A DNA stretch of 64,000 bases, from positions 682,001 through 746,000 of the forward strand of contig NZ_FTMA01000001.1 in assembly GCF_900155985.1 (NCBI RefSeq), written 5' to 3'. The notes below the pieces were generated by a model. That model did no database searches. It was not told the DNA's origin and saw only the letters and a list, made by a program, of their open reading frames with translations. The translations under genes and the position numbers were made by a program. The DNA comes from Maribacter ulvicola. GTDB lineage: Bacteria; Bacteroidota; Bacteroidia; Flavobacteriales; Flavobacteriaceae. Below, piece after piece: positions 1-64,000 of this stretch (position 1 is its first letter; every line of letters starts with the position of its first letter).

Positions 1-122
1 TATGTTTCTTTATTTTGATCGGGAATAATTGGTATGTCTTCATTAATGTCATTGGTAGGATTTTTAGAACAACTGGTGATTAATAAAATTAAGATGCCTA
101 GTTTAATTTGATTTTTACTCGT
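1..122 (-). CDS. Lipoprotein N-terminus, cut by window edge, no standard start
   Basis: Reading the minus strand from 122 to the left edge gives a lipoprotein signal peptide: a basic start (KNQIK), a hydrophobic stretch (LGILILLI) and a lipobox ending TSC, followed by an acidic, Asn-rich mature start (SKNPTNDINEDIP). It lies directly downstream of the lipoprotein at 181-1416 and resembles it at the mature N-terminus, so the two look like tandem relatives. No ATG, GTG or TTG occurs in frame near the signal peptide. The triplets where a start would be expected read ACG AGT. Either a rare start is used, the start codon is lost, or there is a sequence error. The C-terminal part lies outside the window. 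Confidence 0.4.
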
Positions 123-180
123 TTTAAAAAATTGGAAGTAGATTATGCTGAAATTTAAATTGCGGTTTAAAATCTTTAAA

Positions 181-1416
181 TTAGTTATGAAATATTGTAA
201 TCATTTCGTTAAAATTTAATTGAAACATGGTTTGTGAATATTCTAAATTATTAAGACTTAATTGAGGGTTTTTTTTAATTATTTCTTCAGGTAATTCGCT
301 AATAGTTGGATTGTAATTTGCACTTGAGTCGATATTCCAAGTAGTTGTGTGGTCACTGTTAGGGTTAGATTTCCATAAGGTGGTTTTACTTTGAAAATCT
401 GATAATGATGTTTCAAATTTAAATTCTTGAATAGACGGATCTGCAATAGTTATAGAAGGTTGTATAGGAGTAATGATTTCTGTAGGAAATTCACCTGTAC
501 TTTTAAATCTATATGCATATTTTGAATTAGGTTGAATTTCATAAAGTACTTTATAAGTATCGAATCTATTTAAATTTCCCAATCTAAGACTTCCTTGGGA
601 GTTACCGTTTGAAAAAGCTTGACTTAAGCTGTATGCTTCATTAGTATTGATACCATGTAATAATAAACGAAGACTAGTGTGTTCTGGGTAATTAATATCG
701 ATATAGTCCGTATATGAATTGAAATCCTCATAATTTATAGAAATTTTTTCTCCGATTTCATAGTTTTCTAATTCATAGTATTTGGCATTTTCATTTCCAT
801 CTTGAATCGTTATGACATAATCAGTTTTTGCTTCTAAGATGTTTAAGTCTGCCTCATAAGTCATTAAACCATTACTAGATGATTCAGAAAAAGAAAAGCC
901 TACATTTTCTCCGTTGGAAGCATTAATACTTGTAACGGTTAAATCGTCAGGAACATTTTTTATTGTTACATTGAAATTTCCGATAATAGGAATCGATGCG
1001 TTATTCTCTTCAATACAGCTATAATCAAGTGTAGATCCCATTAACACTTCGGTTGATGTATTTAACCTATTCCAGACACTTCCTAGAAATTCATTTATTG
1101 TTAGAAATGTGACTGAATATTTTTCATGTGTTTCAGTTTCATCAGACTCAAATGTGATAATTTCATTTTCTTGAAAAGCCTTATAGTCAATTAAATTTCC
1201 ACTCTCATCATAAACAATTATCCAATTTCCTTGATTTCCATAATTCAATAGGCATCCCGTCTTAATGGTTAAGTAAGTTGCAATTATGGGTTCTGCAATT
1301 ATTTCTACTTCTTCGTCTTTTGGTTGCTCTATATTTGTATCTGGAATGTCGCCAGACTTTGAGCACCCTAAAGTTAAAATAAGCAAGGACAGACAAATTA
1401 TACTTGTTTTCTTCAT
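181..1416 (-). CDS. Hypothetical lipoprotein, 411 aa
   Basis: An exported lipoprotein of unknown function. Residues 1-18 are a signal peptide with a lipobox (LILTLGC), so Cys18 is the likely lipidation site. The mature start is rich in Asp, Glu and Pro, which suggests a flexible tether. The rest is predicted to be beta-rich, with an Ig-like stretch around residues 145-210 (IIGNFNVTIKNVPDDLTV). No catalytic motif was recognised. It is followed on the same strand by a second, related lipoprotein start at the window edge. The start is the ATG at the beginning of the signal peptide. Confidence 0.75.
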   Translation of the reverse strand: MKKTSIICLSLLILTLGCSKSGDIPDTNIEQPKDEEVEIIAEPIIATYLTIKTGCLLNYGNQGNWIIVYDESGNLIDYKAFQENEIITFESDETETHEKYSVTFLTINEFLGSVWNRLNTSTEVLMGSTLDYSCIEENNASIPIIGNFNVTIKNVPDDLTVTSINASNGENVGFSFSESSSNGLMTYEADLNILEAKTDYVITIQDGNENAKYYELENYEIGEKISINYEDFNSYTDYIDINYPEHTSLRLLLHGINTNEAYSLSQAFSNGNSQGSLRLGNLNRFDTYKVLYEIQPNSKYAYRFKSTGEFPTEIITPIQPSITIADPSIQEFKFETSLSDFQSKTTLWKSNPNSDHTTTWNIDSSANYNPTISELPEEIIKKNPQLSLNNLEYSQTMFQLNFNEMITIFHN

Positions 1417-1500
1417 TTTTCTAAATCATCAAAAGGTAAGATAGAAAAACAATGTGTAAATAGTATCACTTTATACGGATATTCGATAAGTGATGAATTG

Positions 1501-2562
1501 TTATTGCTCATCCGTAGATTTTTCCAACAAAACCCTATTTCTAGCAATACTCTCAGGATAATTTTGTTGTAAAAATGTAATCAGTTTTTCACGTACAAGA
1601 ACACGTAAATCCCAAGCTGTTGGTGAATCCTTCGCGCTCATTAATGCCCTTATCTCTACACAATTTTGTTTGCTCTCTGTCACTTGAAGTACATTAACTT
1701 CTTTATCCCAAAGGTCAGTACTTTCTAATATTTTGGTCAATTCTTCGCGTAAAGCATCAAAAGAGACATTGTAATCGGTATACAAGAAAACAGTGCCCAG
1801 AATATCAGATGAAGATTTTGTCCAATTTTGAAAAGGCTTGTCAATAAAGTAAGGCGTGGGTACAATCAACCTTCGTTTGTCCCAAATTTTAACGACCACA
1901 TAGGTTAAGGTTATTTCTTCAATTCTTCCCCATTCGCCTTCTACGATAACCACATCGTCTATTTTTATAGGTTGCGCAATGGCAATCTGAATGCCCGCTA
2001 AAACGGTACCGATCATTTTTTGAGCCGAGAAACCAATAATGATTCCCGCTACACCGGCAGATGCAAAAATACTTACTCCTAGTTCCCTAATACTTTCAAA
2101 ACTCATGAGTACGGCACCAACAGCCAAAATAATAATTGTGAAAATAAAAATGCGTTCAAGAATATTGAATTGCGTGTATATTTTACGTGCCTTTAGGTTA
2201 TTTTCTACTTGTACATCATAATTGTTAACAATGGCAGTTTTTATTATTTTCAACAAGTTGAGTAACAACCAGGTGATAGATATAATAAAAAGAATGGTAC
2301 TTGCCTTTTTAAACCAGTAGTCATGTTCTTCTAGCTGTAGTAAAGTTCGTATCGACCCAGATCGAAGCCAAATGGAGAAAATAATTAAAAAAATAGGTCT
2401 GCTAATTTTCTTAAAAGCACCGTTTGGCAATAAATACTTGGGGTCTTTGCCATACTTTTTAACAAAATAGGATATCACCCAATAGGCGACCAAAACACCA
2501 AGAGTAGATGCTATAAAGAAGTAGAGCGCACTTCTAGGTACGGTATCAAAAAATGTATTCAT
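1501..2562 (-). CDS. MscS-family mechanosensitive ion channel
   Basis: A small-conductance mechanosensitive channel that releases osmolytes on hypo-osmotic shock. The 353 residues hold about five membrane segments (roughly 12-33, 52-68, 88-108, 133-152 and 160-198). The last is the Gly/Ala-rich pore helix (FASAGVAGIIIGFSAQ) and runs into the family signature IQIAIAQPIKIDDVV and the beta domain (GEWGRIEEITLTYVVVKIWD). The C-terminal alpha/beta domain is present. It is slightly longer at the N-terminus than E. coli MscS, with extra transmembrane helices, as is common in Bacteroidota. It is divergent from hemH and seems to be monocistronic. Confidence 0.93.
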   Translation of the reverse strand: MNTFFDTVPRSALYFFIASTLGVLVAYWVISYFVKKYGKDPKYLLPNGAFKKISRPIFLIIFSIWLRSGSIRTLLQLEEHDYWFKKASTILFIISITWLLLNLLKIIKTAIVNNYDVQVENNLKARKIYTQFNILERIFIFTIIILAVGAVLMSFESIRELGVSIFASAGVAGIIIGFSAQKMIGTVLAGIQIAIAQPIKIDDVVIVEGEWGRIEEITLTYVVVKIWDKRRLIVPTPYFIDKPFQNWTKSSSDILGTVFLYTDYNVSFDALREELTKILESTDLWDKEVNVLQVTESKQNCVEIRALMSAKDSPTAWDLRVLVREKLITFLQQNYPESIARNRVLLEKSTDEQ

Positions 2563-2705
2563 GAAAATTATATTATAAGTTTTGATGCATTACAACTTAC
2601 TAAAATTTAATAGCACTAAAAATTTATTGACCACTTATTAGATTGCTTTATAAGGGTATAGAAAAACTATTGACGAAAATTAAAATATCATCGATTTGCA
2701 AGTGT

Positions 2706-2713
2706 TATTTTTG
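2706..2713 (+). promoter_or_regulatory. Putative Bacteroidota -7 promoter box of hemH
   Basis: TATTTTTG fits the Bacteroidota -7 consensus TAnnTTTG. It lies 25 bases before the ATG at 2739, where a primary sigma factor promoter would be expected. No clear -33 TTG is present at the usual spacing. Its position inside the longer open frame beginning at 2643 also argues that translation starts at 2739. Confidence 0.5.
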
Positions 2714-2738
2714 CAATCGAATAACAAACACATACGCT

Positions 2739-3782
2739 ATGAAAGGAGTATTATTGGTCAATTTGGGTTCACCGGAGAGTCCTACCGCAAAAGATGTTAA
2801 GCCGTATTTAGATGAATTTTTAATGGATGAGCGTGTAATTGACGCTCCTAAATGGTTACGAACTATTCTAGTAAGAGGAATTATTTTACAGACCAGACCA
2901 AAAAAATCTGCTGAAGCGTATGCTAAAATATGGTGGGAGGAAGGTTCTCCGTTAGTGGTAATATCCGAGCGTTTCTCCAATAAATTGAAAACACAGACTA
3001 AAATGCCAGTGGCTTTAGGCATGCGTTATGGTACTATGTCTATTAAAAAAGCAATGCAAGAACTTAAAGATAAGGGAGTTGATGATGTGATCTTAGTTCC
3101 GTTATATCCGCATTATGCCATGTCTAGTTATGAGACGGTAGTTGTAAAAGCTTTAGAAGAGCAAAAAGCAGGCTTTCCTGATATGAAAATAACGACTTTA
3201 CCTGCTTTTTATAAGCATCCGGAGTTTATTAAGGCGCTTTCAGAAAGTATAAAGGACGGTTTGGAAGGTTTTGATTACGATCATATCCTGTTTTCATACC
3301 ACGGTATTCCTGAACGTCATATTCGTAAAAGTGATCCTACTAGTTATCATTGTAAAATAGATGGTACGTGTTGTAACGTAAATTCTGTAGCACACAATAC
3401 ATGTTATAGGCACCAGGTTTATGATACTACTGAAATGGTAAAAGCATATTTGGGATTAAAAGAAGAGCAGGTAAGTTCTTCGTTTCAATCACGCTTAGCC
3501 GGTGATCCATGGTTAAAGCCATATACCGATTATGAATTTGAAAGACTAGCTAAAGAAGGCAAGAAAAAGTTGGCTGTGATCACGCCTGCATTTGTGAGTG
3601 ATTGTTTGGAAACCTTGGAAGAAATTGCAATGGAGGGTAAAGAGCAGTTCTTGGAAGCCGGTGGTGAAGATTATAAACACATACCCTGTATGAACGATAA
3701 TGATGCTTGGGTGAATGTCATGGCAAAATGGGTAAACGATTGGCAGGCTACTGATAAATTAGATGTAGCTCCAAGCACATAA
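2739..3782 (+). CDS. hemH: Ferrochelatase
   Basis: Inserts Fe2+ into protoporphyrin IX, the last step of protoheme synthesis. The protein starts with the family N-terminus (MKGVLLVNLGSPESP) and carries the SYHGIPERH motif with the metal-binding His, and the C-terminal FVSDCLETLEEI motif with the conserved Glu. The short Cys-rich stretch CKIDGTCC near the middle may bind an iron-sulfur cluster, as some bacterial ferrochelatases do, but this is inference. The open frame runs upstream to a TTG at 2643. The ATG at 2739 is chosen because family homology begins there and a promoter box lies between the two. The length (347 aa) is normal. The DUF3050 gene follows after 29 bases. Confidence 0.96.
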   Translation: MKGVLLVNLGSPESPTAKDVKPYLDEFLMDERVIDAPKWLRTILVRGIILQTRPKKSAEAYAKIWWEEGSPLVVISERFSNKLKTQTKMPVALGMRYGTMSIKKAMQELKDKGVDDVILVPLYPHYAMSSYETVVVKALEEQKAGFPDMKITTLPAFYKHPEFIKALSESIKDGLEGFDYDHILFSYHGIPERHIRKSDPTSYHCKIDGTCCNVNSVAHNTCYRHQVYDTTEMVKAYLGLKEEQVSSSFQSRLAGDPWLKPYTDYEFERLAKEGKKKLAVITPAFVSDCLETLEEIAMEGKEQFLEAGGEDYKHIPCMNDNDAWVNVMAKWVNDWQATDKLDVAPST

Positions 3783-3811
3783 TTAAAGGCAATTCTTAGT
3801 AAACGACTGTT

Positions 3812-4585
3812 ATGAAAATCAAAGAAATAGAAATTAAATTAGAGCCGTTAAGAGCGCAGTTGAGAAATCATGCACTTTATGCAGAATTGAAATCAGTATC
3901 TGACATTCAAATATTCATGGAGAGCCATGTGTATGCCGTTTGGGATTTTATGTCGCTTTTAAAAGCGCTACAGATTAACTTAACATGCACTTCATTACCA
4001 TGGAAGCCGGTAAAGAATACAAATACCGCTCGGTTTATTAACGAAATTGTTTTGGAAGAAGAAACAGATGTTAATGAATTGGGCGTATTAAAGAGTCATT
4101 ATGAAATGTATTTGGATGCTATGGTGGAAGTTGGTGCAGATACTAATAAAATAACGGAGTTCTTACATGAAATTGGGGCTTTGGATAGCGTGTTACAAAC
4201 TATTGAGAATTCTGATTTGAACGAAGCAGTGAAGTCCTTTCTAACATTCACTTTTGAAACGATACAAACACAAGAGCCTCATAAAATTGCGGCTGCATTT
4301 ACCTTTGGTAGGGAAGATTTAATACCGGATATGTTCTTGAAAATAGTGGATAGTGCAGGTAAAGATGCATACCCTAAACTAGAATACTATTTAAGAAGGC
4401 ATATAGAGTTAGATGGAGATGAACACGGTCCGCTTTCCTTAAAAATGATTCAAGAATTATGCGGAGATGATGCTATTAAATGGCGTGAAGTTTTAGAGTG
4501 TTCAGAAAAAGCTTTGCAACAACGCATTAACTTATGGGACCATATTGCAAGCGCAATTCAGCAAAAGCAAGAAATTAGCGCTTAA
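3812..4585 (+). CDS. DUF3050 family, heme-oxygenase-like fold protein
   Basis: A cytoplasmic, all-helical protein of 257 aa matching DUF3050, a family placed in the heme-oxygenase/TENA-like fold. The signature near residues 26-60 (DIQIFMESHVYAVWDFMSLLKALQ) is clear, with candidate ligand residues His34 and His222 and many acidic residues along the central helices. Members may bind iron or use a di-iron centre, but the function of the family is not established. It lies 29 bases behind hemH and ahead of a MATE transporter on the same strand, so co-transcription and a link with heme or iron are plausible. That link is inference only. Confidence 0.85.
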   Translation: MKIKEIEIKLEPLRAQLRNHALYAELKSVSDIQIFMESHVYAVWDFMSLLKALQINLTCTSLPWKPVKNTNTARFINEIVLEEETDVNELGVLKSHYEMYLDAMVEVGADTNKITEFLHEIGALDSVLQTIENSDLNEAVKSFLTFTFETIQTQEPHKIAAAFTFGREDLIPDMFLKIVDSAGKDAYPKLEYYLRRHIELDGDEHGPLSLKMIQELCGDDAIKWREVLECSEKALQQRINLWDHIASAIQQKQEISA

Positions 4586-4633
4586 TATACTATGATTTTA
4601 TAGACGATAAAGGACAAATTAAAACTTACACTA

Positions 4634-6010
4634 ATGGCTAATGTTTCCGCAGAACAATTGGGTACGGAAACTATTTCAAGTTTGCTTATCAAACAAGCAT
4701 TACCTGCTAGTATAGGCATTTTGGTAATGTCTTTGAATGTTTTGGTAGATTCCATTTTTGTGGGTAATTGGATTGGTTCTATTGCCATTGCAGCCATTAA
4801 TGTTGTATTGCCGATCTCTTTTTTTATCGGTGCTTTAGGTATGGCTATTGGTATTGGTGGTGCTAGTATTATTTCTCGTGCGTTAGGGGCTAACCATAAA
4901 GAAAAGGCACTTAGAACGTTTGGAAATCAAATCTCATTTACCATTCTGATCACTGTGGTTATGGTCATGGTAGGGTTGACTTTTGTAGATACTCTTATAC
5001 CTGCATTTGGTGGAAAAGGGTCTATTTTTGAACTTGCTAAAATCTATTACACGATTGTCTTGTACGGCGTGCCGTTTTTGGCGCTGAATATGATGGGTAA
5101 TAATGTTATTCGATCAGAAGGCAAACCTAAGTTTGCCATGATTGCGATGATTATACCTTCCGTGGGTAATCTAATCCTGGATTATCTACTCATTAATGTC
5201 CTGGATTACGGCATGGAAGGTGCGGCTTGGGCTACTACCATCAGTTACTTTATGTGCTTTCTGTACATTGTTTATTTTTTCCTGTCGGATCATTCTGAAT
5301 TAAAAATTAGTTCGAAGTATTTACGTATCAAATTTTCTATAGTCAAAGAAATTAGCTCGTTAGGGGTAGTGACGCTATCACGTCAGGCGGTGGTAAGTGT
5401 CATTTATCTGTTGATGAATAACATTCTTTTTGATTTGGGAGGCGAAGCTATGGTGGCCGTATATGCCATTATTGGTAGAATGTTGATGTTTGCCCTTTTT
5501 CCGGTATTTGGTGTAACACAGGGCTTCTTGCCAATTGCTGGCTTTAACTACGGTGCTCAAAAATATGATAGGGTGAAGGAGTCTATTTATACGGCAATAA
5601 AATATGCCGCAATTTTGGCGACGATCGTTTTTGCGGGACTCATGATTTTTCCGGGAGAAATAGCGGGACTCTTTTTGGGCCATAAACCAGGTATGAGCGA
5701 ATTGGAATTGGCAACCAATGCCTTTGTTTTAGAAAATACACCATCTGCCATGCGGTGGGTATTTGCCGCTACGCCCATAATTGCGTTACAACTTATTGGT
5801 GCCGCTTATTTTCAGGCAATAGGAAAAGCCGTGCCCGCATTATTATTGACCCTATGCCGACAAGGTTTTTTCTTTATTCCCTTAATATTGATACTGCCAA
5901 ATTTTCTAGGTGAACTTGGTGTTTGGATTTCTTTTCCGATAGCAGATTTTCTAGCAACCATTGTTACCGGGTATTATTTGCGAAAAGAAATCAGGCTAAA
6001 TTTATCTTAA
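4634..6010 (+). CDS. MATE-family multidrug/toxin efflux transporter
   Basis: A 458-residue, 12-helix inner-membrane antiporter that exports cationic compounds using a Na+ or H+ gradient. The N-terminal half begins with the typical SLLIKQALPASIGILVMSLNVLVDSIFVG, and the second half repeats the fold (LSRQAVVSVIYLLMNNILFDLGGEAMVAVYAI). The internal conserved segment GFLPIAGFNYGAQ is present. It follows the DUF3050 gene by 48 bases and may be the third gene of the hemH operon. The substrate cannot be told from sequence. The start ATG at 4634 gives a short cytoplasmic N-terminus of normal length. Confidence 0.92.
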   Translation: MANVSAEQLGTETISSLLIKQALPASIGILVMSLNVLVDSIFVGNWIGSIAIAAINVVLPISFFIGALGMAIGIGGASIISRALGANHKEKALRTFGNQISFTILITVVMVMVGLTFVDTLIPAFGGKGSIFELAKIYYTIVLYGVPFLALNMMGNNVIRSEGKPKFAMIAMIIPSVGNLILDYLLINVLDYGMEGAAWATTISYFMCFLYIVYFFLSDHSELKISSKYLRIKFSIVKEISSLGVVTLSRQAVVSVIYLLMNNILFDLGGEAMVAVYAIIGRMLMFALFPVFGVTQGFLPIAGFNYGAQKYDRVKESIYTAIKYAAILATIVFAGLMIFPGEIAGLFLGHKPGMSELELATNAFVLENTPSAMRWVFAATPIIALQLIGAAYFQAIGKAVPALLLTLCRQGFFFIPLILILPNFLGELGVWISFPIADFLATIVTGYYLRKEIRLNLS

Positions 6011-6178
6011 GACCTATTTGATCTTTTTATTCTAATTATCATGATCTCTAATAATTAGGTGCTATCGTTATTCTCTATAAATGAGCTCTGAAAGTGTTAA
6101 CAAAGACAGTAATAGATGTTAATACTATAGGTGTTTATACTGTCAATGATAGAATAAAGATGTAGAATAGTATACTGG

Positions 6179-6196
6179 TTATCAATCAATTGATAA
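6179..6196. promoter_or_regulatory. 18-base perfect dyad, possible operator
   Basis: TTATCAATCAATTGATAA is an 8-2-8 perfect inverted repeat, 91 bases before the start of the BNR/VPS10 gene. It lies in the otherwise unremarkable 277-base gap 6011-6287. There is no T-run after it, so it looks more like a protein-binding site than a terminator. Confidence 0.35.
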
Positions 6197-6287
6197 AATT
6201 TTTCTGGGAATGCTAATAAAATCTTAAATTCAACATTTACAGGACAAAATGTTTAATTTTAAAGGAGACTAACATCAAACTATAAAA

Positions 6288-9200
6288 ATGAAAAAGCACC
6301 TTACCAATGCTGGCATACTTATGCTGGCATGTTTTCTATTGCCATTATCGTTATTTTCTCAAAGAAAAGGAAAATCTCAAACCCCAGATCCAAGGTATCC
6401 AGAGGAATTGTATTCTAGTTTAGAGTATCGATCTATAGGGCCATATCGTGGTGGTCGTTCCGCTGCAGTTACAGGAGTACCTGGCGAGCCTAATTTATTT
6501 TATTTTGGCGCAGCAGGTGGCGGAGTATGGAAAACTTTGGATGGCGGACGAACTTGGGATAATATTTCTGATGGATATTTTGGCGGAAGTATAGGTGCCG
6601 TAGAGGTTGCAAAAAGCGACCCTAACGTTATCTATGTTGGCGGTGGCGAAAAAACGTTAAGAGGTAACGTTTCTTCAGGATACGGTGTTTGGAAAACAGA
6701 AGATGGTGGTAAAACTTGGGTAACTGCAGGATTGGAAAAAAGCAGGCATGTACCAAGACTTCGCGTGCATCCTACAGATTATAATACGGTTTATGCAGCG
6801 GTTTTAGGTGATATTTATAAGCCGACAAAGAACCGTGGAATTTATAAAAGTACAGATGGCGGTAATAACTGGAAGCAAGTTCTTTTTGTAAATGAACAAG
6901 CCGGTGCGGTCGATTTGACTTTTGATCCTAACAACCCAAGAATTTTATATGCCTCTACTTGGCATGCACAACGTACGCCTTACAGTTTAATTAGTGGTGG
7001 CGATGGTTCTGCGCTTTGGAAGAGTATGGATAGTGGAGAAACGTGGACCGAGATTTCTAAAAATGAAGGTTTCCCTACAGATACATTAGGTATTATTGGT
7101 GTAGCCGTTTCGCCTAAAAATTCTGAAAAGGTTTGGGCAATTGTAGAAAATAAAGACAAAGGTGGTTTGTATCGCTCAGAAGATGGTGGTAAAACTTGGT
7201 CTGTGGTGAATAGCGAGCGTAAAATTCGTCAACGTGCTTGGTATTATACAAGGGTGTATGCAGATACCGAGGATGAAGATGTAGTGTATGTACTAAATGT
7301 AAACTACCATAAGTCTACCGATGGCGGAAAATCTTTTAACACGTTTAATGCTCCTCATGGTGATCATCATGATTTATGGATTTCTCCAGAAGATTCTCAA
7401 CGTATGATCATTGGTGATGATGGTGGCGCACAGATATCGTATGATGGTGGTGAAACTTGGAGTACCTACTACAACCAGCCTACAGCTCAATTTTATCGTG
7501 TAACCACGGATAACTCTTTCCCGTACAGAATTTATGTAGCCCAACAAGATAATTCAACTTTACGGATAGATCATAGAAGTGATGGGCGTACCATTGATGA
7601 GCGTAATTGGGAGGAAACTGCTGGCGGTGAATCGGCTTGGATTGCTGTTGATCCCAATGATAATGATATCGTTTATGGTGGTAGTTATGACGGATTTCTA
7701 ACGCGTGTAAATCACAAAAAGAAAACGGTAAGGGGTATAAATGTTTGGCCGGACAATCCTATGGGGGCTGGTGCAGAGGCAATGAAGTATCGCTTTCAAT
7801 GGAATTTCCCAATTCTGTTCAGTAGACATAATCCTAAGAAATTATATACATTTTCCAATTATGTTCACGTAACGGAAAATGAAGGTCAGAGCTGGGAAGT
7901 TTTAAGTGGCGATCTAACTAGAAACGATCCAACTAAATTGGGCTCTAGTGGTGGGCCAATAACTCAAGATAATACCAGTGTAGAGTATTACTGTACCATT
8001 TTTGCGGCTAATGAAAGTCCGTTGAAAGAAGGCCTTCTTTGGGTAGGTAGTGATGATGGGCTAATTCATATTTCTAAAGATTCTGGAGCAACTTGGGATA
8101 ATGTTACGCCATCAAATATGCCAGAGTGGAATATGATCAATAGCATTGAGCCATCAAACTTTGATGAGGGCACGTGTTATGTTGCCGCTACAAGATATAA
8201 GCTGGGCGATTTTCAACCATACCTATATAAAACAACGGATTACGGTAAAACGTGGACAAAAATAACAAACGGTATTCCTGCTGAACATTTCACAAGAGTA
8301 GTGCGTGAAGACCCTAAAAAGAAGGGCTTACTATACGCAGGTACAGAAACGGGTATGTATGTTTCATTTAACGATGGTGCTAGTTGGTCACCTTTTCAAA
8401 TGAACTTACCCATTGTTCCCATTACTGATTTAACCATAAAAGACGATAATTTAATAGTTGCTACCCAAGGTCGTAGCCTTTGGATTATTGATGACCTAAC
8501 CGTATTGCATCAGTTAGATGATAGCAAAAAGAATGCGAATACTATTTTGTTCAAACCAAAAGACTCATACCGTACAAAAGGTAGAGCTGCCAAAAAACCT
8601 TCTAAAACATCGGGTCAGAATTTAGAGAACGGTGTGATCACACATTTTCTAATGAAAAACTATTCAGAGAAAGACACGGTTCAATTGACGTATACGAGTA
8701 TGGCCGGTGATACATTGGCGTTGTATAAAAATCATTTGAAGAAAGACGGGTCGCTGAGCGGAGTCGAAGCGAAGAAGTTAGCGGTTAAAAAAGGCGGAAA
8801 TACTTTCGTGTGGGATACACGCGGTAAGGGAGCAACCAAATTAGAAGGAATGATTTTCTGGTGGGCTAATTTTGATGGTGCAAAAGCTGTACCTGGCAAT
8901 TATAAAGTGCATTTAAATGTGAACGGAACAAATAGTAGCCAAACGTTCACCATTTTACCAGACCCAAGAGCAGAAAGCTCGGTGGCTGAAATGCAGCAAC
9001 AATTCAATTTTATTACCGATATCAATACTACCATAGAAAATGCGCATCAATCAATAAAGAAAATTAGAAATGTTACCCAGCAACTGAATTCATTTACGGA
9101 GCAATATGAAGATGATGATCGTACTAAAAATCTGGTAGGGAAAGCCAAAGCGATGAAAGAAAAGCTAGGTGAAGTAGAAAAGGCATTATACCAGACTCAA

Positions 9201-9452
9201 AACAGAAGTGGTCAAGATCCTTTGAATTTTCCTATTAAATTGACGAATAAATTGGGTCATTTAAATAGCTTGGTTTCTATTGGTGATTTCCCGCCAACAG
9301 AGCAAGATATTGCGGTAAAGAACGAATTGACAGCTAAAATTAATAAGGAGCTTCAAATATTTGATAGCGTAATATCATCTGAACTTAAAGAATTCAACAA
9401 AAGTTTTAACGAGTTGAATTTGAATTACTTGTTCGTTGATGAGAATAAATAA
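6288..9452 (+). CDS. Secreted BNR-repeat/VPS10-like beta-propeller protein
   Basis: A 1054-residue exported protein of the family often annotated as 'VPS10 domain-containing' or 'glycosyl hydrolase (BNR repeat)'. A signal peptide occupies about residues 1-25 (ending LFSQ). Residues 40-740 carry about eleven Asp-box repeats of the form S/T-x-D-x-G-x-x-W (KTLDGGRTW, KTEDGGKTW, KSTDGGNNW, KSMDSGETW, RSEDGGKTW and others), spaced as in sortilin-type ten-bladed or paired seven-bladed propellers. The C-terminal 250 residues have a beta domain (FTILPDPR) and a helical tail. No glycosidase catalytic residues are assigned, and enzymatic activity is unproven in this family. A decayed copy of the N-terminus follows at 9639-9883. 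Confidence 0.88.
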   Translation: MKKHLTNAGILMLACFLLPLSLFSQRKGKSQTPDPRYPEELYSSLEYRSIGPYRGGRSAAVTGVPGEPNLFYFGAAGGGVWKTLDGGRTWDNISDGYFGGSIGAVEVAKSDPNVIYVGGGEKTLRGNVSSGYGVWKTEDGGKTWVTAGLEKSRHVPRLRVHPTDYNTVYAAVLGDIYKPTKNRGIYKSTDGGNNWKQVLFVNEQAGAVDLTFDPNNPRILYASTWHAQRTPYSLISGGDGSALWKSMDSGETWTEISKNEGFPTDTLGIIGVAVSPKNSEKVWAIVENKDKGGLYRSEDGGKTWSVVNSERKIRQRAWYYTRVYADTEDEDVVYVLNVNYHKSTDGGKSFNTFNAPHGDHHDLWISPEDSQRMIIGDDGGAQISYDGGETWSTYYNQPTAQFYRVTTDNSFPYRIYVAQQDNSTLRIDHRSDGRTIDERNWEETAGGESAWIAVDPNDNDIVYGGSYDGFLTRVNHKKKTVRGINVWPDNPMGAGAEAMKYRFQWNFPILFSRHNPKKLYTFSNYVHVTENEGQSWEVLSGDLTRNDPTKLGSSGGPITQDNTSVEYYCTIFAANESPLKEGLLWVGSDDGLIHISKDSGATWDNVTPSNMPEWNMINSIEPSNFDEGTCYVAATRYKLGDFQPYLYKTTDYGKTWTKITNGIPAEHFTRVVREDPKKKGLLYAGTETGMYVSFNDGASWSPFQMNLPIVPITDLTIKDDNLIVATQGRSLWIIDDLTVLHQLDDSKKNANTILFKPKDSYRTKGRAAKKPSKTSGQNLENGVITHFLMKNYSEKDTVQLTYTSMAGDTLALYKNHLKKDGSLSGVEAKKLAVKKGGNTFVWDTRGKGATKLEGMIFWWANFDGAKAVPGNYKVHLNVNGTNSSQTFTILPDPRAESSVAEMQQQFNFITDINTTIENAHQSIKKIRNVTQQLNSFTEQYEDDDRTKNLVGKAKAMKEKLGEVEKALYQTQNRSGQDPLNFPIKLTNKLGHLNSLVSIGDFPPTEQDIAVKNELTAKINKELQIFDSVISSELKEFNKSFNELNLNYLFVDENK

Positions 9453-9492
9453 AGTACAATACTGTGATTTTCGGGTGAATTTTTGAGGTATG

Positions 9493-9545
9493 AAAAACTG
9501 TATGGAGAAACGTTTGTGTTCCAAAGGATTCTCGATACAGTTTTT
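9493..9545 (+). terminator. Long hairpin with T-tract after the BNR gene
   Basis: Left arm 9493-9509 and right arm 9529-9545 pair over 17 bases with one mismatch, around a 19-base loop. The right arm ends in six T. It lies 41 bases after the BNR gene stop, so it fits a Rho-independent terminator. The arm core (ACTGTAT..ATACAGT) could also belong to a dispersed repeat; only one copy is in this window. Confidence 0.6.
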
Positions 9546-9638
9546 TACGTTTTTCTTCAAGTAAAATCACTGGAACAGACAATTTAGAATACCCAAATAA
9601 ACATGCCACTGGTAATGAAACAATAACTACTTTTTTTT

Positions 9639-9883
9639 ATGTTGGTATTCATTACTACCATAACTTTTGTCTAATCTGCAAATGATTATTTTAAACTCTT
9701 AAAGTTTAGAAGTATTGGTTCGTTTAGAGGTGGCCGTTCCGTAACTGCTATGGGGGTTATTGGTGATTCTATGACTTACTATATGGGTACAACAGGTGGT
9801 GGAGTTTGGAAAACAACATCTGCAGGGCGGCGTTGGTAGAATATTTCTGATGTTTTTTTGAATAGGGCTCTCTTGGTGCCATA
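9639..9883 (+). pseudogene. Relic of a second BNR/VPS10-type gene
   Basis: One reading frame from the ATG at 9639 gives a signal-peptide-like start (MLVFITTITFV), a TAA stop at 9672, then [15 protein letters not shown], a clear match to the mature N-terminus of the neighbouring 1054-aa protein. The match continues through [14 protein letters not shown] and GRRW to a TAG at 9837, then NISD, followed by a frameshift near 9864-9872 after which the third frame reads SLGAI. Compare RSIGPYRGGRS, AAGGGVWKT, GGRTWDNISD and GSIGA in the intact gene. Only about 75 codons survive, with two in-frame stops and a frameshift, so it cannot be functional. It is probably the remnant of a tandem paralogue that was deleted and decayed. 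Confidence 0.85.
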
Positions 9884-9914
9884 AGATTATAAGAAAAGTT
9901 CTATCCGCTTTTGC

Positions 9915-9935
9915 TAACTTTGAACTTAGTTCAAA
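9915..9935 (+). promoter_or_regulatory. -7 box TAACTTTG overlapped by a 17-base palindrome
   Basis: TAACTTTG (9915-9922) matches the Bacteroidota -7 box. The perfect palindrome TTTGAACTTAGTTCAAA (9919-9935, 8-1-8) starts inside it, so a bound protein would block the promoter. Further TTGAAC half-sites lie downstream at 9963, 9969 and 9988. The site is about 80 bases before the hemJ-like ATG at 10015. Confidence 0.45.
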
Positions 9936-10014
9936 GGTATATTGAGAAGTTTGATTTGAGTTTTGAACTTGAACTTGTGTCTTGCTCTTGAACTTGAATT
10001 TATTTTTTTATCCT

Positions 10015-10566
10015 ATGACAGAATATTACAATTATATAAAATCCCTACATCTCATTTTTGTGATAACATGGTTTGCAGGGCTTTTTTATATCCCTAGATT
10101 ATTCATTTATCATATTGAAGCCAGTCAAAAACCATCTCCTGATAAAGAAATTCTCTCAGAACAATTGAAATTGATGACCAAAAGACTTTGGTTTATCATT
10201 ACATGGCCATCTGCTGTATTAGCCCTATTTTTTGCGGTATGGCTGCTTGTTATTTATCCTGGTTGGTTAACACAACCATGGATGCACATAAAATTAGGTT
10301 TTGTATTGTTACTGATTTTATATCACCTTAAAAACCATCAAATATTTAAGAAATTTCAACGTAATGAAATTAATTACACCTCTAATTACATGCGTATGTG
10401 GAACGAGGGGGCTACCTTAATTTTATTCGCAGTTGTGTTTTTGGTGATCTTGAAGAGTTCTTTTAATTGGATTTTTGGCGTTGCTGGGATTATTGTTTTA
10501 GGAATATTACTAATGTTGGGCATAAAACTATATAAGAGAATTCGAAATAAGAATCCTGAAGCTTAA
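10015..10566 (+). CDS. hemJ: HemJ/CopD-like membrane protein (putative protoporphyrinogen IX oxidase)
   Basis: A 183-residue protein with four to five transmembrane helices and the N-terminal signature of the HemJ (UPF0093) family: an early His (SLH), then WFAGLFYIPRLFIYH. HemJ oxidises protoporphyrinogen IX to protoporphyrin IX, the substrate of ferrochelatase, in organisms without HemG or HemY. The central loop WPSAVLALFFAVWLL and WMHIKLGFVLLLILYH also fit, including the conserved Lys near residue 92. The frame extends upstream to a TTG at 9982, but homology begins at the ATG at 10015. The gene stands alone, about 7 kb from hemH. A short hairpin (TTAGGG..CCCTAA, 10567-10583) follows the stop. 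Confidence 0.82.
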   Translation: MTEYYNYIKSLHLIFVITWFAGLFYIPRLFIYHIEASQKPSPDKEILSEQLKLMTKRLWFIITWPSAVLALFFAVWLLVIYPGWLTQPWMHIKLGFVLLLILYHLKNHQIFKKFQRNEINYTSNYMRMWNEGATLILFAVVFLVILKSSFNWIFGVAGIIVLGILLMLGIKLYKRIRNKNPEA

Positions 10567-10658
10567 TTAGGGTGTATCCCTAAACCTTGTAATGTATTGG
10601 TATAGTTATTTTTAAGACCAGTGATATGAGAACAATTTAATGCCTGTTATTTTAAACT

Positions 10659-12119
10659 TTAATCAAAAACAATATCGTCAATTGTTATTTTTTTATCGTC
10701 CTTAAAATCATAAAGTGTTAATCTTCTAAGGGTATAGTAGTCAACCCAAAATTTCTCTAATGAATTTAGGTAACTTACCACAGCTTTATCTTTTTCAGAC
10801 TGGGCAATGTTCAAGTCGGTTATAGTAATCTTGCCAAGTACATATCTCTTCTTGGTAATGTCATATCGCTTAAGAGCAATTTCTTGTGCTTTTTCTGAGG
10901 TTGACAAAAAGTCTCTTTGACTAGACCAGTTTAGTGTATGCAAAAATATTTCTTGTTGAAAAGCTTGCTTTTCTTGTTCAATATCATTTTCTACCAGGCC
11001 TAAATCTGCTTCTGCCATTTTTCGTCTAGATTTGGTAACGCCCCAATCAAAAATAGGAAGTCCTACTGTCAATGAAATATTCTGCTGTTGGTCATAATCT
11101 TGAAAAAGAGTGGCGTAATCGTCAGAACGTCTATTTAGACCAAAATTTGCACGTAAATTTATTTCTAAACGATTGCTGCCTTTTACTTCGGCCAACCGCT
11201 TTTCAGCTTCCAGCCTTCTTCGTCTAAATTCGATAACCGATTTTCTGTTTGTCTTGGCTTCTTCCATAGCCTTATCTAAGGTAATAGCAAAATTTTCTAA
11301 TTTTTCTGGCACTTCAAGTTCAATGGACTCAGTCTCCAATTCTAAATATCTAGCTAAATCTTGGGAGGTTTTTTTTAGTAGAATGGTGTTTGTGGTAACG
11401 TTGTTCTGAGATATTAAATAACTAAGCTCTATTTGTAGTAGCTCATTCTCGGCAATCTTACCTATTTTAAAGCGTTCTTTGGTAATTTGAAGCAGGGTAT
11501 CTTGATTAGATAAATTTTTCTTTGAGATATCTAAAGTTACCTGAGCTTTTAACAGACCAAAGTATAACCTGCAAGTGGTCAAAGATATATCTTCCATATT
11601 TTCAATAATAGTACGCTTAGATTCTTCATATCTTAGTGGCTCTATTTCTCGTTGCCATTTATACGGATTGTAAAACAGTGAACTCTGAAAATAATTGATA
11701 GAGAAAGGGATCAAAGAATAATTGGTTGCTTTTTCCGTACCAAAACGATCAACACGATCTATTTTGCTATTGATTGAAAAATTTCCACCTGTGAAAGGTA
11801 CCTTTTGCTCTAACCGTAATTGTGCATCAATAACCGATTGATTTTGGTTTACAAAAATGTCTTGACCCTCATCATTGATAATTCTACGTATAGAATTTGA
11901 ATATTCTGGTATTGTAGCTTGTAAGCTTAGCTGAGGTAAAAAATCGGCCTGATAATTTCGAAACCTCCAATAACCAGATCTATATGTATTTACGGCTTTA
12001 ACATATTCTGGTGATTTTTTCTGGGCAATTTTAATGGCTTCAGTCAGTTTAATTTTTTGTGCCTGACTGTAGCTGTAAAAATGAAAAATCAGGAAAAGGA
12101 AAAATAACACTCTTCTCAT
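10659..12119 (-). CDS. TolC-family outer-membrane efflux protein
   Basis: The outer-membrane channel of a tripartite export system, 486 aa. A signal peptide spans about residues 1-20 (MRRVLFFLFLIFHFYSYSQA). Two long helical hairpin repeats follow, with coiled-coil character (for example residues 205-330), and the usual repeat end DWGVTKSRRKMAEADLGLVENDI near residue 370. The frame extends upstream to a TTG at 12137, but the ATG at 12119 starts exactly at the signal peptide and is preferred. It is the last gene of a three-gene minus-strand operon with a MacB-type permease and an HlyD-type adaptor. Confidence 0.92.
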   Translation of the reverse strand: MRRVLFFLFLIFHFYSYSQAQKIKLTEAIKIAQKKSPEYVKAVNTYRSGYWRFRNYQADFLPQLSLQATIPEYSNSIRRIINDEGQDIFVNQNQSVIDAQLRLEQKVPFTGGNFSINSKIDRVDRFGTEKATNYSLIPFSINYFQSSLFYNPYKWQREIEPLRYEESKRTIIENMEDISLTTCRLYFGLLKAQVTLDISKKNLSNQDTLLQITKERFKIGKIAENELLQIELSYLISQNNVTTNTILLKKTSQDLARYLELETESIELEVPEKLENFAITLDKAMEEAKTNRKSVIEFRRRRLEAEKRLAEVKGSNRLEINLRANFGLNRRSDDYATLFQDYDQQQNISLTVGLPIFDWGVTKSRRKMAEADLGLVENDIEQEKQAFQQEIFLHTLNWSSQRDFLSTSEKAQEIALKRYDITKKRYVLGKITITDLNIAQSEKDKAVVSYLNSLEKFWVDYYTLRRLTLYDFKDDKKITIDDIVFD

Positions 12120-12167
12120 TTGGTTTGTTTTGATCAATTCTAAAGTTAAAGCGAATTATATATACTG

Positions 12168-13541
12168 TTATTCATGCCTAATGGCATCAATAGGATTTTT
12201 ATTAGCGGCAGATTTTGCAGGGAAGACTCCAAAAATGAGCCCAATAAAGGTTGCTACCAAAAATGACAATAAGATGGAGCCTATAGATACTATGGTTTCT
12301 ATACCAGTAGCAAGTTCTAATATATATGAAGCAATTATTCCTAAAATGCACCCTAAGATACCACCGCCCAAGCTAATTAAAATAGACTCTGATAAAAACT
12401 GTAAGATGATATCTTGTTTGGTAGCGCCAATTGCTTTCATTATTCCAATTTCTTTAGTACGCTCTAAAATGGATGCCAACATTATATTCATAATGCCTAT
12501 ACCTCCGATCAACAAAGAAATTCCGGCAATTATACTTAAAACGATATTGAAAATCTGTTTTGTTTTTTGTTGCTGTTTTAATAAATGAATGGGGATAGAG
12601 ATTTCAAAATCAAGCATATCATTATGCTTTCTTTTAAGCATTTTACTGATTACTTCAGCGGTAGATTTTAGCTCGTTTGAATTATTTACCTGTATAGTCA
12701 GCTTATCTATTTGATGATAGTTGCCACGCGGCTTTCTTTTTTTTGGTCCGTTATTATTGCCGCCCATAATCACCATACCACCACCAATGTCCATGGTTTT
12801 GTCACTTATTATTTTTCGATCTTTATAGCGAACCAGAAATGTTTTTACAGGAATATAAATGTCTTGGTTTAAGTCTCTGATTCCTAGGTTTTCTTGAGCT
12901 GTTTCTGAGATTAATTTTTCTTCAATAATACCGATAACCTTTAACCAAACATCTTTTACTTTGATGTATTTACCAATGGCACTTTCTCTGGTAAATAGCT
13001 TTTTTTCTACCTTTTTTCCAATAATACATACAGGCAAGGCGTTTACGGTTTGTCTTTTGGTGAAATTCTCTCCTTGGGCTATTTGAATATTTGAAGTTTC
13101 AAAAAATGAGTTAGTTATCCCTATTAATTTCACAGAACTTTGTTTGCCTTTTTTAATGACATAAGTTTCAAGAATAATTTCAGGGCTTAGCTTTTTTACC
13201 GTTGGAATGTTTTTTTCTATGCTAGATACATCTAGTAAATCCAGTCCTTTAGAAAATCTAATTGTTCTTGACGCACCGCTATCATCTTCTGATTCAGAAT
13301 TATTTTCGTCTGCTTCATCGGGTATGGGCGTCACAACTATATTGTTCACGCCTACCAGATCTAATTGTGCTAAAATTTCCTGTTCGGCACCCTTGCCTAT
13401 AGCTAACATGGTAATTACCGCAGCTACTCCAAATATGATTCCTAATGCGGTAAGTAATGTACGTACCTTATTGGACATTATTACACGAATGGCTTCAGAA
13501 AGGTTAGACTTAATCGTTTCTAAAATGATTTTATTAGTCAT
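12168..13541 (-). CDS. MacB-type ABC transporter permease (FtsX domain)
   Basis: The permease or mechanotransmission subunit of a type VII ABC exporter, 457 aa. An N-terminal membrane helix (about 25-48, RTLLTALGIIFGVAAVITML) leads into a long periplasmic MacB_PCD domain. Three C-terminal helices (about 330-450) carry the FtsX signature (GGIGIMNIMLASILERTKEIGIMKAIGAT). A Gly/Asn and basic-rich loop sits near residues 250-272. Unlike E. coli MacB it has no nucleotide-binding domain, and no separate ATPase gene lies in the operon, so it must borrow one from elsewhere. It is 6 bases downstream of the adaptor gene. Confidence 0.92.
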   Translation of the reverse strand: MTNKIILETIKSNLSEAIRVIMSNKVRTLLTALGIIFGVAAVITMLAIGKGAEQEILAQLDLVGVNNIVVTPIPDEADENNSESEDDSGASRTIRFSKGLDLLDVSSIEKNIPTVKKLSPEIILETYVIKKGKQSSVKLIGITNSFFETSNIQIAQGENFTKRQTVNALPVCIIGKKVEKKLFTRESAIGKYIKVKDVWLKVIGIIEEKLISETAQENLGIRDLNQDIYIPVKTFLVRYKDRKIISDKTMDIGGGMVIMGGNNNGPKKRKPRGNYHQIDKLTIQVNNSNELKSTAEVISKMLKRKHNDMLDFEISIPIHLLKQQQKTKQIFNIVLSIIAGISLLIGGIGIMNIMLASILERTKEIGIMKAIGATKQDIILQFLSESILISLGGGILGCILGIIASYILELATGIETIVSIGSILLSFLVATFIGLIFGVFPAKSAANKNPIDAIRHE

Positions 13542-13547
13542 AGAAGA

Positions 13548-14792
13548 TTATCTTATCTGAGCAATATTTTTATCTTCTAGCCCCTCAGGTTTACTAAGGT
13601 AGACAACATCTTTTTCCGATAATCCTCTTTTAACGATAATTACATCATCATTTGATTCTCCAAGTTCTACTTGCTTTTTGTCTATAGAAAAACCAGAAGC
13701 ACTGTAGACGTAATTTATGGAGTCTTTAGTGAATACAGCTTCTAAAGGAATCATTAATACATTTTCTTCTTTTTGAATTAAGATTCTATTAGAGGTTGTC
13801 ATGCCCGGTCTAATATTAGGATTGGTTTCGTTTAGTTTTATCAATACCTGAAAAAGGTTAATATCAGAACCCTTTTTGTTTTCCCCAACATTGGCAACAC
13901 TAGTAACAACCCCTTCAATAGTTATTTCAGGAAAGGCATCAAAACCAACCAAAACCGTTTGTCCTTTGCTTATTTTCCTAATGTCAACTTCATTAGAGTA
14001 TGTTTTAGATTCCATTTTTGTTAAATCGGGAAGCGTGGCAATCGTTAAATTCCATGCATTGATATCTGAGCCTACTTTCTTCTTGCTACCATCCCAGTTT
14101 TTAGCATAGGTTACCATGCCATTGGCATCTGAATGAATTGTAAATGATTTTTGAAGCGCAATAAGATCATCTAATTTTGCTCGTATTTTAGAAACTTCGG
14201 TGCCAACCTCAACCATTTTAGCAACAGCCTTTCTTTTCTTTATAGAATAATCTTCCTTTCTTTCTCTTAAATCTCGTGTAGCCCTTTCTATTTTTATTTC
14301 TAATTGCCTTATGGTTGTCGGTGATTCATAAATTGACTTCTTTAGCTCAAGCTGATCTTCTTGCATATTAAACTGAATATCCTTCAAAGCCGTTCTTTCT
14401 TGTTTTAAGGTCAGCGTAGTATCTAGTTGTTCTTGTAGATATTTTGATTCGGCATTTTCTAAACTTAATTGAGCATCTATGATTTGTTCATTAACCGGAG
14501 AAGGATCCAGCCTACCTACATAATCTCCTTTTTTGATTACGGTACCTTCAGGAATCAAATCTTGTATTTTAATATTGTTTAACCTAAATTTTCTAAGGTT
14601 TGCCGGACCATCAATATTTTTAAGGTTTGTAGATTGTGCTTCACCGGAAATTAGCACCTCATTTAAGAATTCTCCTTTTATAACCTTGGTAGTTACTGAG
14701 ACTTCTTCTTTTGAATCAGCACTAAAAAAAAAATAACCTAAGAGAAGTAGTACAATAGGGATCCCGACAAGATAAAGTCGTTTTTTATGCAT
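13548..14792 (-). CDS. HlyD/RND-type periplasmic adaptor (membrane-fusion protein)
   Basis: The periplasmic subunit that joins the MacB-type permease to TolC, 414 aa. It has an N-terminal anchor (about 6-23, LYLVGIPIVLLLLGYFFF), a first lipoyl half (GTVIKKGDYVGRLDPSPV, about 80-100), a helical hairpin of about 110 residues (120-205) and a second lipoyl half and barrel domain (SDANGMVTYAKNW; LVGFDAFPEITIEGVV). It ends with a membrane-proximal domain (YVYSASGFSIDKKQVELGESND). It is the first gene of the operon; no promoter consensus was obvious upstream. Confidence 0.92.
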   Translation of the reverse strand: MHKKRLYLVGIPIVLLLLGYFFFSADSKEEVSVTTKVIKGEFLNEVLISGEAQSTNLKNIDGPANLRKFRLNNIKIQDLIPEGTVIKKGDYVGRLDPSPVNEQIIDAQLSLENAESKYLQEQLDTTLTLKQERTALKDIQFNMQEDQLELKKSIYESPTTIRQLEIKIERATRDLRERKEDYSIKKRKAVAKMVEVGTEVSKIRAKLDDLIALQKSFTIHSDANGMVTYAKNWDGSKKKVGSDINAWNLTIATLPDLTKMESKTYSNEVDIRKISKGQTVLVGFDAFPEITIEGVVTSVANVGENKKGSDINLFQVLIKLNETNPNIRPGMTTSNRILIQKEENVLMIPLEAVFTKDSINYVYSASGFSIDKKQVELGESNDDVIIVKRGLSEKDVVYLSKPEGLEDKNIAQIR

Positions 14793-14996
14793 GGTAGATT
14801 GGTTTTAAAACTTCTAAAATTAACTAATTTGTTTTTTCAAAAATTTCACTAAATGTTATTTTTTTCATAATAAATTACGTGAATAGTTAATAAAATACCA
14901 TAAAATAGTGTTATTCCTCAATAATTTTTGAATATGTTAATAATAGAGGTTCCCAGTTATAAGTTTTAGATTAATTTTTTTTGGTGCGATATTTGC

Positions 14997-15004
14997 TAAC
15001 TTTG
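14997..15004 (+). promoter_or_regulatory. Putative -7 promoter box TAACTTTG
   Basis: A perfect TAnnTTTG box, 17 bases before the TTG start of the histidine kinase at 15022. This spacing supports the TTG rather than the internal ATG at 15064. No convincing -33 TTG is at 19-21 bases upstream. Confidence 0.5.
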
Positions 15005-15021
15005 AAGGAAACACATCGCTT

Positions 15022-16476
15022 TTGTTAACAAGGTTTTCACTTAGAACACGCATATTTGTATCAATGATTTTATTGGTGTTAATAGCATCTGTTTTAATAT
15101 TTGGTATTACTGTTTATCAGTTTAAGGAAATTAATATAGACTACCATGAAAACAGAATGGAGCGCAAAGAGGAGCAAATTCGCCAAAGTATAGATCTTGC
15201 CATTCAGAAAACCACGTATCCCGTTACGACCGAAAATCTCGATTTAATTTTCAAAAATGAAATTTATGAGATTGCGGTAGTGCAGAATATGAACTTTAAC
15301 ATCTATAGTTTAGATGGTGAGCTTATAAAGAGCTCTCGTCCAAAATTTGCCAATGACTCTATATCTATGTGCTTAGATGCAGAGGTGCTCAATAAATTAG
15401 AAGTAAGTCCGGTAAAACGTTATGTAAGGGAAAATGCTTTGGCAGGAGATAAGTACCAAGCTTCCTTTACCTATATAGCCGATCAAAAGTTTAAACCAAT
15501 TGGTATTTTAAATCTGCCTTACTTTGAAGATAATTCATTTAATGACCACGAATTAAGAGAATTTCTATTGCGCTTGTCAGGGGTGTATTTATTGATGTTA
15601 CTAATGGCGATATCATTTGCCTTTTTTATTTCTAAGTATATTACCCGCTCTTTAGAAACCATATCTACCATGATGGGGCGCACCAATCTAAACAAGCAGA
15701 ACAAGAAAATTTTCATCGACAATCCTGGTGAAGAGATAGAAAAATTAATTGCCGCTTATAATGGTATGATTGATGAATTAGGACAAAGTGCCGTAAAATT
15801 AGCTCGTAGTGAGCGTGAACAGGCCTGGCGAGAAATGGCGAAGCAAGTGGCGCATGAGATTAAAAATCCGCTAACGCCAATGAGATTAACAGTGCAGAGT
15901 TTTGAACGTAAGTTTGATCCAAAAGATCCACAAATTAATGAGAAACTTAAAGAATACTCTAATACCTTAATTCAGCAAATAGATACCATGAGCAGCATTG
16001 CATCTGCTTTCTCAAATTTTGCGGAAATGCCTGCACAGCAGAATGAGACACTGAATGTGGTTAAAATTGTAAAACTGGCTTTAGATATTTTCAATGAAGA
16101 TTATATTCATTTCATTGCAGAAGAAGAGGAAATTATTGCAAAATTAGATCGTACACAATTAATACGTGTGGTAACCAATTTGGTTAAAAATGCCATACAA
16201 GCCGTGCCAGATGTTGTATCGCCTAGAGTTTTGGTCAGTGTGGCATCAGAAGGGGATATGGTTAAAATATCTGTGGCAGATAACGGTCACGGTATTGGAA
16301 AGGATAACGAAGAAAAAATATTTGAACCTAAATTTACTACCAAAACAAGTGGTATGGGCTTAGGTTTGGGTATGGTAAAAAATATAGTGGAAACGTATAA
16401 GGGATCTATCAACTTTACGTCTCATTTAGGTAAGGGAACGGTATTTTGTGTTAAGTTTCCTAAAGAAAATGTATAA
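15022..16476 (+). CDS. Sensor histidine kinase, NtrY-like
   Basis: A membrane sensor kinase of 484 aa. TM1 is about residues 11-32 and TM2 about 186-206, enclosing a periplasmic sensor of about 150 residues. A HAMP-like segment follows (207-255), then the H-box VAHEIKNPLTP with the phosphoacceptor His278, and an HATPase domain with N-box NLVKNAIQAV, G1 DNGHGIG and G2 GMGLGLGMV. The start codon is TTG; the next ATG (15064) would cut into TM1. The NtrY-like H-box (EIKNPLTPMRLTVQ) suggests a partner of the NtrC type, but no response regulator gene is adjacent. Enoyl-CoA hydratase follows after 18 bases. Confidence 0.9.
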   Translation: MLTRFSLRTRIFVSMILLVLIASVLIFGITVYQFKEINIDYHENRMERKEEQIRQSIDLAIQKTTYPVTTENLDLIFKNEIYEIAVVQNMNFNIYSLDGELIKSSRPKFANDSISMCLDAEVLNKLEVSPVKRYVRENALAGDKYQASFTYIADQKFKPIGILNLPYFEDNSFNDHELREFLLRLSGVYLLMLLMAISFAFFISKYITRSLETISTMMGRTNLNKQNKKIFIDNPGEEIEKLIAAYNGMIDELGQSAVKLARSEREQAWREMAKQVAHEIKNPLTPMRLTVQSFERKFDPKDPQINEKLKEYSNTLIQQIDTMSSIASAFSNFAEMPAQQNETLNVVKIVKLALDIFNEDYIHFIAEEEEIIAKLDRTQLIRVVTNLVKNAIQAVPDVVSPRVLVSVASEGDMVKISVADNGHGIGKDNEEKIFEPKFTTKTSGMGLGLGMVKNIVETYKGSINFTSHLGKGTVFCVKFPKENV

Positions 16477-16494
16477 CGCAACAAATCAATAACA

Positions 16495-17277
16495 ATGTCA
16501 TACGAAACTTTATTAATTGAAAAAGAGGATGCTACAGCAATTGTAACGATCAATCGTCCTAATAAATTAAATGCTTTAAACAAGCAAACCATAGGCGAAT
16601 TACATGAGGCTTTCAAGGATTTGAATAAAGATAAAAGTGTAAAGGCTATTATCTTGACCGGCAGTGGAGAAAAGGCATTTGTTGCCGGTGCCGATATTTC
16701 AGAATTCTCTGATTTCAGTGAAAAAGAAGGAAAAAAATTAGCGGCTAAAGGTCAAAAACAGTTGTTCAATTTTGTGGAAGAATTATCTAAACCTGTAATT
16801 GCAGCAGTCAATGGTTTTGCCTTAGGCGGCGGTTTAGAATTGGCCATGGCCTGTCATTTTAGAGTGGCCAGTGATAATGCTAAAATGGGATTGCCCGAAG
16901 TATCTTTAGGTGTTATACCTGGTTACGGTGGTACACAACGTTTACCGCAGTTGGTGGGTAAGGGCAGGGCTATGGAAATGATCATGACCGCAGGTATGAT
17001 TTCTGCTGCACAAGCACAAGATTTTGGTTTGGTAAATCATGTAACTACACAAGAAGAACTCATGCCATTGTGCCATAAAATTATCTCTAAAATAACCAAT
17101 AACTCAACTGTTGCCATTTCTCATGCAATAAAAGCAGTAAATGCTGGTTTTAAAAATACTGTAAATGGTTATGAACAGGAAATTGAGGCTTTCGGCGCCT
17201 GTTTTGCAACAGACGATTTTACCGAAGGGACCACCGCATTTTTAGAAAAAAGAAAAGCAGCGTTTCCGGGTTCATGA
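16495..17277 (+). CDS. Enoyl-CoA hydratase/crotonase family protein
   Basis: A 260-residue crotonase-fold enzyme, probably a short-chain enoyl-CoA hydratase in fatty-acid or butanoyl-CoA metabolism. It has the family N-terminus (ITINRPNKLNALNKQT), an oxyanion-hole segment (AFVAGADISEFSD) and the second oxyanion-hole/catalytic region (NGFALGGGLELAMACHFRVAS, then MGLPEVSLGVIPGYGGTQRLP). Both catalytic Glu positions (in GGGLELAMAC and LPEVSLG) are present, so hydratase rather than isomerase or hydrolase activity is favoured. It is probably co-transcribed with the histidine kinase before it and the unknown gene after it (17-base gap). Confidence 0.93.
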   Translation: MSYETLLIEKEDATAIVTINRPNKLNALNKQTIGELHEAFKDLNKDKSVKAIILTGSGEKAFVAGADISEFSDFSEKEGKKLAAKGQKQLFNFVEELSKPVIAAVNGFALGGGLELAMACHFRVASDNAKMGLPEVSLGVIPGYGGTQRLPQLVGKGRAMEMIMTAGMISAAQAQDFGLVNHVTTQEELMPLCHKIISKITNNSTVAISHAIKAVNAGFKNTVNGYEQEIEAFGACFATDDFTEGTTAFLEKRKAAFPGS

Positions 17278-17294
17278 CATAAACCAAACTGGTT

Positions 17295-18848
17295 ATGTTA
17301 AAACGTAGCGCTTTCTTATTCTTTTTAATGATCAATGTTCTGGCTTCTTTTGCTCAAGAAGAACTGGTTTCGTATACTATTGGTGAAAAATTCCACGATA
17401 AATACAGGTACTCTAACATGCTTGCCATTGCAGATGATGGTAGTGAAGGTACTGTTGTAGTTCGTGCCTATTATACCGGAATTGTTTTAAGACCTAAGGG
17501 GTATTTTATTGAGCATTACAATAAAAATCTAGAACTGGTTTCTGAATATAATTATAAACTTAAAAATGCTAATTTTATAGATGCCTATGTACGTAACGGG
17601 CAAGTTTATTTGTTGTTTTTGGAGTACAACTATAATGCTAGAAGTTATCAGTATGAAGTGCATAGAAGCCCCTTCTCTCAATTTCAGTTTACAAAAGAAA
17701 CCTTGCTGTCTATAGCGTCTGACCCGGTAGAACAGCCTTTGGATAGAAATTTCTATAACAGAAATTTCTCGTCTGGGTTTACCACTTCTATTTTATTCAA
17801 TGATGAAAAGTCGGCATTTGCCATAACTACGCACTATAAGAAAAGAAAGATCGATCAGCATACTATTCATGTTTTCGATGCCAATCTAAATAAATTAATG
17901 GAGCACGATTTTTCTGATGAGGTAGAAGAAAAAAACTATGCTTTTGAAAATATTGTTTTTTCTAAAGATTTACAGAATGTCTATTTGGTAGGTAAGGCCT
18001 ATTTTAAAAAAAAGCGTTTTAATGCTACGGAACGAAAGTTTCAGTATGAGATGGTCAGAGTTTCAAAAAGCGGTAGAAGCGTACAATCTTTCTATACTCC
18101 CGGTAAATTTCCAGAATCTCTAAAACCTATTTTTAAAGAGAATGAGCTGTTATGTATCGGTTTTTATGCGGATAGAAAGGATAATAGATACAACGGTATT
18201 TCTTATTTTAATTTAGATCCCAACTCTTTAGAATTGAAGGCTGAAAAATTTAATCCGTTTTCTGAACAGTTTATGATGGATAAGTTTGGGCGTGAAGATG
18301 ATAAGGCTATTAAAGATTTGGTATTTAAAGGAATGACTATCACCAAGGAAGGTAATATTTTGTTCAATGCAGAGGAGTATTTTACAAGTAGAAGTGTACA
18401 GTCTAACTCTAGCGGTGGTCGTGTAATGGTTACTAGATATCACCATAATGATATTATCAGTGCAAAATTGAGTCCGGTGGGAGATTTAATTTGGGCAAGG
18501 AATATCAATAAAACGGAGGTAACCCAAGGCGATGGTGCATATGCATCCTATAGTGCTTACACTAAAAATGATATCACCTACTTTTTCATCAGTACATCTT
18601 CAGAAAACCCTCAGCAATTGAGTGAAGACCGTATTATGTTTAAACAAGGATTAAGTAGAAATAGAAATGTATTTTTAATTCGTTTAGATAAAAACGGGCA
18701 TATGAAATACAACAAGGTTATTGACGATACCGAAGCACGCTTGCCTTTAATGGTATCTGCACCTTATATTGATTATCTGCATGATGAATTAAGATTCTAT
18801 GCCAAAAGAGGTACAAAAAAGCAATTGGTTCAAGTAAGTGTTAAATAA
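17295..18848 (+). CDS. Exported protein of unknown function, 517 aa
   Basis: I do not recognise this family. A signal peptide spans about residues 1-20 (MLKRSAFLFFLMINVLASFA, then Q). The mature protein is beta-rich with aromatic repeats of the kind ...LELVSEYNYKLKN, ...KDLQNVYLVGKAYF and ...GNILFNAEEYF, spaced about 60-80 residues apart. This suggests a beta-propeller of the six- or seven-bladed type, but no diagnostic motif is seen. There are no cysteines suggesting a lipoprotein. It lies 17 bases after the enoyl-CoA hydratase gene. Its last 8 bases overlap the end of the convergent gene at 18841. Confidence 0.75.
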   Translation: MLKRSAFLFFLMINVLASFAQEELVSYTIGEKFHDKYRYSNMLAIADDGSEGTVVVRAYYTGIVLRPKGYFIEHYNKNLELVSEYNYKLKNANFIDAYVRNGQVYLLFLEYNYNARSYQYEVHRSPFSQFQFTKETLLSIASDPVEQPLDRNFYNRNFSSGFTTSILFNDEKSAFAITTHYKKRKIDQHTIHVFDANLNKLMEHDFSDEVEEKNYAFENIVFSKDLQNVYLVGKAYFKKKRFNATERKFQYEMVRVSKSGRSVQSFYTPGKFPESLKPIFKENELLCIGFYADRKDNRYNGISYFNLDPNSLELKAEKFNPFSEQFMMDKFGREDDKAIKDLVFKGMTITKEGNILFNAEEYFTSRSVQSNSSGGRVMVTRYHHNDIISAKLSPVGDLIWARNINKTEVTQGDGAYASYSAYTKNDITYFFISTSSENPQQLSEDRIMFKQGLSRNRNVFLIRLDKNGHMKYNKVIDDTEARLPLMVSAPYIDYLHDELRFYAKRGTKKQLVQVSVK

Positions 18849-19497
18849 TCTGATCCCGTGTTTTGAAATTATAAGAAATTCTAATGCCAAGCCCAATTGT
18901 TCTGGTGTTATAATTATCTTTTGAGTACGATTGTGCATTAAAATCTAATTGATTGAGCGCTTTACCGGCATTCAAGCCATTATAAATTAGGTAAAATCCG
19001 TAAGTAGCGTTGTTAGACCACTTAGATTCTTCAATACCTAAAGCAAAAGACCAATAATACATTTTTGCAGTAATCTTTTTTTCTAGTCTAATATTATCAG
19101 AATCTAAAAAATTACCTATCGCCTGTATTTTGCCGAAATGATATTTTGGTATTAAAACAACGCGCGTACCTTCTTCTTCATAAAATAGCTTTGGCGAAAA
19201 TCCCCATATGAACCCTTCGAAGTGTTCATTTAAGTAGGCAGCGTATGTTGGTGGTCCTGTTTGATCGGCACCAAACATTTCTTGTGAGTTTAAGCCGTAG
19301 TAGTATGAAACATCAACTTCAGGAGCAATAAATTTGTATGAAGTCAATTCAGAGCCGAAAGTTATTTTATAAAATATATTGTCGTTAAATTCTTCATCTA
19401 TAAAAACATCGTATTCACCATAAAGACTTGGTGTGGCCAATTGGCAAAAACAATGGTAATTAAGAAAAAGAAGTGCTACTACGAATATGCTTTTCAT
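18841..19497 (-). CDS. Exported protein of unknown function, 218 aa
   Basis: A signal peptide (about residues 1-18, MKSIFVVALLFLNYHCFC) leads into a mature protein of alternating aromatic and polar residues that ends ...TRTIGLGIRISYNFKTR. That is typical of a small outer-membrane beta-barrel, with an aromatic residue near the C-terminus. The transmembrane strands are visible as YYWSFALGIEES, TYGFYLIYNGL and GLGIRISYNF. No family name is assigned. The stop region overlaps the 517-aa gene convergently by 8 bases, so the pair shares its 3' end without a terminator. Confidence 0.7.
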   Translation of the reverse strand: MKSIFVVALLFLNYHCFCQLATPSLYGEYDVFIDEEFNDNIFYKITFGSELTSYKFIAPEVDVSYYYGLNSQEMFGADQTGPPTYAAYLNEHFEGFIWGFSPKLFYEEEGTRVVLIPKYHFGKIQAIGNFLDSDNIRLEKKITAKMYYWSFALGIEESKWSNNATYGFYLIYNGLNAGKALNQLDFNAQSYSKDNYNTRTIGLGIRISYNFKTRDQII

Positions 19498-19557
19498 TCA
19501 ACCAATTTAAATAATTATAAAATGAAACTATAAAATATTTTATTAGGATTATTTCCA

Positions 19558-19565
19558 TAATTTTG
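19558..19565 (+). promoter_or_regulatory. Putative -7 promoter box TAATTTTG
   Basis: A perfect TAnnTTTG box, 14 bases before the ATG of the radical SAM gene at 19580. The upstream -33 region is AT-rich without a clear TTG. Confidence 0.45.
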
Positions 19566-19579
19566 GAATAAATCCTAAT

Positions 19580-20653
19580 ATGAAATCAGATTTTCCTGTA
19601 AAAGGTAGGGGAGCCCAAAAAAATACCAGTAATAAATTCTCTACGTATAGTTATGAAACACGAGATGATTTTCTTGAGTTTTGCCGTTTAGAAGGGGAAG
19701 TTGCTGACAGGAATAAAACCCAATTCTTACCTATATTTCCAAAAACGATAGTAAATAAAGTAACTAGTCCAGATGTGGGTATGAGTTACTCTATGAACAT
19801 GTACCAAGGTTGTGAGCACGGCTGCATTTATTGTTATGCTAGAAATGCACATGAATTTTGGGGCTATAGCGCGGGATTAGATTTTGAACGAAAAATTCTG
19901 GTAAAGCATGATGCTCCAAAACTTTTGGAAGCAAAATTGAAAAGTAAAAGCTGGAAAGCTTGTACCATAGTCCTGTCGGGCAACACAGATTGTTATCAGC
20001 CTGCAGAAAAAGAATTTCAACTGACCAGAAAGTGTCTAGAGGTATTCTTAAAATATAGACATCCGGTAGGGATTATAACCAAAAACGCTTTGATTTTGCG
20101 TGATTTGGATATTCTAAAAGAACTTAATGAATACGGATTAATAGGCATCAATATTTCGGTTACTTCCTTATCTGAAGAAACGAGAAGAATAGTAGAACCT
20201 AGAACTACGACTATTAAAAAACGGCTTGAAGCTATTCGCGTATTATCAGAAAATGGTATACCGGTAAATGCCATGTTGGCACCGATTATACCAGGAATAA
20301 ACAGTCATGAAATTTTGAATTTGGCTAAGGCGGTTTCAGAACATGGAGCTGTGTCCATGGCATTCACCGTAGTTCGTTTAAACGGGGCAATTGGTGAAAT
20401 ATTCACAGATTGGATTCGTAAAACCTTACCCGACAAAGCAGAAAAAGTATTACATCAAATTCAAGAATGCCACGGTGGTAATTTAAACGACAGTAGATTT
20501 GGTGTGAGAAGCAAGGGCGAAGGTAAAATTGCTACTCAAATTCATGATATGGTGCGTTTGGCTAAACGGAAGTATTTTAAGAATACATCTTTTCCTAAGC
20601 TCAATATAGATTTACATGAATCTTATAAAGATGGCCAGTTGAAGTTATTCTAA
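19580..20653 (+). CDS. PA0069-family radical SAM protein
   Basis: A radical SAM enzyme of the SplB-related PA0069/Rv2578c family, 357 aa. The CX3CX2C cluster motif reads CEHGCIYCYARNAHEFW at about residue 78-94 and binds the [4Fe-4S] cluster that cleaves S-adenosylmethionine. Family features include the preceding GMSYSMNMYQGC, the LSGNTDCYQPAEK segment at about 133-146 and the late LNIDLHE. The substrate of this family is unknown; the relation to spore photoproduct lyase suggests action on nucleic acid but is not evidence. A promoter box lies just upstream and there is a long non-coding stretch behind, so it is probably monocistronic. Confidence 0.92.
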   Translation: MKSDFPVKGRGAQKNTSNKFSTYSYETRDDFLEFCRLEGEVADRNKTQFLPIFPKTIVNKVTSPDVGMSYSMNMYQGCEHGCIYCYARNAHEFWGYSAGLDFERKILVKHDAPKLLEAKLKSKSWKACTIVLSGNTDCYQPAEKEFQLTRKCLEVFLKYRHPVGIITKNALILRDLDILKELNEYGLIGINISVTSLSEETRRIVEPRTTTIKKRLEAIRVLSENGIPVNAMLAPIIPGINSHEILNLAKAVSEHGAVSMAFTVVRLNGAIGEIFTDWIRKTLPDKAEKVLHQIQECHGGNLNDSRFGVRSKGEGKIATQIHDMVRLAKRKYFKNTSFPKLNIDLHESYKDGQLKLF

Positions 20654-21182
20654 GCTTAATTCTTTTACGTAGATGTATAGACTGTCTGACTAAACATTTG
20701 AGATGGTACTGTCATCTCTAAAAGTAAAATTATCCCCTTTAGTTTTTATTAAAAAATTTATTCAAGGGTAGTTATTAAAGTTAAGATACGTTGCTCTATG
20801 GTGAGAAAATTACAGGCAGATTTCTCTCTAAAAGTAAAAAACGGATTTTCTGTTTTTTTGATGAAATGAAGTCGCCTATAGGTGTTGTGGAAAATTGAAT
20901 TGATGATGATGTAATTTATTTTTTCAATCCTTGATAAAAAAATATTTTTCTCAAGGATGAGTACAACTATATGTTAACGAGGGTATTATTAGATATGAGT
21001 CAAAAAAAATAGCTTTAAAATCAGTGGGTTAAAATTAAAAACCTTGCAGTTGAATACGGTGAAAAAAATCTTTTGAAAGTTTTGTTAAGAAAAAATCCAA
21101 ACGTTAAATCCAAGCGTAGATAGGAGGAGTACAATAAATATTAGAGCTATTTATAAACACCGATAACACTTCCAAATAAGAT
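20654..21182. other. 529-base non-coding stretch with repeats and hairpins
   Basis: No convincing gene is seen. It contains a hairpin GAGATG..CATCTC (20700-20718), a direct repeat TCTCTAAAAGTAAAA (20714-20728 and 20827-20841) and a longer hairpin with arms ATCCTTGA and TCAAGGAT (20927-20934 and 20951-20958) whose AT-rich interior can also pair. Two short frames (22 and 23 codons, from 20703 and 20799) share the peptide SLKVK because of the repeat. Whether this is a decayed gene or a leader of the glycosyltransferase gene cannot be told. Confidence 0.5.
20927..20958. repeat. Inverted repeat in the 20.7-21.2 kb gap
   Basis: Perfect 8-base arms ATCCTTGA/TCAAGGAT enclose a 16-base interior that adds five A-T pairs after one mismatch. 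There is no flanking T-run and no gene ends close by, so a terminator role is unlikely. Confidence 0.55.
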
Positions 21183-22586
21183 ATGAAAAATTTAAAAAAG
21201 AATACCGAAAAAACGGAGAGAACGCCTTTCTTCTCCAGAATGAAACATCTAATTGAAAATGCCAACGCATGGGGCGTATTTGTAATGGGTAGCACATTTG
21301 TGTTAATGTTTGGTTCGGCTTATCTAGCTTATATATTGCAAAACGACTTTACTCAATTGCATTTAGAAAGAAGAAGCACCATGATCGGATTAATTTTTAT
21401 GATCGTTGCTGCTGCCTTTTTCGTTTTTAAATTGAGTTTCTTCATTTATACATTTATACGATTTTTAAAATATAAAGCAATACCATCGGTTTCTGATGAA
21501 GAATTGCCTACGGTTACGGTTATTGTTCCTGCCTATAATGAAGGAAAGCAAGTATGGGCAACGTTAAAGAGTTTAGCGGTAAGTGATTATCCAGCGCATA
21601 AAATTCAATTATTAGCTATTGATGATGGTAGTAAAGATGATACTTGGACTTGGATGCAAGAAGCTAAAAAGGAATTGGGAGATAGAGTTTCTATCTGTCA
21701 GCAACCTAAGAACATGGGTAAACGTCATGCATTGTACAGAGGTTTCAACGAAGGTACCGGAGAGATTTTTGTTACCGTTGATAGTGATTCTATTGTAGAT
21801 AGAGATACGTTAAGGAATTTGGTGAGTCCGTTCATAGTTGATGAGAATTGTGGTGCGGTAGCTGGTAATATTCGCGTGCTCAACAATAAGAAAGAAATTT
21901 TGCCTAAAATGCTAGACGTGAGTTTTGCACTTAGTTTTGAGTTTGTACGTTCATCAGAAAGTACGTTGAATTCGGTATTGTGTACACCAGGCGCTTTAGC
22001 AGCTTACAGAGCTACAGCGGTATTCGGTTGCCTGGATGAATGGATCAATCAAACATTTATGGGGCAAGCTTCGGATATAGGGGAAGATAGGGCAATGACC
22101 AACATGATATTAAAACAAGGTTTCCACGTATTGTTTCAAAGAAATGCATTAGCGTATACTAATGTTCCTGAAAAATATAAAGGACTTTATAAAATGTTCA
22201 TTAGATGGGGTAGAAGTAATGTACGAGAGAACATTCAAATGTCTAAGTATGTATTTACTAACTTTAGAAAAGGTCCTAAAGCAGGTGCAAGATTATTGTT
22301 CTTTAGCCAATTTTCAAGAATTGTATTGTGTTACCCATTTGTACTTTTCATGTTAGTTTTTGTTCTTACACACCCATTATTATTCTTAAGTTCTACTTTT
22401 GTAAGTATCATGGTCTTATCAACATTTCCAGTATTGTTCTATGCTAAAAGATATTCAATTTCTGAATCAATTTGGGCGTATTCATATAGCATACTTTTTA
22501 CATTCGGTCTTTTTTGGATTACGCCATATGCGCTTGCTACGGCAAGTAGAAGTGGGTGGTTAACAAGAGAATTGCCACAGAAATAG
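21183..22586 (+). CDS. Family 2 glycosyltransferase, processive polysaccharide-synthase type
   Basis: A membrane glycosyltransferase of 467 aa related to hyaluronan/poly-GlcNAc/chitin synthases. Two N-terminal helices (about 32-57 and 68-96) precede the GT-A domain: VTVIVPAYNEG, the nucleotide-binding DDGSKDDT, the metal-binding DSDS near residue 200, a GED-like motif (SDIGEDRAMT) and the RWGRSNVRE motif equivalent to QxxRW. Four or so C-terminal helices (about 370-455) form the export channel. The sugar and polymer are unknown. It stands alone with a bidirectional terminator behind it. A long leader (the non-coding stretch before it) could hold regulatory signals. Confidence 0.9.
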   Translation: MKNLKKNTEKTERTPFFSRMKHLIENANAWGVFVMGSTFVLMFGSAYLAYILQNDFTQLHLERRSTMIGLIFMIVAAAFFVFKLSFFIYTFIRFLKYKAIPSVSDEELPTVTVIVPAYNEGKQVWATLKSLAVSDYPAHKIQLLAIDDGSKDDTWTWMQEAKKELGDRVSICQQPKNMGKRHALYRGFNEGTGEIFVTVDSDSIVDRDTLRNLVSPFIVDENCGAVAGNIRVLNNKKEILPKMLDVSFALSFEFVRSSESTLNSVLCTPGALAAYRATAVFGCLDEWINQTFMGQASDIGEDRAMTNMILKQGFHVLFQRNALAYTNVPEKYKGLYKMFIRWGRSNVRENIQMSKYVFTNFRKGPKAGARLLFFSQFSRIVLCYPFVLFMLVFVLTHPLLFLSSTFVSIMVLSTFPVLFYAKRYSISESIWAYSYSILFTFGLFWITPYALATASRSGWLTRELPQK

Positions 22587-22607
22587 GCATGATGTTCTCT
22601 TAAAATG

Positions 22608-22641
22608 AAAAAGGGTCTCAACTTAAATTGAGACCCTTTTT
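22608..22641. terminator. Bidirectional Rho-independent terminator
   Basis: A perfect stem AAAAGGGTCTCAA (22609-22621) pairs with TTGAGACCCTTTT (22628-22640) around a six-base loop. A- and T-tracts on both sides let it serve both the glycosyltransferase gene (+) and the convergent HD gene (-). Confidence 0.92.
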
Positions 22642-22667
22642 GAATGTTTTTATGTGGTTTGGCAAGT

Positions 22668-23348
22668 TTAGCTTAAATTTTTTAATGGATTCCATTCTTG
22701 GTAAAATTGTTCTAAAAAGTCAATCATATATTGGTGTCGCTCATGTGCTAGGCGTTTGCCTGCTTTGGTGTTCATTTTGTCTTTAAGAAGTAATAATTTC
22801 TCGTAAAAGTGATTTAATGTGGGTGCTTCTGATTTTTTATATTCTTCTTTGGTCATTTCTAGATTAGGAGGTATGCTAGGGTCATAGAGCGCTCTATTTT
22901 TAAATCCGCCATAGTTGAATGCACGAGCAATACCTATAGCGCCAATAGCATCTAGACGGTCGGCATCTTGCACTACTTTAAGTTCTTTGGATGTAAACAG
23001 TTTTCTCTTCATTTTACCATCAATTAGGCTGACTTTGAAAGAACTGTATTTAATGATGTTTGTTACATGATTAATTGTTCTTTTAGGCACGCCTAGGCCC
23101 AACAAAAAATCCTCTGCCATTTTGGGACCTAAGGCTTCATCGCCATCATGAAATTTAGCATCTGCAATATCATGAAGAAGTGCACCAAGGCTAACCACCA
23201 ATAGGTTTACATCATTTTCTTCTTTCGCAATGAGCATACTATTGTTAAATACACGTTGAATATGAAACCAGTCATGCCCTCCTTCGGCATCTTTCAATGA
23301 TTCTTTAACAAAAGTGATGGTTTCTTCTACTATTTCTGAATTTGTCAT
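22668..23348 (-). CDS. HD-domain phosphohydrolase (YedJ-like)
   Basis: A cytoplasmic metal-dependent phosphohydrolase of 226 aa. The HD motif is spread as H (HDWFHIQRVFNN, about residue 24-28), HD (GALLHDIADAKF, about 58-59) and a later D (VVQDADRLDAIGAIGIARAF, about 127-131), which is the usual HD fold order. The length and the DADRLDAIGAIGIAR signature match the YedJ/YpgQ group, some of which are nucleotide pyrophosphohydrolases. The substrate is not assigned. Its start overlaps the end of plsC by 4 bases (ATGA type), so the two are co-transcribed. Confidence 0.88.
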   Translation of the reverse strand: MTNSEIVEETITFVKESLKDAEGGHDWFHIQRVFNNSMLIAKEENDVNLLVVSLGALLHDIADAKFHDGDEALGPKMAEDFLLGLGVPKRTINHVTNIIKYSSFKVSLIDGKMKRKLFTSKELKVVQDADRLDAIGAIGIARAFNYGGFKNRALYDPSIPPNLEMTKEEYKKSEAPTLNHFYEKLLLLKDKMNTKAGKRLAHERHQYMIDFLEQFYQEWNPLKNLS

Positions 23349-24082
23349 TTAAAAGAATTTATACCGCTAACTACGGATGCTTCAATTTGTTTGATAAGGT
23401 CATCTAGGTTGCCCTTGTTTTCTAAAGGTTGTTGTACTTCTAAGCGAACCTTGGCACCTAATCCCATTGGAAATTGCCCATATCTTACCAGTTTCCAAGA
23501 GTTATTAATGCTAATAGGTACTATTAGGGCAGAAGGAGACTTTTTAAGAAGCATTTTAAGACCCATTGGTTTAAAAGGTTTTGGATGTCCGTCCCTGCTT
23601 CTTGTTCCTTCGGGGAATATTACCGCACTTCTATTGTGCTTTTCAATGTAACTGCCTAGTTTGCCTATTTGCATGATTGCAGATTTACCATCTTTTCTAT
23701 CAATAAGTACAGAGCCACCGTGGACAAGGTTAAAGGAAACACTAGGGATACCCTTTCCCAGTTCTTTTTTGCTTACAAATTTTGGATGATGTTTACGCAT
23801 GTACCAGATAAGAGGAGGTATATCATACATGCTTTGATGATTTGTTACGATGATCAATGGCCTTTCTGTAGGTAGATCATAATTATTGGTGAAACTATAA
23901 GTAGTACCTAAAATATTCGTGCTTCTCATTAAGCAAAAGTTGAGTTTGCTTACTACAGGTTTTAAACCATTATATCCGAAAATTTTAAGTCCCAACCATT
24001 GTATTGGATGGAAAATGAGTAGGCATAGCCCAAATGCTATGAAAAAAAAAGGAGTTATTATATAGGAAAGCAACTTCTGCAT
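23345..24082 (-). CDS. 1-acyl-sn-glycerol-3-phosphate acyltransferase (PlsC)
   Basis: Makes phosphatidic acid from lysophosphatidic acid in the inner membrane. The 245-residue protein has an N-terminal helix (about 7-30), the catalytic HX4D motif NHQSMYD (about 96-101), the substrate motif FPEGTRSRDG (about 156-165) and the third block VPISINNSW. The gene is first in a two-gene operon with the HD hydrolase. A TATTTTTG -7 box ends only 4 bases upstream of the ATG, so the mRNA may be leaderless. Confidence 0.93.
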   Translation of the reverse strand: MQKLLSYIITPFFFIAFGLCLLIFHPIQWLGLKIFGYNGLKPVVSKLNFCLMRSTNILGTTYSFTNNYDLPTERPLIIVTNHQSMYDIPPLIWYMRKHHPKFVSKKELGKGIPSVSFNLVHGGSVLIDRKDGKSAIMQIGKLGSYIEKHNRSAVIFPEGTRSRDGHPKPFKPMGLKMLLKKSPSALIVPISINNSWKLVRYGQFPMGLGAKVRLEVQQPLENKGNLDDLIKQIEASVVSGINSFK

Positions 24083-24086
24083 TTTG

Positions 24087-24094
24087 CAAAAATA
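24087..24094 (-). promoter_or_regulatory. -7 box TATTTTTG directly before plsC
   Basis: On the minus strand TATTTTTG is followed after four bases by the plsC ATG. Transcription would then begin at or inside the start codon. The box also touches the brxA terminator arm. Confidence 0.45.
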
Positions 24095-24122
24095 AAAAAC
24101 CGCTCAATTAGAGCGGTTTTTT
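24094..24122 (-). terminator. Rho-independent terminator after the bacilliredoxin gene
   Basis: AAAAAACCGCTC pairs with GAGCGGTTTTTT around a five-base loop, with T-runs on both strands. It lies about 42 bases past the stop of the minus-strand bacilliredoxin gene. Confidence 0.9.
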
Positions 24123-24163
24123 AATCCTATTATTTTGTTGAAAATTAGCCTAAGCTATACACT

Positions 24164-24574
24164 TTAGCAAAACTCATCGTAAGCTTGCGCTAAATTCTGA
24201 GCGATCATTTCCGCTGGTCTTCCTTCAATGTGGTGACGTTCAATCATGTGAACCAATTCACCATCTTTGAACAATGCCATAGATGGAGAAGAAGGAGGGA
24301 AGGGCACCATAAGGTTTCTTGCAGCATCAACTGCCTCTTTATCTACACCAGCAAATACAGTAACTGCATAATCTGGTTTTTTACCGTTTTGCAAGCTCAT
24401 TTTAGCTGCAGGTCTTGCATTTGCTGCCGCACAACCACAAACAGAGTTTACAACTACTAAAGTGGTTCCTTCTTTATTAATGGCATTTGCAACTGCATCT
24501 GCTGTATATAATTCTTGAAATCCGGCAGAGGCCAGATCTTCTCTCATTGGTTTTACTAATTCCGCAGGGTACAT
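24164..24574 (-). CDS. BrxA/BrxB-family bacilliredoxin
   Basis: A small (136 aa) thioredoxin-fold protein of the DUF1094/bacilliredoxin family, which removes bacillithiol from S-bacillithiolated proteins in organisms that make that thiol. The conserved CGC motif is at residues 46-48 (NSVCGCAAANARPA), and the family N-terminus MYPAELVKPMREDLA and the FPPSSPSMALF segment are present. Flavobacteria commonly carry this gene. A -7 box lies about 30 bases upstream at 24603-24610, and a terminator follows. Confidence 0.93.
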   Translation of the reverse strand: MYPAELVKPMREDLASAGFQELYTADAVANAINKEGTTLVVVNSVCGCAAANARPAAKMSLQNGKKPDYAVTVFAGVDKEAVDAARNLMVPFPPSSPSMALFKDGELVHMIERHHIEGRPAEMIAQNLAQAYDEFC

Positions 24575-24602
24575 ATTTTTAAATGTTTAAATTAAACTAT
24601 TA

Positions 24603-24610
24603 CAAAGATA
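24603..24610 (-). promoter_or_regulatory. Putative -7 box of the bacilliredoxin gene
   Basis: TATCTTTG on the minus strand, a perfect TAnnTTTG, 28 bases before the ATG at 24574. Confidence 0.5.
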
Positions 24611-24678
24611 ATCAATTAGTCGCAGCACTCGCTCAGACCTTAACTTTTCATTCGTCTAACTTTCTAAGGGTAATATTT

Positions 24679-24686
24679 TATCTTTG
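24679..24686 (+). promoter_or_regulatory. Putative -7 box of the TerB-DnaJ gene
   Basis: TATCTTTG on the plus strand, a perfect TAnnTTTG, 19 bases before the ATG at 24706. It is divergent from the box at 24603-24610. Confidence 0.5.
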
Positions 24687-24705
24687 GCAAAATTGAGAAT
24701 ACGAA

Positions 24706-25446
24706 ATGATTAAATGGTTGGGGGCTGTAGTAGGCTTTTTTTTAAGAGGATTGTCCGGAGCAGTATTAGGTTTTTTTGCCGGAAGTATTATTGATAGTTT
24801 TTTTGGGTCTAATAAAGGCAATGCACGTAGCATATTTGAGGACTATACAAGACCAAATGTTACCGCTGCGGATTTTGAATTGAACCTGCTATCACTTTGT
24901 TCTATTGTTATTAAGGCAGACGGGCAAGTAAGCCGGTCAGAAATGGATTATGTGCGCCAGTATTTTGTTAGTACTTACGGTAAGGACAAGGCTAATGCTA
25001 TTTTTAGAAGTTTTAATGAAATCAATAAAAAAGGACAAATATCCGCACAAAGCGTATGTACATTTTTGGCACAACGTACACGCTATGAAGTCAGGTTACA
25101 GTTGCTTCATTTTTTGTTTGGTATTGCACAGGCAGACGGTAGCATCAGTAATCCTGAAATACAAAAAATTAGAGAAATAGCCGGCTATCTTAGGGTATCG
25201 CTAAATGAATTTGAAAGTATAAAGGCCATGTTCGTAAAATCTGCGAACAACTCTTATAAAATTTTAGATGTAGAGAAATCTGCTACAGATGCAGAAGTTA
25301 AAAAGGCCTATAGGGAAATGGCTAAGAAATATCATCCAGACAGGGTAAATACACAAGATGAGGCCATAAAAAAAGGTGCTGAGGAGAAATTTAAACAAGT
25401 TCAAGCGGCATATGAGACTATTCAAAAAGAACGTGGATTAAATTAA
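24706..25446 (+). CDS. Membrane-anchored TerB and DnaJ domain protein (DjlA-like)
   Basis: A 246-residue co-chaperone. The N-terminus is a Gly-rich hydrophobic anchor (about 5-30, WLGAVVGFFLRGLSGAVLGFFAG). A TerB-like helical domain follows (about 55-165, with the acidic metal-type motifs KADGQVSRSEMDYV and AQADGSISNPEI). The C-terminal J domain (about 180-246) has the HPD motif (YHPDRVN), so it should recruit and stimulate a DnaK. This domain order is that of E. coli DjlA. It probably forms an operon with the HupE/UreJ-like gene (21-base gap). Confidence 0.92.
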   Translation: MIKWLGAVVGFFLRGLSGAVLGFFAGSIIDSFFGSNKGNARSIFEDYTRPNVTAADFELNLLSLCSIVIKADGQVSRSEMDYVRQYFVSTYGKDKANAIFRSFNEINKKGQISAQSVCTFLAQRTRYEVRLQLLHFLFGIAQADGSISNPEIQKIREIAGYLRVSLNEFESIKAMFVKSANNSYKILDVEKSATDAEVKKAYREMAKKYHPDRVNTQDEAIKKGAEEKFKQVQAAYETIQKERGLN

Positions 25447-25467
25447 ATACTTAAAATAGATTTTATT

Positions 25468-26052
25468 ATGCAAGAATTTTGGTTTTATGTAACATTAGGT
25501 TTACAGCATGTATTAGATATTAATGCATATGATCATATCCTTTTTTTGGCAGCGCTGACGCTTCCTTTTACGTTTAATAGTTGGAAGAAAGTTTTACTGT
25601 TAGCTACGGTATTTACATTTACCCATTGCTTGGCTCTCGTGTTTTCAGTGTATGAAATATTAGTTGTAGAAGCAAGTTGGATCGAGTTCTTGATCCCTGT
25701 GACAATTGTAGCGACCGCTATTTTCAATTTGGTAGATTACAGAACTGAAAATGAAAATAGGACTATTTGGTTTCATGTATGGGCTACCGCATTTTTTGGA
25801 TTAATTCATGGTTTCGGATTTTCAAATTATTTTAAGATGATGATTATGGGAGAAGAAGATAAGTTAGCCCCTTTATTGGGCTTTGCTGGCGGAATAGAAC
25901 TTTCTCAGGTGGTAGTGGTGTTGCTGGTATTGATTTTGGCTTCTATATTTCAAAGGCTTTTGAAGGTCAAAAAAAGCATATTTGTTGCCATAGGTAGTGG
26001 TCTCATAATACTAATTACACTACCATTGTTATTTGAAACATTTCCCTTTTAG
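25468..26052 (+). CDS. HupE/UreJ-like membrane protein
   Basis: A 194-residue protein with six or seven transmembrane helices matching HupE_UreJ_2. The conserved His/Asp-rich segments are visible: QHVLDINAYDHILFLAAL (about 13-30), TFTHCLAL (about 49-56) and FGLIHGFGFSN (about 108-118). Relatives are proposed to move nickel or cobalt, but many Bacteroidota copies lie far from hydrogenase or urease genes, as here. The metal is not assigned. It follows the TerB-DnaJ gene closely on the same strand. Confidence 0.87.
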   Translation: MQEFWFYVTLGLQHVLDINAYDHILFLAALTLPFTFNSWKKVLLLATVFTFTHCLALVFSVYEILVVEASWIEFLIPVTIVATAIFNLVDYRTENENRTIWFHVWATAFFGLIHGFGFSNYFKMMIMGEEDKLAPLLGFAGGIELSQVVVVLLVLILASIFQRLLKVKKSIFVAIGSGLIILITLPLLFETFPF

Positions 26053-26126
26053 ATTGTTAAAGTTTAGCCTAAGATATTGTCGGTACTAACCAAAGCAGGT
26101 ACCTTGGGTTTAAAAGCTTACCGTAA

Positions 26127-26564
26127 ATGAACAAAGAAAAGCAGTTAAAATATGATAGGGCCTATTTAAGAATGGCTAAAGAATGGGGTATGCTTTCATC
26201 ATGTAAGCGAAAGCAAGTAGGAGCCATAATCGTCAAGGATAGAATGATTATCTCTGACGGATATAATGGCACCCCAACCGGTTTTGAAAATTATTGTGAA
26301 GATGACGAGGGATATACCAAATGGTATGTTTTACACGCTGAGGCCAATGCCATATTGAAAGTGGCAGCATCTACCCAATCTTGTCAAGGTGCTACATTAT
26401 ATATCACTTTATCACCTTGTAGAGAATGTAGTAAGTTAATACACCAATCTGGCATTAAACGTGTGGTGTATCAAGTAGGATACAAAGATGATTCAGGTTT
26501 ACAATTTTTAGCAAAGGCAGGAGTTGAATTACAACATATGCCAGAAATAAATGTTATTAACTAA
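26127..26564 (+). CDS. dCMP deaminase family protein (ComEB-like)
   Basis: A zinc-dependent deoxycytidylate deaminase of 145 aa that would supply dUMP for thymidylate synthesis. It has the zinc site LHAEANAIL (catalytic HAE, about 72-74) and PCRECSKLI (PCxxC, about 97-101), plus the family N-terminal motif SSCKRKQVGAIIVK and the NGTPTGFENYC substrate loop. The length is typical. It lies 74 bases after the HupE/UreJ gene and 11 bases before the protease gene. Confidence 0.93.
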   Translation: MNKEKQLKYDRAYLRMAKEWGMLSSCKRKQVGAIIVKDRMIISDGYNGTPTGFENYCEDDEGYTKWYVLHAEANAILKVAASTQSCQGATLYITLSPCRECSKLIHQSGIKRVVYQVGYKDDSGLQFLAKAGVELQHMPEINVIN

Positions 26565-26575
26565 CGTTTACTCTA

Positions 26576-28204
26576 ATGATGAATAAAAAATACAGTGCTC
26601 TATTTCCTTTAATTATCGCTTCTGCGCTTGCATTAGGGTTTTTTATTGGTGGAAAACTGAATTTTAATGATTCTCCAGAACGTCTTTTTTCTACTAATTC
26701 AAAAAAAGATAAACTCAACAGACTTATAGATTACATTGATTATGAGTATGTAGATGATGTAAATACCGATAGTATTGTAGATGTAACGGTAAACAGTATC
26801 CTAGAAAAACTAGATCCTCATTCGGTTTATATTTCAGAACAGGAGTTGTCTGGTGTAACAGAAAACATGAAAGGAGATTTTGTGGGTATCGGTATCAACT
26901 TTTACGCTTATAAAGATTCCATTGCGGTTATTAAAACAGTTAAAGACGGACCTAGTTACTCCAAGGGTATTTTACCAGGAGATCGTATCCTTATGGCAGA
27001 TAATGATACTTTATTCGGGAAAGATTTTCCAAGTAAAATTATTGTAGAGAAATTAAAAGGTAAAGAAGGTACTTCCGTAAATTTAACTGTATTTAGAAAA
27101 TCTGAAAATAGAACCTTTAATGTTAAGGTAAATCGTGGTATTGTTCCCCTAAAAAGTGTTGATGCTTATTATATGCTTACCAAAGACATTGGGTATATAA
27201 AGGTGAACCGATTTGCAGAGTCCACTTATAAAGAATTTAAACATGCTTTGCTAAGATTGCAAAAGCGTGGAGCTAATAAATTGGTGTTGGACCTGCGTGA
27301 TAATCCTGGTGGTTATTTAGGTATGGCCGAGGAAATGGCAGATGAATTTCTAGAAGATGGTAAGCTAATTTTATTTACCAAGAACAAGAAAGGAAAGATC
27401 AACAAGAGTTATGCTACAGATGACGGTAGCTTTGAAGACAAGCCAATTTATGTATTGATCAATGAAAGGTCTGCTTCTGCTAGTGAAATAGTAGCAGGTG
27501 CATTGCAAGATAATGATATAGGAACTATTGTTGGCCGTAGATCTTTTGGTAAGGGCTTGGTACAGCGTGAAATGGCTTTGGGTGATGGCTCTGCGGTAAG
27601 GCTTACGGTTTCTAGATATTATACGCCCACAGGTAGAAGTATTCAAAAAACCTATGCTAACGGGACTAAAGACTATTATCAGCGTTTTACAGACCGGTTC
27701 CATAGTGGTGAAATGATTTCTGTTGATAGCATTAAGGTAGCGGATTCTTTAAAGTTTGTTACTCCAAAAGGAAAGATTGTTTACGGCGGTGGTGGTATTA
27801 TCCCCGATGTATTCGTGCCCATTGGCAGCAATGAAGAAGAAGCTGTTGAGAGTATGGATAACCTAGGTTTTTTATCCTTTTTCGTCTTTGAACATTTAGA
27901 TGAAGATCGAGAAAGATATGCTCAATATACCCAAGAAGAGTTTGTGAACGATTTTAAAGTAGATGATATTCTCTTTGAAAGATTTGTCCAGTATTCTGTA
28001 AATAGAGATCTAAGAATGAATTTCTACGATTATGAGGAAAGTATAAAAAGGTTTTTAAAGGCCAATATAGCAGAACAGTTGTTCAATGCTAATATACACG
28101 CTAAAATTAAAGCTGATGAAGACCTTATGCTTCAAAAGGTCTTAGAACTAGATAATGGCATAGCGCAACAAAAAGAATCTACTGAAATTAAGATCAATGA
28201 TTAA
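26576..28204 (+). CDS. S41-family C-terminal processing peptidase
   Basis: A periplasmic tail-specific protease of 542 aa. An N-terminal signal anchor (about 7-26) is followed by a helical region, a PDZ domain (about 90-185, with GIGINFYAYKD and GILPGDRILMADN) and the S41 core. The Ser-Lys dyad is Ser301 (NERSASASEIVAGA) and Lys326 (SFGKGLVQ), 25 residues apart as in Prc/CtpA. The C-terminal 150 residues are helical and acidic. The start is a double ATG (26576/26579). The stop overlaps the stop of the convergent small membrane gene by 4 bases (TTAA). Confidence 0.94.
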   Translation: MMNKKYSALFPLIIASALALGFFIGGKLNFNDSPERLFSTNSKKDKLNRLIDYIDYEYVDDVNTDSIVDVTVNSILEKLDPHSVYISEQELSGVTENMKGDFVGIGINFYAYKDSIAVIKTVKDGPSYSKGILPGDRILMADNDTLFGKDFPSKIIVEKLKGKEGTSVNLTVFRKSENRTFNVKVNRGIVPLKSVDAYYMLTKDIGYIKVNRFAESTYKEFKHALLRLQKRGANKLVLDLRDNPGGYLGMAEEMADEFLEDGKLILFTKNKKGKINKSYATDDGSFEDKPIYVLINERSASASEIVAGALQDNDIGTIVGRRSFGKGLVQREMALGDGSAVRLTVSRYYTPTGRSIQKTYANGTKDYYQRFTDRFHSGEMISVDSIKVADSLKFVTPKGKIVYGGGGIIPDVFVPIGSNEEEAVESMDNLGFLSFFVFEHLDEDRERYAQYTQEEFVNDFKVDDILFERFVQYSVNRDLRMNFYDYEESIKRFLKANIAEQLFNANIHAKIKADEDLMLQKVLELDNGIAQQKESTEIKIND

Positions 28205-28404
28205 TCTTTGTTTATTTTATCTTGAATCTTTCTACTGGTAACGAACACCAAAAGAAGCACAATGGCGCATAATGATGCCATAATTCCTATTAAAGCTATG
28301 GTACTATTCTTTTCAAATGGATCAGAAAAATTTACTAGAGTTACATTATAGGCTATAAGTGCTACTGCAATTACTATGAAAATTATAGATAACGTCTTGC
28401 TCAT
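28201..28404 (-). CDS. Small two-helix membrane protein, 67 aa
   Basis: A small protein with two hydrophobic helices (about residues 4-22, LSIIFIVIAVALIAYNVTL, and 34-57, ALIGIMASLCAIVLLLVFV), joined by a short loop (FSDPFEKNS) and ending in a charged tail (RKIQDKINKD). No family was recognised. The frame extends eight codons upstream of the ATG at 28404, but that ATG starts right at the first helix and is preferred. The real gene status is supported by a clean membrane topology and by stop-to-stop overlap with the protease gene. It sits directly downstream of the MarC gene on the same strand. Confidence 0.68.
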   Translation of the reverse strand: MSKTLSIIFIVIAVALIAYNVTLVNFSDPFEKNSTIALIGIMASLCAIVLLLVFVTSRKIQDKINKD

Positions 28405-28440
28405 AAATTTGTTTTTATAAAAATACAACCTTCTAGTGGC

Positions 28441-29019
28441 CTAGAAAAGTTCATTAATGTTAGTGGTGAATAATTTAACAGCTATAGCCATTAAAATTAC
28501 TCCAAATACCTTTCTAATAACGTTTACTCCGTTTTTACCTAGCATACGCTCAATCTTAACAGAAGATTTTAACACTATAAATACGAAGACAATATTAACA
28601 ATAATGGCAACGATAATATTTTCAACAAAATATTCTGCCCTTAACGATAATAACGAGGTAAGTGTACCTGCACCTGCAATTAAAGGAAATGCAATAGGTA
28701 CAATAGATGCGCTTTCCGGTTCATCATCTTTGTATAGTGTGATACCTAAAATCATTTCAATGGCCAAAAAGAAAATAATAAAAGCTCCTGCTACAGCAAA
28801 GGAATTAACATCGATTCCTATTAAATTTAATATTTCTTCTCCTAGAAATAGAAAGGCTACCATAATTACTGCGGCAACTACAGAGGCTTTTTCAGACTGT
28901 ATATGACCTACTTTTTTTCTAAGACCAATGATAATGGGAATACTTCCTAAAATATCAATGACGGCGAATAGCACCATACTGGCGGTTGCTATCTCTCTTA
29001 AATCAAAATGAAAACCCAT
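28441..29019 (-). CDS. MarC-family integral membrane protein
   Basis: A 192-residue protein with six transmembrane helices of the MarC (UPF0056) family. The start FDLREIATASMVLFAVIDILGSIPIIIGL and the central SVNIFAVAG-like segment (DVNSFAVAGAFIIFFLAIEMILG) are typical, as is the PLIAGAGTLTSLL motif near residue 112. The function of the family is not established; MarC itself is not needed for multiple antibiotic resistance. A -7 box TAAATTTG lies at 29035-29042 on the minus strand, 15 bases before the start. Confidence 0.92.
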   Translation of the reverse strand: MGFHFDLREIATASMVLFAVIDILGSIPIIIGLRKKVGHIQSEKASVVAAVIMVAFLFLGEEILNLIGIDVNSFAVAGAFIIFFLAIEMILGITLYKDDEPESASIVPIAFPLIAGAGTLTSLLSLRAEYFVENIIVAIIVNIVFVFIVLKSSVKIERMLGKNGVNVIRKVFGVILMAIAVKLFTTNINELF

Positions 29020-29034
29020 CTTTCAAGTTTTTTG

Positions 29035-29042
29035 CAAATTTA
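29035..29042 (-). promoter_or_regulatory. Putative -7 box of the MarC gene
   Basis: TAAATTTG on the minus strand fits TAnnTTTG and lies 15 bases before the ATG at 29019. Confidence 0.45.
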
Positions 29043-29134
29043 CGTTTATAAATATGCATTTGCATATTTATTGTTATAATTTTCTGAGACCTATATTTTA
29101 TAAAAAATGTATCTTGCGCCCTCTAAATTAGGTT

Positions 29135-29704
29135 ATGTTTCAATTAGGGAAAACCATAGTATCTGAAGAAATAATAGAAAACGATTTTGTGTGTAACCTT
29201 AGTGCATGCAAAGGTGGTTGTTGTGTTGATGGTGAGGCAGGTGCGCCTGTAGAAGATTCAGAAACTGAGATTATGGTAGATATCTATGCAAAGGTTAAAC
29301 CATTTTTAAGACCCGAAGGTATTGCGGTCATTGAAGAACAAGGTGCTTTTGTTAAGGGTGAAGATGGTGAATGGGAAACCCCTTTGGTAAATGGTAGTGA
29401 ATGTGCCTACGTTGTTTTTGATGAAAAGAAGATTGCTAAATGTGGTATAGAAGAAGCGTATAACCAAGGAGAAATTACATGGAAAAAACCGGTTTCATGT
29501 CATTTATACCCCATACGGGTGCGTGAGTATACAGAGCTGACGGCCGTTAACTATCATAAATGGCAAATTTGTGATTCGGCATGTGCTTTGGGAGATGAGT
29601 TAAAAGTGCCAATTTACAAATTCGTAAAGGAAGGTTTAATTAGAAAATTTGGTGAAACCTGGTATAATGAACTAGAATTGGTGGCCAAGGATCATCTTAA
29701 ATAG
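29135..29704 (+). CDS. DUF3109-family Cys-rich protein
   Basis: A 189-residue protein with the DUF3109/YkgJ-like cysteine pattern: CNLSACKGGCCVDGEAGAPV near residues 20-39, then further Cys at SECAYVVFDEKKIAKCGIEEA, VSCHLYPIRV and ICDSACALG. The Cys arrangement suggests metal or Fe-S binding, possibly zinc, but the role is unknown. The gene is single. Its stop region overlaps by 8 bases with that of the convergent sensor kinase gene. A variant promoter box (TATCTTGC, 29109-29116) is found about 20 bases upstream. Confidence 0.9.
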   Translation: MFQLGKTIVSEEIIENDFVCNLSACKGGCCVDGEAGAPVEDSETEIMVDIYAKVKPFLRPEGIAVIEEQGAFVKGEDGEWETPLVNGSECAYVVFDEKKIAKCGIEEAYNQGEITWKKPVSCHLYPIRVREYTELTAVNYHKWQICDSACALGDELKVPIYKFVKEGLIRKFGETWYNELELVAKDHLK

Positions 29705-31634
29705 TAGGGATATATATAACGATCTGTGTGCCTATTGGGTTGGTGTGTTCGTCAAATTTATCAATGATGTCCACATGAAAATAGTTTTCATAGTCCCGTG
29801 AAAAATTAGCCAATCTTTCTTTGGTGATATCTATACCTACAGATTTTCTTTTTAATATTTTACTGTCCTTTATTTTCTGTGCAGCATCTCTACCTACACC
29901 GTTGTCTGTAATAATTATTTCTATAAATCCGTTTTTACCTTTAGCAATTTCTAAGTCTATGTTTTTTAAACCATCTTTAGAGGAAAGACCGTGCCATAAT
30001 GCATTTTCTAAAAAGGGTTGTAGAATAAGAGAAGGAATTTTAATTTGATGGGTGTCTAGGTCATCTTTTATATGAACATTAAAGTTGATTTCATTAGAAA
30101 ACCTAATATTTTCAATATTCATGTATAATTCTACCGTTTCAAGTTCTTCTGCCAATGAGATTTCTCGTTGCGATGAGGCTTCCAATATTTTACGCACAAG
30201 TTTGGAAAACTTATTTAGATAATGAACAGCATTTTTCTTTTCATTATTTATAATATATAGTTTGATTGAATTAAGTGAATTGAATAAAAAATGCGGATTC
30301 ATTTGACTACGTAGCATACTTTGTTCCAGTGTCAAAAGTTTTTTGTCGGCATTTAGTTGACTCTGACGATATAGAATATAAAGGATACCTATCAATAGAA
30401 TTAAGAAAATACCAATGATGATAAGCATGGTCTTATTCTTTTTCAATTTTAAACGTACAGATTCATTCTCTTGGGCAAGACGTTCTAGTTGGTTTGCTCT
30501 AATTTGAGATTCATACCTTAAAATCATGTCATTTACATATCTTATGTTGAGTGACTTTGTTATACGTTCTTCATATTTTTTAGATTCTTTAAAGTATTTC
30601 ATGCCTTTCTCATAATCATCCCTTTTGATCCAAAGTTCAGACAAGAATTTATTGGAATCTGCTTTTTCGGCATTGAGTTCATATTTTTCGGCAAGTGCTA
30701 GACCAGATTCTAAATTGGTTTCTGCGGCATCGTAATTTTCCTGTCTAATGAAGGCCCAGCCTAAATTAATGTATATATTGGTGATTATTTTATATTCGTT
30801 TAGAGAAATAGCCTTTAATAAATTGGATTGTAAAATACGTATCGCTTCTTGTATCTTACCTTGATGAACATATATGTGCGCAATGTTATAATTGCATTTT
30901 ATCTTGCCAGTTTTAGAGTCTATAATTTCATAATAGACCATTGATTTTCTAAAGTTTTTTAAGCCTGGTTCAAGTTTACCTTGAGATTCATAACACTCTC
31001 CTAAGTTGAGGTGATTTATGGCTAAACCTAATTTGTCATTTAGCTCCTTTTCTAGGAACATTGCTTTTTCATACTTCTCAATGGCTAGTTCATATTGCTC
31101 AAGCATTTGGTAAATACCACCAATATTATTTAAAGCTATTATGATACTCCGTTTTAGACCTGTGCTTGGGTTTGTTACAGTTTCGGCTAACTCTAGTGCA
31201 TCTTGGCTATAGTCCAAAGCAGAGTTGAAGGCGTCTGTATGTCTATATACAGTACTGATCATGTTAAGGCTATAAACTTTACATTCAATATTGTCGGCAT
31301 CTACAGACGCTTTTAGTGCTTCTTGGTAAAGGTCAAGTGATTTTGAATATGAAGATTGGTTGCGGTAAATATCACCTAGGTTATTTAGGGCATATGCCTG
31401 TCCTGTATAGTACTTTTTAGATAATGACCTTTGTTCAATATATCGTAATGCAGTACTGTCAATGTTAAAAGTGCCTAGCAATTTATCTATCTCTTGACAT
31501 GTTTGCGGTGTTACAACCAACAAACTGTCCACACGGTCCTGTAAACGTGGTGGTATGTCTTGAGAATTACCGTCGTGTGAAAACACAAAAGTGTACAGAA
31601 GAAAAAAAAGAATTTTGTACCTGAATATATGCAC
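29697..31634 (-). CDS. TPR-sensor histidine kinase, LytS-like (PF06580 type)
   Basis: A membrane kinase of 645 aa. A signal peptide (about 1-24) is followed by a periplasmic TPR array (about 75-350; each repeat shows LNNLGDIY, ALNNIGGIY or NHLNLGECY and a following helix). A transmembrane helix lies at about 402-422, then the His_kinase domain with the phosphoacceptor His448 in MNPHFLFNSLNS and an HATPase domain (NALWHGLSSK; DNGVGRDAA). The start codon is GTG. It lies 51 bases after the LytTR regulator gene, giving a typical Bacteroidota two-component pair. The stimulus is unknown; TPR sensors usually detect protein partners. Confidence 0.93.
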   Translation of the reverse strand: MHIFRYKILFFLLYTFVFSHDGNSQDIPPRLQDRVDSLLVVTPQTCQEIDKLLGTFNIDSTALRYIEQRSLSKKYYTGQAYALNNLGDIYRNQSSYSKSLDLYQEALKASVDADNIECKVYSLNMISTVYRHTDAFNSALDYSQDALELAETVTNPSTGLKRSIIIALNNIGGIYQMLEQYELAIEKYEKAMFLEKELNDKLGLAINHLNLGECYESQGKLEPGLKNFRKSMVYYEIIDSKTGKIKCNYNIAHIYVHQGKIQEAIRILQSNLLKAISLNEYKIITNIYINLGWAFIRQENYDAAETNLESGLALAEKYELNAEKADSNKFLSELWIKRDDYEKGMKYFKESKKYEERITKSLNIRYVNDMILRYESQIRANQLERLAQENESVRLKLKKNKTMLIIIGIFLILLIGILYILYRQSQLNADKKLLTLEQSMLRSQMNPHFLFNSLNSIKLYIINNEKKNAVHYLNKFSKLVRKILEASSQREISLAEELETVELYMNIENIRFSNEINFNVHIKDDLDTHQIKIPSLILQPFLENALWHGLSSKDGLKNIDLEIAKGKNGFIEIIITDNGVGRDAAQKIKDSKILKRKSVGIDITKERLANFSRDYENYFHVDIIDKFDEHTNPIGTQIVIYIPTI

Positions 31635-31685
31635 TATACGTTTATGGAAAAAGCTTAAGTATTATGTTACAACCAATTTAATGAT

Positions 31686-32420
31686 TTATAACATGTCTAA
31701 AAAATCAGATTTTTTTTGTCTGGATACCGGTATTTTATGATTAGATTTTAGGACTACATACCCATCGGTCTTCAAAAATTCCTTTATTTTATTTAAATTG
31801 ATAATATATGAATTGTGAATTCTAAAAAATGAATCCGAAGGTAATAATTCATTCACTTCTTTTAATTTTTTAGTAAGTACAATTTTTTGACCGTCACTTA
31901 AAAATATAGTACTATAGTTGCCGTCAGATTCTGCATATAAAATTTCATTACTTTCTAAGAATAATAATTTTCCATCGGTATTAAGGGTAATGCGTTTGTG
32001 CACTGCCCTGGAGTTATAATTTAAGAGTGCCATTTCAAGATTTTCGACGGAGAAGTTCTTACTATGATATTTTTTAATTTTTACAATAGTTTCTTCTAAA
32101 TCATCGGTATCTATAGGTTTTAATAGGTAATCTAATGCTTGGCTCTTTATTGCTTTCAGAGCATATTGGTTATAAGCCGTGGTTATAACAACGGGAAAAC
32201 TTTTATTTGTGAGCTTTCTAATGAATTGAAAACCATCCATAGTGGGCATTTCTATATCCAAAAATAAGCAGTCCGGAGTATGTTTTTCTAGGTAAGCTAG
32301 GGCTTCGTTGGGATTAGTAAACGAGGCTACCACGTTGATTTCATCACTAAAGTTAGTAAGCTCCCAAGTTAAGCTTTGAAGTGCTTTTATTTCATCATCA
32401 ACAATTACAGCTTGTATCAT
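31686..32420 (-). CDS. LytTR-family response regulator
   Basis: A response regulator of 244 aa, partner of the adjacent sensor kinase. The receiver domain spans about 1-120: acidic pocket (VDDE), phosphoacceptor Asp55 (CLFLDIEMPTMDG), conserved Thr/Ala (VVITTAYNQYA) and Lys (LLKPID). A LytTR DNA-binding domain follows (about 145-240; ILYAESDGNYSTIFLSDG, then FFRIHNSYIINLNKI). The frame runs seven codons further upstream, but the ATG at 32420 begins precisely at the receiver domain. It is transcribed before the kinase gene. Confidence 0.93.
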   Translation of the reverse strand: MIQAVIVDDEIKALQSLTWELTNFSDEINVVASFTNPNEALAYLEKHTPDCLFLDIEMPTMDGFQFIRKLTNKSFPVVITTAYNQYALKAIKSQALDYLLKPIDTDDLEETIVKIKKYHSKNFSVENLEMALLNYNSRAVHKRITLNTDGKLLFLESNEILYAESDGNYSTIFLSDGQKIVLTKKLKEVNELLPSDSFFRIHNSYIINLNKIKEFLKTDGYVVLKSNHKIPVSRQKKSDFLDML

Positions 32421-32887
32421 AAAAATTGGGCTATCAATCAAGAAAGTTATGAAAAATTAGGCGCTTGTAAAGTTTTTGACTAATTAATTTGTGTCAATGG
32501 ATGTGATTGTGGTGTAATCGGTATATTTTGGACTAAAGGCGTTGTTGCTATTATTCCATATAACAAAAAGAAAGAATTAAGCTTTAAATATTTTCTATGG
32601 TTAAGTTTTAAATTATTTGTGTTCCGTTTATACATAAAAAGGGGCAGGTTATACAAAATAGGATGAACAGTTTTAAGCATAAATTTATCTTTAGCAAAGA
32701 ACTTTAATATGTTGTAAGTATAGGTGACATGTGAGAATGCATTATACTGGTATCATTGATAGTGATTTTATTATAGGCCTTTCAAATTTTGTCAAATGAA
32801 AAGAGGGTTAATTAAAATGTATCGCTTACAATTAAGGTTCAAGAACATGATATGACCAAACCATAACAATAAAATTTTTTAATAATC
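32421..32887. other. 467-base divergent gap, no clear gene
   Basis: This AT-rich gap lies between the LytTR regulator (minus) and the unknown gene at 32888 (plus). I see no gene, strong hairpin or clean promoter in it. A weak -7-like TATCTTTA lies near 32687-32694. The length would allow binding sites for the neighbouring LytTR regulator, but I could not point to a matched pair of direct repeats. Confidence 0.4.
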
Positions 32888-33445
32888 ATGCTATATATTA
32901 TACAGATTTTGGGTAAACCCCTTAAAATGTTTTGCTTCGGTTTTATACCGTTGATTTTATTAGCAGGTGCTTCAAAGAGAGATTTTGAAAAGTTAAGGCT
33001 GGATAAAGGTACTTGCAGCTTTAATATTGATGGCAAATTAAGTTTTCATTTAAATGGTGTGGCGAATTTTCAAAATAAAACGGAAGTAGATAAGTTTGGA
33101 AATAAAACAGATAAGTTACTATTGATTTTTAATACCTGTGATGATAAAAAAATACAAACGTTAGAATTTGTAATTGCATCTAAGGCGAAAGGAAGTCAAG
33201 GATTGCCTGAGGGTAAATATAAAATTAAAAACTTAAACCGCTTAATGAATAATTTTAGTGGGGTTTATGGTTTTGCAGATTTACGGGAGGTAAGCGAACT
33301 ACCTTTCTTTATAAAATCTGGCGATATAATTATTACAGAAAGTTTTTCTAACAAGGTTGATGGTAAGTTAGAAGTACAATTGCAAAATGCAGAAGGAGAA
33401 TTATTGAATGTAAAAGGTTCTTTTAATGCAGCTGTTAAAGTTTAA
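32888..33445 (+). CDS. Exported protein of unknown function, 185 aa
   Basis: I do not recognise this protein. The first 28 residues include a short basic start and a hydrophobic stretch (about 14-28, MFCFGFIPLILLAGA), which suggests a signal peptide. An internal ATG at about residue 14 gives a more usual signal. The rest is beta-rich with regular Gly and Lys (CSFNIDGKLSFHLNGVANF; GKLEVQLQNAEGELLNVKG), resembling a small beta-barrel or Ig-like fold, with two Cys. It stands alone opposite the LytTR regulator and could be a target of that system, which is inference. Confidence 0.6.
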   Translation: MLYIIQILGKPLKMFCFGFIPLILLAGASKRDFEKLRLDKGTCSFNIDGKLSFHLNGVANFQNKTEVDKFGNKTDKLLLIFNTCDDKKIQTLEFVIASKAKGSQGLPEGKYKIKNLNRLMNNFSGVYGFADLREVSELPFFIKSGDIIITESFSNKVDGKLEVQLQNAEGELLNVKGSFNAAVKV

Positions 33446-33920
33446 ATAAAATAAAAGTTAGTACGGTTCTTTATAGGGTAGTGTATGTTATCTTATATCT
33501 AATGTTTGAGCGCCAAAATAGTATTATTACGACTTGTCGTAAAATTACATTCTAAGAAAAGGTTTCGGGGGAACTACCTTTATTAGACTTGGTGGGCATT
33601 TTTCAAAAAAAAAGAGACATTAGTGGGGCCGTACATTTTTTTACACCTAGGATAATTTCAAATTTCGTGCCTTGGGTTACTTCAATTAATATGTTTTTTC
33701 CATTAATTTCATCTATAGAGCTGATAGTTAAAAAAGTAGATATAAATATTTACTTGATCATTAAAAGGTAAAGGCTAGATACTTACGTATTAATTTTTAA
33801 AATGTCTTATATTCAATGTGAGGAGGGTGTACCCCAATGGTATATGCCCACGGTATGGTAAGGATATTAGTTGATAATTGGCTAGGAACTAAATTGTTGT
33901 TTTGATAGTAATAGTAAAAC
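33446..33920. other. Non-coding stretch with a palindrome
   Basis: No gene is supported. A 16-base dyad TTACGACTTGTCGTAA (arms 33527-33533 and 33536-33542) stands out. Overlapping open frames on both strands at 33589-33771 exist, but neither has support. Confidence 0.4.
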
Positions 33921-33951
33921 AAAAAAGACCCGATATTTAGGGGTCTTTTTT
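33921..33951. terminator. Rho-independent terminator behind two small ORFs
   Basis: AAAAAGACCC pairs with GGGTCTTTTT around a nine- to ten-base loop. T-runs on both strands make it bidirectional. On the minus strand it lies 36 bases past the stop of the 29-codon frame at 33987-34076, with a small palindrome CGGCTAAGCCG (33957-33967) in between. Confidence 0.88.
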
Positions 33952-33986
33952 ATAAACGGCTAAGCCGAGGTTAAGTAAGGGGATTT

Positions 33987-34076
33987 TTATTTATCGTTTT
34001 TGATATATGGTCTTAATACTATTGTAAAGAGTAGTGCAGCTGCATATATCATTAATATTGTGATGTAATTTTCCAT
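33987..34076 (-). CDS. Small membrane protein, 29 aa
   Basis: A short frame read by eye. It begins MENYITILMIYAAALLF, contains one strongly hydrophobic helix (about residues 4-20), then RPYIKNDK and stop. This is the usual pattern of a single-span small membrane protein with a positive cytoplasmic end. It is followed by a terminator on the same strand and preceded, 85 bases upstream, by a second small membrane frame (34162-34329). No family was recognised, and no ribosome-binding site or promoter box was clear. Chance is possible for so short a frame. Confidence 0.4.
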   Translation of the reverse strand: MENYITILMIYAAALLFTIVLRPYIKNDK

Positions 34077-34161
34077 AGACTAAACAATAAAGTATAAGTT
34101 ATATACGAGTAATCTTTGATTTTGGATCAAGGAAACTTAATAGTTTTATCAAAAAAATATT

Positions 34162-34329
34162 TTAAAAAGCCATTTTCAGAATATTTTTTAAGCTAGACCA
34201 TTGGTGGATCAGTCTTTGTTTAAACAGTTCAAAAGAATAATGTTTACTCTTTTTGTAGATATAAAAAGATAATTTTGAAGCCAGAAGTAAACCGGCATAG
34301 ACGAATATTGCTTGTAGGTATGGGGACAT
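34162..34329 (-). CDS. Small membrane protein, 55 aa
   Basis: A 56-codon frame from the ATG at 34329 to a TAA at 34162. It begins MSPYLQAIFVYAGLLLASK, one hydrophobic helix (about residues 5-24), then a basic amphipathic tail (YKKSKHYSFELFKQRLIHQ...). The composition and clean topology argue for a real gene. A near-consensus -7 box (TATTTTG) lies just before the start. It sits between the inverted repeat at 34374-34413 and the 29-codon frame, all on the minus strand. No family was recognised. Confidence 0.45.
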   Translation of the reverse strand: MSPYLQAIFVYAGLLLASKLSFYIYKKSKHYSFELFKQRLIHQWSSLKNILKMAF

Positions 34330-34373
34330 ACACAAAATAACAAAAAAGTAAGTAAATTCTTACGTTTAAAATA

Positions 34374-34413
34374 TGCATTTCATCGAATAATTATATTTTT
34401 TCGATGAAATGCA
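34374..34413 (-). repeat. 14-base perfect inverted repeat
   Basis: Arms TGCATTTCATCGAA (34374-34387) and TTCGATGAAATGCA (34400-34413) match perfectly around a 12-base AT loop. It lies 38-78 bases past the stop of the minus-strand isomerase gene, so it may end that operon, but the low G+C stem and the lack of a long T-run make this uncertain. It could also insulate or regulate the small frames that follow. Confidence 0.65.
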
Positions 34414-34451
34414 AGTTTCTCTATGCAGTCAATGGTTGGTTTTGTTTTGGA

Positions 34452-35375
34452 CTATAGAAAATTATCAACCTTTTTGTAAGCTTCAATAACGGCTAGCTCA
34501 CCTTCTTTATTTCCTCTAGAATTACCGTGCTCCATACCAAGTACGCCGTTGAACCCTTTTTCATGAATCCATTTAAACACATTATGATAGTTGATTTCGC
34601 CGGTGGTAGGTTCATTTCTACCAGGGTTATCTCCTATTTGTATATAGGCTATTTCTGACCAAGAAGCTTCCATGTTTGGAATTAGGTTTCCTTCTTGAAT
34701 TTGTTGGTGGTAAATGTCAAACAAAATTTTACAAGAAGGAGAGTTTACAGCTCTACAGATTTCAAATGCTTGTGGAGAATCCGTCAAAAATAGCCCGGGA
34801 TGATTTCTAAAATTAAGAGGTTCCAAGACCATAGTAATTTGATGGGGTTCTAAAATAGCAGACGCTTGCCTTAGGCTTTCTACCACATTAGCGGTTTGGT
34901 AGCCCATTCTAAGATTTAGATCTACATGGCCTGGTACAACAGTCATCCATTTAGCATTAACGCGCTTGGCTACTTCAATAGAGTTTTTGATGTCATTTAA
35001 GAATTCTTCTCTTTTAACTTTATCGCCAGAAGCAAGATTAGGAGTTTTCCAGTGTATATCATGCGCTACGAACACTCCCATTTCCAAACCACGTTCTTTC
35101 ATGGTTTTCGCCATCTTTTCTTGAAGTTCTACCGGGCGATTACGCATCCCGTTATCTTCAAATGCGGTATAACCTTGATCAGCCATAAAGTTCAGCTGGT
35201 CAATTGGGTCTTCACCTGCAAGATGTTTAAACATACCTAAATGAGGCGCATATTTTAAATTATACTTGTGAGCTTTTGTAGTGGAATCTAAGGTATTTGC
35301 ATATGATAGGGTGCCACCAAGGGAAATTGCACTTGTAGTTAATGCAGATTTTTGAATAAAGCTTCTTCTTTTCAT
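34452..35375 (-). CDS. TIM-barrel isomerase, hydroxypyruvate-isomerase-like, Tat-type signal
   Basis: A sugar phosphate isomerase/epimerase (AP endonuclease 2 superfamily) of 307 aa. It begins MKRRSFIQKSALTTSA, a twin-arginine-like signal (KRRSFI), so it is probably exported folded. Metal/acid residues sit in VLEPLNFRNHPG (Glu), LFDIYHQQIQEG (Asp and His), IQIGDNPGRNEP and LGMEHG (Glu), the Hyi pattern. In this setting a role on a 3-keto sugar (isomerase, eliminase or hydratase) is more likely than hydroxypyruvate isomerase. It is downstream of the small Gdh subunit (79-base gap) on the same strand. Confidence 0.85.
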   Translation of the reverse strand: MKRRSFIQKSALTTSAISLGGTLSYANTLDSTTKAHKYNLKYAPHLGMFKHLAGEDPIDQLNFMADQGYTAFEDNGMRNRPVELQEKMAKTMKERGLEMGVFVAHDIHWKTPNLASGDKVKREEFLNDIKNSIEVAKRVNAKWMTVVPGHVDLNLRMGYQTANVVESLRQASAILEPHQITMVLEPLNFRNHPGLFLTDSPQAFEICRAVNSPSCKILFDIYHQQIQEGNLIPNMEASWSEIAYIQIGDNPGRNEPTTGEINYHNVFKWIHEKGFNGVLGMEHGNSRGNKEGELAVIEAYKKVDNFL

Positions 35376-35453
35376 GAGTATTTATATAATTGATAATAGC
35401 CAAATGCAAGTATTTCATTGCTTTTGGCTATGGAATATTAAAATATTAGTTGA

Positions 35454-36101
35454 TTATAAAGACCAGGCCTTACCTTCTGTAAGCTCCTGTAGGTCGCCAC
35501 AAGGTATATATTCTCCTGGTACAGGTAAATATGCCAATACCTTTTCGCCTACGTACTCAGAGGCTTTATATCCCCAAATGGTCATTCCTCTTAAGTTATT
35601 GGAAAAAGCAAATCTAGATATCTCATCCTCTAATTCTGCCGTGGTACCTTCGGATATGGCCTTAGTATAGCTGTTGATGGTCTCAAACATTTCTGCTTGT
35701 TGGTCTTTAGTGTATTTTAATGATTTAGCTAAAACAGGTTCTAGGTCTTCAGTAGTTAAATCTTCAGCTTTTTCTTTACCGGTATCTACCAATGCTTTGT
35801 CAATGAATTTTTTCATGGACATCTTTAGGAACTCTTGTTGTTCCTTTTCCATGACATCTTGTGCAAACTTGTCTATGAAAATATCGACTTGTACTTCAGA
35901 GGCAGCAGGGGTATCCGTTTTTGGTAAAATGATGTCTACCAGTGTCGTTAATATGTTACCTTCCGTTTGTGTTAAAAATTCAGGAGTCCAGCTAATGGCA
36001 GGCTCACTTTTACAACTTTGTACGATAGATAATAGGGTTGGGGTAGCCACCATATATCCAAGTGACAGCCCCATATTTTTTAATACGCGTCTTCTATTCA
36101 T
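35454..36101 (-). CDS. Gluconate 2-dehydrogenase subunit 3-family protein
   Basis: The small subunit of a membrane-linked sugar dehydrogenase, 215 aa. It starts with a twin-arginine signal (MNRRRVLKNMGLSLGYM), expected to carry its partner through Tat. A TLVDIILPKTDTPAASEV segment (about 52-69) and IWGYKASEYVGEKVLAYLPVPGEY near the end are typical of PF13618. Its ATG overlaps the stop of the GMC gene by one base (TAATG), so they are translated together. With the GMC protein it should form the catalytic pair. Confidence 0.9.
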   Translation of the reverse strand: MNRRRVLKNMGLSLGYMVATPTLLSIVQSCKSEPAISWTPEFLTQTEGNILTTLVDIILPKTDTPAASEVQVDIFIDKFAQDVMEKEQQEFLKMSMKKFIDKALVDTGKEKAEDLTTEDLEPVLAKSLKYTKDQQAEMFETINSYTKAISEGTTAELEDEISRFAFSNNLRGMTIWGYKASEYVGEKVLAYLPVPGEYIPCGDLQELTEGKAWSL

Positions 36102-37813
36102 TATATGTTTCCTTTTTTAAGTTCCTTAACCGCATGATCTGCAGCTCTAGCCGTAAAGGCCATATATGTTAATGATGGATTTACGCAACTGGCAGAGGTC
36201 ATAAATGACCCATCGGTTACATATACATTAGGTACATCATGTAATTGGTTGTTTCCGTTTAAAACAGATGTTTTTCTGTCTCTGCCCATTCGGGCTGTAC
36301 CCATTTCATGGATTCCTAAACCTAAGGCACTTTCGTTATCATAACCTTTTACATCTCTAAGTCCGGCTTTTTCTAGCATATCAACGGCCGACTCTAAAAT
36401 ATCTTTACGCATTTTAAGTTCGTTTTCTTGAAGTTCGGCATCAAAAGTTACCGTTGGTAGACCCCAATCATCCAGTTTATCGTAGTCTAAAGTGAACCTG
36501 TTGTTTTCATAAGGTAGTACCTCTCCAAAGCCCATCATACCAAATGTCCATCCGCCTGGTTTTAAAACGGCATCTTTTAAGTCTTTACCGTGAGATAGTT
36601 CGGCAATAGATTCTTCCCAGTTACCTCTAGAGGCTCCACCTTGATAGCCAAATCCTCTCTTATAATCTTTTCTATCAGAATCTCCGCCTAGGTTTCTAAA
36701 TCTTGGAATATAAATTCCACTAGGCTTTCTACCTTTATAATACTTATCCTCAAATCCGTCGAACTTGCCAGAAGCACCTACTTGAAGTTGGTGGTCCATA
36801 ATATTACGTCCTAATTGATCAGATTCATTACCCATGCCATTAGGGAAGCTTTCAGATTTAGATTGCATTAATATAGAAGTAGATGCAATTGCAGATGCGC
36901 ACAAGAAAATAACCTTGGCTTTAAATTCAAAAGTTTCTTTGGTATTTGAGTCAATTACCTTAACACCTGTAGCTTTCTTGGTTTTTGGGTCATAAATTAC
37001 CTCATGTACAATTGAATCAGGCCTAAGTGTCATATTACCGGTAGCTTCAGCTGCGGGCAACGTAGAAGATAAACTGCTGAAGTATGCTCCAAAAGGACAG
37101 CCTCTAATACATCTATTTCTAAATTGACATTTACTTCTACCGTCAAATTGCTTGGTTCCTGTAATGTGGGCAGTTCTTCCTGCAGTTACTACACGACCGT
37201 CAAAATTTTCAGCAACTTTATCACGAAATTCTTGTTCTACACAATTTAAATCCATCATTGGTAAAAATTTACCGTCTGGTAATTGTTCTAGACCTAAATT
37301 TTCGCCACTTACGCCAATATACTCCTCAACTTTGTCGTACCAAGGTGCAATATCTTTATAGCGCACAGGCCAATCTATGGCAATACCTTCTTTTTTGTTG
37401 GCTTCAAAATCAATATCACTTAAACGGTAGCTTTGACGTCCCCATTGTAGAGAACGACCTCCTAGATGATAGCCTCTCATCCAATCGAATCGTTTAGTTT
37501 CGTTATATGGGTGTTTTAAATCATTTACAAACCACATGTTACTCGCCTGGTTGGTAGTATATCCCGTTCTGTTTTGTTTTGGTTGTTGCTCTATGATTTT
37601 TTTAGTAGGTTGACCGGCATTAGGAAAATCCCATGGGTCCATATTCGCAGTCTCGTAATCTTCTATATGTTTTACCATACGACCACGTTCTAAGACTAGT
37701 GTTTTAAGGCCTGCTTCGCATAATTCTTTTGCGGCCCAACCGCCACTGATTCCTGTTCCTACAACTATAGCATCATAGGAGTCCTGCTCTTCATTGTAAT
37801 AAAATTTGCTCAT
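36101..37813 (-). CDS. GMC oxidoreductase, glucoside-3-dehydrogenase/FAD-glucose-dehydrogenase type
   Basis: The FAD-binding catalytic subunit of a dye-linked sugar dehydrogenase, 570 aa. The Rossmann motif VVGTGISGGWAAKEL (about 17-31) binds FAD. The conserved GGRSLQWGRQSYR follows at about 118-130. A C-X5-C-X3-C cluster (Cys229, Cys235, Cys239; KCQFRNRCIRGCPFG) matches the 3Fe-4S site of bacterial FAD-glucose dehydrogenase. Catalytic His502 (HEMGTARMG) and Asn545 (CVNPSL) end the protein. It has no signal of its own; the Tat signal is on the small subunit. The gene is first in a three-gene minus-strand operon. A cytochrome partner is not encoded nearby. Confidence 0.93.
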   Translation of the reverse strand: MSKFYYNEEQDSYDAIVVGTGISGGWAAKELCEAGLKTLVLERGRMVKHIEDYETANMDPWDFPNAGQPTKKIIEQQPKQNRTGYTTNQASNMWFVNDLKHPYNETKRFDWMRGYHLGGRSLQWGRQSYRLSDIDFEANKKEGIAIDWPVRYKDIAPWYDKVEEYIGVSGENLGLEQLPDGKFLPMMDLNCVEQEFRDKVAENFDGRVVTAGRTAHITGTKQFDGRSKCQFRNRCIRGCPFGAYFSSLSSTLPAAEATGNMTLRPDSIVHEVIYDPKTKKATGVKVIDSNTKETFEFKAKVIFLCASAIASTSILMQSKSESFPNGMGNESDQLGRNIMDHQLQVGASGKFDGFEDKYYKGRKPSGIYIPRFRNLGGDSDRKDYKRGFGYQGGASRGNWEESIAELSHGKDLKDAVLKPGGWTFGMMGFGEVLPYENNRFTLDYDKLDDWGLPTVTFDAELQENELKMRKDILESAVDMLEKAGLRDVKGYDNESALGLGIHEMGTARMGRDRKTSVLNGNNQLHDVPNVYVTDGSFMTSASCVNPSLTYMAFTARAADHAVKELKKGNI

Positions 37814-37906
37814 AAAAGTTGTTTATTCTCTAAATTTATTAAATATAAAGTTAATTCTATACATTTATTGTTTAATCTTATTGCGAAATCCTCTAAAATT
37901 AGCATC

Positions 37907-37938
37907 TTGCATGATTAATAAACCAAGTAATAATTTTG
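37907..37938 (+). promoter_or_regulatory. Promoter with -33 TTG and -7 TAATTTTG
   Basis: TTG at 37907-37909 and TAATTTTG at 37931-37938 are 21 bases apart, which fits the Bacteroidota primary promoter. It lies 48 bases before the ATG of the lipoprotein isomerase at 37986 and in the divergent gap with the GMC gene. Confidence 0.6.
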
Positions 37939-37985
37939 GCTCAAAAGCTTAAGATTATAATTCAAACAACAACAAATTACCAAAA

Positions 37986-38978
37986 ATGAAAAGAAAAAGT
38001 TTTATCAGAATGGCTTCGGCTGTTGTAATTGGAATCTCGTTATTAACAACTTACGCTTGTAAGGAAACGAAAAAAGAAAAAGTAGAAACTGCTGAGATAG
38101 GCGAAAAGACTGCTAACACGGAACCGTTTTTCGAGTTATCTTTAGCACAGTGGTCTATTCATAAAATGATCAGAGAAGATGGTGTAGATCCATATTCATT
38201 TGCTGAGAAAGCTAAGAACTGGGGGTTTACAGGATTGGAATATGTTAGCCAATTATATAACCCAGAATTGGAAAAAGCCAACTATTCTGATGAGGCGATG
38301 GCCAATTTCGTTGCAAAATCTAACGAAGAGGCAAAAAAACATGGCATGAAGAATGTTTTGATTATGATAGATGGTCAAGGTAATTTGGCCGTTAGTGATG
38401 AAGCAGAGCGAAACAAAACGGTTGAAAAACATAAAAAATGGGTAGATGCCGCAGCAGCTATGGGTTGTCATGCCATAAGAGTAAACCTAAGCGGTAGTAA
38501 CGTTCCTGAGCAATGGATCAAGAACTCGGTAGATGGACTTACAAAATTAGCGACTTATGCAAAAACAAAAAATATTAATATATTAGTAGAAAATCACGGA
38601 GGCCTATCTTCTAACGGTGAACTTCAAGCTCAGGTTTTGAAAAAGGTGAACATGGATAACTGTGGTAGTCTTCCAGATTTTGGAAATTTCTGCATTGAAC
38701 GTAAACCAGATAGTTGGGATTGCGCAAAAGAATATGATAAATATAAAGGTGTAAAAGAACTAATGCCATATGCAAAGGCGGTAAGTGCAAAATCTAATAA
38801 TTTTGATGCAGATGGTTATGACACGGGTATAGATTATGTGCAAATGTTGAAAATTGTAAAAGATGCAGGTTACAAAGGTTTTATTGGTGTAGAATATGAA
38901 GGTTCTGAAATTAGTGAAGAAGAAGGAATCATTGCTACTAGAGATTTATTGATAAAGGCAGCAAATGAAATAGAGTAA
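37986..38978 (+). CDS. TIM-barrel isomerase-like lipoprotein
   Basis: An AP-endonuclease-2 superfamily protein of 330 aa attached to the membrane: signal peptide MKRKSFIRMASAVVIGISLL, lipobox TTYAC (Cys25), then a Lys/Glu-rich linker. The barrel follows with LVENHGGLSSN (Glu), LPDFGNF (Asp), AVSAKSNNFD and GVEYEG (Glu) as expected metal residues. Relatives in 3-keto-glycoside pathways act as eliminases or hydratases; the exact reaction here is not known. It is first of three plus-strand genes (with the DinB-like and permease genes), and divergent from the GMC operon. Confidence 0.87.
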   Translation: MKRKSFIRMASAVVIGISLLTTYACKETKKEKVETAEIGEKTANTEPFFELSLAQWSIHKMIREDGVDPYSFAEKAKNWGFTGLEYVSQLYNPELEKANYSDEAMANFVAKSNEEAKKHGMKNVLIMIDGQGNLAVSDEAERNKTVEKHKKWVDAAAAMGCHAIRVNLSGSNVPEQWIKNSVDGLTKLATYAKTKNINILVENHGGLSSNGELQAQVLKKVNMDNCGSLPDFGNFCIERKPDSWDCAKEYDKYKGVKELMPYAKAVSAKSNNFDADGYDTGIDYVQMLKIVKDAGYKGFIGVEYEGSEISEEEGIIATRDLLIKAANEIE

Positions 38979-38995
38979 TCTTAAGATTATGATTT

Positions 38996-39439
38996 ATGGA
39001 GGCTTTTTTTAACGAAATTTTTGACTATAATTTTCATTGTAATAAAAAGCTGATCGAGCATTATTCGGCGATAAATACGGTGCCAACAGAATCAATGCGT
39101 CTATTTAGTCATATCTTAAATACACATCATATTTGGAATGCAAGAATCTTAAATGAACCTGTCGGTTTTGAGGTTTGGCAAGAGCATGATGTAAAAGATT
39201 GGGCAAATATCCATTACGAAAATCAACGTAGTTCGTTCAACATAGTTACCAATGCTGGTAATTTTGATAAGCATATAGATTATGAGAATTCAGAGGGGCG
39301 ACAGTTCGCTAATAGTTTAAAAGATATTCTTTTTCATATTATCAATCACGCTACAAATTGCAGAGGGCAAATCAATGTAGATGCGAGAAGTAATGATGAA
39401 ACTTCTATATGCTTAGATTATATTTATTATAAAAGATAG
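38996..39439 (+). CDS. DinB-like four-helix metal-binding protein
   Basis: A 147-residue DinB/YfiT-like helical bundle. The three metal His positions are visible in LFSHILNTHHIWNARIL (about 37-53), ILFHIINHATNCRGQIN (about 109-125) and nearby residues. Members are often thiol S-transferases or metal-dependent hydrolases; the function here is unknown. It is 17 bases after the lipoprotein isomerase and its stop codon directly abuts the start of the permease gene, so the three are one transcription unit. Confidence 0.85.
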   Translation: MEAFFNEIFDYNFHCNKKLIEHYSAINTVPTESMRLFSHILNTHHIWNARILNEPVGFEVWQEHDVKDWANIHYENQRSSFNIVTNAGNFDKHIDYENSEGRQFANSLKDILFHIINHATNCRGQINVDARSNDETSICLDYIYYKR

Positions 39440-40669
39440 ATGAAAAATAAAGTTAGAGCACAGCTTTGCTTTATGATGTTTTTAGAATTCTTTATTTGGG
39501 GTGCGTGGTTTGTAACTCTAGGAACGTTTTTAGGAAACAATTTAAAAGCAACAGATGGTGAAATAGCCTTGGCATTTTCAACACAATCATGGGGAGCTAT
39601 TATCGCTCCCTTTGTTATTGGTATAATTGCCGACCGTTATTTTAATGCAGAAAGAATTTTGGGAACCTTACACCTTTTGGGTGCCGTACTTATGTATTTT
39701 ATGTACCAAAGTTCAGCATTCAGTGATTTTTATATTTTGGTTTTAGCGTATATGATTTTATATATGCCAACCTTGGCATTGGTTAATTCGGTATCATTTA
39801 ACCAAATGAGGAATCCTGCAAAAGAGTTTTCTATGGTCCGTGTTTTTGGAACTGTTGGATGGATTGTCGCCGGACTTTCTATAAGCTATATTTTTAGCTG
39901 GGATCAAGGGGAGAATATAGGTAGAGGTCTGCTTAAAAATACATTTTTAATGACGGCTGTAGCATCTTTGATCTTAGGGTTGTTCAGTTTTACATTGCCC
40001 AAAACCTTACCAAAAGCTGCTAGTTCAGAAAAACTTGGTGTAAAAGAAATATTAGGGCTAGATTCTTTGAGTTTATTTAAGGATAAGAACTTTTTGGTCT
40101 TCTTTATTTCTTCGGTTCTAATATGTATACCACTGGCGTTCTATTATCAAAACGCAAATCCTTTTCTAGTAGAAATAGGGATGGATAATCCTACAGGTAA
40201 AATGACCTTGGGTCAAATATCTGAAATTGCATTCATGTTGTTACTTCCTTTGTTCTTTACCAAATTCGGATTTAAGAAAACCATATTGGTAGCTATGGCA
40301 GCCTGGGTGGTACGTTACTTGTTATTTGCATTCGGTGATGTTAACGAACTTGGTTTCATGTTAATAGTTGGTATTGCACTCCATGGTATATGTTATGATT
40401 TTTTCTTTGTATCTGGGCAAATTTATACCGATAATAAAGCAGGTGATAAATTTAAAAGTTCTGCACAAGGACTCATTACATTAGCTACTTATGGCGTGGG
40501 TATGTTAATAGGTTTTTGGGTTGCCGGTAAAATATCTACCACGTACCTATTAGAAGATGGTAAACACCTTTGGAAAACCATTTGGATGTATCCTGCTGGT
40601 TTTGCGCTAGCTGTATTTATTTTGTTCGCAATTTTCTTCAAAACAGAGAAAATTGAATATCAATCTTAG
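39440..40669 (+). CDS. NHS/MFS-family permease (nucleoside:H+ symporter-like)
   Basis: A 409-residue inner-membrane transporter with 12 helices matching Nuc_H_symport. Signature parts are FLEFFIWGAWFVTLGTFL (helix 1), WGAIIAPFVIGIIADRYF (helix 2 and loop) and VRVFGTVGWIVAGL (helix 4-5). The start ATG follows the stop of the DinB gene without a gap. In Bacteroidota, such permeases occur in sugar and 3-keto-sugar clusters, so the substrate here may be a free or oxidised sugar rather than a nucleoside; this is inference. Confidence 0.9.
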   Translation: MKNKVRAQLCFMMFLEFFIWGAWFVTLGTFLGNNLKATDGEIALAFSTQSWGAIIAPFVIGIIADRYFNAERILGTLHLLGAVLMYFMYQSSAFSDFYILVLAYMILYMPTLALVNSVSFNQMRNPAKEFSMVRVFGTVGWIVAGLSISYIFSWDQGENIGRGLLKNTFLMTAVASLILGLFSFTLPKTLPKAASSEKLGVKEILGLDSLSLFKDKNFLVFFISSVLICIPLAFYYQNANPFLVEIGMDNPTGKMTLGQISEIAFMLLLPLFFTKFGFKKTILVAMAAWVVRYLLFAFGDVNELGFMLIVGIALHGICYDFFFVSGQIYTDNKAGDKFKSSAQGLITLATYGVGMLIGFWVAGKISTTYLLEDGKHLWKTIWMYPAGFALAVFILFAIFFKTEKIEYQS

Positions 40670-40820
40670 ATAAATTCTTTAATTTCAATGCCTGAAAATT
40701 GTGATTCATGTTATAATGTATCCATATTTTATTGGAATAACGAGTTATAAATTATCAAACAATAAAACAAATCAGAAGGAATTTTAAACAAATAAATTTT
40801 CAAATTAAATAATTATAAAA

Positions 40821-41960
40821 ATGCCAAAGAAAATACGATTAGGAATATTAGGTGGAGGTGGAGATTCGTTGATAGGTGTATTACATAGAGTAGCAGCTTT
40901 TATCAATGATAATTATGAAATTACAGGGGCTGTTTTTAACCCTGACCATGATGCTAATTTAGCTTTTGCAAAAGAAATAGATATTCCTTTAAACAGAATT
41001 TATAAGGACTTTGATACTTTAGTTGAAGAGGAATTGAAACTTCCGGAAGATGAACGCATACAGGTGTGTTCCATTCTAACGCCAAATTTTTTGCATTACC
41101 CTATGGCCAAGAAATTATTGGATAATGGTTTTAGCGTTATTTGTGAAAAACCAATGACCACTAATTTGGAAGAAGCTAAAGACCTGCAAAAATCTCATGA
41201 AAGAGCAGGTACTGTTTTTGCGCTAACACATACCTATACGGGTTACCCAATGGTACGCCAAATGCGTGAAATGATCAAATCAGGTGCGTTAGGGAAAATT
41301 CATAAAGTAGATGCGGTATATTATCAAGGATGGATCAATACTATTATTCATGATAAAGAGAAAAGATCTTCGGTTTGGAGATTAGACCCTAAAAAAGCCG
41401 GTATTAGTTCTTGTATGGCAGATATAGGGGTGCACGCCTTTAATATGATTGAATATACTACGGGACTTAAAGTGAACGAACTACTTTGCGATTTTAATTA
41501 TCTGTATGAAGATAACCAGATGGATGTAGATGGTACCGTGCTTATACGTTTGGGGGATCATGTAAAAGGGGTGATAAGAGGTAGCCAAGTTGCTACTGGT
41601 GAAGAAAATGGACTGGCTATTTCTATTTATGGAGAGAAGGGGGCTTTTCGTTGGGAACAAGAAAGACCTAACTTTCTGTACAAGTTAAGTGATACCGAAC
41701 CAACACAGATCTACAAGCCTGGTCATGCCTATAATTCTGAATTGTCTTTAGATGGTACTAAATTACCTGCAGGACATCCAGAAGGTATTTTTGATTCTAT
41801 GGCCAATATTTATAAAGGTGTAGCCAAAGCTATTAGAGGCCAGGAGTACAATAGTGGAGAATTTCCAACAATGACCGATGGTGTTCGAGGGATGAACTTT
41901 ATAGAGGCTACCGTAGATTCTCACAAAAATGGAAATACTTGGATAGCATTAGAAAACTAA
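40821..41960 (+). CDS. Gfo/Idh/MocA-family NAD(P)-dependent oxidoreductase
   Basis: A two-domain sugar dehydrogenase of 379 aa. The N-terminal Rossmann fold starts IRLGILGGGGDSLIG and has the catalytic-type Lys in CEKPMTTN (about 111-118). The C-terminal beta-sheet domain carries the substrate residues in DIGVHAFNMIEYTTG (Asp and His, about 203-217). There is no signal peptide, so it acts in the cytoplasm. In a 3-keto pathway such enzymes interconvert C3 alcohol and ketone, for example reducing a 3-keto sugar. A 151-base gap with AT-rich sequence separates it from the permease gene, and a terminator follows. Confidence 0.93.
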   Translation: MPKKIRLGILGGGGDSLIGVLHRVAAFINDNYEITGAVFNPDHDANLAFAKEIDIPLNRIYKDFDTLVEEELKLPEDERIQVCSILTPNFLHYPMAKKLLDNGFSVICEKPMTTNLEEAKDLQKSHERAGTVFALTHTYTGYPMVRQMREMIKSGALGKIHKVDAVYYQGWINTIIHDKEKRSSVWRLDPKKAGISSCMADIGVHAFNMIEYTTGLKVNELLCDFNYLYEDNQMDVDGTVLIRLGDHVKGVIRGSQVATGEENGLAISIYGEKGAFRWEQERPNFLYKLSDTEPTQIYKPGHAYNSELSLDGTKLPAGHPEGIFDSMANIYKGVAKAIRGQEYNSGEFPTMTDGVRGMNFIEATVDSHKNGNTWIALEN

Positions 41961-41980
41961 TAAAGAATAAGAAAGAATAA

Positions 41981-42007
41981 AAAAGAGTCGCAATTTGCGG
42001 CTCTTTT
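41981..42007 (+). terminator. Rho-independent terminator after the Gfo/Idh/MocA gene
   Basis: AAAAGAGTCGC pairs with GCGGCTCTTTT (one G-U) around AATTT. It lies 21 bases after the stop and between convergent genes. Confidence 0.88.
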
Positions 42008-42025
42008 GTTTTAGTGCAATGTTGA

Positions 42026-42487
42026 TCAAGTGTATACTGTTTCAAATTTTTGACATACAACTATCATGCTTTCCTTAGGGTTTCTATTAAATGCTTGTAA
42101 TTCCCTTGTAAAAAAATCCCAATAATAATTTTTCCAACGGTCTAAGGATATAGCATCATATACATCTAATTGAGCATAAGAAGCATCAATGCTAAAATAC
42201 GGTTTAAGTGTTACCCCCGTAGTTGCTATAATACATTGCGCTTCGCCGTTCCAATCAGTAACTACTATGTAATCTCCAATTTTTGGTAAAGGTTCTTTTC
42301 TATTTTGTAGGCCTAATAATGAACGGGAGATTGCTTTCTTTTCTCCGCTTTTTGTGAATTTGGCATTTTGGTCGGCGTCATATTGGTTGTCGCCAAAAAA
42401 CATCGTTTTTGGGGTTTCATGGAAGACATCTTCGAGATGATTTTTTAAATAGGTGCCCCACATGTTTCTAGCCGATGCATTTTCCAT
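42026..42487 (-). CDS. ASCH-domain protein
   Basis: A 153-residue ASCH (DUF984-type) protein, related to the PUA fold and thought to bind RNA or modified nucleosides. The family core is FGDNQYDADQNA (about 31-42), the PKIGDYIVVTDWNGEAQCII motif (about 68-87) and the C-terminal WKNYYWDFFTREL with the conserved aromatic/His-like site. No catalytic role is assigned. It is convergent with the Gfo/Idh/MocA gene and divergent from the isomerase at 42923, so it is probably an unrelated single gene inside the cluster. Confidence 0.85.
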   Translation of the reverse strand: MENASARNMWGTYLKNHLEDVFHETPKTMFFGDNQYDADQNAKFTKSGEKKAISRSLLGLQNRKEPLPKIGDYIVVTDWNGEAQCIIATTGVTLKPYFSIDASYAQLDVYDAISLDRWKNYYWDFFTRELQAFNRNPKESMIVVCQKFETVYT

Positions 42488-42922
42488 AAATAATAATTTA
42501 TTTTAAGTGTTGGAGTGTATAAACGTTTTAGTTTCTATTTAATTTTAAGAGCAGAAAAATTTACCTGCTTATAATTGCTTGTCCGTAAGGTTTATTGTTT
42601 TTTTTGATCAAAGCTATTATGGTTACTATTTAATATGCTTTAGGGTTGTAGTTGTTTTAATAAAAAAGTTTATTAAGTAATTCGTTACTAATTCTTTAGA
42701 GATTATCTTACCGATAATTTTTGTTCCAGTCTCAATAGTGTTAAATACCTCCCCCTTTATTCATGCTTGAATTTTTATCTTTTTTTGATGGTATTTCCTA
42801 TATTTATAGCAAATCTCCCATGTATGGAGAGGAACCCCTTACAATTCTTAAATATAATATATTTTGACACATTTTACGTGTCTATTTTCAACAACTAAAT
42901 CAACAATAGATAGTATATTTTT
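42488..42922. other. 435-base gap before the third isomerase gene
   Basis: No convincing gene is seen. A hairpin with arms TTAATAAA and TTTATTAA lies at 42657-42676. A 34-codon frame from 42763 to 42867 exists but has no signal of being real. The length is suitable for a regulated promoter of the 42923-45568 operon. No -7 consensus box was found close to the start. Confidence 0.4.
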
Positions 42923-43975
42923 ATGAAAACAATCAAAGGACCAGCCGTATTCTTGGCACAGTTTGTAGACAGTAAAGCCCCGTTCAATAGTTTAGATGGT
43001 ATTTGTAAATGGGCAGCTGACCTTGGTTATAAAGGAATTCAGATTCCTACCTGGGAAAGTTTTTTAATAGATTTGGATAAGGCTGCGGAAAGCCAGGATT
43101 ATTGTGATGAGTTAAAGGCCAAGGTGAACTCTTACGGATTGGAAATAACAGAACTTTCTACGCATTTACAAGGGCAATTGGTGGCTGTAAACCCTGCGTA
43201 TGATTTAATGTTTGATTCTTTCGCTCCTAAAAATGTACAAGGAAACCCTAAAGCAAGAACACAATGGGCAATAGAAACTGTTAAAAAAGCGGCAACGGCA
43301 AGTAGAAGACTTGGGTTGAATGTTCATGCTACTTTTTCTGGTTCTTTATTGTGGCATACCATGCATCCTTGGCCTCAAAGACCAGCTGGTCTAGTAGAAA
43401 TGGGCTTTGAGGAGTTGGCAAAAAGATGGACGCCAATCTTAAATCATTTTGATAAAGAAGGAGTAGACGTTTGTTATGAAATTCATCCTGGGGAAGATTT
43501 ACATGATGGCGACACTTTTGAGCGTTTTCTGGAAGCTACGGGAAATCATAAAAGAGTAAATATTCTTTATGATCCAAGTCATTTTGTACTGCAACAGTTA
43601 GATTATATTACATACATTGATCATTACCATGAGTTTATAAAATCTTTTCATGTGAAGGATTCAGAATTTAACCCAACAGGAAAAAAAGGTGCTTTTGGTG
43701 GTTATAATGATTGGGGCGATAGAGCAGGTAGATATCGTTCATTAGGTGACGGACAGATAGATTTTAAAACCATATTCTCTAAATTAACACAATATGGTTG
43801 TGATGTTTGGGCGGTTATGGAATGGGAATGTTGTATTAAGAGTCCAGAGCAAGGTGCACGAGAAGGAGCTAAATTCATTGCGGATCATATTATAGAAGCA
43901 ACCGAAAAAACTTTTGATGATTTCGCAGGTGGAGATATAGATAAGGAAATGTTGAAAAAAATGTTAGGAATTTAA
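42923..43975 (+). CDS. TIM-barrel sugar isomerase/epimerase, cytoplasmic
   Basis: An AP-endonuclease-2 superfamily protein of 350 aa without a signal peptide. Predicted metal residues are Glu in VCYEIHPGEDLHDG, Asp and His in ILYDPSHFVLQQ, His in SFHVKDSEF and Glu in AVMEWECC. The segments WAADLGYKGIQIPTW and YRSLGDGQIDFKTIF are typical of the family found beside Gfo/Idh/MocA enzymes in Bacteroidota. A role as 3-keto-sugar hydratase, lyase or isomerase is inferred from context. It is first of a three-gene operon with two DUF1080 lipoproteins (12-base gaps). Confidence 0.9.
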   Translation: MKTIKGPAVFLAQFVDSKAPFNSLDGICKWAADLGYKGIQIPTWESFLIDLDKAAESQDYCDELKAKVNSYGLEITELSTHLQGQLVAVNPAYDLMFDSFAPKNVQGNPKARTQWAIETVKKAATASRRLGLNVHATFSGSLLWHTMHPWPQRPAGLVEMGFEELAKRWTPILNHFDKEGVDVCYEIHPGEDLHDGDTFERFLEATGNHKRVNILYDPSHFVLQQLDYITYIDHYHEFIKSFHVKDSEFNPTGKKGAFGGYNDWGDRAGRYRSLGDGQIDFKTIFSKLTQYGCDVWAVMEWECCIKSPEQGAREGAKFIADHIIEATEKTFDDFAGGDIDKEMLKKMLGI

Positions 43976-43987
43976 AATAGAAGATAA

Positions 43988-44728
43988 ATGAAGAAGGTAT
44001 TGGTAAGTGTAGCTTGTTTGTTGGCATTCATTGCTTGTAAACAAGAAAAAAAAGAAACCTCTGAAGCTGTTATAGATGAAAAGGTTACTGCTGTAGAAAA
44101 TGAATGGGAGGTTTTGTTCAACGGCACTTCGCTGGAGAAATGGAAAGGCTTTAAAACAAACGAGGTTAGCGATGCTTGGAAAATTGAGGGTGAGGCATTA
44201 GTATTTACGCCACCTGCGAAAGGGAAAAAAAACAAAAACCATGACCTGGTTACCAGACAAGAGTATACCAATTTTGTATTGCAATTAGATTGGAAAATAT
44301 CAGAGGCCGGTAATAGTGGTGTTTTTTGGGGGGTTAGTGAAAATGAAAATTTTGGTGCGGGATACCAAACAGGTCCTGAAATCCAAATATTGGATAATGA
44401 CAAGCATCCTGATGCAAAAGCTGGTACAACACATCAAGCAGGTGCGCTGTATGATATGGTTTCTCCCGCAAAAGATGTTACTAAACCAGTTGGTGAGTGG
44501 AATACAATGGTCATCACCGTAAACCATAAAGAACACAAAGGCAATGTAGTGTTGAACGGTACAGAAATAGTAACGTTTCCTGTAGCAAATGAAGAATGGA
44601 ATGCTATGGTTGCAAATTCTAAGTTTGCAGGTTGGGACGGATTTGGAAAATACACCACCGGTAAAATAGGATTGCAAGATCACCATGATATAGTGTCTTT
44701 TAGAAATATAAAAATCAAGCAACTTTAA
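43988..44728 (+). CDS. DUF1080 (3-keto-disaccharide hydrolase) lipoprotein, first copy
   Basis: A 246-residue lipoprotein: signal MKKVLVSVACLLAFIAC (Cys17 in the lipobox FIAC), then a Lys/Glu-rich linker. The DUF1080 domain (concanavalin-like fold, PF06439) starts at EWEVLFNGTSLEKWKGF (about 39) and shows the core NSGVFWGVSE, TGPEIQILDND, QAGALYDM and WDGFGKYTTGKIGLQDH, ending VSFRNIKIKQL. The family cleaves 3-keto-glycosides after C3 oxidation, which fits the neighbouring dehydrogenases. It should act on the periplasmic or outer surface. A second copy follows after 12 bases. Confidence 0.93.
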   Translation: MKKVLVSVACLLAFIACKQEKKETSEAVIDEKVTAVENEWEVLFNGTSLEKWKGFKTNEVSDAWKIEGEALVFTPPAKGKKNKNHDLVTRQEYTNFVLQLDWKISEAGNSGVFWGVSENENFGAGYQTGPEIQILDNDKHPDAKAGTTHQAGALYDMVSPAKDVTKPVGEWNTMVITVNHKEHKGNVVLNGTEIVTFPVANEEWNAMVANSKFAGWDGFGKYTTGKIGLQDHHDIVSFRNIKIKQL

Positions 44729-44740
44729 ACGTATTTACAT

Positions 44741-45568
44741 ATGAAATTTAAATACTCGTTAATAGTAGTATTGGCTATTTTAGGTGTTGTTTCTTGTCAA
44801 GAAAAAGTACCGCAAAATACGGTTGATAGTGTAGATACTAAAGAAAAGGATAATGTCATTGTACATGAAGAGTATATGGGTGAAGAGCCTACAACTCCTG
44901 AAGGTACTGAGTTTTATGAGCCTAAAGTACCAGTGGTGAAGCCAGCTGGTTTAGGTGCTACACCTAGTGATGCTATTGTGCTTTTTAATGGTACAAACTT
45001 TGATAATTGGATAAGTATTAAAGATAGTTCTGCCGTTAAATGGCATTTGAACAAAGATGGTAGCATGACGGTAAATGACAAAACCGGCAACATACAGACT
45101 AAGCAGCATTTTGGCGATGTACAATTGCATATAGAATGGAAATCTCCTTTACCTGTGCAAAGAGACAATCAAAATAGAGCGAATAGTGGTGTTTTTTTAA
45201 ATGGTATCTATGAAGTTCAAATATTGGATCAAAATGATAACCCTACGTACGTAAATGGACAAGTGGCTTCTATCTACAAGCAGCATGTTCCTTTGGCTAT
45301 GGCCTCTGTGCCAACTGGTGATTGGAATACATATGATATTATTTATCACGCACCAGAATTTAATGAGGATGGGGGTAAAATAAAATCGGGTGATATCACG
45401 GTTATTCACAACGGAATCTTAGTTCAGGATCATGTGGAGCTTAAAGGTACTACGCCTTACGTTGGCTGGCCTAAGAACCCAGCTCATGGTAAAGGCCCAT
45501 TAATGTTGCAAGATCACGGCGATGATAGTCGTGTGAGCTTTAGAAATATTTGGGTCAGAGAGCTATAA
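44741..45568 (+). CDS. DUF1080 (3-keto-disaccharide hydrolase) lipoprotein, second copy
   Basis: A 275-residue lipoprotein with signal MKFKYSLIVVLAILGVVSC (Cys19 lipobox), a longer acidic linker (about 20-75) and a DUF1080 domain from IVLFNGTNFDNWISI. Core motifs are NSGVFLNGIYEVQILDQND, KQHVPLAMASVPTGDWNTYDI and GPLMLQDHGDDSRVSFRNI. It shares fold and ends with the first copy but differs in the substrate-loop sequences, so the pair may act on different linkages or partners. It ends the operon, followed by a terminator. Confidence 0.92.
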   Translation: MKFKYSLIVVLAILGVVSCQEKVPQNTVDSVDTKEKDNVIVHEEYMGEEPTTPEGTEFYEPKVPVVKPAGLGATPSDAIVLFNGTNFDNWISIKDSSAVKWHLNKDGSMTVNDKTGNIQTKQHFGDVQLHIEWKSPLPVQRDNQNRANSGVFLNGIYEVQILDQNDNPTYVNGQVASIYKQHVPLAMASVPTGDWNTYDIIYHAPEFNEDGGKIKSGDITVIHNGILVQDHVELKGTTPYVGWPKNPAHGKGPLMLQDHGDDSRVSFRNIWVREL

Positions 45569-45590
45569 GGTTTTAACATCTAAAAATTAA

Positions 45591-45623
45591 GGAGTAAGCA
45601 AAATATATTTTGTTTGCTCCTTT
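45591..45623 (+). terminator. Rho-independent terminator after the DUF1080 operon
   Basis: GGAGTAAGCAAAAT pairs with ATTTTGTTTGCTCC (two G-U pairs) with a short AT centre, followed by TTT. It lies 22 bases after the stop. Confidence 0.78.
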
Positions 45624-45646
45624 GTTAATTATATCAGGAAAGGTGA

Positions 45647-45679
45647 TTGAGATTGAAATTTTCATTTACCTTACCTTTG
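45647..45679 (+). promoter_or_regulatory. Promoter of the yicC-gmk-nadD operon
   Basis: TTG (45647-45649, with a second at 45653) is followed after 22 bases by TACCTTTG (45672-45679), a perfect TAnnTTTG. The box ends 20 bases before the yicC ATG. Confidence 0.65.
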
Positions 45680-45699
45680 TCTATATCTAAAATGTATTT

Positions 45700-46557
45700 A
45701 TGATTCAATCAATGACCGGCTTTGGAAAGCATGTAGTTCAATTGCCTAATAAAAAAATTACGGTAGAAATAAAATCTCTTAATAGTAAAAGTATTGATTT
45801 AAACGCTCGTATGCCTTCAAGCTACCGTGAAAAAGAATTGGAACTAAGAAAATTGGTCGCTAATTCATTATTGCGAGGAAAAGTAGATTTTAACTTATAT
45901 GTGGAACTTACTGGAGATACAACCTCTACCCAGGTTAATGAAGAAGCGGTTAAGCAGTACATGAATCAATTGAAAAATATTGCTGATGGGGATGACCTTA
46001 GATTGTTAGAGATGGCATTACGTTTTCCTGATGCTATGAAGACCGATAAGGAAGATATAGATGAATCTGAATACGAAGCTATCAAAGAAGCATTAAAAGG
46101 CGCCCTGGTAGAAATCAATGAGTTTAGATCTGAAGAAGGTAGTGTGTTAGAAAAAGATTTTCTAGCTAGAATATCTTCTTTAAAGAAATTATTAGAAGAG
46201 GTTGTACGTATTGATCCAGATAGACAAGCTACCATTCGTGAGCGTTTAGAAAAAGCGGTACAAGATATTAAGGCAGATTTAGATGCAAACAGATTTGAAC
46301 AAGAGCTTATCTATTATTTAGAGAAATATGATATTACCGAAGAAAAGGTACGTTTGGCAAATCATTTAGATTACTTCAGTAAAACATTACAATCAGATGA
46401 CAGTAACGGTAAAAAACTAGGATTCATTGCTCAAGAAATAGGTCGTGAAATAAATACGATCGGTTCTAAGGCAAACTTTGCCCCTATGCAGCAAATAGTA
46501 GTTCAAATGAAAGATGAACTAGAAAAAATTAAAGAACAAATGCTAAATGTACTATAG
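45700..46557 (+). CDS. yicC: YicC-family endoribonuclease
   Basis: A 285-residue YicC/YloC protein, a conserved bacterial endoribonuclease family. The N-terminal signature MIQSMTGFGKHVV, then VEIKSLNSKSIDLNARMP, and the C-terminal DUF1732 block (KKLGFIAQEIGREINTIGSKANFAPMQ) are complete. Genes of this family are widely linked with gmk, as here. The stop codon directly abuts the gmk start. Confidence 0.95.
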   Translation: MIQSMTGFGKHVVQLPNKKITVEIKSLNSKSIDLNARMPSSYREKELELRKLVANSLLRGKVDFNLYVELTGDTTSTQVNEEAVKQYMNQLKNIADGDDLRLLEMALRFPDAMKTDKEDIDESEYEAIKEALKGALVEINEFRSEEGSVLEKDFLARISSLKKLLEEVVRIDPDRQATIRERLEKAVQDIKADLDANRFEQELIYYLEKYDITEEKVRLANHLDYFSKTLQSDDSNGKKLGFIAQEIGREINTIGSKANFAPMQQIVVQMKDELEKIKEQMLNVL

Positions 46558-47139
46558 ATGAAAGGTGGAAAATTAATTATTTTTTCTGCGCCTTCAGGAA
46601 GTGGAAAAACAACCATTGTACGCCATTTATTGAAAAAGCCAGAATTAAATTTGGCTTTTTCTGTATCTGCAACTTCGCGCCCAAGAAGAGGTAAGGAAAA
46701 AAATAAGGAGCATTATTATTTTATGTCTGTTTCCGAGTTTAAAAATCATATCAAGAACGATGATTTTTTAGAGTGGGAAGAAGTTTATAGGGATAACTTT
46801 TATGGTACGTTGAAAAGCGAAGTAGAACGGCTATGGGCAGAAGGCAAGAACGTTATTTTTGATATTGACGTTGTTGGTGGACTAAGAATAAAAAAGAAGT
46901 TTCCGGATCAAACATTGGCTGTTTTTGTTAAGCCGCCAAGTGTAGATGAACTTAAAATCAGGCTTAAGAAACGTAGTACGGAAAGCGAAGACAAAATAAA
47001 TATGCGTATTGCAAAGGCATCGGTAGAATTGGCAACGGCACCACAGTTTGATAAAGTGATTAAGAATTATGATCTTGATGTGGCCTTGAAGGAATCAGTA
47101 GATTTAGTAGCATCTTTCATTTCTAACGATAAAGAATAA
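46558..47139 (+). CDS. gmk: Guanylate kinase
   Basis: Phosphorylates GMP to GDP, 193 aa. The P-loop is FSAPSGSGKTTIVRHLL (about 8-23). The GMP-binding segment is ATSRPRRGKEKNKEHYYFMS, with YRDNFYGT later, and the lid/Arg region is LKKRSTESEDKINMRI. It lies between yicC (no gap) and nadD (6-base gap) in one operon. Confidence 0.97.
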   Translation: MKGGKLIIFSAPSGSGKTTIVRHLLKKPELNLAFSVSATSRPRRGKEKNKEHYYFMSVSEFKNHIKNDDFLEWEEVYRDNFYGTLKSEVERLWAEGKNVIFDIDVVGGLRIKKKFPDQTLAVFVKPPSVDELKIRLKKRSTESEDKINMRIAKASVELATAPQFDKVIKNYDLDVALKESVDLVASFISNDKE

Positions 47140-47145
47140 GGACAG

Positions 47146-47730
47146 ATGAAAAAGGTAGGACTATACTTTGGTACCTTTAACCCTATTCATATAGGACATT
47201 TGGCTATAGCGAATCATATGGTGGAGTTTTCGGACTTAGATGAAGTTTGGTTCGTAGTAACACCTCAAAGTCCGTTTAAGGCTAAGAAATCTCTTTTGGA
47301 TAACCATCAGAGATTTGATATGGTCTATGAGGCAACCAAAGGGTATGATAAGCTGAAGCCCAGTACTATTGAATTTAATTTACCACAACCAAATTACACC
47401 ATAAACACCTTAGTGCATTTAGGGGAGAAATACCCTGAAGGATATGATTTTTCATTGATTATGGGTGAGGACAATTTAAAAAGTTTTCATAAATGGAAGA
47501 ATTATGAGATGATATTAGATCTTCATCATTTATATGTGTACCCAAGAATATCTAAAGGGGCTGTTGAGCATCAATTTAAGGACCATAAAAAGATACATAG
47601 GGTAAATGCACCTATCATGGAAATCTCTTCAACATTCATTCGCAAAGAGCATAAAAACGGTAAGAATATTAAACCTTTATTACCAGTAGAAGTGTGGAAA
47701 TATATGGATGAGATGAATTTTTATCGTTAA
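47146..47730 (+). CDS. nadD: Nicotinate-nucleotide adenylyltransferase
   Basis: Converts nicotinate mononucleotide and ATP to deamido-NAD in NAD synthesis, 194 aa. The nucleotidyltransferase motifs are YFGTFNPIHIGHLAIANH (GxFxPxHxGH, about 7-24), a MGEDN segment near residue 106, and STFIRKEHKNGKNIKPLLPVEVWKYM (ISSTxIR type). It ends the yicC-gmk-nadD operon; its stop overlaps that of the convergent gene by 4 bases (TTAA). Confidence 0.96.
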   Translation: MKKVGLYFGTFNPIHIGHLAIANHMVEFSDLDEVWFVVTPQSPFKAKKSLLDNHQRFDMVYEATKGYDKLKPSTIEFNLPQPNYTINTLVHLGEKYPEGYDFSLIMGEDNLKSFHKWKNYEMILDLHHLYVYPRISKGAVEHQFKDHKKIHRVNAPIMEISSTFIRKEHKNGKNIKPLLPVEVWKYMDEMNFYR

Positions 47731-48446
47731 TTTATAGTGTTTGCTTTGCGCAAGTTATCGGTTGCTAAAAATACATCCCCTTTATTATAATACCACTTAC
47801 GTACTTTAGGTATTTTAATTCCGTTTACGGTAATTAACTCTGAAAGTAAAATGTATTCTCCGTCGTTCTTACTTTCATCATGAAAAAATTGATAGACTTC
47901 CATAGCGTAGGTTTTTGGGTCAAAGTAGAAATACCAAGTATCGTTACCTACTTCTTTTTCATACGTAGCTTTCAATACTAAATATGATTTACCTTTAAAG
48001 GTTTTCTTAATAACCTTATCATCTATAATGGTTCCTGGGTTCTTTAACTTCATTGGTAATCCATATAGGTAGGTATAGTAGTTTTTCATCATTTTAGCAC
48101 GGTCACAGCTAATGTTTAAACTATCTTTTATCTTGGGGAAAATAGAAGTACTACCATTTAGTTTTAATGTACAGGTATCATTATTTAATTCAGATTCAAT
48201 AACGTAATTGTCTTTGGTGACGGTAGTTTTGAAATAGTTGTTAGGTAATTTCATTTCTACGATCGTACTTCGTAGGCTACCTTTTGGATTCTCCATCTCA
48301 ATAAGCATTTTGCCCTTAAAGCTAGACCAATGGTCTTCTGGGTCATGAAAGGCTATTGCGCGTTCTAATAATTCATTACCGGTTATTTCTTGGGCATAGC
48401 TTAAAACTCCGGACAGCATGAAAAAAGATAGCAAGAAATATTTCAT
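47727..48446 (-). CDS. Exported DUF6503-like protein, 239 aa
   Basis: An exported, LolA/LppX-like protein: a signal peptide (about 1-18, ending SYA), then alternating beta-strands that could wrap a hydrophobic pocket (KMLIEMENPKGSLRSTIVEMKL; KGKSYLVLKATYEKEVGNDTWYFYFDP). The opening of the mature part (GNELLERAIAFHDPEDHWSSFKGKM) is typical of a flavobacterial family annotated as DUF6503. The function is unknown; a role in lipid or lipoprotein handling is a guess from fold likeness. It is preceded on the same strand by the phosphate transporter gene (29-base gap). Confidence 0.75.
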   Translation of the reverse strand: MKYFLLSFFMLSGVLSYAQEITGNELLERAIAFHDPEDHWSSFKGKMLIEMENPKGSLRSTIVEMKLPNNYFKTTVTKDNYVIESELNNDTCTLKLNGSTSIFPKIKDSLNISCDRAKMMKNYYTYLYGLPMKLKNPGTIIDDKVIKKTFKGKSYLVLKATYEKEVGNDTWYFYFDPKTYAMEVYQFFHDESKNDGEYILLSELITVNGIKIPKVRKWYYNKGDVFLATDNLRKANTIN

Positions 48447-48475
48447 AAGTACGTTTTATTTAATGAGCAGCTAAT

Positions 48476-50743
48476 TTAATCTAGCGTAGCCGGTTTAACA
48501 TCGGCATCGTGCTCTTTGTAATACAGTTCTAACAGATTCATGGTCGCGGTCATTAAATCTTTTGTTTCAAGCAAGATAGTGAAATATAATGTTGTGTTTT
48601 TAGGACTTGATTCTTCTGACCTTGTGCGCTCTACTTGTAAGCTTATTTTTTGAGAAACCAAATCGTACAATTCTTGCTTGTTATTAAGAATGTTGCCAAT
48701 TTTTTCAAAAGATCTTTCTTCAAAAGCATGGTAGGTATTATCTAAAATCTCAGCTAATTTTATATCTATTTGCTTAAGTTCTTTTATTTGGTTGTATTTT
48801 AATTTCTTATGGTTATTGTTAACATGCTTATGGCTTACTTTTCCAATATATTCCAATGACTGCGAAATATCCGTTAAATGCCCCATTGCATTAATGTAGA
48901 AATTACTGGCGCCAATATGAGCTTCTTCTAGGTTTTTGATAAAGTAAAAGGTGTGGTTTCTTAAATCTTCAATTTCATTGGCTAATTTTGCTCCTTGCTT
49001 TTTATTTTTGTGAAGGGAGCTGAGGTCTTGTTTTGCTAGTCCGTTAATAGAATTAGAGTATATTTTATTAGCTCTTTTGACGACATTGGCAATATTCTTA
49101 GCGCTCTCTTCAATAACACCTTGAATAGAACTACTTTCTGCGCGTTCTAAAATTTCTTCTTCTTTAGTCTCTTTTAATTTCTTGGTATGTGAAAGGTAAT
49201 TTTTACCAATCAACACAAAGGCAAATATTAGTAATGCGCTAATTGCATAAATACCGCCTAGATGAATAATGTAAGCGATTATGGCCGCAGCTACGAATGC
49301 TACTATTGCTGTAAAGAACCATCCGCCAATGACATTTAATACACCGGCAACTCTGTATACGGCACTTTCAGAACCCCAGGCCCTATCTGCCAAAGATGTA
49401 CCCATAGCTACCATAAAAGTTACGTATGTAGTGGATAAAGGTAGTTTTAATGATGTAGCAAGGGAAATTAGTACACTTGCAACCATTAAGTTTACAGAAG
49501 CTCTAATTAAGTCAAAAGCGGGTTGATCCTTTGCTTTTGCCTTTTGAGCATATGAAGTTGGTTTTATAAATTGTTTGTTAATGCGGTTTTGAAATGAAAC
49601 TGGCATTATTCCGTTTAAATTTTCAGATGCCTTTATAGAGAATTTTACAATTTGCCTAGATAAATAATTGGGTTCAAAACGTTCATCTCCTTCATCTTGC
49701 CTTGAGAGATCTACACTTGTTTTGACCACATTTTTTGCTTTGGATGAAAACCATAGCGTAATTACCATAATAACGCCAGATGCCAGTAGCAAATAAGTAG
49801 GTGTTTGCACAGCTACTGCCAGCCCTTTCATATTAAACTCAGAAGCCAACTGGCCAGAATCTGACCAACTCAAGAAAGATTCGTAAGCGGCCAAGGGAAC
49901 ACCAATAAAGTTAACTAAATCATTACCTGCAAAAGCCATAGCCAAGGCAAAAGTGCCTAGAATAATAATTATCGTATAAATGTTCCATTTCATGAAAGTT
50001 GTTGCCAGCCATGATAGTATAAACCATAGCAAGAAATTACCTAATATAAATAACTCTGGATTTTCTCCAATGAACAAAGATGCTTGCGGGCTTATTATAG
50101 AGGTACCCTTAAGGCCTTTGATAAGAATAAAATATATAATTGCAGTAACCGCCATACCGCCAAAAATGGCGCCTACCCATTTAGGCTTATCATTGAATTT
50201 GAACGATAGTAAAACCCTGGTAAAAAATTGTACAATGGCACCAATGGTAAAAGCAATGACAACTGATAATAAAATGCCAATTATAATTTCAGTAGCCTTA
50301 TCTGTATTTATATAATTGGAAAGATGGGTGAAATTACCATCTCCTGAATAAATTTTAACCAATGATATGGCAACAGCTGCACCTAATAGTTCAAAAACAA
50401 TAGATACGGTGGTTGAAGTTGGCATACCTAAGGTGTTAAAAAAATCCAGTAAGAGAATATCGGTAATCATAACGGCCATAAACACGATCATGATTTCTGC
50501 AAATACGAACTCTGACGGATTAAAAATTCCTTTTCGGGCAACTTCCATCATGCCACTAGAAGATACTGCCCCAAAGGCTATACCTACACTGGCAACTAGC
50601 ATAATTGTTTTAAAGGAAATTGCTTTTGATCCTATTGCTGAATTTAAAAAATTGACGGCATCATTACTAACGCCTACAATTAAATCTGTTATGGCTAAAA
50701 CTGCCAAAGCAATAATCATGAATAAATATATGTTCTCGCCCAT
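48476..50743 (-). CDS. Pit-family inorganic phosphate transporter with PhoU-like C-terminal domain
   Basis: A 755-residue membrane protein. The N-terminal part (about 1-500) has the duplicated PiT fold, with signatures GVSNDAVNFLNSAIGSKA (about 25-42) and SLATSLKLPLSTTYVTFMVAMG (second repeat). These bind phosphate and move it with H+ or Na+. After several helices, the last 220 residues are a soluble helical domain resembling PhoU (IYSNSINGLAKQDLSSLHKN; LRNHTFYFIKNLEEAHIG), a fusion seen in some Bacteroidota. The frame begins at a TTG one codon earlier; the ATG at 50743 is preferred. No pst genes lie nearby. Confidence 0.92.
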   Translation of the reverse strand: MGENIYLFMIIALAVLAITDLIVGVSNDAVNFLNSAIGSKAISFKTIMLVASVGIAFGAVSSSGMMEVARKGIFNPSEFVFAEIMIVFMAVMITDILLLDFFNTLGMPTSTTVSIVFELLGAAVAISLVKIYSGDGNFTHLSNYINTDKATEIIIGILLSVVIAFTIGAIVQFFTRVLLSFKFNDKPKWVGAIFGGMAVTAIIYFILIKGLKGTSIISPQASLFIGENPELFILGNFLLWFILSWLATTFMKWNIYTIIIILGTFALAMAFAGNDLVNFIGVPLAAYESFLSWSDSGQLASEFNMKGLAVAVQTPTYLLLASGVIMVITLWFSSKAKNVVKTSVDLSRQDEGDERFEPNYLSRQIVKFSIKASENLNGIMPVSFQNRINKQFIKPTSYAQKAKAKDQPAFDLIRASVNLMVASVLISLATSLKLPLSTTYVTFMVAMGTSLADRAWGSESAVYRVAGVLNVIGGWFFTAIVAFVAAAIIAYIIHLGGIYAISALLIFAFVLIGKNYLSHTKKLKETKEEEILERAESSSIQGVIEESAKNIANVVKRANKIYSNSINGLAKQDLSSLHKNKKQGAKLANEIEDLRNHTFYFIKNLEEAHIGASNFYINAMGHLTDISQSLEYIGKVSHKHVNNNHKKLKYNQIKELKQIDIKLAEILDNTYHAFEERSFEKIGNILNNKQELYDLVSQKISLQVERTRSEESSPKNTTLYFTILLETKDLMTATMNLLELYYKEHDADVKPATLD

Positions 50744-50972
50744 CAATAATTTAAATAAGGAACAAAAATGATATTATAAATTATCATTAACGTTAAAAAA
50801 AGGTTATGAAGTTAATTTTGTTTGCTTTGTAATGATGATTAATAGTTGCAAAGAAACTAAGTTTAGTTGATGAAAATACTAATTTCTTTGAAAAAAGAAT
50901 TTTTGTCTTGATTTTAAAACCACTTTTCAACACTAACGGTATGGGAATCTAGTAAATAAATTTGTTATGAAA

Positions 50973-51371
50973 TTACCTCGTTTGGTTAGCGAGTAATATT
51001 GAACTGCTTAAGGCATCTTCTGTAGAAGAGCTTATTTTAGCTGTAGAAGGCGGTGAGAATCGTTTGGCGTACAAGGTTTCCAGAATTTGGGCGGGCTCCC
51101 CTTCTTTAACTGTTATTTTTAAGTGACTTGGTTCATAGCCGGCAAATTGAACTGTGATATTATACGTGCCGGCAGATATATCATTAAATTCAAAATTACC
51201 TCTAAAATTTGTTTGGGTAGATCGGGCACCAGTGTTTATGGTTACCGAAGCCATTAGTAAGGGTTCGTTTGAAAACTCACCATCTAAAATTTTACCTTTA
51301 ATAGAACTGGTCCCTTGTGCAAAAGACAAAGAACAAATCATTAAAGCGAGCAGAATATATAGTTTTTTCAT
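50973..51371 (-). CDS. Stand-alone carboxypeptidase-regulatory-like (CarboxypepD_reg) protein
   Basis: A 132-residue exported protein: a signal peptide (about 1-19, ending SFA) and one beta-sandwich (about 22-92; SSIKGKILDGEF, then SVTINTGARSTQTNFRGNFEFNDISAGTYNITVQFAGYEP). This domain usually forms the N-terminus of TonB-dependent receptors, but here the frame ends after it with a short Ser-rich tail (STAKISSSTEDALSSS). No receptor follows. It could be a small accessory or a cut-down relic that kept its stop. Confidence 0.8.
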   Translation of the reverse strand: MKKLYILLALMICSLSFAQGTSSIKGKILDGEFSNEPLLMASVTINTGARSTQTNFRGNFEFNDISAGTYNITVQFAGYEPSHLKITVKEGEPAQILETLYAKRFSPPSTAKISSSTEDALSSSILLANQTR

Positions 51372-51482
51372 GTGTTAAATAACTGGCACAAAGAAAACAA
51401 CCTAAAGTTAAGATAAGGTTACGTGAGGATTATCAATATATGTTTTAAAGGTTAAGGTTCTAGCAATTAACTTTTTACTGTG

Positions 51483-51503
51483 ATTGATACTTTTAGTATC
51501 AAT
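51483..51503 (+). promoter_or_regulatory. 8-5-8 dyad upstream of dgt
   Basis: ATTGATAC (51483-51490) and GTATCAAT (51496-51503) are perfect inverted arms around TTTTA. The variant -7 box TATCTTGC (51518-51525) follows, 10 bases before the dgt ATG, so the dyad covers the expected -33 region: a repressor site is possible. Confidence 0.45.
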
Positions 51504-51535
51504 ATCCGCAAATACTGTATCTTGCAAGCTTTAAA

Positions 51536-52888
51536 ATGACACGCATGAATTGGGAGCAATTATTATCTTTAAGAAGACAAGGAGATGTTAATAAGAGGTT
51601 ACGAAATGAACAAGATGAAACTCGTTTAGGGTTTGATGTTGATTATGATCGTATTATATTTTCTTCCGCTTTTAGAAGTCTTCAAGATAAGACCCAGGTA
51701 ATCCCTTTGTCAAAAACCGATTTTGTACATACTAGATTGACCCATAGCCTAGAAGTTTCTGTGGTGGGTAGAAGTTTAGGTAGGTTGGCCGGAAAAAAAA
51801 TAATTGAAAAACACCCATATCTAAAAGAAATTCATGGATATCAATTCAATGATTTTGGTGGCATTGTGGCTGCCGCGGCATTAGCTCATGATATAGGAAA
51901 CCCTCCTTTTGGTCATAGTGGGGAAAAAGCGATCGGTGAATATTTTAAAACCGGAAACGGAATAAAATTTAAAGAACTTCTGTCAGAAGAGGAATATCAA
52001 GATATTATCGATTTTGAAGGTAATGCTAACGGATTCCGGTTATTGACCCAAGATAGAGCAGGGGTTTCTGGCGGACTACGTTTAAGCAATGCCACATTGG
52101 GTGCTTTTATGAAATACCCAAAAGAGTCTTTACCTAAAAAACCTACAAATCATATCTGTGATAAAAAATTTGGTTTCTTTCAAAGTGAAAAACATATTTT
52201 TAAAGAGATTGCTGAAGATTTAGGGTTGCATAGTAGAAGTGATGATGGTACTATTTCTTTTGGCAGACATCCTTTAACGTTTCTAGTGGAAGCCGCAGAT
52301 GATATTTGTTATACCATCATTGACTTTGAAGATGGTATTAATTTAGGACTCATTTCTGAGGATTATGCTTTAGAATACTTAATAAAACTGGTAAAGGACA
52401 CCATAAACACCAAAAAGTACAATTCTTTGGAGTATATGGAAGATAGGCTTAGCTATTTACGGGCTTTGGCAATCAACACTTTAATACAAGATGCGGTTGC
52501 TATTTTTATTGAACATGAAGAAAGTATCTTGAACGGCACCTTTGAAGTTTCTTTGTTGGATAAAAGTAAATTTAAAGCGCAAATTGAAGATATCATAAGC
52601 TTAAGCGTTCAGAAAATATACCAATCTCAAGAAGTATTAGAGAAGGAGATAGCTGGCTATACCATTATTTCTGATATTTTAGATGTTTACATTGATGCTT
52701 TGATCGGTAAGAAAAACAATACCGCATCTAATTACCATAAACTTATATTAAGAACCCTGCCAGGATTTTATCAAGCTACTAATGTATCACTTTATCAAAT
52801 AGTTTTGAATACATGTTGTTATGTAGCTAGTTTATCAGATAGCGCCGCAGTACACATGCACAATAAAATTAAGGGGAAGACACTTTAG
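51536..52888 (+). CDS. dgt: dGTP triphosphohydrolase-like protein
   Basis: Hydrolyses dGTP (or other dNTPs in this group) to the nucleoside and triphosphate, 450 aa. The HD pattern is H in HTRLTHSLEVSVVGRS (about 60-76), HD in LAHDIGNPPFGHSGEK (about 117-132) and a late Asp in FLVEAADDICYTIID (about 253-267). The N-terminal DRIIFSSAFRSLQDKTQV segment is typical. Two ATGs (51536 and 51545) are near each other; the first is taken. The stop overlaps that of the convergent DUF3078 gene by 4 bases. Confidence 0.94.
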   Translation: MTRMNWEQLLSLRRQGDVNKRLRNEQDETRLGFDVDYDRIIFSSAFRSLQDKTQVIPLSKTDFVHTRLTHSLEVSVVGRSLGRLAGKKIIEKHPYLKEIHGYQFNDFGGIVAAAALAHDIGNPPFGHSGEKAIGEYFKTGNGIKFKELLSEEEYQDIIDFEGNANGFRLLTQDRAGVSGGLRLSNATLGAFMKYPKESLPKKPTNHICDKKFGFFQSEKHIFKEIAEDLGLHSRSDDGTISFGRHPLTFLVEAADDICYTIIDFEDGINLGLISEDYALEYLIKLVKDTINTKKYNSLEYMEDRLSYLRALAINTLIQDAVAIFIEHEESILNGTFEVSLLDKSKFKAQIEDIISLSVQKIYQSQEVLEKEIAGYTIISDILDVYIDALIGKKNNTASNYHKLILRTLPGFYQATNVSLYQIVLNTCCYVASLSDSAAVHMHNKIKGKTL

Positions 52889-54027
52889 AAACCATAAAGG
52901 AGACCTACGCCCAATACTTGTTTAAATTGTATTTTAGGCGTTCCAGCATTTACGATGGTGCCGTTATCGTTTTTCACCACATCAAAAAGAATATCGTCAT
53001 CATAAATTAGTTGTGTTCCTAAGCTGGTGCTTATAAATTTGTTAACCTTCATCTTTAAGGTAAGCTCCCAATCAACATCTACATTTCCAAAACTTTTAGT
53101 ATAATCGGTATATAGATTTAATCTATTTTTTAATTCAATATTGTCGGCAATATTATAGTTGAAATTATTGGTGATCAGAATACCAAGTTCTAATAAATGG
53201 TTTTTTCCTGGTGTAATAATATTGCCATCTGCATCTAAAACGGCTTTTTGAACACCAAAAGCTCCATTATTAGCCAAATTTTGATCTAAAACCAGAGTTG
53301 ATTTTTGGGTTAATGGAGAAAGATATAGATTAAACTTTTTCTCTTTGGATATAAATGATGTCCCCGCACCGAACAAAAGATAACCAGGAGCCATAAATCT
53401 TGAAATGGGGTTACTTCTATCAGGATACTTATATCCATTAGAAAACTGGGTGTTAAAATTTAATTGAACCGAGTAAAACCACCTGCTATCATTTTCTCTT
53501 TTATAGCCAAGGTTAGAAGTTAAACGTATAACATCTTCTGTTTTTCTGAGTTTGCGTCCTTCTTGTGCGTTTAATCCGTAACGCAACTCTAAGTTGTTTT
53601 CCCACTCGAAATGACTAAACTTATATTTCCTTGCAAATTTTAAAAACCCAAGGCCGCTTATGGCATTGTCACCACCAGATTTCCAGTTAATAAAAGCTAC
53701 TTCGCTCATATTAATACCAAAACTATTTTCAGTTTCCCAGAATGAAGGCACTCTAAAGCGCTGAAAACCTTTTTGAAGTGTCTTGGTTTTTTTAAAATCG
53801 ATATTCGGTATTTGAAGATTTACATCTTTTCTGGGGGAATAGATTTTATCTAGTGTTCTGCGAATAACAATGGTGTCGAAGGCAATGGTATCGAAGGCAA
53901 TGGTATCAATAGAAACGCTGTCGATAACAATTGGGGCGGGTATGGTGTCTTGACCGTAAGATAGGTTGGTTACCAAAAAAAGTAACGGAAGCAGAAATTT
54001 AAGCGATTTTGAAGCTATTCTTTTCAT
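52885..54027 (-). CDS. DUF3078-family exported protein
   Basis: An exported, probable outer-membrane beta-barrel protein of 380 aa. A signal peptide (about 1-25) is followed by a repeated acidic stretch (SIDTIAFDTIAFDTIVI, about 38-54) created by a 15-base tandem repeat, then the DUF3078 region beginning SFWETENSFGINMSEVAFINWKSGGDNAI (about 95-123). The barrel strands alternate (YSVQLNFNTQF; NLYTDYTKSF) and end GVGLLYGF, with the C-terminal Phe. The function is not known. The start overlaps the dxs end by 4 bases, so they are co-transcribed. Confidence 0.88.
   Translation of the reverse strand: MKRIASKSLKFLLPLLFLVTNLSYGQDTIPAPIVIDSVSIDTIAFDTIAFDTIVIRRTLDKIYSPRKDVNLQIPNIDFKKTKTLQKGFQRFRVPSFWETENSFGINMSEVAFINWKSGGDNAISGLGFLKFARKYKFSHFEWENNLELRYGLNAQEGRKLRKTEDVIRLTSNLGYKRENDSRWFYSVQLNFNTQFSNGYKYPDRSNPISRFMAPGYLLFGAGTSFISKEKKFNLYLSPLTQKSTLVLDQNLANNGAFGVQKAVLDADGNIITPGKNHLLELGILITNNFNYNIADNIELKNRLNLYTDYTKSFGNVDVDWELTLKMKVNKFISTSLGTQLIYDDDILFDVVKNDNGTIVNAGTPKIQFKQVLGVGLLYGF
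53870..53908. repeat. 15-base tandem repeat inside the DUF3078 gene
   Basis: The unit ATGGTATCGAAGGCA occurs twice with one change in the first copy (ATGGTGTCGAAGGCA), followed by a partial third unit. It encodes the repeated peptide DTIAF and keeps the reading frame, so copy number can vary without breaking the gene. Confidence 0.8.
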
Positions 54028-55790
54028 AGAAATTGTTGTACATATTGTTTTACGGACATCTTATCTATTCCTGCTTTTTTATACAGTTTTTCGGTTGGCC
54101 CATGTGTAATAAAGTAATCAGGAATACCAAATATCTTAATTATTTTATAGATTCCAATATTATTTGCAAATTCTAATACAGCGCTACCAAATCCGCCAAT
54201 AGCTGAGCCATCTTCTAGTGTAATAATATGCTCGTATTTCTGTAGGATTTCTTTTAACAAAATAGTGTCCAGTGGTTTAATGAATGGAAAATTATAATGT
54301 GCAATGGCTCCATGTTGGTCTAATTCTGACATCAAATTTGATGCCATATTTCCAATTGGTCCTGTGCTTAATATGGCTATTTTGGTTCCTTCTTTTAAAA
54401 TATGACCTTTTCCAATGGCAAGTTTCTCCATTGGCACTTGCCAATGAATCAAATTTCCTCTACCACGCGGATATCTAATGGCAATAGGATGGTCTAATCC
54501 TAATTGTGCCGTGTACATGATATTGCGCAGTTCAATTTCATTTAATGGAGAGAAAACGATAAGGTTTGGAATGCATCTTAAATATGAAATATCAAATACA
54601 CCGTGATGTGTTGGTCCGTCTTCACCTACCAGGCCAGCACGATCCAAACAAAAAATAACGGGTAAATTCTGTATAGCTACATCATGTATTACTTGATCAT
54701 AGGCGCGTTGTAGAAATGTGGAGTAAATATTACAGAATACGACTAAACCGTCTGTAGCCATACCTGCAGCTAAGGTTACCGCGTGCTGTTCTGCAATACC
54801 AACATCAAAAGCGCGATCCGGTATGGTTTCCATCATAAATTTTAAAGAACTACCCGTTGGCATGGCGGGAGTTATACCTACAATTTTTTCATTCTTTTGA
54901 GCAAGTTCTACTAACGTTTTACCAAAAACATCTTGGTATTTAGGTGGTTCGGCAATACTGGTTTTCTTTTGTAGTTCTCCTGTTTGTTTGTCAAATTTAC
55001 CAGGGGCATGGTACGTAACCTGGTTTTCCTCTGCCTTTTGCAAGCCTTTACCTTTGGTGGTAATGACATGTAATAATTTTGGTCCCTCAATTTTTTGTAA
55101 TCGTTCTAATTCCTGCACTAAAATTGGTAAATCATGACCGTCTACAGGACCTGAATAATGAAAATTAAGGCACTCGAAAATATTCTCTTCTTTTGCGGTA
55201 CCTGTTTTTACGTTGGTCAAGTATTTTTTTAATGCACCTACACTGGGGTCTATTCCCATAGCATTGTCATTAAGTACCACTAGAATATTGGCATTGGTGA
55301 CGCCTGCATGGTTTAAACCCTCAAAAGCCATACCACTGGCTATAGATGCATCTCCTATTACCGCAATATGTTGTCTTCGTAATTTTCCTTGTAATTGCGC
55401 TGCCAAAGCCATACCTAATAAAGCAGAAATAGAGGTGGAGCTGTGTCCAGTGCCAAAAGCGTCATATTCGCTTTCTTGCATTTTGGGGAAGCCACTTATA
55501 CCGCCCAGTTGCCTATTGGTATCAAAAACATCTTTTCTACCGCTCAGTATTTTATGTCCGTATGCTTGGTGGCCAACATCCCAAATAAGCTTGTCTACTG
55601 GTGTGTTAAAAACATAGTGCAGTGCTATGGTCAATTCTACAACACCTAGACTGGCACCCAAATGGCCTTCTTTTACAGAAACAATATCAATTATAAATTC
55701 ACGTAGCTCAACGGCCAATTGCTCTAAATCTTTTTCTTTTAAAGATTTAAGGTCGTTAGGAGAATTGATATGTTCTAGTATCGATTTCAA
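54024..55790 (-). CDS. dxs: 1-deoxy-D-xylulose-5-phosphate synthase
   Basis: Thiamine-diphosphate enzyme of the MEP isoprenoid pathway, joining pyruvate and glyceraldehyde-3-phosphate, 588 aa (a little shorter than the 620 of E. coli). Features are DVGHQAYGHKIL (about 66-77), the cofactor motif GDASIASGMAFEGLNHAG with NDN (about 145-175), the transketolase central block DVGIAEQHAVTLAAGMA (catalytic Glu) and the C-terminal transketolase domain. No ATG occurs near the start; the TTG at 55790 is used, 19 bases after a TATTTTTG box. It is followed by DUF3078 (4-base overlap). Confidence 0.95.
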   Translation of the reverse strand: MKSILEHINSPNDLKSLKEKDLEQLAVELREFIIDIVSVKEGHLGASLGVVELTIALHYVFNTPVDKLIWDVGHQAYGHKILSGRKDVFDTNRQLGGISGFPKMQESEYDAFGTGHSSTSISALLGMALAAQLQGKLRRQHIAVIGDASIASGMAFEGLNHAGVTNANILVVLNDNAMGIDPSVGALKKYLTNVKTGTAKEENIFECLNFHYSGPVDGHDLPILVQELERLQKIEGPKLLHVITTKGKGLQKAEENQVTYHAPGKFDKQTGELQKKTSIAEPPKYQDVFGKTLVELAQKNEKIVGITPAMPTGSSLKFMMETIPDRAFDVGIAEQHAVTLAAGMATDGLVVFCNIYSTFLQRAYDQVIHDVAIQNLPVIFCLDRAGLVGEDGPTHHGVFDISYLRCIPNLIVFSPLNEIELRNIMYTAQLGLDHPIAIRYPRGRGNLIHWQVPMEKLAIGKGHILKEGTKIAILSTGPIGNMASNLMSELDQHGAIAHYNFPFIKPLDTILLKEILQKYEHIITLEDGSAIGGFGSAVLEFANNIGIYKIIKIFGIPDYFITHGPTEKLYKKAGIDKMSVKQYVQQFL

Positions 55791-55809
55791 ACTGTGGGTA
55801 TAATGGAGA

Positions 55810-55817
55810 CAAAAATA
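55810..55817 (-). promoter_or_regulatory. -7 box TATTTTTG of dxs
   Basis: On the minus strand TATTTTTG fits TAnnTTTG and lies 19 bases before the TTG start of dxs at 55790. It supports that unusual start. Confidence 0.5.
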
Positions 55818-55840
55818 CTTTTTTAAAAATGAAACTATCG

Positions 55841-55848
55841 TATTTTTG
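55841..55848 (+). promoter_or_regulatory. -7 box TATTTTTG directly before tadA
   Basis: A perfect TAnnTTTG box ending five bases before the tadA ATG at 55854. If used, the mRNA would have almost no leader. It is divergent from the dxs box. Confidence 0.45.
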
Positions 55849-55853
55849 AACCT

Positions 55854-56297
55854 ATGGTTTTACCTTATGATGATACTTATTTTATGAAAAAGGCACTTCA
55901 AGAAGCAGAATATGCACTTGAAGCTGGTGAAGTGCCCGTGGGTGCAGTTATTGTAGTTCAAGATAGAATCATTGCCAGAGCGCATAATCTTACGGAAAAG
56001 TTAAACGATGTTACTGCACATGCAGAAATGCAAGCCATTACTTCGGCCGCTAATTTTTTAGGTGGAAAATATCTTAAGGACTGCACGCTATATGTATCCC
56101 TAGAGCCTTGCCAAATGTGCGCGGGAGCTTTGTATTGGAGTCAAATTGGTAAAATAGTCTATGGAGCAACAGATCTGCATCGCGGATGTGGAGTAATGGG
56201 AACTACGCTTCACCCTAAAACTAAAATATTGGGTGGTATTCTTGAGGATCAAGCAGCGCGATTATTGCAACAGTTTTTTGAGAAAAAAAGAAAATAG
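55854..56297 (+). CDS. tadA: tRNA adenosine(34) deaminase
   Basis: Edits A34 to inosine in tRNA-Arg, 147 aa. The zinc motifs are TAHAEMQAI (HAE, about 60-65) and PCQMCAGAL (PCxxC, about 90-98), with PVGAVIVVQDRIIARAHN before them and the characteristic ATDLHRGCGVMGT. An internal ATG (55884) would shorten the N-terminus; the first ATG matches the family start (DDTYFMKKALQEAE). It is single, with the cspA terminator behind. Confidence 0.95.
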   Translation: MVLPYDDTYFMKKALQEAEYALEAGEVPVGAVIVVQDRIIARAHNLTEKLNDVTAHAEMQAITSAANFLGGKYLKDCTLYVSLEPCQMCAGALYWSQIGKIVYGATDLHRGCGVMGTTLHPKTKILGGILEDQAARLLQQFFEKKRK

Positions 56298-56313
56298 TAC
56301 TTTGAACATAAAC

Positions 56314-56336
56314 GAAAAACCACGCAAAAGCGTGGT
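56314..56336 (-). terminator. Rho-independent terminator of the cold-shock gene
   Basis: ACCACGC pairs with GCGTGGT around AAAA. On the minus strand the stem is followed by TTTTT, 32 bases beyond the cold-shock gene stop. It could also stop tadA transcripts weakly. Confidence 0.85.
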
Positions 56337-56367
56337 CATCTAATTTTTTAGTAAAAAAGAAAATTAA

Positions 56368-56559
56368 TTATAATACCTGTACTTGCCCGGCAACAGTACC
56401 TTTTCTTCCTTCTTCCTCTTCGTAGCTTACTTTGTCACCTTCTTTAATTTCTGTGCCATGTAAAGCGGTGGCATGAACAAAAATATCCTTTCCAGTTTCT
56501 TCATTGGTTATAAATCCATAACCTTTAGATTCATTGTAAAATTTGACGGTACCAATCAT
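56368..56559 (-). CDS. Cold-shock (CspA-family) protein
   Basis: A 63-residue RNA/ssDNA-binding five-strand barrel. RNP1 is KGYGFI (about 12-17) and RNP2 is DIFVHATAL (about 25-33), with the start GTVKFYNESKGYG. It lacks the usual NVxG end but keeps all core positions. A terminator follows. A weak TA-rich region precedes it, and no cold-box was identified. Confidence 0.96.
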   Translation of the reverse strand: MIGTVKFYNESKGYGFITNEETGKDIFVHATALHGTEIKEGDKVSYEEEEGRKGTVAGQVQVL

Positions 56560-56629
56560 TGTATTGAAATTTTAATATTAACATTCTAATTTAATATTTT
56601 TTCCTGTGGATTGGTAGAAAAATGGACTA

Positions 56630-56896
56630 TTAATTTTTTGGAGTATCTTGATTATCAGTGTTTCGTGGTTCTTTTCCTTGCATTTTTCTTACATTTTCTT
56701 CCGTAAGCATGTAATCATTGAATTTTTTACCCTTGCTTTCGTTGATCAAGAAAAGCGGCATTGCCAGTAAAAACAGACCTAAAGTTCCTGAACCTATATA
56801 TCTATGCGATAATGCTTCTTGGTCAGCATCTAAGCTAAAACCATAAATAATTAAACCTAAGGAAATTAAAACGACAAGGGTGATAATGTATTTCAT
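56630..56896 (-). CDS. Small membrane protein of unknown function, 88 aa
   Basis: A short protein with two predicted helices (about residues 2-19, KYIITLVVLISLGLIIYGF, and 34-52, YIGSGTLGLFLLAMPLFLI), then a charged tail (NDYMLTEENVRKMQGKEPRNTDNQD). The residue pattern suggests a helical hairpin in the inner membrane. No family was recognised. It lies between the CLC gene and the cold-shock gene on the same strand. Confidence 0.7.
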   Translation of the reverse strand: MKYIITLVVLISLGLIIYGFSLDADQEALSHRYIGSGTLGLFLLAMPLFLINESKGKKFNDYMLTEENVRKMQGKEPRNTDNQDTPKN

Positions 56897-56937
56897 ATTG
56901 TTTTTTCTTTTTTTTTAAGCATTCTGTAATAAACTTT

Positions 56938-58722
56938 CTATTTCGTGAATCGTATCAATTCTCTTCTGTAAGCGGTCAATAATTTTGATTTGGATACAAA
57001 GCCCATGTATTTTCCATTTTTTACAACGGGTAAATTCCATGCACCACTATCTTGAAATTTCTGCATTACTATTTGCATACTATCCAATCCGTAATAAATA
57101 TGATCGGGTGCTTTATGAGTAAAGGTTTCTACTTTTGTGGTGTTGTACAATTTGGTGTCGAACATAAACTCTCTAATATCATCTAAAAGAATGATACCTA
57201 AAAATTTCTGATCGGCATCCACTACGGGGAAAATATTCCGAGTAGATTTTGCAACGGAGTCGTGTAGCATTTCACCTAACGTCATTTCTGGGTTTACCGT
57301 TTTAAAGTTGGTTTCTATAACAGTGTCCAGATCCATAAGGGTAAGTACTGCTTGATCTTTATTATGGGTCAATAACTCGCCACTTTCTGCTAATTCTCTG
57401 GTGTAAATGGTATAATCTACCGTGTTTTTGGTGATGATGTATGAAATGGATGCCGTAATCATTAAGGGAACAAACAAAGCGTAACCACCCGTTATTTCTG
57501 CAATAAGGAAAATTGCGGTTAATGGTGCATGTTGCACACCGGCAATTAGGCCTGCCATGCCTATTAAGGTAAAATTACTCTCTGATACCGAAAATCCTAA
57601 TCCGGAATTGTTGATCAATTTGGCTACTACATTCCCTAATGCGCTCCCCATAACCATGGTGGGAATGAAAATTCCACCAGCTCCACCTGCTGCCAAAGTT
57701 GTTGTCATTGCTACAGCCTTGAAAATGGTAATGCCAAAAAGTAAGGCAATAACAATCCAAATATTACCCATGTAAGCATCAAAAGGGGTTTTACCCAAAG
57801 CACTGATATGGTCTCCTTTTAATAAGTCGTTTATAAAGGAGAATCCTTCACCGTATAATGGTGGAACCATATAAAGCATAATGCCAATTGCCGATCCACC
57901 AACCAATAGACGGTACTTTGGACTTTTTAATGGTTTAAAAAGATTAATGATGCCAAAGTACATTTTGGTAAAATAGATAGATGCCACTGCGGTACCCACG
58001 CCTAAAACGATATAGAACAAAGTGTCTTTTACTTGAAAAGGTTCGTTAATGGAGAAGTTGAACAATACCTCATTACCCATAAAAAAATAGGAGGTAAGTA
58101 CACCGCTTATAGATGCCAGTAATAGCGGTAGCATAGATATCATGGTAAGGTCCAAGCTAAATACTTCTACTGCAAATATGATAGCTGCAATAGGAGATTG
58201 AAATATGGATGATATGGCACCTGCCGATGCACAGGCAATTAATAAGGATCGTGTTTTGGAGTTGATATGAAACAATCGCCCAAGGTTAGAGCTTATAGCC
58301 GCACCTGTAGCTACTGCAGGACCCAATAAACCTACAGACCCACCAAAACCAACGGTTAAAGGAGCAATTATTAATTGGGTGTATACTTGCTTGACATCTA
58401 TATGCCCTTTATTTTTGGAAAGAGAAAAAAGAATAGAAGAAACGGCATGCTTTAATTTCTCTTTATGCACATATTTTACATACAGATAGACCAGGGTAAG
58501 TCCGATAATAGGCAAGATAAAATACAGTTGATTGCTAGAAAATATGATTCCTTTTTCAAGCGATGCTTCAATGAAATAGGTAATGTTTTTTAGTGTAACC
58601 GATGCCAAACCAGCTAAAAGCCCCACAACAACACTTAAAATATATATAAAGGTCTTTTGAGAGATGTTTTTATATCTCCACTTATAAATACGCTTTAAAA
58701 GGTTGTTCGTTTGTATAGGCAT
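56938..58722 (-). CDS. CLC-family chloride channel protein with CBS pair
   Basis: A 594-residue membrane protein. About residues 20-430 form the CLC core; about 455-590 form two CBS motifs. The segment GFGGSVGLLGPAVATG (125-140) corresponds to the GxEGP selectivity motif, but Leu133 stands where the gating Glu should be, and the second proton-path Glu is Val in IFAVEVFS. GGIFIPTMVMG is intact, whereas the first filter segment (usually GSGIP) reads LKHAVSS. So the protein may be a passive chloride conduit or non-transporting rather than an exchanger. It is single; a terminator of aspS lies just upstream. Confidence 0.9.
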   Translation of the reverse strand: MPIQTNNLLKRIYKWRYKNISQKTFIYILSVVVGLLAGLASVTLKNITYFIEASLEKGIIFSSNQLYFILPIIGLTLVYLYVKYVHKEKLKHAVSSILFSLSKNKGHIDVKQVYTQLIIAPLTVGFGGSVGLLGPAVATGAAISSNLGRLFHINSKTRSLLIACASAGAISSIFQSPIAAIIFAVEVFSLDLTMISMLPLLLASISGVLTSYFFMGNEVLFNFSINEPFQVKDTLFYIVLGVGTAVASIYFTKMYFGIINLFKPLKSPKYRLLVGGSAIGIMLYMVPPLYGEGFSFINDLLKGDHISALGKTPFDAYMGNIWIVIALLFGITIFKAVAMTTTLAAGGAGGIFIPTMVMGSALGNVVAKLINNSGLGFSVSESNFTLIGMAGLIAGVQHAPLTAIFLIAEITGGYALFVPLMITASISYIITKNTVDYTIYTRELAESGELLTHNKDQAVLTLMDLDTVIETNFKTVNPEMTLGEMLHDSVAKSTRNIFPVVDADQKFLGIILLDDIREFMFDTKLYNTTKVETFTHKAPDHIYYGLDSMQIVMQKFQDSGAWNLPVVKNGKYMGFVSKSKLLTAYRRELIRFTK

Positions 58723-58750
58723 GCTTATATACTTAAATTAAAAGTATTAA

Positions 58751-58776
58751 AAAATCCTGCACTAAGGCAGGATTTT
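58751..58776 (-). terminator. Rho-independent terminator after aspS
   Basis: AAAATCCTGC pairs with GCAGGATTTT around six bases. It lies 25 bases after the stop of aspS on the minus strand, with a T-run. Confidence 0.9.
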
Positions 58777-58800
58777 AAATTATGATTTTATCAAGTTAGA

Positions 58801-60555
58801 CTATTCTTGAATATCTAATTTTAAGTTCAATTCTTTTAATTGTTCGTTATCGATTGGGGCAGGGGCATCAATCATGACATCTCTACCACTATTGTTTTTA
58901 GGGAAGGCGATGAAGTCACGTATCGTTTCTTGTCCGCCTAAGATAGCAACAAGTCTATCTAGACCAAATGCTAGTCCGCCATGTGGTGGTGCACCGTATT
59001 GGAAAGCGTCCATTAAGAACCCGAATTGTGCTTTAGCTTCTTCTGGTGTAAAACCTAAATGCTTGAACATGGTGGCCTGTGTTTCTTTATCATGAATACG
59101 AATAGAACCACCGCCTATTTCGTTTCCGTTCAATACCAAATCGTAAGCATTTGCACGTACTGCACCTGGGTCGGTATCCAATAACTCTAACTGACCTGGT
59201 TTAGGCGATGTAAATGGGTGATGCATGGCATGGTAATGACCGGTTTCTTCGTCAAGCTCTAATAATGGGAAATCTACTACCCATAATGGTGCAAATTCGT
59301 TCGGTTTTCTAAGCCCTAGTCTGGTAGCCATTTCCATACGTAAGGCGCTTAACTGTGTTCTTGTTTTGTTGGCATCACCAGAAAGCACGCAGATTAGGTC
59401 ACCTGGTTTAGCACCGGTTACCTCTGCCCATTTTGCTAAATCGTCTTGGTCGTAAAATTTATCAACGGTAGATTTAAAGCTTCCGTCTTCATTACATTTT
59501 GCGTAAACCATTCCGTTAGCACCAACTTGAGGGCGTTTTACCCAGTTTACCAGGGCATCTAATTCTTTTCTAGTGTAAGATGCTGCACCTGGAACCGCAA
59601 GACCGACAACTAATTCAGCAGCATTAAAAACACCGAATTCTTTATGTTGTGCTACGGCATTTAATTCACCAAACTCCATACCAAAACGAATATCTGGCTT
59701 ATCGTTACCATATTTCGCCATAGCATCATCATAGGTCATTCTTGGGAAAGAATCGATCTCAACACCATTCACTTCTTTTAAAAGATATTTGGTCAAGTTC
59801 TCGAAAACGTTAAGTATATCTTCTTGCTCAACAAACGCCATTTCACAATCTATCTGTGTAAACTCTGGCTGTCTATCGGCACGTAAATCTTCGTCTCTAA
59901 AACACTTTACAATCTGAAAGTACTTATCCATACCACCAACCATAAGCAATTGCTTAAATGTTTGTGGTGATTGTGGTAAGGCATAAAACTGCCCTTCGTT
60001 CATACGGCTAGGTACCACGAAATCACGAGCACCTTCTGGTGTAGATTTTATTAAATACGGAGTCTCCACTTCTATAAAGCCTTCGCCAGATAAAAATTTA
60101 CGAACTTCCATAGTTACCTTACTTCTAAAAATAAGATTATTTTGTACCGGTTTTCTACGGATGTCTAAATACCTATATTTCATACGCAGGTCCTCGCCAC
60201 CGTCGGTTTCGTTCTCAATGGTGAACGGCGGAGTTTTAGATTCGTTCAGAATTGTAAGTTCAGAAACCAAAACTTCAATATTACCCGTTGGTATGTTTGC
60301 GTTTTTTGAAGCTCTTTCAATAACCTCACCCTTTATTTGAATAACAAACTCTCTACCTAAGTTTCTTGCCTGCTCTAAAAGTTCTGCACTGGTACGGTCT
60401 TCATCAAGGACTAATTGTGTAATACCGTAACGATCACGTATATCTACCCAAACAACAAAACCTTTGTCCCTTGTTTTGGAAACCCACCCAGATAGTGTAA
60501 CTGTTGTACCAATATGTGATTCTCTTAATTCCCCGCAGGAATGGCTTCTATACAT
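58801..60555 (-). CDS. aspS: Aspartyl-tRNA synthetase
   Basis: Class II aminoacyl-tRNA synthetase, 584 aa. The N-terminal OB fold (about 1-105) starts [11 protein letters not shown]. Motif 2 includes [21 protein letters not shown] (about 218-238) and motif 3 [15 protein letters not shown] (about 530-545). The bacterial GAD insert occupies about 300-410. A -7 box TAAATTTG lies at 60578-60585 on the minus strand, 22 bases before the ATG. Confidence 0.97.
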
Positions 60556-60577
60556 AACATGTGCTTTAATGAAAGGA

Positions 60578-60585
60578 CAAATTTA
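60578..60585 (-). promoter_or_regulatory. Putative -7 box of aspS
   Basis: TAAATTTG on the minus strand fits TAnnTTTG and lies 22 bases before the aspS ATG. Confidence 0.45.
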
Positions 60586-60813
60586 AGAAGTCTATTTCAT
60601 TATAGGTCTATATAGGATGTAGGTTTTGCCCAATGATTAGTTTTATGGGTTGCAGTGATTGATTGTTTTTAAAAATCTGTGAGTTAGTGGGTTATATGTT
60701 CAATGTTAATTTAATGTTATGTAAAAGTTACCTAAACATTGATTAATTGCAAAATAATTGTATCTTTATCTTGTTGAACTACTATAAAATAATAATCTCA
60801 AAAAATATATATC

Positions 60814-61161
60814 ATGAAAAAAATCTTAATTATAGCTGTAATGGCATTGTCTTTAGGAGCATATGCTCAAGTTGATCCTACCTTTGAAAAAGAGGGTGAT
60901 AAAGTAAAAGCTACTTACTTTCACGCAAATGGAGAAAAGTCTCAAGAAGGGTATTTTTTAAATGAGAAGTTAGAGGGTGAGTGGAAAATGTTTAATGAAA
61001 AAGGGGATAAAATTGCAATGGGTAATTACGAGAATGGTGTTAGAACCGGTAAATGGTTATTCTGGGAAGGCGATGTAAAAAGCGAAGTAAGTTTTGATAA
61101 CAACAGAATTGCAAGTGTTTCTAAAGCAAATGTAAAAGACCCTGTAGTTAGTAATAAATAA
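60814..61161 (+). CDS. Exported MORN-repeat (YwqK-like) protein
   Basis: A 115-residue protein with a signal peptide (about 1-18, ending AYA) and two or three MORN-type beta-hairpins (KATYFHANGEKSQEGYFLNEKLEGEW, KMFNEKGDKIAMGNYENGVRTGKW; each has the YxxGxxxGxW-like pattern). Such small exported proteins are common in Bacteroidota and lie in a family sometimes called YwqK antitoxin, though no toxin is adjacent. A near-promoter (TATCTTTA, 60761-60768) lies about 45 bases upstream. Confidence 0.85.
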   Translation: MKKILIIAVMALSLGAYAQVDPTFEKEGDKVKATYFHANGEKSQEGYFLNEKLEGEWKMFNEKGDKIAMGNYENGVRTGKWLFWEGDVKSEVSFDNNRIASVSKANVKDPVVSNK

Positions 61162-61178
61162 ACTAAATAACTCAAATG

Positions 61179-61212
61179 AAAAGCCCGTATCAATTTTGAT
61201 ACGGGCTTTTTT
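61179..61212. terminator. Strong bidirectional terminator
   Basis: AAAAGCCCGTATCAA pairs perfectly with TTGATACGGGCTTTT around two bases, with T-runs on both strands. It separates the convergent MORN and RND genes. Confidence 0.93.
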
Positions 61213-61234
61213 TATGCAATTCACTTAAAGTATA

Positions 61235-64000
61235 TTATGCTACACTTTCAAGCGATTCGTTTTGATCACTGCTCTTGTTTCCAAAACTACTAAACTTAAC
61301 CTTAATACGATACACGATATTGAAAAGTACCGGTACAATGATCAACGTTAAGAAGGTAGCAACCAACAAACCGAAGATTACAGTCCATGCCAATGGTCCC
61401 CAGAAAACTACGTTGTCACCACCTACATAAATATGGGGGTTAAACTCTGAGAACAATGCAAAGAAATCAATGTTCAATCCTATAGCTAGAGGAATCAAGC
61501 CTAAAACGGTGGTAATAGCAGTTAGGATTACCGGTCGTAATCTTGCTTTACCACCAACGATCATAGAATCTGTTGCATCTTCCATAGTCAACAAATCACT
61601 GTCTTCTATGCCCAGGCGCACTTTTTTACGATCAATCAGAATTTGGGTATAATCTAGCAGTACTACTCCATTATTTACCACAATACCTGCCAATGAAATA
61701 ATACCCATCATGGTCATCATAATTACGAAAGACCATCCGGTAATCATCAATCCTCCAAATACACCAATAAAGCTTAAGAAAATGGCGATCATAATAATCA
61801 AAGGTTTAGAGATACCACCAAATTGAAATATTAAGATAAGCATAATCAATCCTAATCCGGAGAAAAAGGCACCTACTAAGAAAGCCTGTTGTTTTGCCTG
61901 TTCCTCTAACTGACCGGTATAATCAATTTTAACGGTAGCGGGAGTTCCATCAAAACTTTCCATTTCCGTTTGAATTTCGGCAACGATTGCGCCGGCATCG
62001 GTAAAACCAGGTTTTAAGCCAGAGTAGATGGTTACTACTCGTTTACCATCACGGTGTTTAATAGCGCTAAAGCCAGATGTGTTTTTCTCTCTCGCAACAG
62101 CAGAAATCGGAATCTCCTTAATCTGTCCGTTAGAAGGGTCTCTAAAAATGATATTCTGATTGAATAACGCACTCTTGTTGTACCTTAAATCTTCATTAAA
62201 TCTGATGTTGATATCATAATCTTCACCATCTTCTTTGTAAACACCTGCTTTTTCACCAAAAATGGAACGCCTTAACTGGCTACCTACTTGGCCAACCGCA
62301 ACACCTAATTCACCCGCTTTTTCACGATCCACTATGACTTGCATGGCTGGTTTTCCTTTGTTAACATCAATCTTCAATTCTTCAATACCCGCAATATTTT
62401 TGGTATTGATGAAGTTTTTAATGTCCTCTGCAGTATTGATCAACACATCATAATCATTACCTTCAAGTTCAATATTAATAGGGAAACCTGCTGGCGGACC
62501 ATTGGCATCTTTCTCCACGGATATGGCAACACCAGGGTAAATACCTTGCAATGCAGCTTGAACACGAGCCCTTATATCTTCGGTATTTAAACCATTACGA
62601 TATTTATACTCACTAAAGTTTACGGTTACTTTTCCCTTATGTGGCATTTCTGCAGATGAGCCGCCATCTGTTAACGGATTACCGGCACCTTCACCTACAA
62701 CAGATACTGCAGAGGCCATCATAAAGTTTTTACCATCTTTTTGATACTTAGGGTCGTCCATAATGGCATACACCTGATTTTCGACTTCTTTGGTTATCTC
62801 ATTGGTTTTTTCAATAGATGTTCCTTCTGGGTATTCTACATACACATAGATTTCATTTGGTTTGTTATCCGGAAAGAATTCAATTTTAGTTCTTCCGCTG
62901 CCAACAGACATACCAAATAGCATAAATACACCGATCAACATTAAAAATGTAATACCAAAATACCAATATACATTGCTACCCCTTAAAGCGTGCTTTAAAC
63001 GACGCTCATACCAGTTTTCAAAACGAGCCATGGTTTTCTTTTGAAACCTAATAGCTGAACCTTTAATAATATATTTATAAGCCCAAAACATGATTGCAGT
63101 AAGAAACAATACGGAACCTAACCCGCGCATTGCGCCACCAAATATTAAAATTAATGTTCCTAGACTACCTAGAATAACACTCATTCTAATCAATTGTTTT
63201 AGGGTCAATTCTTTTTCATCGGTACTCATGAATTTAGATACTAACATGGAGTTCATGAAAATTGCCACGAATAATGATGATCCCAATACCACAGAAAGTG
63301 TAATAGGGAAATAGATCATAAATTGGCCAAAAATACCAGGCCAAAGTCCTAGTGGAACAAATGCGGCCACTGTTGTAGCAGTAGATATAATAATGGGGTA
63401 GGCAATTTCGCCGATCCCTTTTTTAGCAGCTTCGGTTCTTGACAAACCTTCATCCATTAAACGGTATACGTTTTCAACTACCACAATACCATTATCTACC
63501 AACATACCAAGACCCATAATCATCCCAAAAAGAATCATGGTGTTCAGCGTATAACCAAGCCATGATAGAATTACGAAAGACATGAACATGGACATAGGAA
63601 TTGCAAAGCCAACGAATAAGGCATTTCTAAATCCTAAGAAAAACATTAAAACGGTGACCACTAGGATAATACCAAAGATGATGTTGTTTACCAAATCATC
63701 AACCTGGTTCAATGTACGAGTAGAAGAATCATTGGCAATAGAAATGTTTAAATCTGGCGGAAAATAATCTGCTTTCTCCTTCTTTACCAATGCTTTAATC
63801 TTATCTGCTGCAGAAATTGAATTTCTACCAGCTCTCTTTTTAACATCGAGCATGACTACGTTCTTCCCAAATTCACGAGCATAAGTAGTTTTGTCCTTGG
63901 ACTGAAAGTTAACGGTGGCAATATCTTTTAAGTATACGGCACCGTTCTCAGATTTAACAACAAAATTATTCAGTTCTTTAGGATCCTCTACTTCACCTAG
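61235..64000 (-). CDS. RND efflux transporter permease, 5' end beyond the window
   Basis: An inner-membrane efflux pump protomer. 921 codons are visible, open to the right edge; a first in-frame ATG at 63853 is internal, since coding sequence (VYLKDIATVNFQSKDKT) runs upstream of it. The middle has helix IV (GMIMGLGMLVDNGIVVVENV), where only one Asp of the usual DD pair is kept, and helices near 320-420 and 660-900. Periplasmic porter parts include VGSGRTKIEFFPDN and NFSEYKYRNGLN. It belongs to the HAE1/HME superfamily; substrate unknown. Adaptor and TolC partners, if adjacent, lie outside the window. Confidence 0.92.
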   Translation of the reverse strand, partial: LGEVEDPKELNNFVVKSENGAVYLKDIATVNFQSKDKTTYAREFGKNVVMLDVKKRAGRNSISAADKIKALVKKEKADYFPPDLNISIANDSSTRTLNQVDDLVNNIIFGIILVVTVLMFFLGFRNALFVGFAIPMSMFMSFVILSWLGYTLNTMILFGMIMGLGMLVDNGIVVVENVYRLMDEGLSRTEAAKKGIGEIAYPIIISTATTVAAFVPLGLWPGIFGQFMIYFPITLSVVLGSSLFVAIFMNSMLVSKFMSTDEKELTLKQLIRMSVILGSLGTLILIFGGAMRGLGSVLFLTAIMFWAYKYIIKGSAIRFQKKTMARFENWYERRLKHALRGSNVYWYFGITFLMLIGVFMLFGMSVGSGRTKIEFFPDNKPNEIYVYVEYPEGTSIEKTNEITKEVENQVYAIMDDPKYQKDGKNFMMASAVSVVGEGAGNPLTDGGSSAEMPHKGKVTVNFSEYKYRNGLNTEDIRARVQAALQGIYPGVAISVEKDANGPPAGFPINIELEGNDYDVLINTAEDIKNFINTKNIAGIEELKIDVNKGKPAMQVIVDREKAGELGVAVGQVGSQLRRSIFGEKAGVYKEDGEDYDINIRFNEDLRYNKSALFNQNIIFRDPSNGQIKEIPISAVAREKNTSGFSAIKHRDGKRVVTIYSGLKPGFTDAGAIVAEIQTEMESFDGTPATVKIDYTGQLEEQAKQQAFLVGAFFSGLGLIMLILIFQFGGISKPLIIMIAIFLSFIGVFGGLMITGWSFVIMMTMMGIISLAGIVVNNGVVLLDYTQILIDRKKVRLGIEDSDLLTMEDATDSMIVGGKARLRPVILTAITTVLGLIPLAIGLNIDFFALFSEFNPHIYVGGDNVVFWGPLAWTVIFGLLVATFLTLIIVPVLFNIVYRIKVKFSSFGNKSSDQNESLESVA

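Follow-up and report, generated by a model that had tools for sequence, protein, structure and literature searches.

A block of genes at positions 34452..45568 of the window, a 64,000-nucleotide stretch of the Maribacter ulvicola genome, probably encodes a catabolic route in which glycosides are oxidised and then broken by elimination. The oxidise-then-eliminate strategy is an established substitute for conventional sugar-cutting enzymes, and the block is a conserved, well-preserved example of an already known kind of cluster; the new elements are the assignment of one protein as a putative hydratase, the predicted split of the steps between compartments, and an exported TIM-barrel protein with an eliminase-like E-x-H motif.

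Composition of the gene block

The nine genes named in an earlier sequence-only reading of this DNA are all intact open reading frames, and Pfam confirmed the family given for each: three AP_endonuc_2 proteins (here termed TIM_A, TIM_B, and TIM_C), a PF13618 small subunit, a GMC flavoprotein, an MFS permease (PF03825), a Gfo/Idh/MocA oxidoreductase, and two PF06439 (former DUF1080) lipoproteins. Two further members of the 11 block proteins are absent from that list, and both are probably passengers: an ASCH-domain protein encoded antisense (42026..42487, minus strand) and a DinB-family protein (38996..39439, plus strand), whose gene lies within the TIM_B-MFS transcription unit. Neither SusC nor SusD was found among the 11 block proteins or elsewhere among the 50 of 59 window open reading frames scanned with Pfam, and no glycoside hydrolase family besides PF06439 matched in these frames of at least 120 aa (the scan left out seven small frames judged spurious, 45700-46557, and 46558-47139). 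The block is thus not a SusC/SusD polysaccharide utilisation locus, and its description as a cluster devoid of SusC/SusD and classical glycosidases was borne out.

The putative oxidising enzyme

The GMC flavoprotein (36101..37813, minus strand; 570 aa) scores above cut-off for PF05199/PF00732, matches the large subunits of fructose and glucose dehydrogenase over its full length, and resembles the large subunit of LacA/GlycDH-like glycoside 3-dehydrogenases. Residues C229, C235, C239, H502, and N545 are invariant across 81 rows of the alignment, which gives the protein the cysteines and the catalytic His/Asn of the FDH/GDH-like branch; the three cysteines and H502 align with the cysteines and the mutated histidine of fructose dehydrogenase. 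We take the cysteines to be ligands of a 3Fe-4S cluster. The gene overlaps by one base with that of the PF13618 subunit (35454..36101, minus strand), which begins with a Tat signal and probably carries a lipoprotein cysteine, so that a large subunit and its Tat partner are encoded side by side in the manner of LacABC. However, no gene for a cytochrome c (LacB) is present among the 11 block proteins, and none of the genome's 12 PF13442 matches falls within the window. Because the block has no cytochrome, we did not file it as LacABC and refer to the pair as LacA/LacC-like.

A putative glucal hydratase and the mode of cleavage

The match of TIM_C (42923..43975, plus strand) to PDB 8ro4, annotated as a "2-hydroxy-3-keto-glucal hydratase", spans the entire protein (E 2.5e-162; residues 1-350 aligned with 1-349; 226 identities in 350 columns, 65%). 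Its E186, H188, D217, H243, and E300 are invariant in 67 rows and align with the same residues of 8ro4, so that full-length homology and conserved metal and catalytic residues both point to this enzyme type. The earlier description of the cytoplasmic TIM barrel as isomerase-like is corrected on the strength of this match: TIM_C is most likely a 2-hydroxy-3-keto-glucal hydratase rather than an isomerase or an eliminase, and 8ro4 may itself be AtHYD or a close relative. A glucal hydratase is needed only with eliminative cleavage; therefore, if TIM_C is a hydratase, cleavage by elimination is more likely than hydrolysis.

Alternatively, the DUF1080 lipoproteins might hydrolyse 3-keto-glycosides in the periplasm to a 3-keto-hexose and a sugar, with TIM_C acting on the keto sugar as an isomerase or dehydratase. 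On the one hand, DUF1080 proteins have been proposed to hydrolyse 3'-ketolactose and 3-ketotrehalose (PMC9007349), the current Pfam name of PF06439 is 3-keto-disaccharide hydrolase, and the NCBIfam model for myo-inosose-2 dehydratase gives TIM_C a weak score (61.4 bits, against a cut-off of 290). On the other hand, the whole-length match to 8ro4 favours elimination and hydration, and the hydratase occurs beside genes of a C-glycoside deglycosidase (CGD)-type eliminase in Croceicoccus. The net products of the two routes are identical; we consider hydrolysis unlikely.

Candidate cleavage enzymes, isomerases, and transporter

The two PF06439 lipoproteins follow TIM_C at intervals of 12 bp. The first (43988..44728, plus strand; 160.9 bits) and the second (44741..45568, plus strand; 134.8 bits), which belongs to a distinct subfamily and has 4qhz as its nearest solved relative, both exceed the Pfam cut-off of 26.8 bits and may be the enzymes that cleave 3-keto-glycosides. 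TIM_B (37986..38978, plus strand) is a TIM-barrel lipoprotein in which E202-N-H204, D231, and E303 are invariant across 75 rows. Its closest solved chain is 4ovx, and next come mostly C-glycoside deglycosidases and Art22, at identities of 16-20%, which makes it a candidate periplasmic eliminase (or hydratase). TIM_A (34452..35375, minus strand) is a Tat-exported TIM barrel of the hydroxypyruvate isomerase/ketose epimerase type that carries EPLN at the strand-5 glutamate; the nearest folds to its structural model (pLDDT 82.8) are isomerases and epimerases, and it might perhaps epimerise a keto sugar. The Gfo/Idh/MocA protein (40821..41960, plus strand), a putative 3-keto sugar reductase, has 3v5n as its best solved relative.

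The MFS permease (39440..40669, plus strand) would import the keto-sugar product. Its family name, nucleoside H+ symporter, and its scores (374.3 bits for PF03825 and 363.6 bits for TIGR00889) could instead suggest a nucleoside route in which the GMC protein oxidises the ribose 3'-hydroxyl. We consider this extremely unlikely: the TIGR00889 score is below the cut-off of 446.1, PF12832 and LacY-type sugar symporter models match the permease as well, the hydratase relative of TIM_C acts on a hexose-derived glucal, and no nucleoside gene was found in the block.

Predicted export signals

Twin-arginine starts were found in TIM_A and the PF13618 subunit, and lipobox-type starts in TIM_B and both PF06439 proteins, whereas the GMC, Gfo, and TIM_C proteins of the window have no signal. 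These calls come from a crude pattern, which detected Tat in only 13 of 79 PF13618 rows despite the invariance of R3, R4, and C30 across all 79, and which also gave a lipobox for 12 of the 71 Gfo rows, although there is none in the N-terminus of the Gfo protein in the window. In the first DUF1080 lipoprotein, C17 is invariant across 62 rows. The localisation given in the sequence-only reading fits these N-termini, and its proposal of a route that is divided over the two compartments and includes uptake and reduction is supported. Judged by N-termini, oxidation and cleavage would take place in the periplasm, and hydration and reduction in the cytoplasm; the signal-less GMC subunit would be carried out by its PF13618 Tat partner.

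Conservation of the block across genomes

Among the best 80 of 328 GMC relatives, 68 loci had full flanks. Since the loci all come from organisms closely related to the host, the counts drawn from them cannot be treated as independent. The five core genes were all present in 63 of the 68, TIM_B and Gfo in 65 each, TIM_A in 50, and the MFS gene in 53; DinB and ASCH are found in 59 and 66, respectively, and in none of the 20 other Bacteroidota hydratase regions described below. In a separate count, a Gfo relative was present within the 4-kb locus of TIM_C homologues in 25 of 29 cases.

From 59 hydratase matches spread over 57 genomes, we picked by hand those of 20 other Bacteroidota genomes and compared the 20-kb regions surrounding them with 19 hand-placed control regions (18 on contigs that also supplied test regions, one in a different genome, G138). 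Gfo was present in 17 of the 20 test regions, MFS in 12, DUF1080 in 10, and GMC with PF13618 in 7, whereas the controls contained one DUF1080 and no other block family (Gfo 0/19, MFS 0/19). Three of the test regions (G107, G118, and G142) belong to the family of the window; the remaining 17 contain Gfo in 14, MFS in 9, DUF1080 in 7, GMC, PF13618, and TIM_A in 4 each, and TIM_B in 1. Since the GMC pair is found with the hydratase in only 4 of these 17 regions, the oxidising partner varies. Examples from other phyla include a Pseudoalteromonas plasmid with a single run of Gfo-hydratase-MFS-DUF1080-GMC-PF13618-TIM and a Croceicoccus plasmid on which Gfo-hydratase-PF13618-GMC adjoins a TIM protein and the C-glycoside deglycosidase beta subunit PF19906. 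By synteny and control counts, the genes form a genuine grouping beyond chance.

These counts also bear on the view that the DUF1080 lipoproteins simply bind or cut glycans in the ordinary way, and that the GMC, TIM, and Gfo proteins serve polyol, inositol, or free sugar metabolism. TIM_C does fall within the IolE superfamily, one DUF1080 protein was reported as an endo-xanthanase/lichenase (PMC9007349), and most of the 14 DUF1080 matches in the genome lie outside the block. However, DUF1080 turns up with the hydratase-Gfo core in 10 of the 20 regions but in only 1 of the 19 controls, in the window a DUF1080 gene begins 12 bp past TIM_C, and TIM_C scores far below the IolE cut-off; we therefore regard this view as very unlikely.

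Proposed pathway

Gene identities, N-terminal signals, active-site conservation, and co-conservation suggest the following reactions, order, and transported species; they support, at the level of pathway class, the earlier proposal of C3 oxidation of glycosides. The first step would be periplasmic: after export together with PF13618, its Tat-signal partner, the GMC flavoprotein would oxidise C3 of the sugar, and the electrons would flow through its iron-sulphur site to a cytochrome whose gene lies outside the block. Beta-elimination by one of the DUF1080 lipoproteins or by both, perhaps assisted by TIM_B, would then expel the aglycone to give 2-hydroxy-3-keto-glucal (a 3-keto sugar would be left if the lipoproteins hydrolyse). 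The product would be taken up via the MFS permease, hydrated by TIM_C to 3-keto-glucose, and reduced by the cytoplasmic Gfo/Idh/MocA protein to a hexose. The route is probably broad in substrate. Several points count against it: DUF1080 proteins have been described as hydrolases of 3-keto-glycosides, and others as endo-xanthanase/lichenase (PMC9007349); phmmer detected no homologue of the eliminase AtOGE among the three TIM proteins at E <= 0.01; the block has no cytochrome c; the MFS gene is absent from 15 of the 68 full-flank loci; the GMC pair goes with the hydratase in only 4 of the 17 regions outside the family of the window; none of the DUF1080 genes of Pedobacter showed a lactose phenotype (PMC9007349); and in B. 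theta, mutants in BT2157 and BT2158 are described as growing normally on raffinose-family sugars (PMC11501099).

A more specific version, which we put forward only tentatively and hold to be somewhat doubtful, is that the periplasmic lipoproteins (DUF1080 and TIM_B) release the glucal, the permease imports this unsaturated keto sugar, and the cytoplasmic hydratase-reductase pair rescues it to hexose. TIM_B might then be a lipid-anchored eliminase that works without the usual beta subunit, and the cleavage enzyme an exchangeable plug-in to an unchanging hydratase-Gfo core, supplied here by DUF1080 and in Croceicoccus by CGD and GH3.

Comparison with known systems

The sequence-only reading held the order of reactions to be undescribed for such an arrangement; this does not stand, because both prior clusters (PMC9007349) and a four-step order (PMC10628242) have been published. 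In the O-glucoside pathway of Agrobacterium tumefaciens, an operon encodes GlycDH, the eliminase AtOGE, the hydratase AtHYD, and Gfo, and the order is oxidation, elimination, hydration, and reduction (PMC10628242). The block likewise has a GMC-type oxidant with a TAT-signal partner, as described for GlycDH, a putative hydratase, and a Gfo/Idh/MocA reductase. It differs in having DUF1080 lipoproteins and two exported TIM proteins, in that cleavage looks periplasmic, and in that no AtOGE homologue was detected by phmmer (AtOGE, PDB 8bvk, is absent from the matches of all three TIM proteins at E <= 0.01).

In Bacteroides thetaiotaomicron BT2156-BT2160, C3 oxidation is also followed by DUF1080 cleavage; there, however, the oxidant BT2158 is a periplasmic Gfo-class glycoside 3-dehydrogenase (PMC11300592, PMC9007349), whereas that of the block is a GMC flavoprotein. 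The block is not of this type, as its Gfo protein is signal-less and scores 30.4 bits against a cut-off of 750 for the BT_2158 model. TIM_B has the fold and the E-x-H motif of the C-glycoside deglycosidases (DgpB/C, DfgA/B, CGD), but its identity to them is only 16-20%, and no PF19906 beta subunit was found among the 11 block proteins by the same search that finds it in Croceicoccus; we did not assign the block to this class.

The clusters of LacABC and DUF1080 genes with a transporter, two epimerases, and a reductase, described in Caulobacter and, in related form, in the Bacteroidota Indibacter, Algoriphagus, and Pedobacter (PMC9007349), share with the block, by gene kind, the LacA-like GMC protein, the LacC-like PF13618 protein, DUF1080, a transporter, two epimerase-type proteins, and a reductase; the block differs in having no gene for the cytochrome LacB. 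For these clusters, PMC9007349 did not settle what becomes of the keto sugar once DUF1080 has cleaved the glycoside, and the conserved hydratase-reductase pair beside genes of the same kinds offers a concrete, testable answer. Many marine flavobacteria would thus carry an oxidative route that is missed by searches for classical glycosidases or SusC/SusD pairs.

Gene organization

The sequence-only reading had placed nine genes for 3-keto-glycoside metabolism at 34452-45568, and an ORF and family scan confirmed that all nine are real ORFs of the families claimed. Two extra genes were found within the block: one of the DinB family at 38996-39439 and one, in antisense orientation, for an ASCH-domain protein at 42026-42487. 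On the minus strand, the gene for the PF13618 small subunit (35454-36101) overlaps the GMC gene (36101-37813) by 1 base and lies 78 bp from the TIM-barrel gene TIM_A (34452-35375). On the plus strand, the gaps are 17 bp between TIM_B (37986-38978) and DinB, 0 bp between DinB and the MFS permease gene (PF03825; 39440-40669), 151 bp between MFS and the Gfo/Idh/MocA gene (Gfo; 40821-41960), and 12 and 12 bp along TIM_C (42923-43975) and the two DUF1080 (PF06439) lipoprotein genes (43988-44728 and 44741-45568). This spacing suggests three gene groups: GMC-PF13618-TIM_A, TIM_B-DinB-MFS, and TIM_C-DUF1080-DUF1080. The 64-kb window is part of a 2.0-Mb contig; the genome measures 4.5 Mb, with a completeness of 99.96%.

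Predicted functions and compartments

TIM_C matches PDB 8ro4, named 2-hydroxy-3-keto-glucal hydratase, with an E value of 2.5e-162 (residues 1-350 on 1-349; 226 identities in 350 alignment columns). Its residues E186, H188, D217, H243, and E300 do not vary among close relatives (67 rows), and 8ro4, which we infer to be AtHYD of the Agrobacterium pathway or a close relative, has the same five residues.

The GMC protein aligns almost end to end with the large subunits of fructose and glucose dehydrogenases (E about 1e-38). Its residues C229, C235, C239, H502, and N545 are invariant (81 rows); the three cysteines align with cysteines of those subunits and presumably hold a 3Fe-4S cluster, and H502 aligns with the His altered in the H1147A entry. 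No signal was found at its N-terminus. In the PF13618 partner, R3, R4, and C30 are invariant (79 rows). The block contains no cytochrome gene, and none of the 12 PF13442 matches in the genome falls inside the window. According to PMC9915066, a glucoside 3-dehydrogenase of Rhizobium radiobacter passes its electrons to a separate cytochrome c.

N-terminal signals were called by crude patterns and counted over rows of relatives. TIM_A is Tat-like in 55/57 rows; lipobox-like patterns occur in 64/75 rows for TIM_B and in 52/62 and 45/52 for the DUF1080 proteins. Neither pattern was seen for TIM_C (0/67 rows); Gfo is Tat-like in 0/71 rows and lipobox-like in 12/71, taken as pattern noise. These patterns suggest that oxidation and cleavage take place in the periplasm, and that the cytoplasm is the site of hydration and reduction. 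The PF03825 permease would operate between the two halves; the sugar species that would cross the membrane is one that we infer.

Conservation in close relatives

The nearest GMC relatives are from Maribacter, with identity up to 97% among the best 80 of 328 relatives. Within the 68 of these 80 loci that have full flanks, we found PF13618 in 66, TIM_B in 65, Gfo in 65, and TIM_C in 64, and 63 loci have all four together with GMC. At least one DUF1080 gene is present in 63 loci and at least two in 51. MFS (53 loci) and TIM_A (50) are missing from 15 and 18 loci, respectively, which counts against the pathway reading. DinB and ASCH are syntenic in 59/68 and 66/68 of these Flavobacteriaceae-type loci but occur in 0/20 other Bacteroidota regions.

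Across loci L009-L088, TIM_A identity to the window switches between about 75-92% and about 60-66% in shifts that do not track GMC identity, as if two TIM_A versions were exchanged at this position. In Zobellia (loci L020, L022, and L095), the hydratase probably lies about 3 kb past the GMC locus edge, where it adjoins a second GMC relative (68%).

Distribution in Bacteroidota and on plasmids

A hydratase match (E <= 1e-60) was found in 57 of 296 phylum genomes, and 25 of 29 fetched 4-kb hydratase loci contain a Gfo relative. The 20-kb hydratase regions of 20 genomes contain Gfo (17), MFS (12), DUF1080 (10), GMC (7), PF13618 (7), TIM_A (6), and TIM_B (3); 19 control regions yielded a single DUF1080 and no other block family. 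Three of the 20 regions come from the window's own family; the other 17 contain Gfo (14), MFS (9), DUF1080 (7), GMC (4), PF13618 (4), TIM_A (4), and TIM_B (1). Given these counts outside the family, hydratase and Gfo are the constant core of the predicted route, and the putative oxidant and cleavage enzyme vary.

Hydratase relatives are also encoded on 310 plasmid records (E <= 1e-60), three of which, from other phyla, were opened for gene context. Pseudoalteromonas donghaensis has, in one run, Gfo, hydratase (67.7%), MFS, DUF1080 (37.4%), GMC (31.6%), PF13618, and TIM; since its MFS and TIM proteins have no match to the block's models, this set resembles the block in kind, not gene for gene. 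The Croceicoccus marinus plasmid encodes TIM with PF19906, GH3, Gfo, hydratase (67.7%), PF13618, and GMC (48.5%), and thus a classical glycosidase can share such a cluster. Rhizobium beringeri has an ABC importer, TIM, hydratase (66.3%), and Gfo, with GMC absent from the 17 kb examined.

Other candidate 3-keto genes in the host genome

The 4.5-Mb host genome has 14 DUF1080 domain matches, one of which (C5:1557903-1558364) is broken by two stop codons. At two further loci (L172:7134-9375 and L174:4483-7229), DUF1080 genes adjoin exported-looking Gfo proteins that score 290.6 and 149.9 bits against the BT_2158 model, a profile for Gfo-class glycoside 3-dehydrogenases (cut-off 750); these gene pairs are putative further 3-keto systems. 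Elsewhere (L171:10504-16612), a second GMC/PF13618 pair is followed by a TIM-barrel gene, close to the genes for a LacI regulator and for a Gfo protein resembling BT_2158.

Comparison with known systems

In the Agrobacterium operon described in PMC10628242, oxidation at C3 by the GMC-type GlycDH is followed by loss of the aglycone through elimination by AtOGE, which yields 2-hydroxy-3-keto-glucal. Hydration is attributed to AtHYD on preliminary evidence, and 3-keto-glucose is the substrate of a Gfo reductase. Published observations count against applying this scheme here: none of the DUF1080 genes in Pedobacter had a lactose phenotype (PMC9007349), BT2157 and BT2158 mutants grow normally on raffinose-family sugars (PMC11501099), and DUF1080 was put forward as a hydrolase (PMC9007349). 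The sequence-only reading had called the reaction order undescribed for this arrangement, a claim that is not supported: clusters of LacABC with DUF1080 (PMC9007349) and the oxidation-elimination-hydration-reduction pathway (PMC10628242) are already known. The block, with activities predicted from sequence, is thus of a known kind, a probable oxidation/elimination route for glycosides, to which it would add the hydratase identity in a flavobacterial version, a likely compartment split, and a candidate lipid-anchored eliminase.
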